From the NCBI GenBank assembly GCA_025093555.1, contig JAIWNF010000092.1, positions 1-64,000 on the forward strand: a DNA stretch of 64,000 nt. The letters are read 5' to 3'. The notes beneath the pieces are model-generated. The model was not told the DNA's origin. It did no database searches and saw only the letters and a program-made list of their open reading frames with translations. Origin of the DNA: Circinella umbellata. Taxonomy: Eukaryota > Mucoromycota > Mucoromycetes > Mucorales > Lichtheimiaceae. Below, piece after piece: positions 1-64,000 of the stretch. Numbering within the stretch: position 1 is the first letter of the stretch; each line of letters starts with the position of its first letter. The translations under genes were made by a program, and so were the position numbers.

Positions 1-588
1 ATCCCAAGTCGTCAGAAGCCTTCTTCGTATAGTTGATAATTGCTGTTCTGACGCCGAGGTTCTCTTCATCGTCATAGGCATACTCAAAATTCCAGACGGC
101 ACCTTCAGGAACCATCTTTCTCTTATAATGGTTTCTCATGAAGCGCTAATTTATATAACATCGAGGTGTTGCCTTAGTATTATTACCAATATTAAAGAAA
201 TTATATAAAGAAAACTATTAATATTATTACCGAAAGTACGTTCTCGCGTGGACTACAAGACTTCTTTTTCGTACTCTTGTCTATCTGGTTCTTCAACTCA
301 TGAACCTCTTGCTCGAGGTCGGCGTTGCGTTTATTGACAGTGCAATAACACCTCCTTGCATCTCCACTAATTGTTGAAAATGTAACAACTTGGAGTCTGC
401 AGCGTCAATCCAAGTATGCATTTTACCCATTTCACTCCAAAGGGTATACTTCCATTAAATGCACGAGCGCCATTCTCTATGGATCCCAAAGTATTATGAC
501 CAGGTACTTCTTGAGCAGGAGCTGGTGTACTGCTGTATCTTTCAGTAAAATCGTCGAAGTTATCATCCATTAGGAAAGTGTTGTTCAT
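1..588 (-). CDS. Hypothetical coiled-coil protein, 3' end outside window
   Basis: I do not recognise this gene. The minus strand starts with a Met-Asn-Asn-Thr ORF at 588. A second open stretch, in another frame (about 460-300), contains the residues WIDAADSKLLHFQQLVEMQ and then a charged heptad-like segment (RNADLEQEVHELKNQ) that predicts a short coiled coil. A clear intron lies at 146-230 (GT donor at 230, AG acceptor at 146, phase 0) and joins to a basic exon containing RFMRNHYKRKMVPEG, which stays open to base 1. The frame change between the first ORF and the coiled-coil segment needs either another short intron (GT near 500, AG near 440 are possible) or a frameshift. The palindrome beginning near 746 lies immediately upstream, and a small minus-strand ORF (8903-9097) lies just past its other end, so the palindrome may have landed in this gene. 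Confidence 0.45.
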
Positions 589-745
589 AGTAAGAAAATA
601 TACGTTTAATGAGAAAACAATTGAAATAAAGGCTCAATAATTTACATCCACAATCTTTATATTTATATTTTTTTGTTGTTATTTATTTTCCTTTCAAGGC
701 ACTAATGACAAATTTATGCAATAAAGTTTCACTTGTAAAATAATT

Positions 746-2889
746 ATATACAGCTACACCTCTTAAAAATTAGCTTATTTACCAAAAAAAAAATAACGAG
801 TACTGTTTTATTATTGGAAGTTCTTTTAAAAAATTATAAATGGTAAGTTATATGAATGATAATGTTATTTTATTCGTTATGCAGAGAAAACAACATCGCA
901 GTACATATATAGTGATGACACACCTTAGCCAAGTAGACAACGCCTTAATAACATAAAAAGATTTTTCTGGTCCCAATTTGGTTAACCTAATGTGAATGCC
1001 CTAATTTGGTCATTATTTTTATTCTTCTTTTTTCAGCATCTTTCTTTCTACTCTACTCCCCTTTACTACAACAAAATGACACGACGTAAATTTCACCCCA
1101 TCTTTAAAATAATCTATCATTATCATCTTTGACTATCACACCAGCACTGATTCACATTTTTTTAATCTTATACATAGATGCCCTTATCCGGTAATGGAGC
1201 TTATATGTCGGTTCTTATGTTTAACACAGGTAGTTGTAATATTCTTTTTTTGGCCAGATTACGCGTACTCTTTACTCATATTTTGCCCTGATTTAATCTT
1301 TAATCTTTTTATTCATTAACCACATCCTTGTTTTTATCCGGCTCTTATACTCTTGCTTACTTGATATATCTATATGTTTTATGCTTACTGCAGGTAGTAA
1401 CTACTCTTTTTTTTCTTTTTTTTTGTGTACTTGTGTGCCCTATCTCCGTGTATTCTTTCAATAAATGATTTGCAGGCCCAAATATCTGCTTTTTATCTGC
1501 CATTTTTTTATTTTGTCTATTCTAATTTACTACATCTACTTTTGTTTAAAACAGAACTATGCGACTATTTCATACTTTGACACAGGTACCAGTATCTCTT
1601 TTTTTTAGCTGCTTAATCCCTTTTTACATGAACTTGTATGTTCTTACTCATCCAATCGTATCCATTGATGACTAAATAGTGTGCTAAGGTGCATCCGCTC
1701 TAGATATTGATTGTATCATGAAGTGTATATTTTCCAAAAGTCATGGTATTAGACAAGAACAGGTAATAGACGACTGGTCCAAAAAAAAGGGAATAACATA
1801 TATAAAAATTTATCATATGATAAAGTACTTCTTTAAGATCAAAGATTTGGCAGGTATGTACTTTTCTTTTTCATGTCTATCTCGTATGGGTTTATTGATT
1901 TCTCATCAATATAAAGTTTATTTTCTTCTATAGTAATGGTTCCCATAGAAGCGTGGTATTTATCTCTTCCTCAAAATATTCTGTAACTATATTATTTATA
2001 ACGTAACTAATCCTTTTTTTAATATTATTGCGTAAACATTTTTTTATGATATAACTAATCTTTTCTTCAATATTATTTGGTAAGCATATTATCTACAGCA
2101 TAACTAATTCTTCAATATATTGCGTAAACATTTTCATATACTCAAATTCTTTTTTTTTCTATAGCATGTCATAGTTTTTCATTTCATGTTTTTTTATTAT
2201 GATTCATTTCGTGTTATTTATTAACAGCTTTACATCATATTTTGTCATATATTTATAGCTATATTAACCTTAAGGCATTTTAAATAAGACGTTTTCAGGT
2301 TCGTTATATGGTAAACAAAGGCTAGTAATATTAAGTTTAGATAAAATAGTTTAGCTTTTAGTATAGTAAAAATTATATATTTATTTTAGTATAGTAGATA
2401 AAAAATAAATAAATAAAAAAGACCTCTTTATGTATATAAAAGGAAATAAAAAGCAGATGATTTGATCAATTTAAAAGAATAATAAGCCAATACCAAATGC
2501 TAGTTTTAAAATGTCCGAAAGAAATGAGCCAATACTGAAGTCTGTGTATACTTCGTGTAAAAAAGAACCACCAATATGATACTTTGATCAAAAGGTGTAA
2601 CATGATACAGTAGCCAATAGAGTAGAAGAATAACGTCGTTTTGAACCTCTCATCGTTTTTCTCAAAGACTAAAACTCATAGATTGAGATTGCTCAAACTG
2701 CTAAAAGTAAAAGATTGATCTGGTTTTAGCTGCTCAAACTAACAGTTTTAACTCGTTTCAGCAGATAAAAAGTCTGCTTACCGATTCTTAATATTTCTCA
2801 AACCTAATAACTTAGCCAGCTCAAACGAGCTCAAACTTGTGGTTTGAGCCGAGTTTTAGCTGGCTAAAAAAACATTTTATGTCCAGTGA
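746..2889. repeat. Left arm of an ~8 kb palindrome
   Basis: This segment reappears in reverse complement at 5651-8884. Matching landmarks are the outer end CAGCTACACCT (near 749; its complement is near 8875), the ATGCAGAGAAAACAACATCGC stretch, the ACGCGTACTC stretch near 1260, the CAGGTACCAGTATCTC stretch near 1585, and the inner end TTTATGTCCAGT (near 2878). The arm is about 2.14 kb. Once hAT copy A and one TSD are subtracted the right arm has the same length. Small differences every few bases show that the arms have diverged. The inner ~230 bp (about 2650-2880) is packed with GCTCAAAC/GTTTGAGC words. I see no supported gene in the arm. Confidence 0.85.
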
Positions 2890-3251
2890 TATAAATAATA
2901 AAAGATAAATAAAAGAATAAAAGATAATGTAAAGATGATGTTTTTTATTTAATAAAATAATCGACTATTTATATATTTTCTAACTACTGCGGATGTAAGG
3001 AATATAATAATGATGTATGATAATAATGATATTACTGCGGATGAATAATGATAATAATATTATGAATGATAATAATAGTAATATTAATAATATTACTGCG
3101 GATGATAATAATAAGAATAATAATAATGTTACTGCGGATATAGTAAGAAGTAAGAAAAGAAGCCGCAGTAAAAAGAAGTATAATCGGTATTAAAAATAAC
3201 TGATTAATAATTACAAGATGAAAGGTAGTACTAGATATTTTAGCTATGACA
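2890..3251 (-). repeat. 3' LTR, truncated
   Basis: Nearly identical to 5289-5650 in direct orientation, ending on the plus strand at AGCTATGACA like its partner. It lacks the ~45 bp present at the other edge of the 5' LTR (5245-5288), so it abuts the left palindrome arm at an internal LTR position, after CCAGTG. Several ATAATAATAATATT stretches alternate with ACTGCGGAT words. Confidence 0.85.
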
Positions 3252-3648
3252 ATATCCCCTCCCCAGAATATTGTACGTCCTCGGACAATACAGCAAGATT
3301 ACTAGCAGCTTCAATGTGACGACATTCAGCAGCACGGACAGCAGTTGGATCATACCATGGATCAACTAGTTGGTTAGTTCCCATATGAATTGGACGGAGA
3401 CGATCAGTATGCACCCAAGAGGAATAAGTATGTCCATTCAAATCTTGAAGTTGGTAGGTGTGATATTCCAAGTTGGCAGCAAGTACCTTGAATGGGCCTT
3501 TCCAGTTATACTCCAGACCCAGCTTGTTTTCATGGCGCATCAGCACATGGTCATCAACAGAAAAAATTTGAGGTTTAAGTAGAGCATCCCATTTAGCTTT
3601 GTCAAGATTGGCATTAGCTTTTAACTTTTGTTCACAGTGATGCGCCAT
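3244..3648 (-). pseudogene. Integrase C-terminal fragment (Ty3-type pol tail)
   Basis: A 134-residue minus-strand ORF. The segment with VLMRHENKLGLEYNWKGPF followed by HTDRLRPIHM is the classic C-terminal SH3-like region of Ty3/Gypsy integrases, where the incoming DNA-binding barrel ends with 'H.DRL+P'. The N-terminal His/Cys finger and the DDE catalytic core are absent. The 5' end overlaps the protease ORF by 28 nt. The junction near 3640 therefore marks a deletion of RT, RNase H and the integrase core, a loss of roughly 3 kb compared with usual family members. The last ~40 residues carry no family signal and run into the polypurine tract. Confidence 0.8.
3253..3264 (-). other. Polypurine tract of the LTR element
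   Basis: The minus strand reads GGGGAGGGGATAT directly before the 3' LTR start TGTCATAGC. This is the position and composition expected of the plus-strand primer of a retrotransposon. Confidence 0.65.
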
Positions 3649-4193
3649 GTATCTAAATCCCAGTCAGGGATTGGTTGAACTGCTTTAAGCCAATTGCGCC
3701 CAAGGATTAAGTCAAATTTGGTGTCGAGAACATAAGCATCCATTGTATGTTTATAACCTTGAGCATCCAATGGGAGTGTAACTTGTTTATTAATAGCCAA
3801 TACATGTCCACCAGCAGTTTCGACTTCTCGGTCTGAGACCAATCGAGTGGGTAATCCAATAGTAATCTTGGGAGCAACATAAGATCCAGAAGCACCAGAA
3901 TCAATCAAAACTTTAATAGGAGTACCATTACAAGACATCAAATACAGAGGTAATTCAGATTCTTTTATTGATAATAATGAGTTAAAATAATTTTTATCTT
4001 TATCTAATGTTTTTTGTAATTCTTGGGAATCATCATCATGACTATTAGATAAATCGATCAAGGGTTCTTCTGATATGGAAAGTGGATTGACATTGACAGA
4101 CTTGGCGATATTAAGAGACGAATTGGGGGATGGAGTGGTGCGCGGCAGAACTCCCTTTAATTCTGACGCGCTTGGTCGTTTCCCTGGTTCCAA
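3621..4193 (-). CDS. Retropepsin-like aspartic protease domain
   Basis: A 190-residue ORF in a different frame from gag and overlapping it by 37 nt (4157-4193), as expected if made by ribosomal frameshifting from gag. The catalytic aspartate motif is visible as VLIDSGASGSYV near residue 95, followed by the second conserved block LILGRNWL near residue 163. These belong to the retropepsin family that cleaves the retrotransposon polyprotein. An acidic linker (DLSNSHDDDSQELQ) precedes it. The ORF stops soon after LILGRNWL, close to the deletion junction, so no reverse transcriptase follows. A start at the first Met is arbitrary; in the element this would be a fusion made by frameshifting. Confidence 0.8.
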   Translation of the reverse strand: MEPGKRPSASELKGVLPRTTPSPNSSLNIAKSVNVNPLSISEEPLIDLSNSHDDDSQELQKTLDKDKNYFNSLLSIKESELPLYLMSCNGTPIKVLIDSGASGSYVAPKITIGLPTRLVSDREVETAGGHVLAINKQVTLPLDAQGYKHTMDAYVLDTKFDLILGRNWLKAVQPIPDWDLDTWRITVNKS

Positions 4194-5221
4194 CGATATT
4201 GCTTGCCTTGACGACCACCTTGACGATCATAATTAAAAGAACGATTTGAATTTGTACGACGGGGGGAAGAACAAAAACGAGAAATATGACCCAGGCCACC
4301 ACAATTGTAACATTCCTTGTTATTATCATTGTTACGCTGATTACCTTGCCACTGTTGGTTAGGTCTACTATGACCAGTCGAACGCCATTGTTCTGATCTT
4401 TGTGAGCGTATCGCATCCAAGTCCATAGGAGCAACATCATTGGTACGCAGATACTCAGGGACAAGTTGGGGTGGTTGTTGTTTGTGTGACGGAGAATATC
4501 TAAATTGTTCACCTAAGATAGTCTGACTATGTAGTTGAGCTGCTTCAACCGCTAATGCTAAACGCATCGCCTCATCTGTAGTTGAAGGAAAGCGGGTCAT
4601 AACTTGGAGTCGAATGTTTGGACTTAACCCACATTGAAAACGATCCATAGCTTCTTCATCTGTCATAGAAGGAACCGATGACCAAGCTGCTTGGAATTGT
4701 GACACAAAATTTGCAACTGTACTAGTCTGAACCAGCGCCGCCAATCTATCACGAGCCAATTGTAACCTGTTAGGAGGACTGAAGTTTGCCAAGAAGCGTT
4801 GCTTGAAAACCTTCCATTCGTCACAGTCACCCATTAACTCTTGTTGACGCCACCATGTGTCAGCCTCATCTCGTAATAATGTAGCTGCATAATCTACCCA
4901 CTTGTGTTCACCTAAATTAGCCATTTCTAAATATCGCTCGACCGATCGTAACCATCCAATTGCGGCATCCAATCCACGATCACCATGATATGTGTCAGGT
5001 TCACGTATACGTGCATGAGATCCAGGACCAGAATCTTGTTTAGCAAGTAACTTGGTTAGAGCTTGCATAATAATTGCGTTTTCATTTGTAGGGGCTTCTG
5101 CCATTTTTCTTGGTAAGTTTTCGAATGTGAGTTCTTCTTTTGTAGTTACTTCAATATCGTCGTAAGTAAGGGGATCGACTTCTATAGCTCGATGTTGTTG
5201 AAAATTCTGATAGGGGTTCAT
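4157..5221 (-). CDS. gag: Gag capsid/nucleocapsid polyprotein (Ty3-type)
   Basis: A 354-residue intact ORF beginning 10 nt downstream of the primer-binding site. Residues ~70-235 match a retrotransposon Gag capsid layout: an YHGDRGLDAAIGWLRSVERYL segment, then a WVDYAATLLRDEADTWW block and an F...FLANFSPPN block. A zinc knuckle of CCHC type, CYNCGGLGHISRFC, lies near residue 311, followed by an Arg/Gln/Asn-rich RNA-binding tail. The protein would form the virus-like particle that packages element RNA in the cytoplasm. The ORF is undisturbed although the polymerase region is deleted, so it could still be expressed and supply or capture particles in trans. Confidence 0.9.
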   Translation of the reverse strand: MNPYQNFQQHRAIEVDPLTYDDIEVTTKEELTFENLPRKMAEAPTNENAIIMQALTKLLAKQDSGPGSHARIREPDTYHGDRGLDAAIGWLRSVERYLEMANLGEHKWVDYAATLLRDEADTWWRQQELMGDCDEWKVFKQRFLANFSPPNRLQLARDRLAALVQTSTVANFVSQFQAAWSSVPSMTDEEAMDRFQCGLSPNIRLQVMTRFPSTTDEAMRLALAVEAAQLHSQTILGEQFRYSPSHKQQPPQLVPEYLRTNDVAPMDLDAIRSQRSEQWRSTGHSRPNQQWQGNQRNNDNNKECYNCGGLGHISRFCSSPRRTNSNRSFNYDRQGGRQGKQYRWNQGNDQARQN

Positions 5222-5230
5222 AAACCTTTT

Positions 5231-5243
5231 CTGTCGCTACCAA
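5231..5243 (-). other. Primer-binding site (initiator tRNA-Met-like)
   Basis: The minus strand reads TTGGTAGCGACAG immediately after the 5' LTR end ACGACA. TGGTAGCG is the usual primer-binding word complementary to the 3' end of initiator tRNA-Met in fungal LTR elements. Confidence 0.6.
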
Positions 5244-5244
5244 T

Positions 5245-5650
5245 TGTCGTAATATTTTTATGGCGGAACAATACCAAGCCAAATAAAATATAAATAATAA
5301 AAGATAAATAAAAGAATAAAAGATAATGTAAAGATGATGTTTTTTATTTAATAAAATAATCGACTATTTATATATTTTCTAACTACTGCGGATGTAAGGA
5401 ATATAATAATGATGTATGATAATAATGATATTACTGCGGATGAATAATGATAATAATATTATGAATGATAATAATAGTAATATTAATAATATTACTGCGG
5501 ATGATAATAATAAGAATAATAATAATGTTACTGCGGATATAGTAAGAAGTAAGAAAAGAAGCCGCAGTAAAAAGAAGTATAATCGGTATTAAAAATAACC
5601 GACTAATAATTACAAGATGAAAGGTAGTACTAGATATTTTAGCTATGACA
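5245..5650 (-). repeat. 5' LTR (406 bp)
   Basis: Bounded on the plus strand by TGTCGTAAT and AGCTATGACA, giving the canonical TG...CA ends with the short inverted repeat TGTC/GACA. The direct repeat 2890-3251 covers all but the last ~45 bp of it. It directly abuts ACTGGACATAAA of the right palindrome arm. Confidence 0.85.
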
Positions 5651-8600
5651 ACTGGACATAAAGTATTTTTTTAACCAGCTCAAACTCGGCTCAAACCGCA
5701 TGTTTGAGCTTGTTTGAGCTGGCTAAGTTATTAGGTTTGAGAATTTTTGAGAACCATGATGAGCGTATCCGATCTGCTCAAACGCGCTCAAATCAATGGT
5801 TTGCCCTGCTCAAACTGGTTTGTTTTTTTTATTCTAAGCAGATTGAGCACTCTCGATCTATGAGTTTGAGCCTTTGAGAAAAAAGATGAGAGGTTCAAAA
5901 TGATATTAGTCTTCTACCCTATTGGCTACTGCTTCATGTTACACCTTTTGATCAAAGTATCATATTGGTGGGTTCTTTTTACATGAAGTATATACAGCCT
6001 TCAGTATTGGCTCCTTTATTTCGGACATTTTAAAACTATCATTTGGTATTGGCTTATTATTCTTTAAGTTGATCAATCATCTGCTTTTTATTTCCTTTTA
6101 TATACATAAAGAAGTCTTTTTTATTTATTTATTTTTTATCTACTATACTAAAATAAATATATAATTTTTACTATACTAAAAGCTAAACTATTTTATCTAA
6201 ATTTGATATTACTAGCCTTCATTTACCATATAACAGATCTAAAAAAGTCTAATATAAAATGCCTTTTAATAAATATAACTATAAATATGTGATGTAAAAT
6301 TGTAAATAAATAACGCAAAATGAATCATATTAAAAAAAGCATGAAATGAAACCATACCATCCTATAGAAAAAAGAAGTTGAGTATATGAAAATGTTTATG
6401 CAATAATATTAAAGAGGAATTAGTTATGCCATAAGTAATATGTTTACCGAATAAATTACAGAAAAGGTTAGTTATATTATAAAAACATGTTCACGGAATA
6501 ATATAAAGAAAAAGATGAGTTAGGCTATATATAAAATACTTACGGAATAATTTTGAGAAAGAGATAAATAACATGTTTCTATGGAAACCGCTACTATAAA
6601 AGAACACATTATATTCATTAGACATCAATAAAACCATACGATAAATATATAAAAAGAACAAGTACATACCTGCCAAATACTCAAGCTTAGGGAAGTTGTC
6701 TACTATATGATGTAAAGCACCTATTCATGTCAGCTTCAATTTTTTTATACCATTTATGATTCATCTATTACTAGTTTTTCACTATTTACCCTGGCTTTTA
6801 GCAAACACGTTTTTCATGATACAGTCAATAGTTGGCATGGGTGTACCTTAAGAAACTATTCTATGAATCACTGGATATGATTGATGAGTAAGAATATCCA
6901 AGTTGATGTAAAAGGGTCATGTAGGCAAGTAAAAAAAAGAGATACTGGTACCTGTGTCAAAGTACGAAACGCGCGTATAGCTTTGTTTCAAGCAAAAGTA
7001 GATATAGTAAATGGGAATAGACAAAATAAAAAAAATGGCAGATAAAAAAGCAGATATGTTAGGGCTTGTGAACCATTACTGAAGGGAACACACGGAGATA
7101 GGGCACACAGGTACACACAAAAAAAAGAAAAAAAAGAGTAGTTACTACCTGCAGTAAGCATAAAACATATAGATATCATCAAGTAAGCAAGAGTATAAGA
7201 GCCGGATAAAAACAAGGATGTGGTTAATGAATAAAAAGATTAAAGAATAAATTCAGGGCAAAATATAGGGATCTTAGTACAATCCGGATTTATAAACCGA
7301 TCCGTTTTTCATACGGATTGGATCGGATTTGGATTGTGTCTCAACGGATTCAGATCGGATTCGGATCGTAATTCTACAATCCGGATTGTAAACGGATTGA
7401 CATCTATGGATCCGTCGGATTTTTCTGATCCGTCATTATAATTATAGAGTAATGGATCAAAGTTTAACAATGCTGTGGTAAGGTATATATATATATTCAA
7501 ATAAAGAAGAGAGTAAGTTTTTGTATACTATTATATACTTGAATAGAGCAGTTGAAAAGAAAAGTAGTAATGGCTTTAATATAGAAAAAAAAATATCTGA
7601 AACGAAAGAAACAAAAATTGAAGATTAAAAAGAGAGATTAATGAACTTAATTACTATTTTTATTAATCTAGTAATGATAAAGAGAATTATGAACTTTTAT
7701 TTAGTTGTAAACAGAAAAGGTAAACTTATACCTCTTTTTTTTCAGCACACCGGAAATTTACTACTTGCCCCCTCAAAAAAAAAATCCACGTCATGTTATA
7801 TTTCTACCACAAAAACTTATTTGTACTGCACCACCATAACTTTTTTTTTTCTACTATAACTTTCCCACTATAATTTTTTTCCAACTATAACTTTCTTTTC
7901 CCATTGTAACTTCTTTTTTCCCATTATAACTTTTTTTTCTACTAGAACCCATTTTCCCACTATAACTTTTTATTACTACAATTATTTTTTTATTATATAA
8001 CTTATTTATTTCCTATTATGTTTTTCAAACCAAAATAATAAAGTCATCTAAAAATAATGCACCTCTGTTACCAATGTTTTACTGTTCTTAAACGATCTCA
8101 AACGACTACCATACACCATCTTGTAAAATACCTTTTCTCATGAAAAAATACTGTGACATCTACTATATAGCCTAAATTTTTATCTAATTGATCCTTTTGC
8201 ATTACGGATTACGGATTCAATCCGGATTTTTACGAAACGGATTCGGATTGCAATTTTCTAATCCATGGACAATCCGAATTTCCGAAAATCCGATCCGTTT
8301 CAAAACGGATCGGATTCGAAATGGTGCCAATCCGATCCGGATCGGTCTACTATAAACCCTAGCAAAATATGAGTAAAAGAGTACGCGTAATCTGGCCAAA
8401 AAAAGAACATTACAACTACCGGTGTTAAACATAAGAACCAACATATAAACTCCATTACCGTACAAGAGCATCTATGTATAAGATTAAAAAAATGTGAATC
8501 AGTGCTGGTATGATAGTTAAAGATGATAATGATAGATTATTTTAAAGATGGGGTGAAATTTATGTTGTGTCATTTTGTTGTAGTAAGGGGAGTAGAGTAG

Positions 8601-8884
8601 AAAGAAGGATGCTGAAAAAAGAAGAATAAAAATAATGACCAAATTAGGCCATTTATATTAGCTTAGCCAAATTGGGACAAGAAGAATCGTTTTATGTTAT
8701 CATGGCATTGTGTCATCACCATATGTACTGCGACGTTGTTTTCTCTGCATAACAAATAAAATAACATTATCATTCATATAACTTACTATTTATAATTTTT
8801 TAAAAGAACTTCCAGTAATAAAACAGTACTTATTATTTTTTTTTGGTAAATGAGCTAATTTTTACTAGGTGTAGCTGTGTATAT
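5651..8884. repeat. Right arm of the palindrome
   Basis: Reverse complement of 746-2889, interrupted by hAT copy A at 7266-8361. The inner end ACTGGACATAAA touches the LTR. The GCTCAAAC-rich block is at ~5680-5880. The outer end is AGGTGTAGCTG (~8867-8877). Outside the hAT insertion I see no supported gene; the short ORFs here have no recognisable features. Confidence 0.85.
7266..8361 (+). mobile_element. Non-autonomous hAT element, copy A
   Basis: Starts TAGGGATCTTAGTA and ends AAACCCTA, flanked by the 8-bp duplication GCAAAATA (7258-7265 and 8362-8369). The TAGGG terminus, 8-bp TSD and clustered subterminal ATCCG/CGGAT words identify a hAT-superfamily element. The ~1.1 kb interior holds CTATAACTTTT-type repeats and no transposase. 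It lies in the right palindrome arm only, so it inserted after the arms were formed. Confidence 0.9.
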
Positions 8885-8902
8885 CAACTACAAATTTTAC
8901 TC

Positions 8903-9097
8903 TCAGTTAAGATGATATCTTAATATTATAATAAAAAATAAATCTCTACCATTGTCATCAAGATCTATCATATCCTCATTGCCTTGACTCGTAATCCATT
9001 CTTCATAAAGTTCTGTGCTATAATCACGCTTATGACGATCTTTGGTACTTCCTTTTGGTGAATGTATTTTTCTGGTCGCATACTTATTTGAAAACAC
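8903..9097 (-). pseudogene. Hypothetical ORF fragment beside the palindrome
   Basis: A 64-residue minus-strand ORF with a basic part (TRKIHSPKGSTKDRHKRDY) followed by an acidic part (YEEWITSQGNEDMIDLDD). It lies just outside the palindrome's right end and on the same strand as the broken gene at 1-588 outside the left end. It may be an upstream exon of that gene, separated by the palindrome. This is inference from position and strand only. Confidence 0.25.
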
Positions 9098-9254
9098 TAG
9101 TTACAAAAACATTTTTTGATCCCATAATAGATTTCAGAAGCTGTCTGCATTTTGCAAAAAAAAGAAAAAAAAAACTAATAGCAAAAAAGAGTAATGAAGT
9201 ATTACAATGCTTAACGAATATCGCATAACTCAATATTTATTTTGTGTAAGGTAA

Positions 9255-9437
9255 CTTTTTATTTGAACACGTTTGAGAATACTCAAATTAAGAATCTGAG
9301 CGACCTAGTGACTCAAACTACTGATTTGAGTGGTTTGAGCCAGCTCAAATCATTCAGGGGCATTTGAGTTGCTCAAACCAGCTCAAACCCAAAAGTTTTA
9401 GCAAGACCCATTTTCTCAAACCACCTTTTAGGTCCAG
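9255..9437. repeat. GCTCAAAC-rich block ending GGTCCAGTG
   Basis: A dense series of GCTCAAAC/GTTTGAG words ending TTTAGGTCCAGTG. It is similar in content and end sequence to the inner parts of the palindrome arms (2650-2880 and 5651-5880). As there, an LTR-like sequence begins a few bases beyond the CCAGTG end (about 9444). Confidence 0.6.
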
Positions 9438-9443
9438 TGTACT

Positions 9444-9665
9444 GTGTTGTAGCTAAAAATATTCAGTGTTACCTTCATATTATAGTCGTTAGTTGGTTAT
9501 TTTTTAATACCAATTATACTTCTTTTACTGCAGTTTCTCCTTTTATTTCTTTATTATAAACCATAGCATGTCTTTACACAATGACTCATATTAACTATGA
9601 TCAATTCACCATCCATTATCTTCTGCAGTAACATTATCATTATTATTATCATTACTAATTATTAT
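9444..9665 (+). repeat. LTR fragment, first half
   Basis: Diverged but alignable with the start of the 5245-5650 LTR read on the minus strand: GTTGTAGCTAAAA, then GTTAGTTGGTTATTTTT, TAATACCAATTATACTTCTTTT and CTGCAGTAACATTATCATTA words in the same order. The second half of the same LTR appears at ~14712-14922, beyond the Crypton element. Confidence 0.6.
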
Positions 9666-10450
9666 TATTTTTTTCCAAGGTTCCAAAAAAAAATTTGGGT
9701 TCCCACTTTCGTTCCTCGCATATTACTACTACTATGATTTTTTTCTTATTATAATTAAATATCGTTTTGTGCCAAAATGCATTAATAAAAAAAAAAGCAA
9801 TAAAAAAATTGATATTTTTTTTTTTCGACATGATTGTGTATTTATTCCTTCAACGTGGGATATCAGTTACATCTATCTTTTTATATAAATCTTAATAAAA
9901 AAATATCCTCTTTGTTATGTACAAGAGATATACTTCTTTTCTTTTATTCAACCCATTTATTATTCTCATATCAACGCATAAATTTATTTTTTTGAGAGTG
10001 TGTTGATACAATGTTTTAAAAAAAAATCTAAAAGTGTTACTTTTTTTTTAGTATATATCATTTTCTATTAATAGCACCAAGTTACGACGCTAAATTATTG
10101 CGTGTTTTGCTTTTGACGATTTACGTTACGGCGCTGATTGGCTTCTTGCATGATATACATTATTGCGTGCTTGGCTTCTTGCATGATTTATCTTATTGCA
10201 TGCTTTAACTTCTTGAACGATTTATATTATTGCGTAATTTATCTTATTGCGTGCTTTGACGTTATAGATGGTTTTTATTATTGGGTACTTTCTACTATTG
10301 CGTTATATTCATCATCATTAGCAAATCGAAACTAATTCTATTCCATACACGCATATTGCTATACATGGCCATTGATAAGAATTTAATATAAATAGAGAGA
10401 ATATTTTATTTTAATATGTAAACTTCATTTCACTTTTATTCTTTTGGGTC
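9666..10450. other. AT-rich 5' region of Crypton element #1
   Basis: Begins with TTTCCAAGGTTCC, which is mirrored near 14690 (GGAACCTTGG). A degenerate tandem array with ATTGCGTG, TTTGAC and TTCTTGCA words lies at about 10080-10310. No supported gene. It may hold the promoter of the recombinase gene that starts at 10517. Confidence 0.4.
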
Positions 10451-10516
10451 TTGTTGACATATTATTGCCTCCTTTTCTCATTAATTTCTATTAATATAAC
10501 ATCTTTTTTTCTTAAA

Positions 10517-13500
10517 ATGTCTTCCCCCAATCAACAAAGCCAATCATCAAACTCCCGATCTGATGCCCAATCTACCACCCGTCGTCAAGCAAAAGAAGAT
10601 CATGAGAAATATGTTGAGAAATTGATTAATGATCATATTCCTCATTTTCCAGACTTATATAAAAAGAAAAAAGGTAACATCAAGAAGCGAAAATTACAAG
10701 AAAGCAGCTCTACTGGTAAAGATAAAACCTCTTCGGAATTCGTTGGAAACAATGGTCATATTTCAGAAAGAGTGTTTGAAAATCAAGGAAAAGGTCTATT
10801 GAGAAATACAAGAGTCTCATGGATATAATACATCTACATCTTATTGTGCTAAGCAAGTCAAATTCCTTATTTTCTGTAATCAGCATTATGCCCACCGTCC
10901 TCTTGCAACGCGTCATCAAGCTACCGGTAACAAACTTCTTTCATTTCTTTATCAGAAGGTAGTATATAAAATATACTGTTGGGGTCCGAAAAAGAAGTAT
11001 ATCTATACCTTTACTAACTATTATTTTTATAATATATATATATATATATATATAGGTAGTTAATCGTCAGCTTTGTAAGCCTGGTACAAAACACATTGAA
11101 GAATCAAACATTGATAATAACGAGGGACTCGATGAAGAAACCATCAAAACCGATGCCATTCAAAAAAAATTATTCTACAGTACCTGTAATGTTTACATAT
11201 CTGTAATTGTCGACCTTTGGAATTATCAACGGCTCATGTGTTTCAACAGCACCGAATCTCCACGTACAAAGGTCATTACTAAACTCCTCAAAGTAGTTCG
11301 AATGCGAGAAGCAAATAACAATTAGGAGAATAATGTTGATCGCGCCACAACTTCCATTTCAAATGGCTATACAACAAAACTCCTAGTAGCAGCTATAACT
11401 AAACACCTCTACAACAACCCTGAACAATTTTATAAGTTCAGTTTTCGAAATGCAATTGCCTTTTTGATGTTGCATTATCTATTGCTTCGAGGGGAATCCA
11501 TGTAAAATATCGAGTTTGCCGATTTACAGCTCCAAGAGGTACCAAAAGTAGGAGCTGAGGGCACTTATCCGATTATGATAATGATTTTTAATCAAGGAAA
11601 AACCACAAGTTTAATAAGACCTAGACAGGCGCTTGTATGCACAACAAAATGGTTGAAATATGTCCATTTATGGCGTTGAGCTTCCATTTCTTTTGGAGAT
11701 GGCATTGCCAAAAAGAGACTTTTCCCAATATGGAAAATAATGGAAACTGGTTCCAGCTTAAGGTGCTCCACGGTGCAAGACCTCAGTCGAGATCATCAGA
11801 GAAGAAAGGAAAGGGGCCAGAAAGAACAGGTAAGTTTTCAAATTTTGATGTCTTTAATAGCGATAGGATGAATAGATACTAACCATATAGTTTCCATTTA
11901 TTTTCTTAGGAGCTGACAGTGTGGTTGTTGGTAATGATGATGATGAGGAATCAAGTGACGATGAAATTTATAAAGCCAGAAATCAAAATCCGTTGGAAAC
12001 AGCCATTTCGAAAGGAACCTATACCCGGTTTATGAAGATTGCTCTGAATTCTGCCGGCTAGGGTTCTTAGTAGACCGATCCGAATCGGATTGGCACCATT
12101 TCGAATCCGATCTGTTTTGAAATGGATTGGATTTTCGGAAATCCGGATTGTCCACGGATTAGAAAATTGCAATCCGAATCCGTTTCGTAAAAATCTGGAT
12201 TGAATCCGTAATCCGTAATGCAAAAGAATCAATTAGATGAAAATTTAGGCTATATAGTAGATATCACAGTATTTTTTCATGAGAAAAGGTATTTCACAAG
12301 ATGGTGCATGGTAGTCGTTTGAGATCGTTTAAGAACAGTAAAACATTATAGTTGAAAAAAAATTATAGTGGGAAAGTTATTGTAGGAAAAAAAAAGTTAT
12401 GGTGGTACAGTACAAATAAGTTTTTGTGGTAGAAATATAACATGATGTGGACTTTTTTTTTTGTGGGGGCAAGTAGTAAATTTCTGGCGTGCTGAAAAAA
12501 AAAATAGGTATAAGTTTACCTTTTCTGTTTACAACCAAATAAAAGTTCATAATTCTCTTTATCATTACTAGATTAATAAAAATAGTAATTAAGTTCATTA
12601 ATCTCTCTTTTTAATCTTCAATTTTTGTTTCTTTCTTTTCAGATATTTTTTTTTCTATATTAAAGCCATTACTACTGAGAAACGATCTAACACTTATTTT
12701 TAATTCTTTTTTTTTGTATTTCGAATCTTCTGCAATACCCAAGGTTGTCAGATTCGATAATTTTTTTCTTTAAAAATTAAATAAAAAGCACGTAGTAAGT
12801 TAAAACTTACAACTTTATTCTGGAACATTAATTATATTATATTATTTGAATATAACAAAATATTTGAAGATAAGAAAAAATTTAAATAACAAGATAATAA
12901 AATAATATATTAGATTAATTATAAATAGAAACGTTTCTCACTTTTCTGTTCAACTGCTCTATTTAAGTATATAATAATATACAAAAACTTACTCTCTTCT
13001 TTATTTGAATATATATATACCTTACCACAGCATTGTTAAAACTTTGATCCATTACTCTATAATTATAATGACGGATCAGAAAAATCCGACAGATCCATAG
13101 ATCTCAATCCGTTTACAATCCGGATTGTGGAATTACGATCCGAATCCGTTGAGACACAATCCAAATCCGATCCAATCCGTATGAAAAACGGATCGGTTTA
13201 TAAATCCGGATTGTACTAAGATCCCTACTGCCGGCATATTTGTAACAAGAAAAGTAACTCATGTTCTAAGGTCTTCTGCTGCAAAAATGGTTGACTTGGC
13301 TGGTGTACCTGAATCGCAAATACAAAGAATGGGGCAGTGAAACACTGATACAATGACGAACTCATATCTCGACTCTCTTCCTCGCCAGTTCATGAGAGTG
13401 ATGGCTGGTTTTGAGAATGATGTGATCTACCACCTTATAGGGGGCATAGAAGAACTATGTTCTAATTTAAAAAGAATGGTATTTCCTTGGGTGGATTACT

Positions 13501-14535
13501 GGCGTGATCGCCATGCCAATAATGTGGTTAATCAAACGTCTGGTTCGGCTGATTCTTTTTTGCTTCTAATTGATTGTTTGAAGACAACGTTTTTACAAGA
13601 TGTAGCAGTAATGATGGATGTAATTCCTGAACACCCTATTTGGAAACATGAGCTTTTCAAGATGCAGCTTTTTCTTGATTTTCAAAGGTATAAACAATAT
13701 ATATAGATTTCTTATTAATGGCTCTTTATATCTAAACATTCCACTTTTATTTTTCTATGTCGTTTATAGCAAAGTCAAGAGTCATATCACTAGCGACACC
13801 GAACTAGAGTCATCGATTTTAGCAAGATTTGCGCCAGAACTCGAACTTCAGCTTTCTAGTATCAATCAGATATTGAGAGAGTTTAATGAACGCCAAAGAC
13901 AATCTGACCAAGCACAGAGAGAGTTACAACAGGCCTTCAACAATGTTATTAGTGGAAAGCAGCAGCTACAACTATCTGTTAGGTTGAATAATGACAACCA
14001 GGCAACAGAGACCACTGGGACAGTTGCATCTTCTCACACTAATATCGACAACACCACCACCAACATCACATCTCCTCTACAACAACTCTCAGAAAGTATC
14101 AGCACTTTGATTGACGAGATCCCCATCATTAACAACACTCCTAATACACCACCAAACACCACCATTTCCTTACCCTACACCAATGAAGGAATTCCCATTT
14201 ATAAAATGAGTCGACAAGTAGCAACAGTAACTGATCTTTGGGATGAATGGATGGTTGGTCAAGATGGTTTTTGGTCCATTAAAGAGTTAGAGTCCAAGTG
14301 GGGGACTAAATAGAGAAGTCATGACCGCAAATGGTTTAATATTCGAAAAAAGATTATTGATGCTGTTAATGATCTTCAGAAAGATCTTGGGCTTTCTTCA
14401 AGTTCTGCAATAAGTGTGCTTCAAGGTGTGATGAACGCGCGACATTGGTCTTTGGATCGCTTAGGTACAGAATTGCAAAAAGACACCTATTTCCCCTCAC
14501 CAGAAACTAAGAGAAGAAAATTGGGTCCTCCTTGA
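10517..14535 (+). pseudogene. Crypton tyrosine recombinase with GCR1_C-like tail (copy 1)
   Basis: Start chosen at ATG 10517 (MSSPNQQSQ). Order: a Ser/Gln-rich basic N-terminus; a core-binding-like segment (TSYCAKQVKFLIFCNQHYA) near 10830-10970; an intron ending ~11055; the first catalytic box LLLRGESM near 11487; a HFFWRWH segment near 11690; then hAT copy B. After it come THVLRSSAAKMVDL (the H..R box, near 13259) and the candidate nucleophile in NSYLDSLP (near 13360). An intron lies near 13687-13770. The C-terminal ~180 residues (TVTDLWDEWMVG, KWFNIRKKI) resemble the GCR1_C DNA-binding domain typical of fungal Cryptons. Breaks: a missing stretch of frame near 10826, a stop near 11323, a stop after ESM near 11503, a frameshift near 11640, TGA in place of the expected Trp near 13337, and TAG near 14311. 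It aligns domain by domain with copy 2 at 43125-50506. Confidence 0.85.
12059..13227 (-). mobile_element. Non-autonomous hAT element, copy B
   Basis: Ends TAGGGTTCTTAGTA and TACTAAGATCCCTA, flanked by the 8-bp duplication CTGCCGGC (12051-12058 and 13228-13235). Removing the element and one TSD copy rejoins the Crypton reading frame. It is 1169 bp, the longest of the five copies, with extra AT-rich sequence near 12690-12940. No transposase ORF. Confidence 0.93.
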
Positions 14536-14711
14536 TAATAATAGTTGTAGCTTTTTTTTTCTTTTGTTAAAATCATTCATTAAATAGAACTTTTATAATA
14601 AATATGTCTTGCAAAAAAAAAAAAGTCTCAATGACCCTTAATGTGAGTTATTTTAAACTGGGTTCCAAAAAAGCGGGGAACCTTGGCTGGCACCTAGCTC
14701 AGGAGTTTGGT

Positions 14712-15070
14712 AAATAATCCTTTATTATTATTATACATCAATATTATATTATTCACATCCACAGTAGTTGAATATATATAAAATAGTGGATTATTTTATT
14801 AAATAAAAAGATATCTTTTCATTACCCTTTATCCTTATATTTTTCCTTCTTGTTATTCTATTTTATTTGGCTACAGTGTTATCCGCCAAAATATATTATG
14901 ACAACTGTAGCCAATAGAAATAGAATAGAATAAAAGATAATTAAAGAATAAAATATAAGTTGAAAAGATAATGTTTGTTGTTTTGATTATGAAGGGATAT
15001 TTATATGTTTTTCTAATTACTATAAATAATATTAGATATATATAAAGACTTATAATAATAATATATGTGG
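14712..15070. repeat. LTR second half plus inverted LTR fragment
   Basis: 14712-14922 continues the split LTR on the plus strand: CATCCACAGTAGTTG, GATTATTTTATTAAATAAAAA, TTATTTGGCT, ATCCGCC and the end TATTATGACA. From ~14923 a second, inverted piece of the same LTR follows (TAGCCAATAGAAATAG, AATAAAAGATAATT). It lacks the terminal ~45 bp, like the truncated LTR at 2890. The two LTR pieces thus meet tail to tail. Confidence 0.5.
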
Positions 15071-15499
15071 AATGACTGTAGATTGAATATGTGTTCGTGA
15101 CTATGCAATGTATATGTGCTCAAATAGATAATATAATAAAGTGTTAGCGATATGGATATAACTATATGGCATTATCAAAATCAAATATCTTAATAAAAAA
15201 AGTAACACAAAAATAATCCAAAAAGGAAAATGGATGTAACTGAGAATCATTTCTACTCCTCTTACTTTGTAAGTTGCTAAAGAACTCATGAAGTGCAGAG
15301 TTTTTGTATGCTTTTTAGGCAAGAGAACAAGTATCAGGGGTGATAAAATTCGAGAGTATTTGGTGTTGTTAATACCCTATCGCAATTTTATTAGGGGTTC
15401 CAGTGTTAAAAAGTTTTTAATTAGAAGTAAATTTCATAATTATAAATAATTTTTAAATCATTATAATTTAAAATGATCTTCTATGATTAGCAAAGGAAT
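15071..15499. other. AT-rich stretch, no gene seen
   Basis: Short ORFs only, none with family features; sequence is AT-rich and non-repetitive at the scale I can judge. Confidence 0.4.
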
Positions 15500-15865
15500 C
15501 AGGAAAACCAAATAATATAAAAATCAAATGAAGATATCATGGATGTACTCTATCATATGCTTTCAGTTAGTCAAACATAAGGGCTATTCTGGGTATATTA
15601 TATTAGCGTGCCATATTTATAGTTAAATGAGTTATGAAACCATTATCAGCAATAAAATGTCATGGTAAAAATCCAGTTTGTTGATGGTAGATTAATTGCT
15701 GACAGGGTTGAACAAGTCGATTAATAATTAAACGAGTGAATATTTTTCCACCTGCACAAGATAAAGATATAGGTCACCAACTCTTAAGAAGAGATAAATC
15801 ACCTTATTTTGGAAGAAGTGTAATAACTATACACTTCTGTAATGGTGTAAGACCATTACGGCGAT
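15500..15865 (-). pseudogene. LINE (L1-type) reverse transcriptase fragment
   Basis: The minus strand in a single frame shows, between stops, the signature of non-LTR reverse transcriptase: ITLLPK, GDLSLLKSW, PISLSCAGGKIFTRLIINRL, QQTGFLP, then RIALMFD and KAYDRVHP. These correspond to RT motifs 1 to 3, the last containing the first catalytic aspartate (L.D..KAYDRV). At least six in-frame stops are present and there is no start, so it is a decayed fragment. The second half of a similar element occurs on the plus strand at 62733-64000. Identity as a LINE ORF2 is secure from the motif order; assignment to a named clade is not. Confidence 0.85.
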
Positions 15866-16920
15866 ATATTCAACTATAAGGTTGCTGATCTACATGCTTA
15901 TCTGCAGAATACTAAGGATAGATGATAGCATAGTTGAGCACATGGTTGGATATGGAAATATTAGGATAGTTATTCTATATAGAAATACTGATCATTGATA
16001 TTAGATATATATTAGTTAGATGTTATAACCCTTACATAAACAACTCTTCTTATTTTCTATTTTATACATGAATATTTTGAATATTATTTCATATAAGAAT
16101 ATTCTCATTTCTATTACCTTTTACATGAATCAATCTATTGTACAACAACTTAATATAATTATCCCCCCAATTAATTAATTAAACAATCACATGTAATAAC
16201 TGCACGACATTAAACAGTTGTTGCGGATTTAACTACATAACATTAGAAAGTTACTGCATAACAATTGTAAAAGATATATAAATCCCAACTTTTAAAACCA
16301 AATAAAAATTATCAATTTGAAGTTATATCAACTTTATTTTAAATTTATTTTCTACTGATCACTCAACACCATATATTGAGTTGTTTTAATTTATTTATCC
16401 AAGAGATTAGCTTTAGATCATTATCTTACTTATTTTATATATATATTTGTTGACTACATATCAAATGTAGTATTTAAATTTAATAACAATTGAATTCATA
16501 TTATAAAGACTTAATACATATAAACATAATATCTCTGTACTTGATTTGATTATATTAAGATCATTATCGCTTAACATATATTATCTCAAAAGAGCTTGAG
16601 AAATCTTAATAAACAATTACATTATAATATACAATAATATTACTAGTGCTCACTATAAAAATACATAATCATCTGTTGTAGCTGAATATATATATCTACT
16701 TATAAATTTAATATAAAAACATCCACACTGGCTACAACGTAAATAATTAGCCCCTACTATTTCGACGTAGATAAATAAAGAGTTTCCTGACAACAAGGAA
16801 ACAGTAATTTGTTTTTATCATATATATTCTTGAGCCCCTTTTCTTTCTACCAATATTTAACTATTATGCTTTCTCATAAACTGGCTGATAGAGCCCGATT
16901 GTAAGTATACAATAATTAGT
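15866..16920. other. AT-rich stretch, no gene seen
   Basis: Contains many ATATAT and TTAATTAA words and no ORF with recognisable features. A little decayed LINE sequence may continue at its left edge. Confidence 0.4.
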
Positions 16921-16959
16921 CATGTGCTATTACAACTTCCATGTAGATGGAAGACGAGT

Positions 16960-17110
16960 ACTTCATCTCATCCAACATCCGCTCATCCAATCCGTATCCG
17001 TATCCGCATCCGCAAGTTCGGATGCAGATGGGTCTTTACGGATGCGGATGCGGATGTGGATGCGGATGGGTGTATCATCCGATCTGATGATGCAGTCATC
17101 CGAAAGATTA
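16960..17110. repeat. GGATGC-rich MITE-like remnant
   Basis: CATCC words on the left and GGATGCGGATGCGGATG words on the right form an inverted-repeat structure. The same words and a CTTCATCT edge occur at 21645-21795 and in the well-bounded 137-bp MITE at 36357-36493. This copy has no clean terminus or TSD. Confidence 0.5.
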
Positions 17111-18305
17111 AAAGTGGTAATGGGGTTTTTTTATAGGTGTTTATAAAAAAAACATAAAAATATTGGATTGAAAAAGTGTGCCGCATTTTTAATGTAAGTG
17201 TAGCAAGTCAATAAATGTGACAAATATTATTTTATCAACTCGAAGATTCATCAAACTTTTTAGATCTAAACTTTTTGAAATGATCTAATCCCAAAGATGT
17301 TGAAATGTTATTACTTGATCCTTATTCATTATATTTCTTATAACATATTATTTCTCAAATTATTTATGTCATAACATTTCCTACATTATTTCATAATAAT
17401 ACTAATATTTGTCCATTTCCAAAACAAAGAATAGCAAATAAAAAAAAATAACCATTGTTGAAGAAAACATCTAGAATAGTTTATTTGATATTTGTATTAC
17501 CACAGTGATATATATAATATAATTATAAACCACAATACTCTCTCTATTTTGTACAGTCCAAATGTTCATCATCCAAATATTCATCATCCAGATCCAAGTA
17601 TATAAACCGTAATATCAACCCATATCCGCAGCACTTTTTTTTCAATGATTATTTGCATAAGTTATAAAATCTATTCAAAGAAAACAGAAATAAAATACTA
17701 CCACCATTAGTAAACAAATACATCATAGTAATGTAATTCGGAGAAAAAGTATGTGTGCAAAAAGAAAGAGTAGTACCACTTACGAATCGTCAAGCACAAT
17801 GTCCAGTTATATAAAAGCAATTATGTCAAAGATAGGGATATATAAAAAAGCAGGAGCTTTGATAATAAAACTGAGTAATGCTAGTTGTTTTGTAGGGTTA
17901 TCAAGGTGTATATTAGATAGTTTTATTGACCAAGATTAAATAAAATATTTGTTAAAATCCATTGGTAAATAAAGTAAATTGTTGTAAAGAATATATTTGT
18001 CTATAAACTCGATCCACAATAGTTAGTAGAGCAAAGATGTAATATTGTAATCATTAAGCTAATAGATTCTTATTGGCGTTATTGAACATGTCCGTTCGTG
18101 TGTAAAATAGATACGATGATGAGTGATTAAAATAATATAATAAAAAAAAGACTACCAAACTTAGTTGTTTCATTTGGGATCATTATTTTCCATTATTAAA
18201 AAAGAAGATGACTGTATTAAATGGAGTAACGAAGATTTGATTGAAAAACCTTAGTTTTCTCTCTTTTTTTTTGGCTGTCACACATAATTTTTACATACAC
18301 ACACC
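17111..18305. other. AT-rich stretch, no gene supported
   Basis: A 62-residue basic ORF (17751-17939, starts MCAKRKSSTTYESS) is present, but nothing else supports it as a gene. Confidence 0.35.
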
Positions 18306-18535
18306 TTAGAGCACTCGCAGCGGTCCTTGTAAAAAAAAGCTTGTAAATTGAGACTTGTAAAATTTTTGTAACACTACAAGGCAAATACTCACAATGGTCC
18401 TTGTAAAATTACCTTGTAAACTTGGACGTGTAACGTGAAAGTCATACCTCAGTGAAAGAAAGTGAAAAAAAAGCATAGGGTTGAGTATTATTTTAGGTTG
18501 AGTTTTTTTTTTAATCTTTCTTCAATCAATTTTAA

Positions 18536-19974
18536 ATGGATCCCACTACCACAAACGCCTTTAATCAAATCGTTCAACAAGTTGTATTACTTGACAACGA
18601 AATTCAAAGAGATCGCGATGAAGAAGAAAGATCTGGCCGTTCTCTTTTACATATATCAAAGAAAATCAGAGCTCGAGAAGCTTACAAAGCCGGTAAGCGT
18701 AATGGCAGCGGTGGATCTGTACCTGGACGAAAATATACAGATCGTAAACGAGAAATCTTTGCGAAGCATCTGGAGGATGACTATTTTGATGACGAAAATA
18801 GTACTTTTGATGATAAGGCTTTTCGACGTCGCTTTCGTATGGAAAAAAAGCTCTTCTTAATGATTTCAAATAAGCTTAAGGAAAATTATCGCTGGTTTCA
18901 ACAAAAGCATGATGCTGCTCACAAACTCGGATTCACTACTTTGCAAAAAGTATGCGCAGCAATTAGCATGTTGGCAAATGGAGAAGCAGCAGACCTGGTG
19001 GACAACTATTACCGTCTAGCTCTAAGTACTGCACGCGAAAACTTGCGCCAATTCTGCCGAGCCATCATTTCATCATACGGGGCAAAGTATCTTCGTTCTC
19101 CTGGTGTTGACGATGTCAAGCAGTTGCTTGCTTGGGGGGAACAGCGAGGATTTCCGGGTATGCTTGGCTCGGTGGATTGTATGCATTGGCGTTGGAGAAA
19201 CTGTCCGACTGGATGGGCTGGCCAATACACCAGTGGAAACAAAGGGGGTCCTTCGGTGATCTTAGAAGCTGCTGCTTCACAAGATCTATACATTTGGCAC
19301 TCTTTTTTTGGTGTGCCTGGATCTAATAATGACATCAACGTTTTGCACAAATCTCCGTTATTTGATAATGTTATTTATGGACAGGCACCATCTATTAAGT
19401 TTACTGTCAATGGTAACGAATATAATCAAGGGTATTACTTGGCTGATGGGATTTATCCCAAATGGGCAACTCTAGTCAAGACTATTGCGCACCCAATTGG
19501 AAACAAAGAGCAGGTACATTTAAATTTATTACATGATAAAAAAATATAAAACCACCCCATGGTATTAAAAGTCTAATATAAAAAAATATTCAGCACTACA
19601 AAACAGTCCACGAGGCTGTACGCAAAGACATCGAGCGCGTATTTGGTGTTTTGCAAGCTCGTTTTCATATTGTGCGTGAGCCTGCGATGTCATTTTCCAT
19701 TGCCGAGCTCAAAAATATCATGAAAACATGCATAATTTTGCATAACATGATTGTTGAGGACGAACGTGATCGCTATGATTACAATAAAAAAGAAACATTC
19801 GAGTATGAACAAGCACCGTTTGCCGTTGAAGAATCATATTCACAGGATGGTGTTGCTGAAGAATCCGTAATTCAGAGGAATAAGGATCAAATACTCGACA
19901 GCAGCATCCATCGCCAACTACATGTTGATCTTATTCAACATCAATGGAATCGATATGGCAATAGTCATAATTAA
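18536..19974 (+). CDS. PIF/Harbinger DDE transposase (HARBI1-like)
   Basis: Two exons, 18536-19513 and 19594-19974, joined across an 80-nt GT..AG intron in phase 0 (KEQ|HYK). No internal stop. Predicted length is ~453 residues, a normal size for the family. An N-terminal acidic/basic region is followed by a helix-turn-helix-like segment (TTLQKVCAAISMLANG). The nuclease core has SVDCMHWRW (first Asp), GSNNDINVLHKSPLF, YYLADGIYPKW (second Asp) and KDIERVFGVLQARF (catalytic Glu), the DDE_Tnp_4 pattern. The protein cuts element ends in the nucleus and normally needs the Myb-like partner encoded convergently at 20039-20992. Intact frame, consensus splice sites and intact TIRs suggest recent activity. 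Confidence 0.93.
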
Positions 19975-20038
19975 TAAAACATTTTACATACTTACCTCTC
20001 AAATTGGAATATAAATACATGATTAAAGTTTATTATTT

Positions 20039-20992
20039 TTAGCTACTAGTAGCTACTTCTTCCTCTTCCTCTGCTTCTTCTTCTTCATCTTCATCTTCAG
20101 CAACCTTCTCTTCTTCCTCCACCCTCTTTTCTTCCTTCATTCGTTTCAAGATTTCCTGTTGTCTATGTTGATAATAGCTACGTTGATCAACAGTCATACC
20201 AGTCATATCTACGCTCATGACGGCATGGTCTGCCATCAGTTGTGCACAGAACACCAACTGATCAATCTTCTTCGTTCTCATCTCATCCAGCGCAACTCGC
20301 TTACGAGCCAGCTCCATCTCCAGCTGCTCCACCTTCTCGACATCCTCGTTGCTTTGTTTCTTGTTGGACTTGGCCTTTTTTACACCAATTGGCCGTTCAG
20401 TCTCAGGACCATCCACACTTGGAGCATCCTTCTTATGCTCAGGATGTCCATACCACTTCTTTTGAGTTTTCAAAAGCTCAAAACAGGGCTTTACGTCAAA
20501 GTTTTTGTCTCGAGGCAAAGACGTTCCCTTATATTCTCCTATGGCACGTCGCCACTGTTAAATACAATAATCAGTTTTTCTTTTACTATTTCTAAAATGA
20601 ATTAAATAATATATTGAATAGACTATCACCTTATCCTCTTCAACTTCACCACTTCGAGGATGTCGCTCTACCTCCATCATGCATCCGCAGAATTTTGATA
20701 TGCATCTACTGATGGTGGTGAAGCGACCTTCAATTTTCTGGGCCGTTCTCCCATTTGGATTTCCATATTTCTGGAACTCATCGAAAATGCGGTCCCAGAA
20801 CTTCGCACCATCTTGATTTTTGCCTTTCACTTCATCAGTGGCAATTTCAAGATAAGCCTTTACCAATTGGCAATCTTCATCTGAATTCCATTTATTACTG
20901 CGTTCCCTTTTATCGGTGATGGGAGTGGGGATGGTTGATTCATTGGCAGAAGCCAAGGTGGAAGTAGCGTTAGAAGTAATGTTGTTGCACAT
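20039..20992 (-). CDS. Harbinger Myb/SANT-like DNA-binding partner
   Basis: Two exons on the minus strand, 20992-20630 and 20554-20039, joined in phase 0 (EEDK|WRRAIGEYKG) across a 75-nt intron. Start chosen at Met 20992 (MCNNITSN) because the upstream extension to 21040 reads into the TIR region. About 292 residues. Residues ~20-110 look like a trihelix/SANT domain: KRERSNKWNSDEDCQLVKAY, FWDRIFDEF, GRTAQKIEGRFTTI. The second exon carries a basic segment, then a long coiled coil (EDVEKVEQLEMELARKRVAL) and a run of Glu near the C-terminus. In plant and animal Harbingers this partner binds the element ends and brings the transposase to the nucleus. It is intact, as is the transposase. Confidence 0.85.
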
Positions 20993-21644
20993 TTTTATTA
21001 AAAGTGGAAAAGCGAGAATTTTATTTTTACAGACACTCAAACGTTCCTTGTAATTTTACAAGCTTTCTTTAAAATTTTACAAGCTTTGCATTTTGCAAGC
21101 TTTTTTACAAGGACCGTTGCGAGCATAAATTTGTAAAAAAGTTGGTAAACGGAGTTACAAGCTTTTTTTACAAGGACTGTTGCGAGTGCTCTTATACTGT
21201 ATACTCACGCGCACTTTATATTTTTTTTTTCTTTACTTACAAATTATTCTTTTCCCTATTTTTTATAATTCTCTTCATAAAAAGCTTTCATCTACTATAT
21301 TATCTTATACATTACGGATTTATTTATTTTATTTTTACATTTATAATAAAAATTACCATGTACTTTTCTACAATTGCCATCGTTTATTGAAATATGCTTC
21401 TTTTTGTTTCTTTGAATCAGTTTGAAGTACAATATTTATTCTGAACCAATCTAAACCAATCGCGCTATATTATACTTATATACGAAAAGACAAATCAACC
21501 ACGATAACAATTTTTACAGTATTCAATACCTTTTTTTTACATTCCAAATCAAAACTTATTATAGATTATTTCACTCTTTTCTTTGATTCACTACAATACG
21601 ACGGTTCTTCCTACTTCGACTGTATTTCTGCCAAAAAAAAATAT

Positions 21645-21795
21645 ACATACACACTTCATCTGCCCATCCGATCCGCATCTGCATCTACATCCGAACATCC
21701 GTATCCACATCTGCATCCGTATTTGCATATGCGGATGTGGATGCGAATAGCCCTATTATCCGATCCGATCTGATCCGTGAAGAACGCTACTCGGA
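21645..21795. repeat. GGATGC-rich hAT-like MITE, degenerate
   Basis: The right edge TGAAGAACGCTA matches the terminus of the 36357-36493 MITE. The left edge TACACACTTCATCTGCCC is a mutated version of its other terminus. The interior is CATCCGCATC and GGATGTGGATGC words in inverted halves. No TSD is recognisable. Confidence 0.6.
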
Positions 21796-21917
21796 AGCTT
21801 GTTCTTAGATCATCATCATCGGTTAAATAAGGATGAGTTATTTCCCAGTATTAATAATTCGAGAGGCTGACACGTTCGCTTATCATCTGTAACCTATGGG
21901 ATCTAATCAATAACAAT

Positions 21918-21958
21918 TAATTTTACTGTAAACAGTAAATTAATTTTGTTATTGTTAT
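21918..21958. repeat. Short palindrome
   Basis: AATTAATTTTACTGT and ACAGTAAATTAATT face each other and could form a near-perfect hairpin of ~14 bp. It is next to the tRNA-like head at 21961-22032. Confidence 0.6.
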
Positions 21959-21960
21959 TA

Positions 21961-22032
21961 GATGTCAAGCTAGGTGTCGATCCAGTTGGTCTAACCTAGA
22001 GGAGGGGAATGCTCATTACCATTCCGCCACTT
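21961..22032 (-). repeat. tRNA-derived SINE head (or decayed tRNA)
   Basis: The minus strand shows a pol III A-box-like word (TGGCGGAATGGTAATG) and, ~30 bases on, a B-box-like word (GGATCGACACC, close to GGTTCGANTCC). A full cloverleaf with a paired acceptor stem cannot be drawn, so a SINE head or decayed tRNA is likelier than an active tRNA gene. Confidence 0.4.
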
Positions 22033-22218
22033 TTATTTTTGATTGATCATAATGATAAATAATTATTATATTGATTAAAAAATTTAAAAAAAACTAAAAA
22101 GTAATTATTTTATAAATTATAAATTATTTTAAAAATAAAAAAATAATGTAAATATTTTTATAATTTTCATAATATTTTTGAGCTATAGTCTATTTATTCA
22201 ATAATAGATCACTATTTA

Positions 22219-22476
22219 TTAGTTACTATTGATTAATTCCCTATGGTTCACTGGTGTTGCGATAAGAAAAAAAGGCATGGCGTTGAAAAAAGATGGGATT
22301 TCGAAAAAAAAAGTCGACGAGATAAGGTATTGTTGTTGAATTAATGATTGAATCATCTCCGAGTTCATTTCAATCAAAGCAGCAATATTTCTTCTTTGTT
22401 GATTGATCGCATTCATTAAATTAATACAAGCAATGAGCAAAGTAATAATTAAGGTCGGGTCGTTTGGATGAGTCAT
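22219..22476 (-). CDS. Small hypothetical ORF
   Basis: 85 residues (MTHPNDPTLIITLLIACINL...) with one hydrophobic N-terminal segment and a Gln-rich middle. The layout (short N-terminus, Asn/Gln-rich helix) loosely recalls the start of the CACTA second gene at 29619, but I cannot establish homology. It could be chance in AT-rich DNA. Confidence 0.2.
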   Translation of the reverse strand: MTHPNDPTLIITLLIACINLMNAINQQRRNIAALIEMNSEMIQSLIQQQYLISSTFFFEIPSFFNAMPFFLIATPVNHRELINSN

Positions 22477-22482
22477 TTTTAT

Positions 22483-22869
22483 TTATTTTTTTAAAAAAAA
22501 GAAGTCAAAAAAGTAGAGAAAAGAAAGTGAGTTTGCATGGAAAAAAGGAAACGAGTTTTGCACAATAGTATCATATAAAAAAAACTGTACAACCACACAA
22601 ATCTTAATATTTTCCAAAAAGATTTGTGTATTTGCACATAAATTCTTTTGGGAATTAAGATTTATGTGTTGTACAACTTTCAAAAAAATTTTGCTTGTGA
22701 ACAGCCCCAGAGACTTTTGTGTATCATTTATTTCAAATGTATTAGCATCTGCTGTTTCAAAATGACATAGTTCTTCTGCAGTTGATGGATCATCTGGGGA
22801 AACACTATCTAGTTCAGTTCCTTTATAACATGCTAGTGGATTTGTATCAGCTTCAAGAATATAGTGCAT
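22483..22869 (-). pseudogene. Hypothetical acidic ORF containing a foldback
   Basis: The first ~60 residues (MHYILEADTNPLACYKG..., then SVSPDDPSTAEELCHFETAD) have coding-like composition. The rest runs through the foldback at 22586-22678, suggesting an ORF overwritten by an insertion. Function unknown. Confidence 0.25.
22586..22678. repeat. Small foldback element
   Basis: GTACAACCACACAAATCTTAA at the left is mirrored by TTAAGATTTATGTGTTGTAC at the right. The ~50-bp centre is itself an imperfect inverted repeat (CCAAAAAGATTTGTG / CACATAAATTCTTTTGGG). AACT occurs next to both outer ends and may be a short duplication. Confidence 0.55.
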
Positions 22870-23326
22870 TTCACTTGTAATTGCTAATAATTTATTTTAT
22901 TTTAATTTTTTTATTTCAAAATCACCTCTTTATATGGTAATTAGTGTTACTATTATGTAAGCAATACTCTGACGTCACCTAACCTCACAGCCAAACTAAA
23001 CCAAGAAATATATACCACCACTAAGAAGAAGATAATAAAGAAGACAGAAAAATATAACAAATAGTTATATATATTGCCAAGGAGGGCTGGTCGAGGTCAT
23101 GATGATTATGCTCTGAACTATAGATATAGATTGGATAGATAGCCAAGACAAAATGGTATAGACAAGATAATTGTTATTATAATAATTTATGCATGATCGT
23201 GTTGGCATATATATTTAAAAATTTTGAAGAAATAGAAATTAAATTTTTTTTATTATATAAAATAACACCTCAAAAAATAAACTGAAATTTATTTGTTATA
23301 TTTTTTTAATACTACACATATACAAC

Positions 23327-23539
23327 ATGTACCAAATCACTCTTCTTACATATCTTGCCATTATGGCTGAATTTGTTCCTATTTTAGGAATAACATTAAC
23401 GCTCTTAATTGAAAGAGCAAAACACCTTACTGAACATCATCAGCATATTGATGATGTTAAAATTATCATTGAACAGTTGCAAGATGAACTAGATACTAGA
23501 AAAAGACTTGAAAAATACAAAAGTAGACAAAAAAATTAA
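23327..23539 (+). CDS. Small membrane/coiled-coil hypothetical ORF
   Basis: 70 residues: one strongly hydrophobic segment (YLAIMAEFVPILGITLTLLI) followed by a charged, helix-prone region (VKIIIEQLQDELDTRKRLEK). It overlaps the first bases of the Rep-like frame that follows. It may be an upstream part of the same decayed gene or a chance ORF. Confidence 0.25.
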   Translation: MYQITLLTYLAIMAEFVPILGITLTLLIERAKHLTEHHQHIDDVKIIIEQLQDELDTRKRLEKYKSRQKN

Positions 23540-23540
23540 G

Positions 23541-23900
23541 GACCAAAGCCGCTCTAGGATTATGGGTATAATTCGAGCATTTCTACGATTCCTCAAATCG
23601 TCAAATCCTCATTTTTCCGATGCAATGTTAGATGGGGTCACTTCTAGTGCAGCTACCTCACAGGGCAAAAAAGAATCCAGATTTCTAAATATAAAGGGCT
23701 TATTCACATATATTTGTAAGGGTTTCCACTCAACAAAAGAATAGGTTCTGAAGTGGTTTGTAAAAAATGACCAGATTGGTTATCATATTTAAAAGGCAAT
23801 TGTATGTAATGAAACTGCTCCAGAAACAGGCAAAAAACATATACATATATGGTTAGAGAATCACTTCGAATTATTTATTGCACATAATAATATAAGTATA
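23541..23900 (+). pseudogene. Possible CRESS-DNA-type Rep (HUH endonuclease) remnant
   Basis: One frame, broken by a TAG near 23742 and a TAA near 23788, shows features reminiscent of the N-terminal nuclease domain of small circular-DNA virus Rep proteins. There is an FTYIC segment near 23704 where an FLTYP-type motif I would stand. Some 45 codons later comes a Glu...TGKKHIHIW segment (His codons at 23838 and 23844), like the His-hydrophobic-His motif II that binds the metal. The spacing and the E..TG..H.H context suit that family. The Tyr motif III and the helicase domain are not seen; sequence after ~23900 is unreadable. Alternatives are an HUH protein of a plasmid or transposon, or coincidence in AT-rich sequence. 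Such Rep-like insertions are known from other fungal genomes. The copy is clearly dead. Confidence 0.4.
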
Positions 23901-24791
23901 GTTTAGATTTTAAGGTGTAAGTTGCTAAATAACTTACTCTGTGCTTTTTATTTAATTTTTTAAAAAAAAAGTTATTGTACAACAGGTTTTCAATTTGGTA
24001 CAAAATGAAAATAAATAAATAAAAATAACTATTATTAAATAATTAGATTGTTTATATTATTAAAATTAAAATCTAAAATAAATAAATCACTTTTAAGTAT
24101 ATATAAAATTAGAATGATTCTAATATATAAAAAGAAAAAATAATAATTATAAACTATATTAAAATAGAATGAGGATTGGTCGTATCTCATTGATAATTTG
24201 GTGTATTTGGTGGATACAGTGTATGTTGATATAATTACTGTAGAAATATAGGATATATCTACATATTCTTTAATGTATTACCTGATCAGAACATTATCCA
24301 CCTTATCAATAAACCAAATACCATATCACTAAGTAGAAAGCACTATCATTAATATAGTCTAAGCTTATTAAAAGAATATTATTCTAATATTCCGGATGGA
24401 ATTGGTAGATCACCAAATGATCAAATAGAATACGACCGATATTCAATGTTATTTATAAATATTATAACTGAGATTGCTCCTCATACAAATTAATGAACAG
24501 TTTGATACAAAATCAGCATGCAAATTCTTTACTATTGATGGTATCCAAATATTAAACCAAGTGGTAACCCACAAAAGGCAATTAGTTATTGTATAAAAGA
24601 AATAATTATATCGACTAGCCAGCAGCTTCTTGATTTTACCATACACATGACCTAAAAAAAATCGCAGATAAATTTGTTTCCATAAAAAACTCAGTGATCA
24701 AAAAAAAAATAAAGTACCTGTTTTTTTCAAAAAAAAATTTGCTATTATTATTATTACTTTTTTTTACTTTAATCACTTTAAAAATATCGAA
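23901..24791. other. AT-rich stretch, no gene supported
   Basis: No ORF with recognisable features. The last ~100 bp, with T-rich sequence, precede the MULE start codon at 24792 and may hold its promoter. Confidence 0.35.
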
Positions 24792-25799
24792 ATGGATAAC
24801 AATACTACTACCAACATCACCCCAGCCACCACTTACTGCACTGCCTGTCATTGTTTTGAATCTACTGAGTTATTTGCAGGTAGACAGAGACAATACAAAA
24901 CTTGTAAAACATGCCGAAATCATAGAAGCGATGTTGGTAAACCAATTGCTGAAGATTTACTCATTACATTAGAAGAAGCATTGAAGATGATTCCTTCTCG
25001 TTACGACGATGACAAAATAACCGAAACAAACCGAGATGATGCGTCAGTTGACTATTCGATTACTGCATACATTCACCTCAATCAAGAGATGTTGGACATG
25101 GATGATCAGCATTTACTTACGCATATCCGTACCAGCATTGAAGCACGCAATGGATATCATTATTATCATTATTTCATGGCTACTACTCACCTAAAGTTTG
25201 GCAGTAAATTTATTTGTTGCTGTTCTCAAGCCTCGAAAAGTCAACAACAAGTTCTAGAAAATCGCCATAGAAGGATACATATATGGATGGAAACATTTAG
25301 CTGTAATGGTTACATCAATGGGATGATTGATAGACCTAATAGCTATGTTCGTATCACTATTGAGCATTCTACTGGCCATCGTGCTGCTCCTAGTGCAACA
25401 AACAACAACGTGGATCGTGAACTAATTACATATATTAGTGAAAAATGCATTACAATGAGTGCCCAAGACTTGTATTTGGATATTTTGACCATGTATCATA
25501 ATACAATGGGTACACTCACATAAGACCAAGTTTACTACTGGTGGAATAAATCGTTTGAAAGCCAATATAAACTTCACAGAAATCAGTTCACCTCTACTGA
25601 AATGCATTTAGATAGAGCAGCAGCTCGATGTGTTGAAAAAGTAAGTCACCTCTATACTATTGTACCATGGGATATAAGTTCTGAGACTATTTATGGCGAA
25701 ACAGACATGGTATGATAAATAGAAAACTAGTTTATCAAGTGTTAAATAAATAAATCAGATACTTGGTCATACCCGCCAACAATACTCTACTTTGGGCTT
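24792..25799 (+). pseudogene. MULE transposase #1, N-terminal part
   Basis: Starts MDNNTTTNITPATTYCTACHCF, giving a small Cys finger (CTACHC...CKTCRNH) common at the start of fungal transposases. A segment near residue 145 (KFICCCSQASKS, then RRIHIWMETFSCNGY) resembles the zinc-binding, FLYWCH/FAR1-like region ahead of a MULE core. A TAA stop at 25521 interrupts the frame, which then continues (DQVYYWWNKSF) to a donor at 25641. A second intron (GT at ~25709, ending AAATCAG near 25757) precedes the exon SYPPTILYFGL, which is cut at 25799 by the CACTA element. The gene resumes at 31536 with its frame maintained. Confidence 0.7.
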
Positions 25800-26039
25800 C
25801 ACTATGCATCATGGAAAGTTACCTCAGTTACCTCAGTTACCCCAGGTGCCTCAGGTAACACATGGTACACAAACATCCATATATGAGCAATTGAGAATGA
25901 AATATCAGTTTAGAAGTAGTACAAGAGTAGAGAAACATGTTTTAATTAAAAGTCATGGTAAAAAAAATTCTTTAAACTTTAGCTATATCAGTTTCTACTA
26001 CTTCTCCTAGACACATGTCAGGATAAATTAAATAAAATC

Positions 26040-29000
26040 AATTGGTGTGTGCTGATGATTTTAACATTCCAGAATATCCTTTGATATTTTCAACATGTGC
26101 AACGATTGTTTTGTCAGCAGGGGTGGTACCATCTGGTCTTCTATACATATGTGGAGTTCCTTTCTTCTTTCTTGATGATGTACCATACTCGTCACAAGTG
26201 ACACTGCCATATAATTTTACCAGACAAAGTGGATGCTCCTCTACTAAATGACATTGTTAGCATTATATATATATGTACACTAGTATTCAACAATAATATA
26301 AAAAATAAACGCGAAAACATACCTCCTTCAAAAATATGGGAAAAATACATGGTAACCTTGCCAAAATATGTGCCAGTTACGCCTCTTATACTTGTTGGAA
26401 GGACAAATCTTAATAATGTGTCAAGCTTCTTAGACGCAGATGGGTATTGTTCACAAGTATATATAACGTCATTTACAAACAAACTTCTCCTAATTTTGAT
26501 ATGTTTGCTTAAGGTGCTGTTCATTACGTGGCTATCATTTTGATCAAATTGGTTGTTCCAGTAATTTCTCAAATAACTTTCGATATCAAAGCATTCGTCA
26601 CCATTTCCAATTACGCTATCACGGGCCTCCCATAGCTCATTACCTGGATAATCCATTATTGTGTATGTATCCCCCTCTGGTTGCTCCTCTGTAACTTCTT
26701 CGGATTTATATACTCGCTCAAAATTGCGGGTGAGCAGCTGTCATTTCATAATATTGCCAGCATTAGCTCCAGGTAAGACATGTAATTTTATATGCCTTTT
26801 GAAAAAACCTATAAAGGAAAAAAAGTTTAATTATTTGTTCTTTTATTATGTGTCAGCTAAAATTATAAAATAACATACCAATTGCACGTTTGGCGGATCT
26901 TGTGCTATATGCACGTAATGGTCCAAGGGCTTCCACAGTCTCATGAATGTGGCGAAGAAGATGGAAGTTCAAGACGTACATGTTAGGTGATACATTTTCC
27001 AGCATATGCATATGCCAAATGTGAAAATCGCTATCGTAAATATACTATTGATTAGTGGGACTTTTCATATTCATTGGATGATTAGTAAACGATAGCTTAC
27101 AATTTTATTTTTGCAATATCTTGCTGAGTAATTTTCCATTTCAAGGCCGTGGAGCAGCCTATCACGAACGTCATGATAGCTTCTACGTGCAGGGCATTGC
27201 TACCATATTTCTTGATCAGCTGCTCAAATACTAAAGTAGGCAGTATGAATTGCATAAATACAATCCAATCAGCAGATCGTAAAAGACCTGTCTTCCTGAC
27301 AACATCTGTTGAAAAATAAAACCGGTATATTAAGTTAAAATTTTATATGTAAATCATAACTTTATCGAATAAATGGATGATATATATTAATACTAACCTC
27401 CGAAGCTACCCTTGTATATAGATAATGGTATAGTCGATCCTGATTCAATTATCGCGCTATCAATGCTCAAACAGACCTGTTTAGGTAACTCGGTCGTGCA
27501 ATTGACGTTTTTGTATTTGCCGGAAATCATCAACCATATTTTCCTGCTGTAATTCGCTCCTATTAAGTGCAACTCATCCAGGCCAAAGAAGGTATGACCG
27601 TGGAACGATTGTAATGTAGCAAATTCGGTTGCCTTCTTGATCCCAAATCCCTATTATCAAAAAAAAAGAATAGAATACGACACTATGTAAGATAAAATGG
27701 TAACTGTAAAAACAAAAGATGTTGTTGGTTTGACTTATACCTTATCACCATCGATGAATTCATTCATCTCTCTAGGATCGGACATAGTAACAGTTCTATG
27801 ATAGTAATGCCCTGTCCTATTACCAGAAGGACTGACGTGAGGGATTGTTTTAATCCGGCACTGGCGACAACCATACTGCGAGGTATCACCAGTATGGTGA
27901 CAGATTTCTTGAACACCAATGATGTCACCACTGGGGAGCATCAAATGGACATTAAACATGAATACACTATCTGGACAAGTGACTCTCATGCTGGCTGCTT
28001 CAAGTGTTCGAAGTTCATTCAATAATGGCCTTAGAAAGGTATACAAGTCGCTGTTATGATCACCTGGAATAATTGCAACTTGAAGCATATGTTCTTTTTT
28101 ATATCTATATATTTAAATAATTGTTAACTACCATATATAATACATCATAGATCGTCTGTTTATTATTATGAAAAAAATAACTATCTTTCGTGAGCTGGCA
28201 AATCTAACACAACAACCTATAAAATTGTCATTTTTGAACTGTTACTTCCTTTAAATGCACTAAATCCATTGATAAATAATGAAACGGGAATATCAAGGAT
28301 GTTAGGGAATAATTCTTGTTTACGATCGCGGAATACTTTTCTATTGAAAATATCCTCTAATGCTCCCTCTTCGGATGGTTCATGGGTTTCCAAAAAAAAG
28401 TTATAGGTGTTGTTGTCTGCAACAAATGCTGACAGTTGTTTTGCAAGTGGGAAATATGACATAGTCTTTATAGGTTTTCTATTCTTGAATTGGGGTTTAC
28501 CACAAGAGCAAGGAGCTTTTGAATCTTCTGGGAAAAGTCGACAACCATCGGGACATATACGGTATTTAGTTTCTTCAAGATTAAACATCTTCTCCAGACG
28601 CGATTCACATTTTTTAGGACTATATAAAGGTACTTTGCCTGTTTTTCTTTTAATAACAACTCCTTCATGAATTATATAATTGTGTTATGTATATTTCCTT
28701 ACCAAAACCCTCTTCACTCTTGATTCGCTTATTCAATAGCTTGATTAAATCTTCACGACCAGCTCTACTGACATTATGCTCTTGTATCCAGCTATAGATC
28801 TCGAAGCTTATTTTTTCATGCGTATCCAAAGGTGCTTGACCATATCCAATGTAATCAATGGGGACAGTGGTACATGGTAGCATTTCAAGGGTCTATGGAT
28901 CGACATAAATTCCATCAGTGTCTCTATACATCTCATTCACATGTTGTTTGGTCTCGAAACGTTCTTCCTGGTCGTCATCATTATTTTCTTCTTCGTTAGT

Positions 29001-29438
29001 TTTGTAATTGTTGCCAGTGTTATAATCATCATCATTATCTTCTTGTTCAACAGCAGTCGGAGTTGCACTATCGACATCCTCATACATTATTTCTTCGTGG
29101 ATGACGGCTTCCTCATTACTTTGATTACCATTATTCCTGACTTCTTCACCAACATAGGGCTGTTCCGGGCCACCATAATTATACTCAGTGGTATCCATGT
29201 AATCATGAATCGAGGCCTGGCTGTTAGAAACACTTATATGTCTTTGTGTTATCACTGAATAACTTCTACGACGTTGTTCTACACATAAAGCTATATTTTA
29301 AGAAGGTAAGTATTTAAAGTAAGTATATGATTACTGATATTAATCTAACATACCACACTAGATAACATGAGCATCAAATTCAGCTTGCTTCTTTGGAAGG
29401 GAACAATATGGGCAGCTTTTCGTGTATAATGGAGGCAT
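26040..29438 (-). pseudogene. CACTA transposase (tnp2 / Transposase_21 type)
   Basis: Many short exons on the minus strand. Start Met 29438 (MPPLYTKSCPYCSLPKKQAEF) supplies an N-terminal zinc-finger-like CxxC; a TAG follows DAHVI near 29357. Then an exon with VEQRRRSYSVITQRHISVSN and an acidic stretch; a stop near 28893; KISFEIYSWIQEHNVS; CPDGCRLFPEDSKAPCSCGK; FPLAKQLSAF. The core exon (28088-27740) has IIPGDHNSDLYTFLRPLLNE, CPDSVFMFNVHLMLPSGD and QYGCRQC, the Transposase_21 signature. Next come FHGHTFFGLDELHLIGANY, DSDFHIWHMHMLENVSPN and HIHETVEALGPLRAYSTRSA, typical of the DUF4218 region. The last long exon (26656 down) is followed by a C-terminal piece ending near 26040. Isolated stops (for example after NIMK near 26745) make it probably inactive, though its architecture is nearly complete. 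Confidence 0.85.
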
Positions 29439-29618
29439 GGTAAAAAAAATAAAGTAGTGGATAATGAAGCAATGATGACTTGGTGATCCAGCTTTTATAG
29501 CAAATTGAAGAAAGTATCAGCAAGGCTATATGAAATGTGTTGAAATCTCAGACTGCAGTAGGTAACATGCCTCATTTTTCTTTTCTTTTTTTTTTATAAT
29601 CATTTTACTTTTTTTAAA

Positions 29619-31322
29619 ATGAATCCTTCCGATTATCCATTTCCACCACACAATCCCAATCAAGGTATTTACAATATTCTTTGGGACATTCATACTAGAG
29701 TCATTAGTATCGAAACTCGACTAACTAATATTGAAAATAACGTAGGTCCTCATCCTGTAGCTGGTTATTCAATTTCAAAACCTGCCACTCAGCAACAACA
29801 TCAGCCCCATGCTAACCCACATCAGCAACAACAACAACAACAGCAGCAGCCTCAAGAGTCTATTTTCTTGGCACAATAATACCAACAAATAGAGGCTAAG
29901 AATAAAGCAGAAGAGGAAAGGGAAATGGTGGCGCATATGTATCAACTTCCTGATGCTGCAAGAGAGCTTGGCAATGCTGATATCATTGCTAAGCCAAAAT
30001 TTACAGCATCAAAAAAGACAATCATCAAAAATGACATCATTATCTTTTTACATGAGGAAGTAAGAATTTTAGAAGACGATCCTGATTCCATGTATGAGGC
30101 GTTCTTGCAAGAATCAAGAGCCCACAGACAAGCTTTAGAAGATGCATGGGATAAGAACTCAAGAGCATTTGTAAAATATGGTTCTATTCCAACAACAATC
30201 AAGACTATTGAAGTCAGACAATTCGAAACTAACATCGCCTGCATGTACAAAGTTTAAATTGGTAGATGCAAAAAACACTGAATAGCTGACTATTTTATCC
30301 ATTCCGTCTACAATTCTATCAAAGGGTAAATTTATATATTTTTATGATACTAATGATAACCTTATAATACATTTATTAATTATATTTATTAGTGATAAAA
30401 AAAAGGGAGGCAATAGATCCGCATAACTTGAAATTTTCGCCCAAAAAGAGCTGGGACTGAAAAAAAATGAAAAGTAGATTTCCTTTGTTTTTTCTTTTTT
30501 TTTCTTTGTCATCCTTTTATATAAATGTATAAATAAATAAATGAGAATATAGATTAAAGGTATAGTAGAAAAGCTTTATGAGTGATTCAGAGAAGAAATA
30601 GTTTTATTTTTGGAGTTAGCAGATTATTCGGTGTAAAAGAAAAAAAAAGAGAAAAAACAAAGGAAAAAAAAAGTTGGCCTTACTAATCTACTTTCATTTT
30701 TTTTCAGTCCCAGCTCTTTTTGGGCGAAAATTTCAAGTTATGCCAATAGATCCTCTACTGGTGCAAGCACTCTTTTGTAAGTAAAACAATCTATACTGTT
30801 TTATGAATAATATCACTAATTGAAATATATAGAGGTAATATGGGTTTACCTTGCCAAAATAGTCAAGCAACACTACATCACTAAGAATCCTCTTCTTCAA
30901 TGTAAGCTATGTATTATATTATGTTAAACTATGTAATTTTAATAAGATATTATTTTATAGGACTAGTCTTGTTATGGACAGCACAGACACTGTCACTGAC
31001 GAACAAAGGTAATTTTATTATCAGAACGAATTTTGACAACAACATATATACCATATTTAGATAAACTAACACATAATATACTAGCCCAAGTCTTTCCCGA
31101 TCTTACACATCGTCAACACCAATACCAATGCCTTCGTCTTCATCTTTTTCTTCATATCAACAACAAATGCCTCCACCACAACCACAACTACAACCAACTT
31201 TGTCCGTTTCCTTCATGTCTACTCTGGATCCCACTTCTCCCCCACCTCAATAAGTAACAAGAGCAAGAAAGCGTTTAGCTTCTCCTTCATCATCTTCACA
31301 ACCACCCCACACTGCCATCTGA
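29619..31322 (+). pseudogene. CACTA second gene, Gln-rich coiled-coil protein
   Basis: Divergently oriented from the transposase with ~180 bp between starts, suggesting a shared promoter region. It starts MNPSDYPFPPHNPNQGI, has a heptad-like helix (HTRVISIETRLTNIENNV), a poly-Gln tract (29822-29850), a TAA replacing an apparent CAA at 29877, and then continues in the same frame (IEAKNKAEEEREMVAHM). Further exons include the sequence around 30400-30420, broken by a MITE, and a Pro/Gln/Ser-rich end (31110-31322) with another apparent CAA-to-TAA stop at 31251. No enzymatic motif. By position it could be the TnpA-like end-binding protein of the element, which is inference. Exon borders between 30255 and 31100 are uncertain. 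Confidence 0.5.
30421..30743. mobile_element. 323-bp MITE in the CACTA second gene
   Basis: Long terminal inverted repeats (GCATAACTTGAAATTTTCGC left, complement at right), then CCCAAAAAGAGCTGGGACTG and its mirror. It is flanked by the 10-bp direct duplication CAATAGATCC (30411-30420 and 30744-30753). A 9-11 bp TSD with long TIRs suggests a MULE-derived MITE. It interrupts coding sequence, and removing it with one TSD rejoins a Gly/Ser-rich frame. Confidence 0.85.
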
Positions 31323-31535
31323 GAAACAATGATCAATAAATTTTTTTACCACTATTTAATAATAATAATAAAATAACAAAAACCATATATCTATAAATAA
31401 ATATTGAAACTATGATGAATTGATGCTAGGTTATATTTAGGATTATGTTTGGATACACAATTTGCCAAAAAGAGAAAATCCTCAGTGCTGGTCTTAAATT
31501 ACATCCTGAGGTAACTGAGGTAGCTTCCCATAGTG

Positions 31536-32418
31536 ATGCTGTTGTTCAGAGTAATATGTGAAATAGCAGAAGTTGAAAAGTTCCATGTAGATAGTACCTA
31601 CAAAACCAATTATACTGGTCATGAGCTTTTTAGTATTGTTGCGTCAGTCAATGGGATCGGGTTCCCGATTACATATTTCTTAGTAAGAATGAACTCAATC
31701 AATGAACCCATTAACTCTAATGACCAATCTGATCCAATGAATCATACTACTACAATCAATACCAGCAACTCTCCTACCCTCAACATTGATAAGACACTTA
31801 CTACCTACGCTCCTACCGCTGAAGAGATACAAGAAGCAACACGATCACAATTAATTGCTGGAATTTTTACTAGGTTGCATAGCTGAGGTTTGAACCCTAG
31901 ATTCATGTTCATAGACAAAGATGAAGGCCAAATCGTTACAATTAGTCAAGTTTTCGGCGACATTGCTGTGCGACTATGTCTTTGGCATTTAATGCGCACT
32001 ATTAAGTTACCGCTTGCAAAGCTCAAGCTATCTAATCCACAATATAACATTAATGAAGCTGTAAATCAATTCCCATTCATCAGTCGACAATTTCAGCCAA
32101 CAGCAGATCAAAATGGAAGAAGATGTGAAAATGCTGGACATAGAGAGGCTATCGTTGTAATGATGCAAAAGCATTACCATTTGCATAGTAACATTCCGAT
32201 TGAAGGAGATACATATAGCATTTCAAGCATCAAGTAAAATATATTTGATCTTATAGTAATGATTCAAAAACTTAATAAATATATTTAAATTTATATATTA
32301 TAGAGTATTTTACTTCTATTGAGATCTATAATCGCTGTACGGAAGAAATATATACTTTTTGTGTACAACATCATCTTCAGGATGCTTGAGTGTATCTTTA
32401 TTCTAGATGGTATCATGA
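31536..32418 (+). pseudogene. MULE transposase #1, catalytic core
   Basis: Continues the gene broken at 25799. KFHVDSTYKTNYTGHELF holds the first catalytic Asp of the MULE domain, followed by SIVASVNGIGFPITYF. After a Thr/Asn-rich insert and a TGA stop at 31884 come PRFMFIDKDEGQIVTISQVF (second Asp region) and VRLCLWHLMRTIKLPL, the C..W..H feature typical of these enzymes. A donor near 32234 leads to an exon with RCTEEIYTFCVQHH up to RWYHDWW, where hAT copy C entered. Damage so far is one stop plus insertions. Confidence 0.8.
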
Positions 32419-32426
32419 TTGGTGGT

Positions 32427-33510
32427 TAGGGATCTTAGTACAATCCGGATTTATAAACCGATCCATTTTTCATACGGATTGGATCAGATTTGGATTGTGT
32501 CTCAACGGATTCGGATCGGATTCGGATCGTAATTCTACAATCCGGATTGTAAACGGATTGACATCAATGGATCCGTCGGATTTTTCTGATCTGTCATTAT
32601 AATTATAGAGTAATGGATCAAAGTTTTAACAATGCTGTGGTAAGGTATATATATATTCAAATAAAGAAGAGAGTAAGTTTTTGTATATTATTATATACTT
32701 GAATAGAGCAGTTGAAAAGAAAAGTAGTAATGGCTTTAATATAGAAAAAAAAATCTGAAAAGAAAGAAAGAAAAATTGAAGATTAAAAAGAGAGATTAAT
32801 GAACTTAATTACTATTTTTATTAATCTAGTAATGATAAAGAAAATTATGAACTTTTATTTGGTTGTAAACAGTAAACTTATACCTCTTTTTTTTTCAGCA
32901 AACCGGAAATTTACTACTTGCCCCCACAAAAAAAAAAGTCCACATCATGTTATATTTCTACCACAAAAACTTATTTGTACTGCACCACCATAACTTTTTT
33001 TTTTCTACTATAACTTTCCTACTATAATTTTTTTCCAACTATAACTTTCTTTTCCCATTGTAACTTCTTTTTTCCCATTATAACTTTTTTTCTACTACAA
33101 CTCATTTTCCCACTATAACTTTTTATTACTACAATTCTTTTTTATTATATAACTTATTTATTTCCTATTATGTTTTTCAAACCAAAATAATAAAATCATC
33201 TAAAAACAATGCACCTCTGTTACCAATGTTTTACTTTTCTTAAACGATCTCAAACGACTACCATACACCATCTTGTAAAATACCTTTTCTCATGAAAAAA
33301 TACTGTGACATCTACTATATAGCCTAAATTTTCATCTAATTGATCCTTTTGCATTACGGATTACGGATTCAATCCGGATTTTTACGAAACGGATTCGGAT
33401 TGCAATTTTCTAATCCGTGGACAATCCGGATTTCCGAAAATCCGATCCGTTTCAAAACGGATCGGATTCGAAATGGAGCCAATCCGATCCGGATCGGTCT
33501 AAGAACCCTA
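32427..33510 (+). mobile_element. Non-autonomous hAT element, copy C
   Basis: TAGGGATCTTAGTA start and AAGAACCCTA end, flanked by TTGGTGGT on both sides (32419-32426 and 33511-33518). The right terminus lacks three bases (CTA) compared with copies B and D. Excision with one TSD would restore the MULE reading frame across WYHDWW. Confidence 0.93.
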
Positions 33511-33518
33511 TTGGTGGT

Positions 33519-34030
33519 GGAATACATGGGCCCATAGTACCAGAGTACCCATTCCCATTGGCAAAACAACAATGATGATTGAGTCACGATGGAGAATCCT
33601 CAAAAGGGATTTTTTAATTAACAGCAATCGACCACGATTAGACTTTCTTGTGTGGATCATTATTAAAAAGCAGTTAGTTAAAGTGCATCACAATTTTATG
33701 TTAAAAGTTGTAAATCGCGCTGAAAAACTAGAATAGGAATTGGAATTTGTTCGTGAGTAGCATATCAAAACTGGTCATAGTGATCTAGGCTCTAATAGCA
33801 GAGGGACTTGTGCAGAAAATCCTGATGTGGATCAATTATACTTACCATCATTGGAAAATTGGACGTGTGGTTGTCCTTCTTTTGCCACCAGTCACTTTAT
33901 GCTTTGCAAGCATCTTATATCACGCTATCGCAATTCCACTCCATTGTTATGTAATGTCTTTGGTACGCATAATTACTTTATATGCCGCCAATCTATTACT
34001 CCATATGTGAGGCTTTTGCCGGTATGTTGT
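33519..34030 (+). pseudogene. MULE transposase #1, SWIM-finger region
   Basis: After hAT copy C the frame runs GKTTMMIESRWRILKRDFL, RPRLDFLVWIIIKKQ, a TAG near 33735, and then LENWTCGCPSFATSHFMLCK followed by H. That C-x-C...C-x-H set is a SWIM zinc finger, the standard C-terminal domain of MULE/FAR1-type transposases. A probable donor (CCG|GTATGTTG) ends the exon near 34020. The N-terminal and core parts are at 24792-25799 and 31536-32418. Confidence 0.75.
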
Positions 34031-34171
34031 AGCGTGCATACCATTACCCAATTTTTTTTTCTCTTTCCTCATATATATTATCTCCAGTATTAGTATAATC
34101 CCCATTATAAATAACATTATTATTATTTTTATCTTTTTCATTATCATTGGTATTATTGATTATAGTCACAT

Positions 34172-34546
34172 GTTGTCATCAAATATTCTTATTATAGTAT
34201 AAAAAAACCCACTGTGCCATTTTATTGGATCTTACTTTTGATTCTTTTCGCAATTGCTACTTTTTACAAGAGCAATTGCAATCTTTTACTAAAGCTATTG
34301 ATCATTTTCACAAAAGCTATTGACTATTTTTACAAAAGCAAATAGTATAAATACTCGACCTTTTTCACTCTCAAATTTCTTTTCTTCAGTTCTATTTTTC
34401 CTTAAGTTTTATCTTTAACTTTATCTTGTCTTTTAAATAAATTATCTTTTATAAATAAATCCTTTCCTTTGATTTTCATTTAGTAATTTTATTAAGTCTT
34501 CTCTTTTTGTGGCTTTAGACGTAACATTCCTGAATATTACAACTCC
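34172..34546 (+). repeat. Candidate solo LTR
   Basis: Ends GTTGTCATCAAATATTC and GAATATTACAAC are imperfect inverted repeats. CACAT occurs directly outside both ends (34167-34171 and 34547-34551). Inside, TATAAATACTCG near 34347 resembles a TATA box ~60 bp ahead of a pyrimidine-rich stretch, as in an LTR promoter. The end bases are not a perfect TG...CA. Confidence 0.4.
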
Positions 34547-34734
34547 CACATACCATTTATCTATAATTATTAAGTTAATTATAACCTTTACTATATTTCT
34601 TAACATACATCATATCAACTTCATATAACGAAGTTCTTTATTACGACAAGTAACGCTTCAATGTATCACATAAAGATAATATACTTTTTGAACTTATCAG
34701 AATTTTAATGAACATACTACTATATAGAACCATA

Positions 34735-35165
34735 TATATCCTTTTTCTCTTGTAATACTTCCTGAAGGTGGATTAGAAGTTCCACAAACAACAACACGTC
34801 CAACCCATCTAGTATCTCCACAAATAAGACCTGTCACAATGCCAAATCTACCAAATCCACTAATCCCAAGCTCTCCTGCTAGTGTTTCCAACAATGAAGA
34901 AGAAGAAGAAGGAGAAAGAGAAGATAATAGTCAATGACCAATAGCAACAACAAATAGAAGCAGAGGAGTCGATTGCTCACCTTTAGGAAGCACTTGCTAA
35001 TATGTAGCAAGTACTTGGTGGTGCTTATAACAACTATCGTGGTTTATTAGACCAGCATCAATGTGATGTCTTTGATCGTTCAGTCCGTGATAACAAGATC
35101 AATGATTACTTTTATCATGTTCATTGGTATTGTGAACAATGATGCCATGATTGGATGTGGTGTGA
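34735..35165 (+). pseudogene. Probable C-terminal exon(s) of MULE transposase #1
   Basis: Plus-strand frames read EVPQTTTRPTHLVSPQ and SNNEEEEEGEREDNSQ. In another frame come QQQIEAEESIAHL, LGGAYNNYRGLLDQHQCDVF and NKINDYFYHVHWYCEQ. Composition is coding-like, but stops and a frame change break it. Assignment to the MULE rests on position only. Confidence 0.35.
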
Positions 35166-35169
35166 CGAT

Positions 35170-36110
35170 AATCCATATACACGCTACCTCTAAACTACAT
35201 TTCTAACCATTTTTTTTCATATGTTTAGATTCCTATTTCATTTACTCATCCACTATTCGTATTTTTGTTCAACAAGTGGTAAATATAATCAAACAAGGTA
35301 AGGTAAAATAGATAATAGAAATATGGTCTTTTATGAGAATCCATAAACTTATATAAAAGTATATAAAATGATAGTCATTATTAATTAATTGTATTCAAGT
35401 CTGTATTTATAATTTTTTGATGCATGGTCTTTTTATTCTACAAATATTACATGTTTCATCAAGGATCCATGTATTTTAAGATTAACTCTAAATTATTAAT
35501 TTTTACCACCATCCATTATCATTACTTTTATTATTATTATTATTATTATTACGTATTACTTTTTTTATTATTATTTTTTATTATCACTTTTTTATTGTCA
35601 GTTTTTTATTGTCAATTTTTTTTTGTTATTACTATTACCATTATCGGAATTTTAAACGCAAAAACATATTTCCTGTTTCTGAGACTCAAATTCCTGGTAA
35701 ATCGAGAAGGGGCTAGGGAGTGTTAATTATATTTCTTACAATATGAATCCAAATTTTGAAATTAAGACCAGGAAAATGTGAAGTGTAATTTAATATAACT
35801 GCTATTTTTATTTTTAACCAGAACAACAATAAGCTGTCACACAAACAGTTCTATTTCTCTATAAATGTAGCTTAGCTATAAATCATTATATTATTACCTT
35901 TTTTCTTTATTTTATATTTTTAATTCTTATTCAAAGTTTGACCAGTTTGTAATACTGGTGAGTATTTTTAATATTATAACCCTATCAATTATTATGTCTA
36001 AAATATCAAATAAAGATCATTTTAAGTGAATTTATATTTATTATAGGTCATTTTTGGTGCGCAAGGTAGGGGAGGCTTTTACTACAATCATTAAGCCGAT
36101 AAGATCGAGT
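35170..36110. other. AT-rich stretch with (TTA)n
   Basis: A TTA/TAT microsatellite lies near 35526-35620. No supported gene. Confidence 0.4.
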
Positions 36111-36116
36111 AGTATA

Positions 36117-36800
36117 ATGTCTTCACAATCAAGTTATATGCCTCAAAGTGAAAACAAACTCAGTGATAACGAATTGTCCTCATCCTCTGATACAAGTAAA
36201 AAAAAACAAGAAAGACATCTATTATAATACCTCCAAAGTTGAAAAGAAGAAGTGAAGCAAAAACAAGGCTTTTGTTATTTGATTCCATCACTGAAGCAAA
36301 CAATTGGTCTGACTCACAAAGGTTGGCATATGCATTAGCAAATATGCCATCAGAAATAGCGTTCTTCACGGATCAGATCGGATCGGATGATAGGGCTATC
36401 CGCATCTGCATCCATATTTGCGGATGCGGATGCGGATACGGATGTTCGGATGCGGATGCGGATGCGGATCGGATGGGTAGATGAAGAACGCTAATCAGAA
36501 ATGTCTATAGTACATGGTCACTACATAAAGAATACATGACACAGAAACAGTTTTGTCCAGCTTTCAAGGAAAATATTGCAAACAGATTGATCTATCAAAA
36601 ACTGTTGAGAAGTTATGGTTACTACGTATGGAAAACCCATATTTAAGACTTTATGATTACATACATTGCTTTGATGAACTAAAAATGCATTATGAACGTG
36701 GAATTCAAGAAAGGGAAAATGAATTCAAGTCTGAAAATTCAGAATTATCAAAAACACCAGCATTTCTTACTGAACTGTTTATTACTGTAAGTAAATAATT
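36117..36800 (+). pseudogene. Hypothetical gene fragment broken by a MITE
   Basis: Starts MSSQSSYMPQSENKLSDNEL, Ser/Asp-rich, with a probable frameshift at an A9 run near 36200. It continues in the next frame as PPKLKRRSEAKTRLLLFD, then QRLAYALANMPSEI, where the 137-bp MITE enters. After the MITE, coding-like sequence continues (KEYMTQKQFCPAF; in another frame LWLLRMENPYLRLYDYIHCF) to about 36800. I do not recognise the family. Confidence 0.35.
36357..36493. mobile_element. 137-bp hAT-type MITE
   Basis: Terminal inverted repeats TAGCGTTCTTCA / TGAAGAACGCTA and an 8-bp duplication ATCAGAAA on both sides (36349-36356 and 36494-36501), diagnostic of hAT. The interior is made of GGATGC/GCATCC words in opposite halves and could fold into a hairpin. 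Degenerate relatives lie at 16960-17110 and 21645-21795. Confidence 0.9.
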
Positions 36801-36819
36801 ATTTGTGGGAATATTTTAA

Positions 36820-37325
36820 AATATTATATAACTCTTGAGCATACCACATTTGAAGATATACCTAACGAATCTAAATTCCTTTTTAGGGCATCAGTAAAGC
36901 AAAGGATCCTTAATTGGCGCCAATGCTGATGGTAATGGTGTTTTGACACTACACCCTTACTTGAAAGCCTCAAATAGCAAAGGTAGAATACTAGCCTAAT
37001 TTCAAGTTCGGTCCTTGACTTCATTCTGCTTTTTAGTTTTGCTTACTTTAACCACATCTTCCCATTCTGATGGCTTAGTGCAAATAACACAGGTTCAATG
37101 GCATGGTAACAATCTTGGTCAATGGTTGAAATGACAGCCCAGACACAAGTGCTTCACCATATTCCAGCTACAGACATACTCTTAAAGGTGTCCTTTCGTC
37201 TATCACTAAAGCCATAGTATTTAGGAGGCATGTTTATAAAAAATAGTAATAAGAATAAGGTGGGAGTCAGCTAAAAGAGTGTTTTTTGCAAAAATGAAAA
37301 TATATTTAGAGCCTGATTTGGGTAC
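36820..37325. other. Unassigned stretch left of the IS630-like transposase
   Basis: A TGACACTACACCC word near 36943 is a possible terminus of the transposon to the right, but I found no partner. Confidence 0.3.
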
Positions 37326-37329
37326 TACA

Positions 37330-39345
37330 ATTTATTCATGGAAATCAGAAAAATATAATATTAGTAGAAGTACACAGTGACTTTTGTACCTTTTGGTTGC
37401 CCATTCAGCTTCTCTAATGTCTAACCCTCTGCTGTACATTTCAATAAATTTCCAGGCATGTTGTTTATAATGAATAATATACTGGATTGCACTTCTCTTA
37501 GGTAGGTCTTTGATATGATCTTGTAATGACTTGAAAGAATAATTGCATTCTTCCTTTGCAATCTTTTTCACTTCAGCCTATACCCTTTCAATCCAATTGC
37601 ATTTACAGTAATACTTTGGATAAAGCTTAAAGATCATATGATTATTAGCACATATTTCTTCCAAGAGCGACTTCTGACTTATAAAATCAGGCTGTGATTC
37701 TATAAAATGAACAGCATAGCAATTAATGGTACTCTGTCTTTTACAATAACAGTTTAAGCCTTGAGCTGGCCATAGACCTCTTTCACTTAGCACTACTCGC
37801 AGGTCACGAGGTATACCATTAGCATCAGCCATAAATTGATCAACCCATGGACTATTCTGGTCATAGTAGCCACTATTGCATGAGATGATCTGTTTTCCAC
37901 CAGGTTCTATGTTCATTCGATGAGCATTTAAGGCATCATCTGGCATAGCTGAATGATTCGAGCTTTGGTCAAAGCAGAATACACTAGTGCAATTGGAATG
38001 AAGAGTATTGAATTCTTTAATTACTGATTGTAGCTACTTTGCCATGTTCTCTTTTTTCTAATAGCCATCATGCTGAGCACCAGGAAGAATCATCTCGCGA
38101 GAGAAAAGACCATGGCATGAGCATACAAATGCACTAAACATAATAGCATGGCCTTCACCTTTCTTATGAATGATCGTTTCATTGGTAGCAAGGTACAACA
38201 TTCGTTTACTATTATTAGTATGAAAATATGTTTCATCATGGGTTACAAGCACTTTTGGCTGATCCTTATAATTATATGTAATTAATGTAATACAATTAGT
38301 AATTTTTCTTTTAATTATATGCATTCAACATCTAATGATTTTTTTATTATTATAAATGTACCCAAATTTCCATCCTCAGAGGCTCTTGTGTCTCATCATA
38401 TTCGTCATATCGCACCATTGTTTTTTTTATAAGCAAGCATTCTATTAGCCCATTCTTTGCAGTACTTGACAACATCTGGTCATTTATGTTCATCAATATA
38501 AATTAAATCAGTTTTGCTTCGAAGTTTAAAGCTCTATATTTTCAAATATCATTAAACAGTGAATTCTGAGATTGATTCGACGCACTTGTTCAGTTCTTTT
38601 TCATTAATTATAATATCAGTTTCAATGAACTTTCTTAGAAGTCGAATAGTTCCTGATTCTGATCTAATTGATCGAATAAAATGAACACATTTTTTTTTCA
38701 AATGCTCATCCCAGAGAACTGATGCTGTTTTGACGTGAATACCTCTTCTTAATGGAGTCAATGCTTTTGTATCAAGGTATTCATTGGCCCATTCATGTAT
38801 ACATTGAGCAAATCGCCCTTTCTACTGCCACATCTATGCTTAGTTGTTCTGAAGCTTCCGTCTTTCCAACTCCATTCAAGACTTTTGTAAAAGAAATAAT
38901 AAAGAGTAGAAAAACATACTCTTTGCAAGATGCTTAGATTATCAAACTTTGTATAAGGATCAGCATACTTTGTAAGGGCAGTTGCATATTCTTTCATATT
39001 ATATAGTTGTTGTTGTTCTTTTATTTTTGTTGCTACCTTGACAGTGTCTCTTCGGTGTCCAAGCATTTCATCAATGCAATAGGAGCCAGTAGCCTTTTCG
39101 ATTTGTTTCTTTTCATGGCTTGTAACTGTATGTGGGTCTTTTTTGCGCTAAATTGTTAGACGTCCTTTTTGGTCAGAACCTGATGTCCAAGTAATAAAGG
39201 TACTTAAGCGTGTTTGAACATTGAGTACTTCAGTCTCTGAAAAGTCAAACTCATTTTCGTCTATTTCTTTATTGTTGGTAATATCTTTATTGCTGATGAC
39301 TTGTTCCTTATTATGAACATCAGACTCGAATGGTTGCATAGTGCG
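37330..39345 (-). pseudogene. Fungal IS630/Tc1-mariner-like DDE transposase
   Basis: On the minus strand from 39340. An N-terminal segment (MLGHRRDTVKVATKIKEQQQ) is followed by a DNA-binding region with FAQCIHEWANEYLDTKALTP, RGIHVKTASVLWDEH and CVHFIRSIRSESGTIRLLRKF. A stretch with YIDEHK.PDVVKYCKEWANR and one stop follows. The DDE core begins VLVTHDETYFHTNNSKRM (first catalytic Asp-Glu), GEGHAIMFSAFVCSCHGLF and SGYYDQNSPWVDQFM; then PDDALNAHRMNIEPGGK, VVLSERGLWP, C.C....INCYAVHFIESQPDF and YPKYYCKCNWIERV. The C-terminus has RGLDIREAEWATKRYKSH. This is a recognisable fungal DDE superfamily with 'HDE.' and 'E+GLWP' blocks. At least five stops or frame changes make it inactive. Likely introns lie near 38290-38370. 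Confidence 0.75.
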
Positions 39346-39597
39346 TTCCTGTTCAGTTTATATGCTTTTTTCCCTCTAGTATAATTGGATTTACTAATAG
39401 TGTATCTTTTTTTTGGTCTTGCTATTGAAATTAAGTGTGTAATTTTATTGATGTAGGAATATATAATCGAGATTGAATCTAATTTAAGTAAAATGGTGTA
39501 AAACTTAAATGCAAAAAATGTTTGTGTTCCTGCTTTAAATGGTAAAACCCTTTAATTTTAACTGTTAATAGCTCTGCAATAAAAGTTCACCTAAAAA
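39346..39597. other. Non-coding flank between transposase and hAT copy D
   Basis: AT-rich; probably the 5' non-coding region of the DDE transposon. No terminus identified. Confidence 0.3.
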
Positions 39598-40659
39598 TAG
39601 GGATCTTAGTACAATCCGGATTTATAAACCGATCCGTTTTTCATACGGATTGGATCAGATTTCGATTGTGTCTCAACGGATTTGGATCGGATTTGGATCG
39701 TAATTCTACAATCCGGATTGTAAACAGATTGAGATCTATGGATCTGTCAGATTTTTCTGACCCATCATTATATTTATAGAGTAATGGATCAAAGTTTTAA
39801 CAATGCTGTGGTAAGGTATATATATATTCAAATAAAGAAGAGAGTAAGTTTTGGTATATTATAATATACTTGAATAGAGCAGTTGAAAAGAAAAGTAGTA
39901 ATGGCTTTAATATAGAAAAAAAAGTATCTGAAAAGAAAAAAACAAAAATTGAAGATTAAAAAGAGAGATTAATGAACTTAATTATTATTTTTATTAATCT
40001 AGTAATAATAAAGAGAATTATGAACTTTTATTTGGTTTTAAACAGAGAAGGTAAACTTATACCTCTTTTTTTTTCAGCACACTACTCGCCCCCACAAAAA
40101 AAAATCTACATCATGTTATATTTCTACCGCCACCATAACTTTTTTTTTCACTATAAACTTTTTTATCACTATAACTTTTTTTTTCCATACTATAACTTTC
40201 CCACTATAATTTTTTTTCAACTATAACTTTCTTTTCCTATTGTAACTTCTTTTTTCCCATTATAACTTTTTATTACTACAATTCTTTTTTTATTATAACT
40301 TATTTATTTCCTATTATGTTTTTCAAACCAAAATAATAAAATCATCTAAAAATAATGCACCTCTATTACCAATGTTTTACTTTTCTTAAACGATCTCAAA
40401 CGACTACCATACACAATCTTGTAAAACACCTTCTCTCATGAAAAAATACTGTGACATCTACTATATAGCCTAAATTTTCATCTAATTGATTCTTTTGCAT
40501 TACGGATTACGGATTCAATCCAGATTTTTACGAAACTGATTCGGATTGCAATTCTCTAATCCATGGACAATTTGGATTTCAGAAAATCCGATCCGTTTCA
40601 AAACGGATCGGATTCGAAATGGTGCCAATCTGATCCGGATCGGTCTACTAAGAATCCTA
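39598..40659 (+). mobile_element. Non-autonomous hAT element, copy D
   Basis: TAGGGATCTTAGTA start and AAGAATCCTA end, same interior as copies A-C but ~30 bp shorter near 40080-40140. The flanking octamers differ (CCTAAAAA and CTGGTGTC), so there is no TSD, unlike the four other copies. It lies exactly between the IS630-like unit and KDZ sequence. Confidence 0.9.
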
Positions 40660-42436
40660 CTGGTGTCAGCAATGAAGAGTAGATCGCTTACAAATAGCAG
40701 AACTAGAAATCTACCAGCAGCCACTTCTTGTGCCATCACGTGGACTATTCTTCTTCCTTCTTTGGTGAAAGCATATGTAGAAGGCTATGGCATTCAAGCG
40801 CCAAAATCAGAAGAGCTAGCACCTCTCCCTAGTCCTATTTGTTCTTGTGTGGATAAGAGTTTGTATAACGTAACGTGTATTTTCAAGTGTGGTAAGGGAA
40901 AGCATTTGAAAACTTCCCAAAAAAGCATTTAATTGAATAAATATTTCTGATATGATTAGGCATTACGAACTATGACATTGTGTATATATTGCACGAAATG
41001 CCTGGGATATCGCCTTTCTCTGGTTCTTACATAGAGCCATCTATTCCCAATGACCCCTGAGGTACCTGGAATTGCCATACATGTAAAACAAATGTTTAGT
41101 TTGAACAACATGTTTTACAAGTGTGGCATTTCTGTCCATAAGACTGTGCAATGGGCTGAAGATGAGTACGAATAGAAGGTATTGTAAAAGATATTTGTAT
41201 TATCATCATTTTGCACATGAAAGATAACAAGTAATTTTTTTTAATCTATTAGGCACCTGCTTCATTGAAAGGTCGCCTTAATGAAGCATTGCCAGTATAC
41301 AACAGGGTGGTTCTTTCTGTATGGAAAGAATTATGTGAAAAATCTGGAGTAGTTATTAGTTGTGCTGGCTGCAGATTTATGGTAATTATCAAAATAAAAT
41401 ATAGTGGTGAAATGATGCTGGAGTGTAATTTTATTAACCATATTGATATAGTCTGGGCCAAAGCCAATTGCTATGGATGGCAATTTTCAGCATCGTCATT
41501 TTGCCAGAAATAAAGACTTAGAAGGTGTCGTGTATCCTGGTGATGATGGTGAAAATAATAGCCATTATTGAAGTATCAATCCTGATGAAGCTATTCACTA
41601 CCCTGGTTCTGTATGTGTTTATTATTTCTTTTAATACAAACTTTTTATATACTTGATTTTGACATGATATTGTATAAGGCATCAGATGGCTGTGAAACAT
41701 TTAAGTAACGCACTACAAAAACAAGGTGGTCAATCAAAGAAGGTTAATCAAACCGGAATTTTTGGTTGTGCTTGTTCTAGGCATAGATACCCTATGTCAC
41801 TCATAGACATATATACTCCAGGAGAACAGTTAAGTTTTAAAATAGTATTATTATTGATATTATGCGCATTACTTATGATTTGAATTTATATAGATTCTTG
41901 TATGTTCTCACTGGTTTGTTAAAAGTCATCAACAATCAACCATATGGTAGCAACATCATGCTACAATATGATGTTGGATGTAGAATTAAAACTGCATTAA
42001 AGAATACTCTGTCACTTGCTTGTATAAAAGATGCTCCAATCGCGGTTGGGGTATGGCATATAACAGGCCATAAGCCATCTTGTCAGGTATAAAAGTACTT
42101 TTTTAATTGATTTTGCAAGTTTCTGTCTTACTAAAGCTAACTACCTAACTTTACCATGTTTACTACCTCTTAAACTGTATCATTTATTCATACAAAAAAA
42201 AGATCAAGTACCATCCACGACTTGTGAAGCATTTTGGCCTCACAGATGGTGAAACACTAGAAAGAATGTGCAGCTTCCTTTCTTCGATGATCAACATGTG
42301 TCGCAACATGTCACCCGTGAATAGGCGGCTTACCTTGACCCTAGCATTGGATGCTTATGCTGCTCAAAGAATGAGTAATATTGGTAAAAATCATAATACT
42401 AGCTCATATAAAAAAGGTAATACTGCACTAAACTAA
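40660..42436 (+). pseudogene. KDZ (Kyakuja-Dileera-Zisupton) transposase
   Basis: Begins beside hAT copy D with a frame containing ICSCVDKSLYNVTCIFKCG (Cys cluster) and MPGISPFSGSYIEPSIP, then LKGRLNEALPVYNRVVLS. Further on: an MDGNFQHRHFARNKDLEG block (the D.NF block of the KDZ core, with the first acidic residue); FGCACSRHRYPMSLIDIYTP, matching the conserved C.RH...D...GE block; MLQYDVGCRIKTAL; GVWHITGHKPSCQV; and KHFGLTDGETLERMCSFLSS with the conserved DGE..ER. Introns are probable near 41385-41460, 41600-41685, 41830-41890 and 42085-42205, with GT and AG ends. Stops (for example PNDP-stop near 41058) and missing N-terminal sequence mark it as decayed. KDZ elements are cut-and-paste transposons of fungi and animals. 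Confidence 0.75.
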
Positions 42437-43124
42437 CGTATTACGCCCACAAGTCCCCAAACGTCCGCCCACATCCGGTCAGGAAGTAAAATTTCAGGGC
42501 TTTTAGACGTGAATAACAGCCTGGTCGAGGGTTGTTATGTACATAATTCATCCTGACGTCCTGTTAGTATTACTGGCTTCTGTTTGAACACAAGTGCTTT
42601 TATTTATGCGCATAGAAGAATCGTAATAAATCTTAAAAATGAGAACAGCATTCATGTCATTAATGCCATTGTAATTTTTCATTAATCTATTTAAATCAAA
42701 TTTGATTTTAACTTTTTATTTTATCATATTTATTGACATCGTAGTAACAAGAGTCTTGTTAAATACACTTCTTTATGCTTTAAGGAGTATTTTGATCGAT
42801 CTATAGTGAATATGATAAAGATACAACAATGTGATTCTGACATTTGTTCACTTCGACTTTTTTTATATTTCATTTATTGAAAAACAGGGCATATGGTACC
42901 ATTTTTATCAAAAAAAGACAAAAGTAATATATATGAAAAAAGAAATTTGTTATCAAGAATATTGTGAAGATATTTCATTTTATTAAATAAGGTAGAATGT
43001 GATAAGGCAGAAAAAGTTAAGTATATGAGAAGATAATATATATTTTGTAAGAAAAAGAAAAGGTAATTAATAATAATATTGGTCATTTGTCTGTAGAAAT
43101 AACTATGTGTTTGTGTATGAAATA
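42437..43124. other. Intergenic stretch, no gene
   Basis: The first ~100 bp (CGCCCACAAGTCCCCAAACG...) are GC-richer than the surroundings and may be the KDZ element's 3' end. The rest is AT-rich. Confidence 0.35.
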
Positions 43125-44994
43125 GGAGCTTTTTCTACATGCTCCCATTTATCTTTGTTCTCTCCCATCCAATGTAACGATCTTTCTTTTACACCTCCAG
43201 AATACCATTTAGGTTTCGGATTTTTGCTCTAATATTCAACCATTTTTAAAGCTTCATACACCTGCAACATGTGAAGCTCCATGTACGCTTTAACTCCTTC
43301 TATAACTCGTTTTCGACGATTATATTTCTGGCTCTGGTTTTTTCGCCATACCGTTCCTCATTGGTTTTCAAGATCCTTAATAGCAGGACCACCAGATAAG
43401 CCATCATGCCATTTGCGCCATAAATCTTGTGTTGTGCATACACCTGAACTCAGTATATAATGCGGTGACTGCTGGGATGGCGTGGTAATGGTAGAAGGTG
43501 TAGTAACTAGTTGATGTGGATGTTGAGGTAAATTTACAGAAGGTGTAAGTGTTGAAATGTTGATGGGTGACGGGGTGGCATAGATGACGATAATGGGGTA
43601 GCAGAAACAGAACTGTCGTTTAGAGCAGCAGACGAGTTTGGTGCCCACTGAACTGAAATTATAAGACGCCCATTTGCAAGGTCTCCCATAGCCTGGTTAA
43701 AAACGTTTACATGTTGTTGAAGCAGCTGATTATTGTGGTTTACTTGCTGCATAACATCGGCATGTGTTTGGCGAATATAGTTGTGTAAATGTGGCATGGC
43801 GCTTGATAGCAAAAGGTCCTCTGGTGGTGGGGTGATGGCAATTGATTGTTTAAGGTCATTAGAATAAAAAAGAATGGTAAGTTAGAATTAAGTATTACAA
43901 GTTATTTATATATCATACAATAGAAATACAAGACTTACGATTTATATGCCAAGTATTCTAGGTCATTAAAAAGGGGGGCACTACAGATAGAAAGACGTGG
44001 ATGGCGTTTTATCATCATGACAGAATCTTACAAGAATGTCACTTTAAGTATTTGTAACATTTTTAAGAATCCATCAGCAGCAACACTTTGATCACCTTGG
44101 CCTTGATCGATCTTTGTTTGCCACTCTTCAACCCATGGAAAGACTTTTCTTTACAAACTACTATGAGGTGAAACGGAGGCTCGAGGTAAATAAAATGTTT
44201 TTCCATTAGCATCAAAAGACGCCATCGCTCGTAACATTCGCCAAGGCAAATTTGTAAGATATGAGCCTTCCATTGAATCGTTCGTCCACCTTCCAGCCCG
44301 TCGAATATCTGAAGCACCAGCATCACCCAAATCTGCCATCTTGGCGCCTGATTTTCGACCTGCATGTGTGATTGATAGGGTTCTTAGTAGACCGATCCGG
44401 ATCGGATTGGCACCATTTCGAATCCGATCCGTTTCAAAACGGATCGGATTTTCAGAAATCCGGATTGTCCACGGATTAGAAAATTGCAATCCGAATCCGT
44501 TTCGTGAAAATCCGGATTGAATCCGTAATCCATAATGCAAAAGAATCAATTAGATGAAAGTCTAGGGAGTGCAGTTTTTTTTTTGGTGCAATTTCAGGTT
44601 TTTTGGTGCATCGCCACATTTTTTTTTGGTGCATCGCCACAAAAATATTAAACCTCAGACTCCGCTTGTATATTTGTACTATAAAAATAATTTAAGGGTT
44701 TTTTTTTTGGTGTTTTTTTTGGTGTTTTTTATTTTTGGGCATTTTTCATGTAAAAATGCATGAACTTTTTTATTTTTGTTATTTCGCGTAGAAAATGTAA
44801 CAACTTTTTAATATAGTATTACCTAACACACTATGTCCTAACTATAGACAAGCTTATCCATATCTGCATATATGCCTACTTTCACGATACAAAAAATAAC
44901 CATACTAACCATTTTTCGTAGGCTGTTTACCACTTATAAATCAGTATTGGGATTAATAGAATAATTATTACTGATGGAAAAATAATTTATATAC

Positions 44995-45636
44995 TTAGAA
45001 GTATTGACATCTAGCTTCGTATAAGTCTAACCATGATCTGGTGATATTATAATGGGAAATGATGGATTCATATCCAGGGAAAAGCTTTGGCCATATGACC
45101 CTATCTACAGCATCATTTTTGATTACAATGAGTTGAATATGGTTGCCTCTTAAGTAAAGTACAATAGGCGTGATGTCAATGATACAGTTACTGGAGTCTT
45201 TTTCAGGTTCTCTGAATGGCAAAAATGTGGTTCCATGAAACCCATATGGATGACATGAGTAGACAATAACCGGACGGTTATATGCCTGCGCTAAGACTTG
45301 AGGGCAGTCTAACACATCAAACCAATACTCTCTGAGAACATGACCGTCCGGTTGAGAAAGTTTGGCCAACACATATTGGTAGTGTTCTTCCCTACCAAAT
45401 AAAGGTGTGAAGAAGTCTTTTTCTTTTTCTAAAGTATGCTTCATAGTCGATTTAACAATGCCGTAATGTTCCTCAGCATCATTGACAACAACGGAGGCAG
45501 ATCTCCAACCACAGTTACCATCACTTTCAGGGTTATAAAAACCCAAAACGTCATCATCATTCAATCGGCATTGGCTAAGAATATCAGCAGATATGCGAGA
45601 AAGTCCCAAATACTTAAACATTCTATCATTATGCAT
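44995..45636 (-). CDS. OTU-like cysteine protease domain (likely fused to MULE transposase)
   Basis: 213 residues, intact. NPESDGNCGWRSASVVVND contains the OTU catalytic block D-G-N-C followed by an aromatic/Arg-Ser stretch (usual consensus DGNC.(F/W)R). A helical region follows (YQYVLAKLSQPDGHVLREYW), then LAQAYNRPVIVYSCH and a late NHIQLIVIKND segment where the catalytic His of OTU proteases normally lies. OTU enzymes remove ubiquitin; here the role is unknown. A donor GTGCGATA near 45718 and an acceptor CCAATAG near 45642 would join the preceding Lys-rich exon of the transposase to this frame without a stop; the stronger-looking GTAAGT donor near 45687 would not. So fusion is likely but unproven; a separate start at Met 45636 is the alternative. 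Confidence 0.75.
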   Translation of the reverse strand: MHNDRMFKYLGLSRISADILSQCRLNDDDVLGFYNPESDGNCGWRSASVVVNDAEEHYGIVKSTMKHTLEKEKDFFTPLFGREEHYQYVLAKLSQPDGHVLREYWFDVLDCPQVLAQAYNRPVIVYSCHPYGFHGTTFLPFREPEKDSSNCIIDITPIVLYLRGNHIQLIVIKNDAVDRVIWPKLFPGYESIISHYNITRSWLDLYEARCQYF

Positions 45637-45675
45637 AGACCTATTGGATATAATTTATATTGGTTAATAACATTA

Positions 45676-48273
45676 AATTAAATACTTACTGTGTTATCTA
45701 TATTCATCTTATCGCACCTGTCAGAATTGCCGTCATCAATCTTCCGTTTTTTGGAAGCTTGTTCTGATGCATTCTGCTTGCTCCTCTTCTTGTTCTCTTT
45801 GATACGCTCAGCGTGTTTCGCAGCGCGTTCATGTCGTTCTTCAGCCGCACTCTTCTTTTCTTTCTTCTTTCTTTCTTCTTTCTTCTTTTCTTCGTCTCTC
45901 TTTTCTTTCTTCTTCTTTTCTTCATCCTTCTTTCTTTCTTCTTCCTTCTTTCTTTCTTCTTCCTTCTTTCTTTCTTCTCTCTTTTTCTCAAATCCTATCA
46001 TGACACAATTGTCCCGTTAATAAAAGCAATCAAATATTTACAATTTCAGTCCTCAAACCACAACAGTAATGCATAAATATAGCGTATAAATGTTACCAAG
46101 ATCAAACAGAGTCATGGTCGTGTCTGGTGCACGACCATCATTCACGAACTTCTTGGTTTCATGGGGTTTGCTGTAAAAAATATAATTGTTATACATATAT
46201 ACACACACATAAAAGTAACATCCATACGAGACTATATAAAAGATAACATGTATATATTTATCTTCAACTCAATAAACTAGTACCTCGTTTTCTTTCTTCT
46301 ATAATCAGCTCTGCCACCGTTCTTAATATGATCAAAATCCAATTGAATGGAATTAAGATAGACAAATATCTGATACATAGTATCAATTACAGGTTTCTTC
46401 GATTCAACAATACGATATAGATCACGATGAAATGCTTCTATACCGTTTGTTGTACGAGTAGGATGTGCCTGTAATTCATCCTTAAGCCATTGTTTAGATC
46501 TAAAAATCATTCCAGCAATTTCTTCACGAACCCACCAATTGAGCCACTTTTTAGCATTGGGAAAATCATCCCGGATTTGCTGAACAGCCCGGTCATATGC
46601 ATTTGATCCAAGAGAATTATACATGATGTCAGTGAGATCAATGAAATCGACATCATACCCTGGTGGCACAACTGCATGGTTGCTGACAATTCTCTGTACG
46701 GATTGTTTCCAGTGATGATAACATCCTTTTAACAGGCTTTCAGGCAAAATGTTGCTGGTAGGGAATGCTTCTTGAAAAGCCGTGAGAAAGCCTTGTCTCT
46801 GGGCTTGCGAAAAATCCATAACCTAGCATGATTTAATACATCAGCATCACACACTCATTTACTTATCACATATATCGACAAACAACACACACATAATTAA
46901 CAATTAACAATATCAAGTACATAGATAAAGGTACATCCATTTATTTGCAATATAATATTCTAACTGATAAATATATACTCCTATTTATAATGTCTCCCCC
47001 ATCAATGCAGTGTATGTATAAAATACATCTGTCCAACTGGTAATGACACTCGCATATATTACAAGTCGTGCATTATAGATATACTATTTATGTTCCTCCC
47101 ATTTTTCCCATCAAAAAACTCAAACACAATCCTATAACATACCAACCATAAACACAAACTTACCAATCCAGAAAAATTCATATCAATTACTTCATCTGCG
47201 TGTCCAAAAACAAAATCAAAAGTCTTGAAAAAAGAGAGAAAGTAGTTTTTGAAATGCATTGTCGACAATCCATCCAACACGCCTTGAAAAATAACACCAA
47301 ACTTGTCAATTTCTTCAAAATATATATTTGTCGTACAAAGGTAATATCCCTTCGTAAAACAATCATAAGTGACATCAGTAAGCATTGGATGCTTCTTGAA
47401 GTCTGCTTTCATAGCAATATCTGGCGCACAGAAAGTAATACACATTTTCCCAGGAGTAATATCAGCAGATTGCAGATAACCTGGGAATTCGTTGGTCAGA
47501 TCTGCAAGTTCCATATGAGCAGATTCTAACACAGCTTTGGACGATCGTAACTTGTCATTCTTGGCGAGGTATGTACGTTGAAACCGCTTGATCGTACCAA
47601 GGTTGCGAAGATTTGGATCGATATCACTAATAGGCCTCGCTGGTTTTTGAACACGTACTGGGCTTGTGCCAACTTTCAAACCGTATGGCTTTTCAACTGG
47701 AAATTCCAAAACGCGCTCCTCTACCTTTTCCAAAGTTTCCATTGTGAAATGAAGTGGGATAAATTTGCCGTGTGTGTGCGTCCCTTCATGGTTCATTACA
47801 CCTATTAAAAATCAAACAATTAGATTGTTATATACATTATTAACATACCATTATTTATACTAATCATCCCACACAGTCTAACAATAATCAATCCCAGCTA
47901 ATAGCCTCTTTAATCTATAAAAAACAGAGTAAATTCCATAACCCATCTGAAAGTCTATGTTACCGGTCTTGCTTTTAATGTGAAAATGCACTTTTGCATG
48001 ACATTCAACATAAATTAAAGAGGGCTTGAAGCAACCAGGGCAATTTTCCGTAACCTGCACATCAATCCGTTCCTTGGATGACTTTGGTCTTAGCCAAACA
48101 TTGCAACTCGTACACTGCACGGCGCCCAAACATTTCTTGTAGTAAGTGGTGTACAGATTTCTTTTATCACGACTTACATGTTCCAATTGCCATCCAATGA
48201 ACATGTCATGACCTTTTTCGTCAAATGTAATTTCATGATTAACATGACCATCGGGAAATTGAGGAAAAGACAT
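45676..48273 (-). CDS. MULE transposase #2
   Basis: Minus strand, start Met 48273 (MSFPQFPDGHVNHEITF). Exon 1 holds a Cys/His region (QCTSCNVWLRPKSS, ENCPGCFKP, VECHAKVHFH) like the zinc ribbon ahead of fungal MULE cores. It splices (GT near 47962) to an exon starting VMNHEGTHTHGK near 47805. That exon contains HPMLTDVTYDCFTKGYYLC (first catalytic Asp) and IFQGVLDGLSTMHFKNYF. A donor after DMNFSGL (near 47162) joins to VMDFSQAQRQGFLTAFQEAF (second Asp block, 46822 down), followed by TNGIEAFHRDLYRIVESKKP (catalytic Glu). Further exons end TTMTLFDLG and a very Lys/Glu/Arg-rich coiled segment (45999-45790), then a basic NLS-like KKRSKQNASEQASKKRK. I see no internal stop if the introns are removed. 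It probably continues into the OTU-like frame at 45636. Confidence 0.85.
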
Positions 48274-48464
48274 ACTTAATAATTGAAGAAGATAAAAGTA
48301 GTAAAGTGAAGCAGAGCAACAATGATAATATATTCTGCTAGAATACTTGATACAAAAAGACTGCCTTTCCTTAATATGTGACCTCTTTTCTTGTATTAAT
48401 CAGTCGCGCTTTTAAATCATCTCTCCTGAAATTGCACCAAAAAAAAAACGCACCCAAGTCTAGG

Positions 48465-49314
48465 CTATATAGTAGATGTCACAGTATTTTTTCATGAGAG
48501 AGGGTGTTTTACAAGATTGTGTCTGGTAGTCGTTTGAGATCGTTTAAGAAAAGTAAAACATTGGTAACAAAGGTGCATTATTTTTAGATGATTTTATTAT
48601 TTTGGTTTGAAAAACATAATAGGAAATAAATAAGTTATAATAAAAAAAGAATTGTAGTAATAAAAAGTTATAATAATGGGAAAAAAGAAGTTACAATGGA
48701 AAAGAAAGTTATAGTTGAAAAAAATTATAGTGGGAAAGTTATAGAAGGAAAAAAAAGTTATAGTGATAAAAAAGTTTATAGTGAAAAAAAAATTATGGTG
48801 GTGGTAGAAATATAACATGACGTGGATTTTTTTTTGTGGGGGCGAGTAGTGTGCTGAAATAAAAAAGAGGTATAAGTTTACCTTTTCTGTTTACAACCAA
48901 ATAAAAGTTCATAATTCTTTTTATAATAATTAAGTTCATTAATCTCTCTTTTTAATCTTCAATGTTTGTTTTTTTCTTTTCAAATATTTTTTTTCTATAT
49001 TAAAGCCATTACTACTTTTCTTTTCAACGGCTCTATTCAAGTATATAATAGTATACAAAAACTTACTCTCTTCTTTATTTGAATATATATATATACCTTA
49101 CCACAGCATTGTTAAAACTTTGATCCATTACTCTATAATTATAATGACGGATCAGAAAAATCCGACGGATCCATAGATCTCAATCCGTTTACAATCCAGA
49201 TTGTAGAATTACGATCCGAATCCGATCCGAATCCGTTGAGACACAATCCGAATCCGATCCAATCCGTATGAAAAACGGATCGGTTTATAAATCCGGATTG
49301 TACTAAGATCCCTA
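48465..49314 (-). mobile_element. Main part of hAT copy E
   Basis: Continuation of copy E beyond the MULE: shares the CTATATAGTAGATGTCACAG start of the interior, the TTATAGTGGGAAAG-type repeats and the CGGAT-rich subterminal region with copies A-D. Confidence 0.9.
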
Positions 49315-50506
49315 GTGATTGATGTGGATTTAATATGGCAGTCATCAAATGCCTTCTTAAATGCTTTGTAATGAGCGTTATGAGAAACGGCCCTTTTCAA
49401 ATCATTGGTTGCACCGCTCTTGAATAGCTTGATTGTATACCATTCCTTAGGACGTGTCATATCTGGGAATTGCTCACTGCTAATATGCCAGCGATGGAAA
49501 AAATATATGCCAAGAGTCATCTAAAGACAAATTTCTACATGTCCACACTGAATAGCGGATGCATGTTCTTGTTTTCCAAATTGATTTGTCTTTCCATGAT
49601 CTATAAGTAAAATTAAGCATGGGCACTCGACTTCGAGATTTGGACCTTCTCCTTGCAATGGAATGTAATGTACATCAGCCAACTCGATCTCACGAACATT
49701 TCCACCACGCATTAAGCCAAGATGAGACGCCAAAAATATTACTGCATTTCGATAATGCTCAGGTCGGTCCTTGGTTAGAAAGTAGTCAACCACCTTTGTC
49801 AATTCGTCAGTAGTAGAATACCCATCGAGAATGGAACCAGCGACACGATCTGTGTAGTTTTCCTTTCTTCTTCTTGTTTCTTTTTTTCTTTCATTTTTCA
49901 ACAATGTCTTTACATCTGGGATTTGTGGATGGTTACTGGGGACATTGAGGTTGAGATGGCATTGATCATAGAGAAGTAGGACCACAGCACTGACATATTG
50001 TTCAATGGAGCTGAAACCGATTACATATGCCTCTACTTCTTCTTCAACTGTTGTACTATCGTCATCAATTATTCTTCTTTTTGGGTTTGTTGGACGACAT
50101 TTTCTTCTGATTACCTTTATGGATGAGAAGATATATAAGTAAAAAGAAATTACAATTTTATTTTTGTTTACTTTTTTAATGCCAGTATTACTTACAGATT
50201 CCTCAAAAAAAAATGCAATTTATCACCATCAACTTGATAGCAGGTAGCTAATGGATATCCTTTGTCATCACACCATCTGATGAATTCGTTCATCTTTGGA
50301 TAGTATGTACGTTTGGTAGCATCAGGTGCAACTTGTTGGGTTGTTCGTTAGGTTCGTCGTCTTGATTCTTGCATTGCTATGTTTAATTGATGTGCAGCAT
50401 GGCTAGATTGTCTATTGGAACTTCCAGATAGTTGAGATGATGAATCCTCACTAAGATGAGTATATATTTGACAAAGGTAAGGATGATATTTGGCATGGTC
50501 AGACAT

Positions 50507-51050
50507 GGTAATAAATAAAAGCTATGTAGGATAGTTGTTGATAGCGCAAAATACGATTAAAATATCTGCTATTTATATTTTTTTTTTCATTTTTAATTCT
50601 ATATAGTTATCATATGATTATATATTATATACGTTTAATCATCGCTTGGCAAAGATGTTCTATTGAAGCATCATAGCCAAGATAAGTGAAAGTTAACACT
50701 TTTTTAGAACACCTTTTTTTTTGCCATAAACTGCAAACCACAACCAGTTCTTGGCATTTATCATATTAGGCATATTGTATATCATATTATATCTTCAATA
50801 TTATCAATGCTCATGACTTGGCATAGTAGATCTTATTACAAACATTATTTATATCATTAATGCCTAGCACTCTATTTTATTATAGCCTTATTTTCATTAA
50901 TCTAGACTAGTTATATTCAGCATTTATATATATGATTTACCACAAAATAAAATGACAGTTGTCAGGGAAACATCCATATTTGGAAATAAAATAAACATAT
51001 ATGAATGACTATTTATGATATAATCAATTTATTATCTTAATATTACATGA
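50507..51050. other. Crypton 5' flank and Helitron 3' flank
   Basis: AT-rich, no gene. It includes the upstream region of Crypton copy 2 and ends with an A at 51050, which in minus-strand orientation is the T expected after a Helitron's CTAG end. Confidence 0.4.
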
Positions 51051-51185
51051 CTAGCGTTTGCCTGCCTCGCTTCGCTTCGGCTGAATGAGCCCCTACGCTT
51101 CGCTTTGGGTCATTCAACGGAAAACACGTCGCAAGGGGGGTAAACCCCCCTTGACCCCCCAAAAAGGCGCTTCGCGCCTAGTAGT
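51051..51185 (-). other. Helitron 3' terminus with hairpins
   Basis: Sharply GC-richer than the surroundings. On the plus strand it holds CGCTTCGCTTCGGC with CGCTTCGCTTTGGG, the pair TGAATGAGCCC / GGGTCATTCA, the palindrome AAGGGGGGTAAACCCCCCTT, and AGGCGCTTCGCGCCT, a perfect short hairpin. The end reads CTAG (51051-51054). Such hairpins near the 3' end stop rolling-circle replication in Helitrons. Confidence 0.75.
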
Positions 51186-51415
51186 GACGATGCCCAAGGC
51201 TGTATAATTGTTTTGTGGATCCAGTCAAATAAAAAATAAACTGCATTAGTATTGTAATAAGTTGTCTTTAAGATGGGATAGAATTTTATTGATAAAAAAG
51301 AAAAAAATATATAAAAGTTATTAAAAGTAAGGTGATTTTACTGAAGTCTTGTGGAAGTAAGGTTATTAAAAGGATGCTGGTTGTTTAAGATAAATTGATC
51401 ATATATGTAAAGAAG

Positions 51416-54400
51416 TTATGAAATTGAAGGAGGAGGCGGAAGAGGTGATGGAGAGAATATTTCAGGATATACAACATTTTTTGTAATAGGGCGATCAGCT
51501 TGTCTATCCCATTCAGCCATTATATGCAAGTTTCTGTAATCGGTAACGCGTGAAAATGCGACATATAACTGACCATGCGAAAACACTGGATCAGGAAGAT
51601 AAACACCAACGTGTGTTAATGTTTGACCCTGCGACTTGTTTATACTAAGACAGAAAGCAGGTTTAAGTGGAAATTGTTTCCGAGATATTTCGCATGGTAA
51701 TCCAGAAGATTGTGAAGAGCTGATAAGCTTAACACGTGGTATATGGACGGGATTGCCAGTATGACTGCCAGTTATAATTTCGGCTTCTATGAGATGTGTA
51801 TGTAGGTTTCTGCAAATTAGTTTTGTTCCATTACAAAGACCCTCTGCTGGATTCAAGTTACGGAGAAGAATGACAGGTTGGTTGATTTTTAGACGAAGTC
51901 GATGAGGTGGGAATCCTATTAAGTTTAAACGAAAAAATAATATAATGATAAAGATATCTGAATAAATAATAAGTAATATATAATATAAATAGAACGCAGT
52001 AAATGAACATGTTAGTGTTGGCATGAATTCATAGGGAAGCTCAACAGAAATACTTGTTACCTGAAATAGACAATGTGTTTAAAAATTCAGCAGGGATTTG
52101 GTTGGCATATTCTTTGCCAGGGACGGTGTCTGTACTCAAATATTCATGGCATTCGCCTGGAAAACGATCAGTAGCGACATCATTAATGATATCTACTACA
52201 GCGTTTTTTGGTGATAATATTGCCCTTTGTGCAAAATATTGTGGGTCGGGTGTTGTATGGCTGTCTAAATTTGGGTAGATTACATCCAAAAGATTATTTA
52301 TATTTGAACCTCTTATGCACCGTTCGCGATCAAGAAAAATATAATCTGAGTTTGGACGAACTATAAAATGAAAATTAGTATTAAAAGCCATCCTCTTGGG
52401 TTTTATTTATATGTATTTTTTTGTTCAAAAGATAAAGTACCTGAAGCCATTTGACCGTCGCCGATTTGAAGTAAATCTCGCGCAAATTGTCGTTGACGTT
52501 CGGAATGTTCATTGTTATCGTCAAGGTTTTGTAATCGCATATTGATTGTTAAATGAAAAGTACAAATTGAATTCCATAAAGGCGAACGAACAAAACTTGC
52601 ATTGACACAGTCACTTCTACTTCCTCTTTTGACAACAGGAAGGGTTTGTCGAAAGTCACCACCAAAAACTATCACTTTGTTACCGAAAAGGGCGTTTTGT
52701 AGTGAAGGATCGGTAGCACCCATGATATCCTGAAGTGTACGATTTACAGCCTCAACAGCATGACGATGAATCATTGGCACTTCATCCCAAACAATTAAAG
52801 AAGCATCGCAAATGGCTTGCGCCCTTTCACTTTGCAAACTAATTGAACATGTAGATGAATCGTCTAAATTTTCAACAGGAATTTTAAATATTGAGTGTGC
52901 TGTTGCACCACGTCGAAGTAACAAAGCAGCAACACCAGTAGAAGCAACAGCAATTGCAGACTTGTTTTGAGAATGAACATGGGCAAGGAGAGTATTATAA
53001 AGGAATGTTTTACCACTCCCACCTTGACCATCCAAAAAGAAGGCCCATTGCTCGATAGTAGGATCATCGACAGCAGCTGTTACTACATCGAATACAGCAC
53101 GTTGATCAGCATTAAGGCTTCTAATAGAATCTTCTGCTACTTGGGCGAGATCTTCAGTGTTTTCAGCTTCTACCTGCTGTGGATGTTCAGGTATTTCATT
53201 TTCAAAAGAAGAAAGATCAGGTAGAGGAGGGAGTATTGGGAATTGTGAAAGAGAGCTATTTTGATCGAGAAGAAGATTATTAATATCAGTAATTGCCTGA
53301 GCATTACAGCGCGCAACATCAGGTTCCAAATCATTCACACGATATCGATGCTGATAGTCTTCCGAAAGATGGTCGCCATATTTTTGCCACAAAGCACCAG
53401 GGTTGGATGGGTTTGCGAATAAAAGTAAAGTAATAAAAAGACGGCGAAGTTGAGGGATGGATGTTACAACCGATATTGCTTCTGCAAGACAAAGATCATA
53501 TTCTTCATCACTTTCCAACAACAAGCGTGCTGCAGCCGCTTCTTGAAATAATTCATATTCACGACCATTGTAACGCAATAAATCATTATAACTTTGTGCG
53601 CCAGGAACATTATGTAGCAAAAGGCGTAAAGAGAATCGTTCCATATCACCAGGCGACACAAATACTACCCGACCAACAGCAGCTTTGGATCGAGTTCGTG
53701 GACTCCAATAATTATAGGTACCACTTGTATTCTAAGAATATTGTGATGGTATTTGATGATAGCATAATTCTCGTGCAGTGGGATCAGTGCTTAAAAAATA
53801 ATAAAGGTAATAGAAGGTGGTGGTGATTAGAAAGAAGTAAGAAAAACGTATATCTTAATAGAACAACAAAGAATTACATACTGATTTAATTCAAAGTATG
53901 CCTCCAGGGTCGAGAGTTTTTGTTCTGCACGCTCAATCACTTCTTGTACAGTTTGATTGGGGCGACAGTACACTTTTTTTTCCAGGTAAATGAATAGATA
54001 AAGATTGTACAAAGGGTGCTCTTGAATGCAATGAAAACTAAACAAACGCCAAAAAGACTCCAATGCGGATATATACCGAGCGTCTTGATATAAGGTTGTT
54101 TCATCAATATCATCTTCATCATCTTCATTATCAACAGTAGCAATAGCAGTAGCGGAACTATCATTATTCTGGCGACGACGCATAGACATTAATGCACGAT
54201 CATGTCCTTTAAATACATACTTATAGAGATACTTGACAGCACGGACATTATTACATATCTCAACATTTATATGAGAATCATACTTTGTTGTCAAATAAAG
54301 ATTGTGGGGCACCACCCAGGTATTATCGAGTGCAACTCTATTTCTACTTATTCGTACATCTACTGTTCTGCCATCATTACGTCGTCTATATATTGGATAA

Positions 54401-56886
54401 CCACCTACTTCAGCTTCAGTGGTTTCCTGGGCAAATGCTTTTGGATAATGCTTGGAACAGCGGCCGTTTACCATGCAAGGTGAGTCGGGATACGCCGGAC
54501 CGCATGGACCATGCATCATATTTCTAGTAACAGTGGCATATGCAGCAGGGTGACGATCAGGGTCAGGTATTTCGGCTGAGACGATGTTATCATAATCGCT
54601 GGGACCTGAGGGTTTGCAATCAGAGGATAAAATCAAAAGAATATGACAATGCGGAAGTCCCCGTTTCTGATGCTCCACAACACTGATATGTGCCACACAT
54701 GTTTCTTAGTTAAGTCATCTATCAATGAATTAAGCTACATAGAAAACAGAAAAGTCAATATCAACGTCAACAAATACTTGTTAAATATAATTATAAAGAG
54801 CTTGAAAATAATTATATCAATGAATGACTCGTTCTCAACAAAATAACAAAGAAGTATAGAAAAGGCTCGAAGATATATGTTCAGGAAGCTTTCTGAGAGA
54901 AGTAAACTTTCAAATACGTAAACGAATAAAAATCATCATACCTTCATATGGAAAACTCTCGCAGTTAAATCAGGACGATCAACAGCTCTCTGGCCAGGTT
55001 TTAACTCACGGGTAATTTCAATCCCGGAGGGGTTGCAGGTGAAGGTGATAAACAGGTCTGGTTTCGAAAAACATCATACAATTGCCATAGCATCTTGGTA
55101 TCTGCTATTTATGTCTCTGGGACCACCAATAAATGTGGAAGGAAGAAGAACAGACCTTCCAACATTTCGAGCAATTTCACCATCAATAGCATCAACCAAG
55201 CCGTCCAACATTTCAGCACGGAGTGATGTTTGATTTCTACGAATGTACTCAAGACGATGCTGTTCTACTTTAACCCACATATCAACGACAAATTGGTGAA
55301 ATAAACGTTGATAGTATACAATATAGTAGTTATCACGATCGTGGAGTAAATATACATAATAGTGCATAGGTGTTGTATGACCATCATCATCATCATCATC
55401 ATCATCATCATTAGAAACATTTGCTAATTATAAAACAAATTGTAAGATATGAATTAGCTATACGTATAATATATATATATATATATAAATATAAAAGTTT
55501 GTTCTTACATATATTGTTTGGGTGATTATTGGGCAATGGTGCAACCCACCCTTGTTCGCTACGTGGAAATATAAGCACATAATGAGTAGGATCATATAAA
55601 GGATGAAACTCATTGATACGCATTAATCCACCACCACGACGTGTTATAACTACATCACGATATGCTCCAACAGAACCATGGTTTGGAAGAATTGCAGCAA
55701 TTTCAGCAGTAGCTGGCGCTAAATATTGCCCATAATGCCCACGCGAAGGTGTCCGATCGGAGTGGATCACAATGGCAAAACCACTGTCAGGACTTTCTTG
55801 GATACGATCGGCTGCCCTTTGATATACTTGGGATAAAGGATTATCACGATTAATCATCGTCTGTAAAGAACGCAAAGTTTCAGGATCCAATCCGTCAAAA
55901 AGACCATTTCTCAATTGGATCTGTGATTCAGTATCATGAATATAAAACTGCGCAAATCCAGGTGCTACATTCTCTGCTGGTTGGATTGCCCGTGCAATAC
56001 TATGACTAATCATACCATTCACTCAAAAAGTATATACACCTTCTCTTTTATTTGCTAATTGAGAATCATACTAACACAAAGAACAATTAAAATTTACAAT
56101 AATTATATACTTGTGAAGTCCAATTAATTACAATTAATTTTAATATTTTATACGATTATATACCTTGGCTGCAATAGAGGAAAAAGCAAAAGCAGAATTG
56201 TAAAGACGTATTTTCTGTCGAAAATTTCTTGCAGTTGCATCTTGATTAATTAAGAGAGAGAGAAGTTCATTTGGAGGTGGAGGTGGCAAGTTAAAAGAAA
56301 CCTTTCCTTTGTTGCAACAAAAAGTAAATTTAGGCTCAGCAATAGTGCCTGCACTTCTTTCTTTGATCCACATCTTTGCATTACATGATGGGCAGATAAC
56401 ATTCATTTCTCCAAGATCTTGACGACCATTGGGTAAAATATTGGATTGACGACTAACATGGGGAATGTAGTGATCAGGGTGAACTCGAGCAACAAAAGAG
56501 GTATGAACTGTAAAAGTATCTATACGTGGTTGCTGTTGTATAGCAGCGGGTCTGTATATACAACAATATTCATATTAAAAACCTTAATTTATAATCTATT
56601 TAGACAGATATCAGAGAAAAATGTAGGTAACATAATGAGGTTGTAATGCTGTTGCTGATTGTTCGGCTGCTTGTTGAAAAGCTTCATCATGGGTACGTCG
56701 AGTTGGCACAACAGAATCTGGTACAATTGGTTGCTCAGGTACGTTATCAACGTTAATGATAGCGCTCGCTGCATCAACAAAAATCAGAGAGCCAGGATTG
56801 GAAGTTCGGAGACGGTTTGGATTGGCTGGACAATCGCGATGAGTTGTTCTAGAATGAGTTGTGCTTCCACATGCATGACAGGTCAT
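51416..56886 (-). pseudogene. Helitron Rep/helicase (RepHel)
   Basis: Minus strand, start Met 56886 with a CCHC-like knuckle (MTCHACGSTTHSRTTHRDC). Exon with ICPSCNAKMW (56406 down); Helitron-like N domain with FAQFYIHDTESQIQLRNGLF and INEFHPLYDPTHYVLIFPRS; IEQHRL-type segment (VEQHRLEYIRRNQTSLRAEM), DINSRYQDAMAIV and KPDLFITFTCNPSG. HUH nuclease block KRGLPHCHILL; GPCG and CSKHYPKAF; AVKYLYKYVFKGHD with the paired Tyr. The SF1 helicase part has GQGGSGKTFLYN (Walker A), IVWDEVPMIHRH (Walker B), VIVFGGDFRQTLPVVKRGS, and PPHRLRLKINQPVILLRN. It ends with KSQGQTLTHVGVYLPD and LYVAFSRVTDYRNL. Introns lie near 56550, 55430-55510, 54735-54940, 53890, 52400-52440 and 51920-52065. Frameshifts near 55070 (T run) and 54695 break the nuclease half, so it is probably a recent pseudogene with an intact helicase half. 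Confidence 0.9.
55384..55412 (+). repeat. (CAT)n microsatellite
   Basis: About nine consecutive CAT/ATC units inside the Helitron gene, next to an intron. No known function. Confidence 0.9.
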
Positions 56887-56900
56887 TTTTTACAACGTTA

Positions 56901-57560
56901 AAATCCAGGGGAAAAAAAAGAAACAGGACAAATAAAAAACTTTTGTTCTATGGCCCGATTTTAAAAGATCATCGGGTCAAGTTAAATACAAAAGCCGATG
57001 TCCAATGATGATATAGAATATCATAGTTGTGGAAAAGACTTTTTACTATGATAAAAAAACTACAAATATGGATGTGGAGAGACACATGTAATAGATTTTT
57101 GCAAAAAAATAAAAATATAATCAAAGACAAACATTGCCTTTCGATTGATGGTAAAATCATTACAATTTCCATAGTAGCAATAGGTCGAAACAAAAACCCT
57201 TTCCGCAGACAACTTTTTTATATTAATTTCCAGCAACTAATGTTTTTATATCGGAATAGCTGACAATTATCTTTAAAATACAGTGAGCAAATGAAAAGCA
57301 AAAAAATAGGAATTCAAAGGCAGACTATCTTACAAAAAAGGAAATTTTAACGTTCAACTATCTTAATATACTAGTTTTTGGATTCCATGTTTGCTATTGT
57401 TGATAATACATCTTTATTATAAGTGTCACTTTGACAGCTCTGATCTCAATAAATAATTTTTTTAGAGGCACTTCCATACAAAAAAAAAAAAAAAACAGCC
57501 CTGATCTGCCAAGAGCTTCCGCGCTCCGAGTGGATTGAAAACCTAATTTGGAAATCTATA
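56901..57560. other. Helitron 5' region / unassigned
   Basis: No supported gene. An A16 run is at ~57479-57495. The Helitron 5' terminus should lie here. Confidence 0.35.
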
Positions 57561-58790
57561 CAATGATTCAAGTCCGCTTATGGCTCAGGACTCGCGTCTG
57601 GACTCACAGGGAATTCAGTTTGATATGCTCTACATATTATGTATATGATTAGGCTCGCATATCCAGCATAAACATAAACGCGCTGTAGATATGTTGGACC
57701 ATGCCATTCTTGCTTTGTACAATGGAGGTTATGTGGGAAACTAGTCCATACTAAAAGAAAGTTGGAACAAGCATGTGGAAAATATAGAAGAAGTTTTTCT
57801 GCTGGGACTCCTCATGTCAAAAGAGTGACGTTGTGAGAGAGAGGCTATGTGTAGCTGTAGGGATGTTTAATATCATTGATCAAGCTTTTAAAAATGGCAG
57901 TAACGGTAAAACACAGTTCGGGTTTACATATATATTATTAGAAATTACTAATCATTAGTATATTTATATGTAGGCAATAACCATACCCAAAACTTGGCCG
58001 CACAAAAAGAAACCGCATATAAACAAATAAAAAAAATGCTTGACATTTACAACAAAATTGCCACACGAAATACCGTCATAGGTAAGAAAGAAATTTAAAA
58101 TATTAGGCTCAAAATTCACAATATATATATATATATATGTATAGTTTTCGTGGATTATATAGTGATGATGTTAAAGCTATAATAGCGTTAAACAGTGATT
58201 TCCGGAACGAATGTAATATGCTTACTACCATGGATAGCAATGCTCCTTATGATGCATATCATGGTTTGCAAAAAAGAGCTATTGAAGAATTTGCGATATT
58301 AAAGGTATAATCAGCTTCTAATTCATAGCTACGTTTTTTTCTCAACATACTAATGGGTAATATATAACATTTAATAGGATGAAGCCGCCTCAGTAATAAA
58401 GCACAGAAAGGACATTGTCAACAAACTTGAAGTAGTTGTCAATGTACCTTCTCTAAATAGTATCTGAGAGCGAGGCATGACTGTGATGTGGAAGAAGCAG
58501 CTGAAAAAAGCAAGAAGGTGGGCTGCTTCATAAGAAGAGAAGCTGTCCGGAATTGCTGATGGATCAAAACCCCCAGTGATTTTTAATACTGAAGAAAATA
58601 GAGAGGAGGAGGAAGGGGATGAATCTGATGAACAAGAGGGGAGACAAATCATGCAGAATTTATTGATTTGCTTCCAGAAGATGTGGTGATAGAGAATGAT
58701 TAGTTGTGGAGGGTGGAGAATCGATGAGGATGCAAATCAAGCATAGATCCTGTCTCTTTTTTATAAAATTATTAAAATAAGTTTTTTTTA
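57561..58790 (+). pseudogene. Hypothetical gene, possibly a KDZ C-terminal fragment
   Basis: Plus-strand exons separated by introns with GT and AG ends: HKHKRAVDMLDHAILALYNG, then (after a stop) KESWNKHVENIEEVFLLG, AVGMFNIIDQAFKNGSNG, an intron to ~57970, AAQKETAYKQIKKMLDIYNK, an intron to ~58145, FRGLYSDDVKAIIALNSDF and GLQKRAIEEFAILK, an intron, and DEAASVIKHRKDIVNKLEVV. It ends with an acidic tail (NTEENREEEEGDESDEQEGR). A helical tail with a W-rich segment after the DGE..ER core is what KDZ transposases have, but no catalytic block is present here. I assign it to KDZ only tentatively. Confidence 0.35.
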
Positions 58791-60497
58791 GATACTATTC
58801 CATATGGTATGCTTATAATTATCAATCACGTTTACCATCACTACGGAACTTTATACGCCGAAATATATGTGACAAAGCAATAAGTGTAAGTGCTCATCTG
58901 ATACACGTTTGACATGATTATGTGGTTCTATATAATAATATCCACAGTATGGAAGCATGATCGTAATACAATAAAATAGATAATCAGACGATAACAGTTG
59001 ATGATACACTAAAATAAATAAACAGATGATAAAGTAGGTAACGAGAGAATAATATGGGCGACAAGTTGATATAATGGATTATAAGGTAATAAAATGAAGG
59101 ACGGTCCAATAAAATAGATAACAACGGACTAGAATGAATGGTAATACAGTAAAGTGGATAATGAAATAGTAAAGCTGATAGAAAAAGAATAAAGCAATCG
59201 TTAATAGTTCTTTATAGTATAAAAAGTATTGAAGGTATAATAACAGGTAAGGAAGATAAATGGGGTTTATCAACGAAGACTTTATATTAATCAAGCAAAG
59301 GTATCCAAGGTAGTTAAAGCACTGTTGTAATGAATGGCAAAAAAATCCCTGTGCTATTTTGACAGGCTAAAAAACCCCCCACTAAAACACTAATGATCCA
59401 ACAACCCCATTGCGCAACTAATATTAGGAATTAAAATAAGAAGCATGCTGAAACATTAACTTTTTTTGTTCTATCTAAACTTCAGGGGAGGTATTAGTCA
59501 ATAAGGGCTTTTAAGAAACTCTTAGTGTAAACAAATTTACACAGAACATTGTATTAAGGCCATATGCAGAACAATCTATGCTATGAATGATGAATGGTCT
59601 CCATATTTAGTTGGCAATATTACAGAATTTATTCTTACTAGAAATATAATCAACCCAATTTTTGTCTAGTAATATAAGTAAAGGTACTAGTAGCTTACTT
59701 TAGCAAATGGTATTATAAGGTAAACAGATATACAACCTTTTAGACGCCTGACATCAACTAATAGTAGTGCGAAATCCAATAGAAATGTCACTTATTAATA
59801 ACGTAGTGCGTTAAGATTCTGAACCTTTACGCTATAATGTTTCGAAAAAACAAAATGTAATATTCAAATAGCAATTGTATTACTACTATAAGCTACCACA
59901 TTATTTACAGGTTAAAATCAGATAAAGATCATCTCAACCTAAGCAACCCTTCTGCTGATTCAAATTGTCAAACTAAATCGAATGATTTCTTTCTTTAAAT
60001 TATCATCATATTTAAATATAATGATCCCGGAACAAGGTGATTTTCTTATGCTGTCATCTATTTCTGTTGCTCTTTAGCACTCATACATACTACCATCAAT
60101 TTTATGTGCATGTTACTCATTAAAATAGGATAATCAACTGAAATAAACTTTTTAAAGAAAAGTGTAGTCATTTACGAAATACACAGTAACATCCATCACA
60201 CAAGATCTTTATAAATATTTGTATTAGATGACTATTCAAAAACATTTACTTTTGTACATTCTAAATTGATAAATGGTTATGGAATATAGCGAAAAGCATA
60301 TAAACAAGACTCTTTATATAAGTATTAAGAGCAAGATTTTAGTAATAAAATATGTAATGTATTTCGTTCTTCAATGATGAAAAGACCATACTACTATAAA
60401 AACAGTATACAACGAATCTATATTTATAATATATACGAACATATTATTATACCTTATAAAGAACTATTTCTCGTCCTTGCATAAGTGTACGCTTAAT
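58791..60497. other. AT-rich region with degenerate repeats
   Basis: From ~58960 to 59200 there is a loose tandem pattern of AATAAAATAGATAA-like words (about 20-25 bp spacing). A C-rich word (AAAACCCCCCACTAAAACAC) occurs near 59372. No supported gene. Confidence 0.4.
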
Positions 60498-60760
60498 AGC
60501 ATAATGTCCCAGGTAACGGAATTTTTTTATTATATACACATTCAAGAGCATAATGTCCCAGGTACCGGGTTTTTTTATTATACATACGTATACACATTTA
60601 AGAGCATAATGTCCCAGGTAACGGATTTTTTTTATAAACGAAGGAAATAATCGTTACCTGGGACATTATGCTATTAAATGTATATATAATAAAAAAACCC
60701 ATTACCTGTGACATTATGCTCTTAAATGTGGATATTGTAACAAAAAAACTCGTTATGTGG
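60498..60760. repeat. Inverted cluster of a 22-bp repeat
   Basis: GAGCATAATGTCCCAGGTAACGG occurs (with minor changes) at ~60498, 60546 and 60602 in one orientation and at ~60652 and 60698 in the other. A decayed sixth copy lies near 60745. Units are ~50 bp apart and each is followed by a TTTTTTTATTATA-like spacer, so the whole could fold into a large hairpin. Confidence 0.85.
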
Positions 60761-60899
60761 AGCATCATCCTGCGGATGAAGTACGTACATATATATTATG
60801 CCATGTTATTTAGAACAAAACAGAACAAAGAATATTATCTGTTTATACAATGCTTTATTTTTAATCTTTTTATAAATTGTGATGAATATTGTGAGTAAT

Positions 60900-61674
60900 A
60901 GTATAGACGGATCAAATAATATAAATGGCAATCATAGTGTTGATTATAAACAAAAATATAATTTTTTATAATACTAATTTACGATGTAGTACTGGTAGAG
61001 GTATTTATGTAAAATCAGTGACTTTAAAAGCAGAAAAATGTTGGGAAAAGAAAACAAGTTGACACAGTCTTATAATACGTATATGATTAATGATTTAAAA
61101 TTATGCATCATGTTGACTTTACATCAATGCTTTAATAACAAAAAATATTTCTCATTATTATATATATGATGCAGAGCAAGTTTAACCAAGATGCGTTTTC
61201 TTTTAATAGCGACATAAAACATCTACAAGTATATTATCAATGTTTTTGTTAGTCATTGCTAAATTGAATGTACTATACAATAAAATATACCTTATTGTAA
61301 AGAAAGAAATAAAATAATGGTGTGGTTTTATTATATTAGCTATAAATTGACAGATATCTTTCGCTTCACAAGATTGATACGAGATAATCTATACTAAACA
61401 GCTATTGTAATACATAGTACATAATATTATATGCATATATTCTTTATACAATCAATAGACATGATTTTTGTTATTGTTTTCTTGTGTATATTCTATTTAA
61501 AATATAACTTATGGAGCACAAGTATATTATAAAAAAGTAAAACAAGCATTATTTTGAGATATCAGTATTAAGCATCTTATATTTCATTTTCTATATTTCA
61601 TAGAAAGAGTAAGATAAGAGCAATCATCAAAAAGGAAATACACATAAGGCAGTTAAAATAATAGTTAAATAATG
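60900..61674. other. AT-rich stretch, no gene seen
   Basis: Only short ORFs without features. Confidence 0.4.
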
Positions 61675-61760
61675 GCTCTACTCGTGAACTGAACGCACGC
61701 CTCCACGAGAAAAAACAAAAAAAGTCCAAACTCTTAACCAATTCGGCAAAACGAACATGT
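61675..61760 (-). repeat. tRNA-Leu/Ser-like SINE head
   Basis: The minus strand reads TGCCGAATTGGTTAAGAGTT (strong A-box, like class II tRNAs), then TTGGACTTTTTTTG, a long variable-like part and GCGTTCAGTTCACG near the B-box position. The acceptor stem does not pair. It is a degenerate tRNA or SINE, different from the one at 21961. Confidence 0.5.
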
Positions 61761-62190
61761 TTTGTTTTCTCCGTTAATATACTTTTGAGGTACGATGACA
61801 AGTTTAAAGTTGCGCTATAATGAATGATTATCAACATTACTACTCACAGTAAATATTATAGTATCATAGCAATGGTACCTGTTGAGTTCACTTAAACTTT
61901 ATTATAGTTCACATCATATATTATAATACTTATGACTACTTGTACATATATATTCAAATCAGCTAAATACTGGCATAGGTTTTGAGAATTTTTTTTTTTG
62001 GTATTCTGTAATATAATTTTTTTTCTTGATTTAACCCCAGATTCTTTTTTTAACCAAGAAAAAAAAGAACATCAGATTATTTTAAACTGTATAGATGGTG
62101 TATGTTCTTATTCATTAATTAGTAGTATTTGTATAAAGATATTGCATCACAAAAATAAGAGAATAGAAAAAAATCTTGTTACATTCAAAT
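61761..62190. other. AT-rich stretch, no gene seen
   Basis: No ORF with recognisable features. Confidence 0.4.
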
Positions 62191-62193
62191 ACA

Positions 62194-62729
62194 TTATTCT
62201 TCATCACTTATTATAATGTATTCTATATTACTATTATCACCACTACCAGCATCTAATTCTTCTCTTTCTATTTCAGTAATTTCCTCTATTCTATTTCTCT
62301 CAATAGGATGTGAATCCCCACTAATCGTTAGAGCCTCAGTAACCACCTTAAGAACATTAGTAGGGAATGCAGCAGGAGTACGGCTAAAAATACTGTTAGG
62401 GTACCATGAATAAACAAGCAGATAGGGAATTATGGTCCTAAGTGCTTTCATTCTTTTTTGTTCAATTATTTCCCCTGCTTTTTTTATGGCTTTTTTTTAT
62501 CCCCTACACTTGGAAATGCTTCCTGGAAATCACCATGGGAATGCATGTTGACACAATAGCCAAAGACATCTGCAGGTCCATTACCACAATTGTTCATTAT
62601 TTCTTCAACTTCATATTGAGGCTTGAGCTGAAGTCCTGCTTCCTTGATGATATATTCTACAATGACATAGCGAGGCAGACCTTCACTACTAAGATCATCA
62701 TAGATATCAAAAAAGAGCGTGTCAATCAT
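62194..62729 (-). pseudogene. Hypothetical acidic protein, frameshifted
   Basis: Two overlapping minus-strand ORFs appear to be one gene broken at a T8 run (62485-62492). The first part (from Met 62729) reads MIDTLFFDIYDDLSSEGLPR, with QPQYEVEEIMNNCGNG-like sequence and a HSHGDFQEAFPSVGDKKK end. The second continues KKAGEIIEQKRMKALRTIIP, YSWYPNSIFSRTPAAFPTN, and ends in an acidic tail with YIIISDEE, which fits a SUMO-interacting motif (hydrophobic triplet followed by acids). Family not recognised. The stop-free length and composition suggest a recently broken gene. It abuts the 5' border of the LINE fragment. Confidence 0.4.
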
Positions 62730-62732
62730 TTT

Positions 62733-64000
62733 TGCAACAACTTCTTTGAACCCCTAATATATCTTGGTTTTCCATTAGCTTCAATGCAATCTCAACTCAA
62801 CAACTTGTTACCATTGAACACCATTGCAACATTCATTTGACCCGTCAACTTTCCATTAGAGGTACATCTACAGTACTCAACACGTTAATCTTATCTAAAT
62901 TATGGCATGTACTTCGAGTCATTGGCGCATCAGTAACCAGTTTCACTCACGTCTTAAACAAATCATCTGTCGTTTTATTCTTTATTGTATTTTACCGAAA
63001 ATATTTTACAACAAACTCTGCCTTCCTCGTCATAAAGGTGGAATCGGTCTTCTCGACCCTTTAATGCAACAGAATGCACTCCAGTTACGATGGCTACAAC
63101 CCATGTTAACTGAAAACAATTCTTCTCTTCCACAACATATTTTATGCTTAGTTACTTAACTCATCAATACTCACAAATTGATTCCAGATCATAGAATGAT
63201 CCTTCTTTTTCCTTCTTGCTGTCAGAAATTTATGTACAGCGTTGATTCTCCTATATACCTTGTAACCAGAGCCATTGATCACAGTAACCTGGATTTCAAC
63301 ACAAATATCAACATTTCTTGCACAACAGCACTACACCTACCCCTTACAACTATTTTGGAAACATCTCTTCAGACCCCACCACCATGAAGACCAGGATACA
63401 AATATTGTATTGTCAGTGATTTCTATACTTATGATTCCGTACTAAAACACCTACGCATAAAAACCAAAACAAACAATGATATCATAAAACATCTAACACT
63501 TTGTAAGCGGCTCGAAGCAGACATACGAAATCAACATTTTAAATTACGACCTTTTTTTAATTAATTATGTCAACCACACAATTATATCTCTTCAACACAC
63601 CTGCATATTACCAACTATCAACCTTTTACTGTATTAGCCACAACTAACCAATTTCTACAACAATGGACACCAAAAGTGTATAGACAAATAGCCAACCAAT
63701 CTGAGGCTTCTACACTCATATCACCTAACAAATGGTCTCTTTTCTGGTCAACATCAATGGATCACAAGGCATGAAATATTATGTATCAGACTCTTCATCA
63801 GCATCTTCCGACCTCTTCCATCCCCTACAAACCCAAACTACCTTTGTTTCTTCCCCAACCTGCCGACTATGCAACACCACTACAGAAAATAATACTCATT
63901 TCATCTTTTTATGTCCTTTAAAACAACAAGTCTGACGACTAGTATGAAACCATTTTTCTTCACGAGATCTATGACCTTCCACTTTCATCCATTTTATTCA
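62733..64000 (+). pseudogene. LINE ORF2, C-terminal half
   Basis: Plus strand: YLGFPLASMQSQLNNLL (RT thumb/YLG block), TRQLSIRGTSTVLNTLILSK, LWHVLRVIGASV; then, after a frameshift near 62980, FCKLRPRHKGGIGLL-type sequence (visible as RHKGGIGLLDPLMQQNALQL). Near 63860 a zinc-binding CRLCNTTTENNTHFIFLCPL (CCHC zf-RVT) ends the protein, which is the L1-type C-terminus of fungal LINEs. Many stops. The 5' part is missing and the 3' end runs past the window. Same type of element as 15500-15865. Confidence 0.8.

What the first reader, a model, noticed from the sequence alone, without database searches (positions are those of the whole stretch)
44995..48273. MULE transposase apparently fused to an OTU-like deubiquitinase domain
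A full MULE transposase is followed, through a Lys/Glu-rich linker, by an intact OTU-like domain with D-G-N-C. Both lie inside one TSD-bounded element and no stop intervenes if a weak GT donor near 45718 is used. Transposon-encoded deubiquitinase activity in the same chain as the transposase would be unusual; it might stabilise the transposase or act on host chromatin.
Basis: partly seen in the sequence, partly recalled or inferred. Interest (0 to 1): 0.8.

Follow-up and report, generated by a model that had tools for sequence, protein, structure and literature searches.

The report
Jumping gene with built-in deubiquitinase
In a mould genome, a mobile DNA element encodes its transposase (the enzyme that moves it) fused to an OTU domain, a type of enzyme that usually strips ubiquitin tags, and related elements carry a second, unrelated ubiquitin-stripping type of domain in the same place, which suggests that such elements gain from undoing the host's ubiquitin tagging.

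Summary
Window 44567-48455 is a 3,889-bp Mutator-like element with a 9-bp target-site duplication and one six-exon minus-strand gene (48273-44995). Its spliced 827-aa product runs zinc finger, DDE transposase, Lys/Glu/Arg linker, OTU domain. The junction intron is conserved in place and phase; the donor is imperfect in the window's lineage but consensus-like in two sister lineages. A sister family has eight about 99%-identical copies, seven with target-site duplications. Gene models of Circinella minor and Mucor plumbeus also fuse the parts. An AlphaFold2 model (pLDDT 91) matches OTU deubiquitinases; Cys and His are invariant, the usual third catalytic residue is not.

Beyond the finding: in this genome (inferred Circinella umbellata) OTU domains follow two transposase groups, and a USP-like domain takes the same place in both. 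51 of 93 OTU places and 20 of 24 USP-like places have a transposase within 4.5 kb upstream on the same strand; none has one downstream.

Best reading: MULEs here repeatedly gained or exchanged C-terminal deubiquitinase modules. Ginger1 transposons and ULP1-bearing MULEs are close precedents, so it is a new variant of a known kind. Splicing, enzyme activity and role are inferred, not shown.

The parts
44567..48455 (-). whole Mutator-like element, 3,889 bp
   Evidence: TIRs and TSD
44558..44566 (.). target-site duplication AAGTCTAGG, left copy
48456..48464 (.). target-site duplication AAGTCTAGG, right copy
44567..44598 (.). left terminal inverted repeat
48425..48455 (.). right terminal inverted repeat
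47964..48273 (-). exon 1: start codon and Cys/His zinc-finger N-terminus
   Evidence: gene model; same exon in family B; GCM-type assignment only through relatives P0008 (30.4 bits, cut-off 25) and P0012 (16.6, below)
47164..47801 (-). exon 2: transposase, first catalytic Asp D246 at 47374-47376
   Evidence: 84 places in genome
46284..46822 (-). exon 3: transposase, D319 (46814-46816), CxxH with C350 (46721-46723), E445 (46436-46438)
46097..46170 (-). exon 4: transposase C-terminal part
45718..45994 (-). exon 5: Lys/Glu/Arg-rich linker
45641..45717 (-). junction intron, phase 2, 77 nt, donor GTGCGA
44995..45640 (-). exon 6: OTU domain and stop codon; Cys656 codon 45511-45513, His780 codon 45139-45141

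Best explanation
This is a Mutator-like element whose only recognised gene encodes a transposase with a C-terminal OTU-fold domain in the same chain. Shown here at sequence level: one spliced frame, TIRs and TSD, conserved junction intron, OTU fold (predicted), conserved Cys and His, and repetition of the layout at many loci and in several species' gene models. Inferred: the OTU removes ubiquitin. Tethered to the transposase by a charged linker, it acts where the transposase sits, most likely by removing ubiquitin chains from the transposase or from proteins at the transposition site (chromatin, repair factors), and so keeps the complex from being degraded or restricted. A role in ubiquitin removal is preferred over chance capture because a second, unrelated deubiquitinase-type domain (USP-like) takes the same C-terminal place, and both types occur with two transposase groups.
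Against: No transcript or enzyme data. The window lineage's donor is GTGCGA (GCGCGA in L032), and a downstream GTAAGT could yield a transposase without OTU. His+2 is not Asn/Asp in 10 of 10 rows. Some gene models lack part or all of the OTU: P0005 has none, P0003 and P0009 stop before the His, P0002 has no clear His box. 42 of 93 OTU places have no transposase found upstream, and 42 of 79 G-type and 12 of 46 F-type transposase places have neither module. dN/dS against decayed copies is higher: OTU 0.46 (L032) and 0.82 (L042). The nearest copy, L031, has a stop inside its OTU.
Confidence: 0.72

Rival explanations
1. The OTU is a separate gene inside the element, made from its own start codon (for example the ATG at 45636) rather than as part of the transposase chain.
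For: The OTU exon opens with an ATG six codons into its frame; lineage A has a strong-looking alternative donor that would leave the OTU out of frame.
Against: Only 77 nt lie between the linker exon and the OTU exon; the intron's phase 2 is kept in lineages A, B and C; gene models in C. minor join them; four USP-bearing relatives have single uninterrupted frames.
Confidence: 0.1
2. The OTU domain is a passenger: a captured host fragment, or an OTU-fold domain that has lost protease activity and only binds ubiquitin or serves structure.
For: His+2 is never Asn/Asp in 10 rows; MULEs are known to capture host fragments (Pack-MULEs, passages of PMC6431247).
Against: Kept open in 8 near-identical copies and at about 50% identity between families A and B; Cys and His invariant; the fold is nearest VCPIP1 and OTUD5, and in A20-type OTUs the third residue lies elsewhere (recalled); replaced by a USP-like domain in relatives.
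Confidence: 0.13
3. The protease processes the element's own protein (self-cleavage between transposase and C-terminus), as viral polyprotein proteases do, rather than acting on ubiquitin.
For: It sits at the C-terminus behind a long linker.
Against: No known cleavage site was sought or seen; OTU and USP families are ubiquitin-type proteases (recalled), and two such classes share the place.
Confidence: 0.05

Closest known systems
Ginger1 DNA transposons (Bao, Kapitonov and Jurka 2010, PMC2836005; passages seen)
   Same: DDE transposase with a C-terminal OTU, or in other members Ulp1, in one chain: the same architecture and the same exchange of protease class.
   Different: Gypsy-integrase-type transposase in animals, not a Mutator-type transposase in fungi; the second protease there is Ulp1, here USP-like.
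ULP1-bearing Mutator elements (Hoen 2006, van Leeuwen 2007, as cited in PMC2836005; originals not seen)
   Same: Mutator-type element carrying a ubiquitin/SUMO-type cysteine protease domain.
   Different: ULP1 (C48 family) against OTU here; known from plants, hydra and lancelet according to that passage.
Helitrons/Helentrons with OTU and VTD domains (PMC9741609, passages; PMC6431247, passages)
   Same: Transposon protein with a deubiquitinase-type domain; the authors suggest protection of transposition proteins from degradation.
   Different: Rolling-circle RepHel protein. VTD activity was measured there; that paper says transposon OTU domains had not been tested.
VCPIP1, OTUD5/DUBA and A20-type OTU deubiquitinases
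   Different: Low identity; no Asn/Asp at His+2, which OTUD5 has (HYN in the alignment).

Membership tests
Mutator superfamily (MULE) | 8-11-bp TSD (range recalled) with terminal inverted repeats | tested here: met
   9-bp TSD and 31-32-bp TIRs in the window; TSDs in 7 of 8 family B copies
Mutator superfamily (MULE) | DDE triad with a CxxH motif between second Asp and Glu (motif recalled) | tested here: met
   D246, D319, C350-Y-H-H353, E445, by motif only
Mutator superfamily (MULE) | match to a Mutator/MULE profile | tested here: inconclusive
   window protein none; relative L051 Transposase_mut 17.5 bits, cut-off 21 and IS256 15.6 bits; P0010 ZSWIM1-3_RNaseH-like 14.8 bits, cut-off 27.2; profile comparison with L053 not significant
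OTU cysteine protease | OTU fold | tested here: met
   pLDDT 91.2 model; the 50 PDB entries shown by VIA-align and the 50 rows shown by Foldseek read as OTU proteins by title; 11 of 11 PDB profile hits at E 0.01 or better are OTU-bearing chains
OTU cysteine protease | D-G-x-C box and catalytic His | tested here: met
   Cys and His invariant, aligned with OTUD5 Cys and His columns
OTU cysteine protease | third catalytic residue (often Asn/Asp at His+2; elsewhere in some OTUs, recalled) | tested here: inconclusive
   His+2 is Q,Q,Y,Y,L,L,S,I,I,E in the 10 rows; another position was not tested
OTU cysteine protease | deubiquitinating activity | not testable with these tools
   needs a bench assay
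Ginger1 | Gypsy-type integrase core | tested here: inconclusive
   Pfam shows no integrase hit for the window protein, but Pfam also misses its own transposase type; the 9-bp TSD differs from Ginger1 (4 bp, recalled). Not filed as Ginger1.
ULP1-bearing MULEs | C-terminal ULP1/C48 peptidase | tested here: not met
   domain is OTU by profile and fold; no C48 hit
Pack-MULE gene capture | non-autonomous element with gene fragments in place of a transposase | tested here: not met
   the transposase frame is complete with D, D, E

The most novel reading that the evidence does not exclude
In Mucorales the C-terminal end of MULE transposases is an exchangeable deubiquitinase slot: two transposase groups have each carried two unrelated deubiquitinase types (OTU and USP-like), and OTU modules have moved between the groups (the OTU of L051, behind a window-type transposase, groups with the OTU of L053, behind a PF10551 transposase, at 99/96 support, with the tool's long-branch warnings). 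This would point to ubiquitin-dependent restriction of these elements by the host and a counter-measure that the transposase carries in cis.
Probability: 0.5. Interest if true: 0.78.

Novelty: new variant of a known kind. Interest (0 to 1): 0.64.

Why it matters
Why several transposon groups carry ubiquitin or SUMO proteases is an open question (raised in PMC2836005 and PMC9741609, passages). Here the protease domain is predicted in the same chain as a DDE transposase, a family of about 99%-identical copies with target-site duplications exists, and relatives with either an OTU or a USP-like module lie in the same mould genome. That makes direct tests possible: does killing the protease change transposase level or transposition, and can one module replace the other?

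Tried and rejected
Separate-gene, passenger and self-processing readings were considered and ranked below the main one for the reasons given under rivals.

Insensitive searches: Pfam and NCBIfam do not name the window OTU or transposase. The Pfam OTU model finds 2 places in the genome, neither among the transposase-linked ones. Comparing window-type transposases with L053 by profile gave nothing significant.

USP-like class: rests on Pfam UCH for L056 (28.3 bits, over the cut-off 23.9); L057 (20.3) and L055 (17.4) are below it, L058 and L059 have no UCH hit and were named by eye from Cys and, in L059, His boxes. P0010 likewise by eye. The PDB profile search gave nothing under E 0.3, with USP6 at 0.68; a single-sequence search gave nothing relevant. 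The structure prediction from 3 sequences failed (pLDDT 39.6) and was not used.

Dropped: the dN/dS row exon3 WIN-L032 (1.10), taken as a frame misalignment; window to family B dS is saturated. Family B copy L041 was not modelled (donor string differs).

Paper searches showed no description of a MULE with OTU or USP domain in the listings or the passages read. Muszewska 2017 on fungal cut-and-paste transposons is not held, Repbase cannot be searched here, and only open-licence papers are held, so an earlier mention is possible.

Full report
1. What is there. The window holds a 3,889-bp element at 44567-48455 with 31-32-bp terminal inverted repeats and a perfect 9-bp target-site duplication, AAGTCTAGG. 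By motif and phase I built a six-exon minus-strand gene: 48273-47964, 47801-47164, 46822-46284, 46170-46097, 45994-45718, 45640-44995 with the stop; introns 162, 341, 113, 102 and 77 nt; phases 1, 0, 2, 1, 2; 827 aa without a stop. The product has a Cys/His-rich N-terminus, a DDE core (D246, D319, C350xxH353, E445), a 93-aa linker that is 69% K, E and R, and an OTU domain with SDGNC and GNH.

2. Is the junction real? The linker-to-OTU intron sits at the same place and in phase 2 in three lineages: window type AG|GTGCGA (window, L031, L033; AG|GCGCGA in L032), family B AG|GTGAGA, lineage C (L043, L044) AG|GTGAGT. Against a tiny matrix of 10 element donors, which includes the B and C junction donors, the window donor scores 7.76 (training range 4.96-9.51) and a competing ACA|GTAAGT 28 nt downstream 4.35; this is indicative only. 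The competitor would end the protein before the OTU, so alternative splicing in lineage A remains possible. Circinella minor models P0004 and P0026 read NSDR-SMHN at the junction and P0014, the family B counterpart, NFAR-EMHN. The C. umbellata model P0022 also joins linker and OTU, at a slightly different residue. These are models, not transcripts.

3. Not a one-off. The window OTU finds 48 places in its own genome. Family B has eight copies; seven are 98.9-99.7% identical to L036 over the main aligned piece. Seven of the eight have target-site duplications, six exact 9-bp and one 8-bp; L041 has none. Seven of seven modelled copies give a stop-free fusion of about 860-880 aa; L041 was not modelled. 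The first protein search gave 13 proteins; five (P0001, P0002, P0003, P0009, P0012) are called OTU domain-containing by a source, from Circinella minor, Phascolomyces articulosus and Mucor plumbeus, and P0001 matches 100% of the query at 47% identity. Reading them: P0001, P0012 and the partial P0004 hold both Cys and His boxes; P0003 and P0009 end before the His, P0002 has no clear His box, and P0005 has no OTU at all. P0006, P0007 and P0011 were not read; P0008 was only scanned with Pfam and P0013 only aligned and scanned. A search with the OTU part of the full protein gave 2 proteins, and one with a 10-row OTU alignment gave 13. The host is inferred to be Circinella umbellata, since proteins of that species lie on contigs of exactly the lengths of C79 and C193 (taxonomy).

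5. Selection. Window against L031: OTU 11 differences, 7 at third positions, dN/dS 0.14; exon 2 0.19, exon 3 0.08. L043 against L044: OTU 0.30. Against decayed copies: L032 OTU 0.46 and exon 2 0.45; L042 (family B side) OTU 0.82, exon 2 0.32, exon 3 0.57. Numbers are small. Window to family B, codon-aligned identity: OTU 49%, transposase core 70%, N-terminus 51%, linker 56%. This fits selection on the OTU in recent history but does not prove it.

6. The wider pattern. Relatives of the window transposase (group G) and a classical MULE group (group F; L053, on the window's contig but outside the window, PF10551 72.7 bits) were searched in the genome, together with three OTU types and a second C-terminal domain found in L052. 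That domain is USP-like: L056 passes the Pfam UCH cut-off, others do not. At four loci (C158, C133, C190, C147) transposase and USP-like hits are listed with the same open-frame length (935, 909, 856, 840 aa), that is, one uninterrupted frame (read in full for L052). After merging the hits of seven searches: 93 OTU places, 24 USP-like, 79 G and 46 F transposase places. 25 OTU places have a G and 26 an F transposase upstream on the same strand within 4.5 kb, 42 have neither; 13 USP-like places have G, 7 F, 4 neither. Controls within 4.5 kb: 0 OTU and 0 USP-like places have a transposase downstream on the same strand; 3 and 0 have one on the other strand. Seen from the transposases, 24 G have an OTU, 13 a USP-like domain, 42 neither; 26 F have an OTU, 8 a USP-like domain, 12 neither. 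Hit lists are lower bounds, and at least one place counted as neither (C17) shows a USP-like Cys box when read (L058); the rest were not read.

7. Tree. In an OTU tree of 16 rows the OTU of L051 (group G) falls with that of L053 (group F) at 99/96, and group F OTUs form one clade in 0% of 200 bootstrap trees. This suggests exchange between groups, but the tool warns of long branches, and no transposase tree was built to compare.

8. Interpretation. A deubiquitinase-type domain behind the transposase, of two unrelated classes and with two transposase groups, is best explained by a benefit from removing ubiquitin (or a relative of it) at the transposase or its target site. Protection of the transposase, action on chromatin and action on repair factors cannot be told apart here. 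The first idea follows the suggestion made for Helitron VTDs (PMC9741609), the last that made for Ginger1 (PMC2836005).

9. Known context. Ginger1 transposases carry C-terminal OTU or Ulp1, and Mutator elements of hydra, lancelet and plants carry Ulp1 (PMC2836005, passages). Helitrons carry OTU and VTD domains; VTD activity was measured (PMC9741609, passages), and OTU also occurs in certain fungal Helentrons (PMC6431247, passages). The MULE survey PMC6446971 shows no occurrence of protease or Ulp1 in its main text, the arthropod MULE survey PMC13359780 none of OTU or protease, the fungal co-option screen PMC10799480 none of OTU, the study of TET/JBP-bearing fungal transposons PMC12730594 none of OTU, Ulp1 or ubiquitin. 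So the kind is known; MULE plus OTU, and OTU/USP-like alternation, appeared in none of the searches listed under Tried and rejected.

Noticed in passing
44376-49314, TSD GTGATTGA at 44368-44375 and 49315-49322: The MULE sits inside a hAT-like non-coding element (TIR TAGGGTTCTTAGTA, 8-bp TSD, read by eye). A second full copy lies at 12059-13227 with TSD CTGCCGGC. Family B copy L034 is flanked by similar hAT-like sequence.
   Followed up: partly
44066-44383 and 49524-50219, minus strand: The hAT-like element itself splits what looks by eye like a tyrosine-recombinase (Crypton-like) gene, giving three layers of nesting; Pfam shows only a weak NDC10_II hit (12.4 bits, cut-off 26.3).
   Followed up: partly
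51419-52078, minus strand: Pif1-type helicase fragment (Pif1_2B_dom 53.6 bits), probably from a Helitron.
   Followed up: partly
L053:1031-4328 (contig C203, outside the window): A classical PF10551 MULE with its own downstream K-rich linker and OTU, about 40 kb from the window's element.
   Followed up: yes
L052:20-2824 (minus), L055:550-1599 (minus), L056:55-1203, L059:333-1100: USP-like Cys/His-box domains at the C-terminus of MULE transposases of both groups.
   Followed up: partly
L036 and L041, exon 1: A shared 33-nt in-frame deletion in the zinc-finger region against six other family B copies.
   Followed up: no
L036 about 7189-7531: Family B elements carry a variable array of roughly 53-bp direct repeats before their right end (seen in the alignments; no tandem-repeat program was run).
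   Followed up: no
P0013 (Tilletia walkeri): A basidiomycete relative of the window-type transposase with no OTU or UCH hit in Pfam, so the transposase group may be wider than the protease association.
   Followed up: partly
L031, L033, window 45689: Window-lineage copies share a second possible donor, ACA|GTAAGT, that would give an OTU-less product; L031 has a deletion in that intron.
   Followed up: partly
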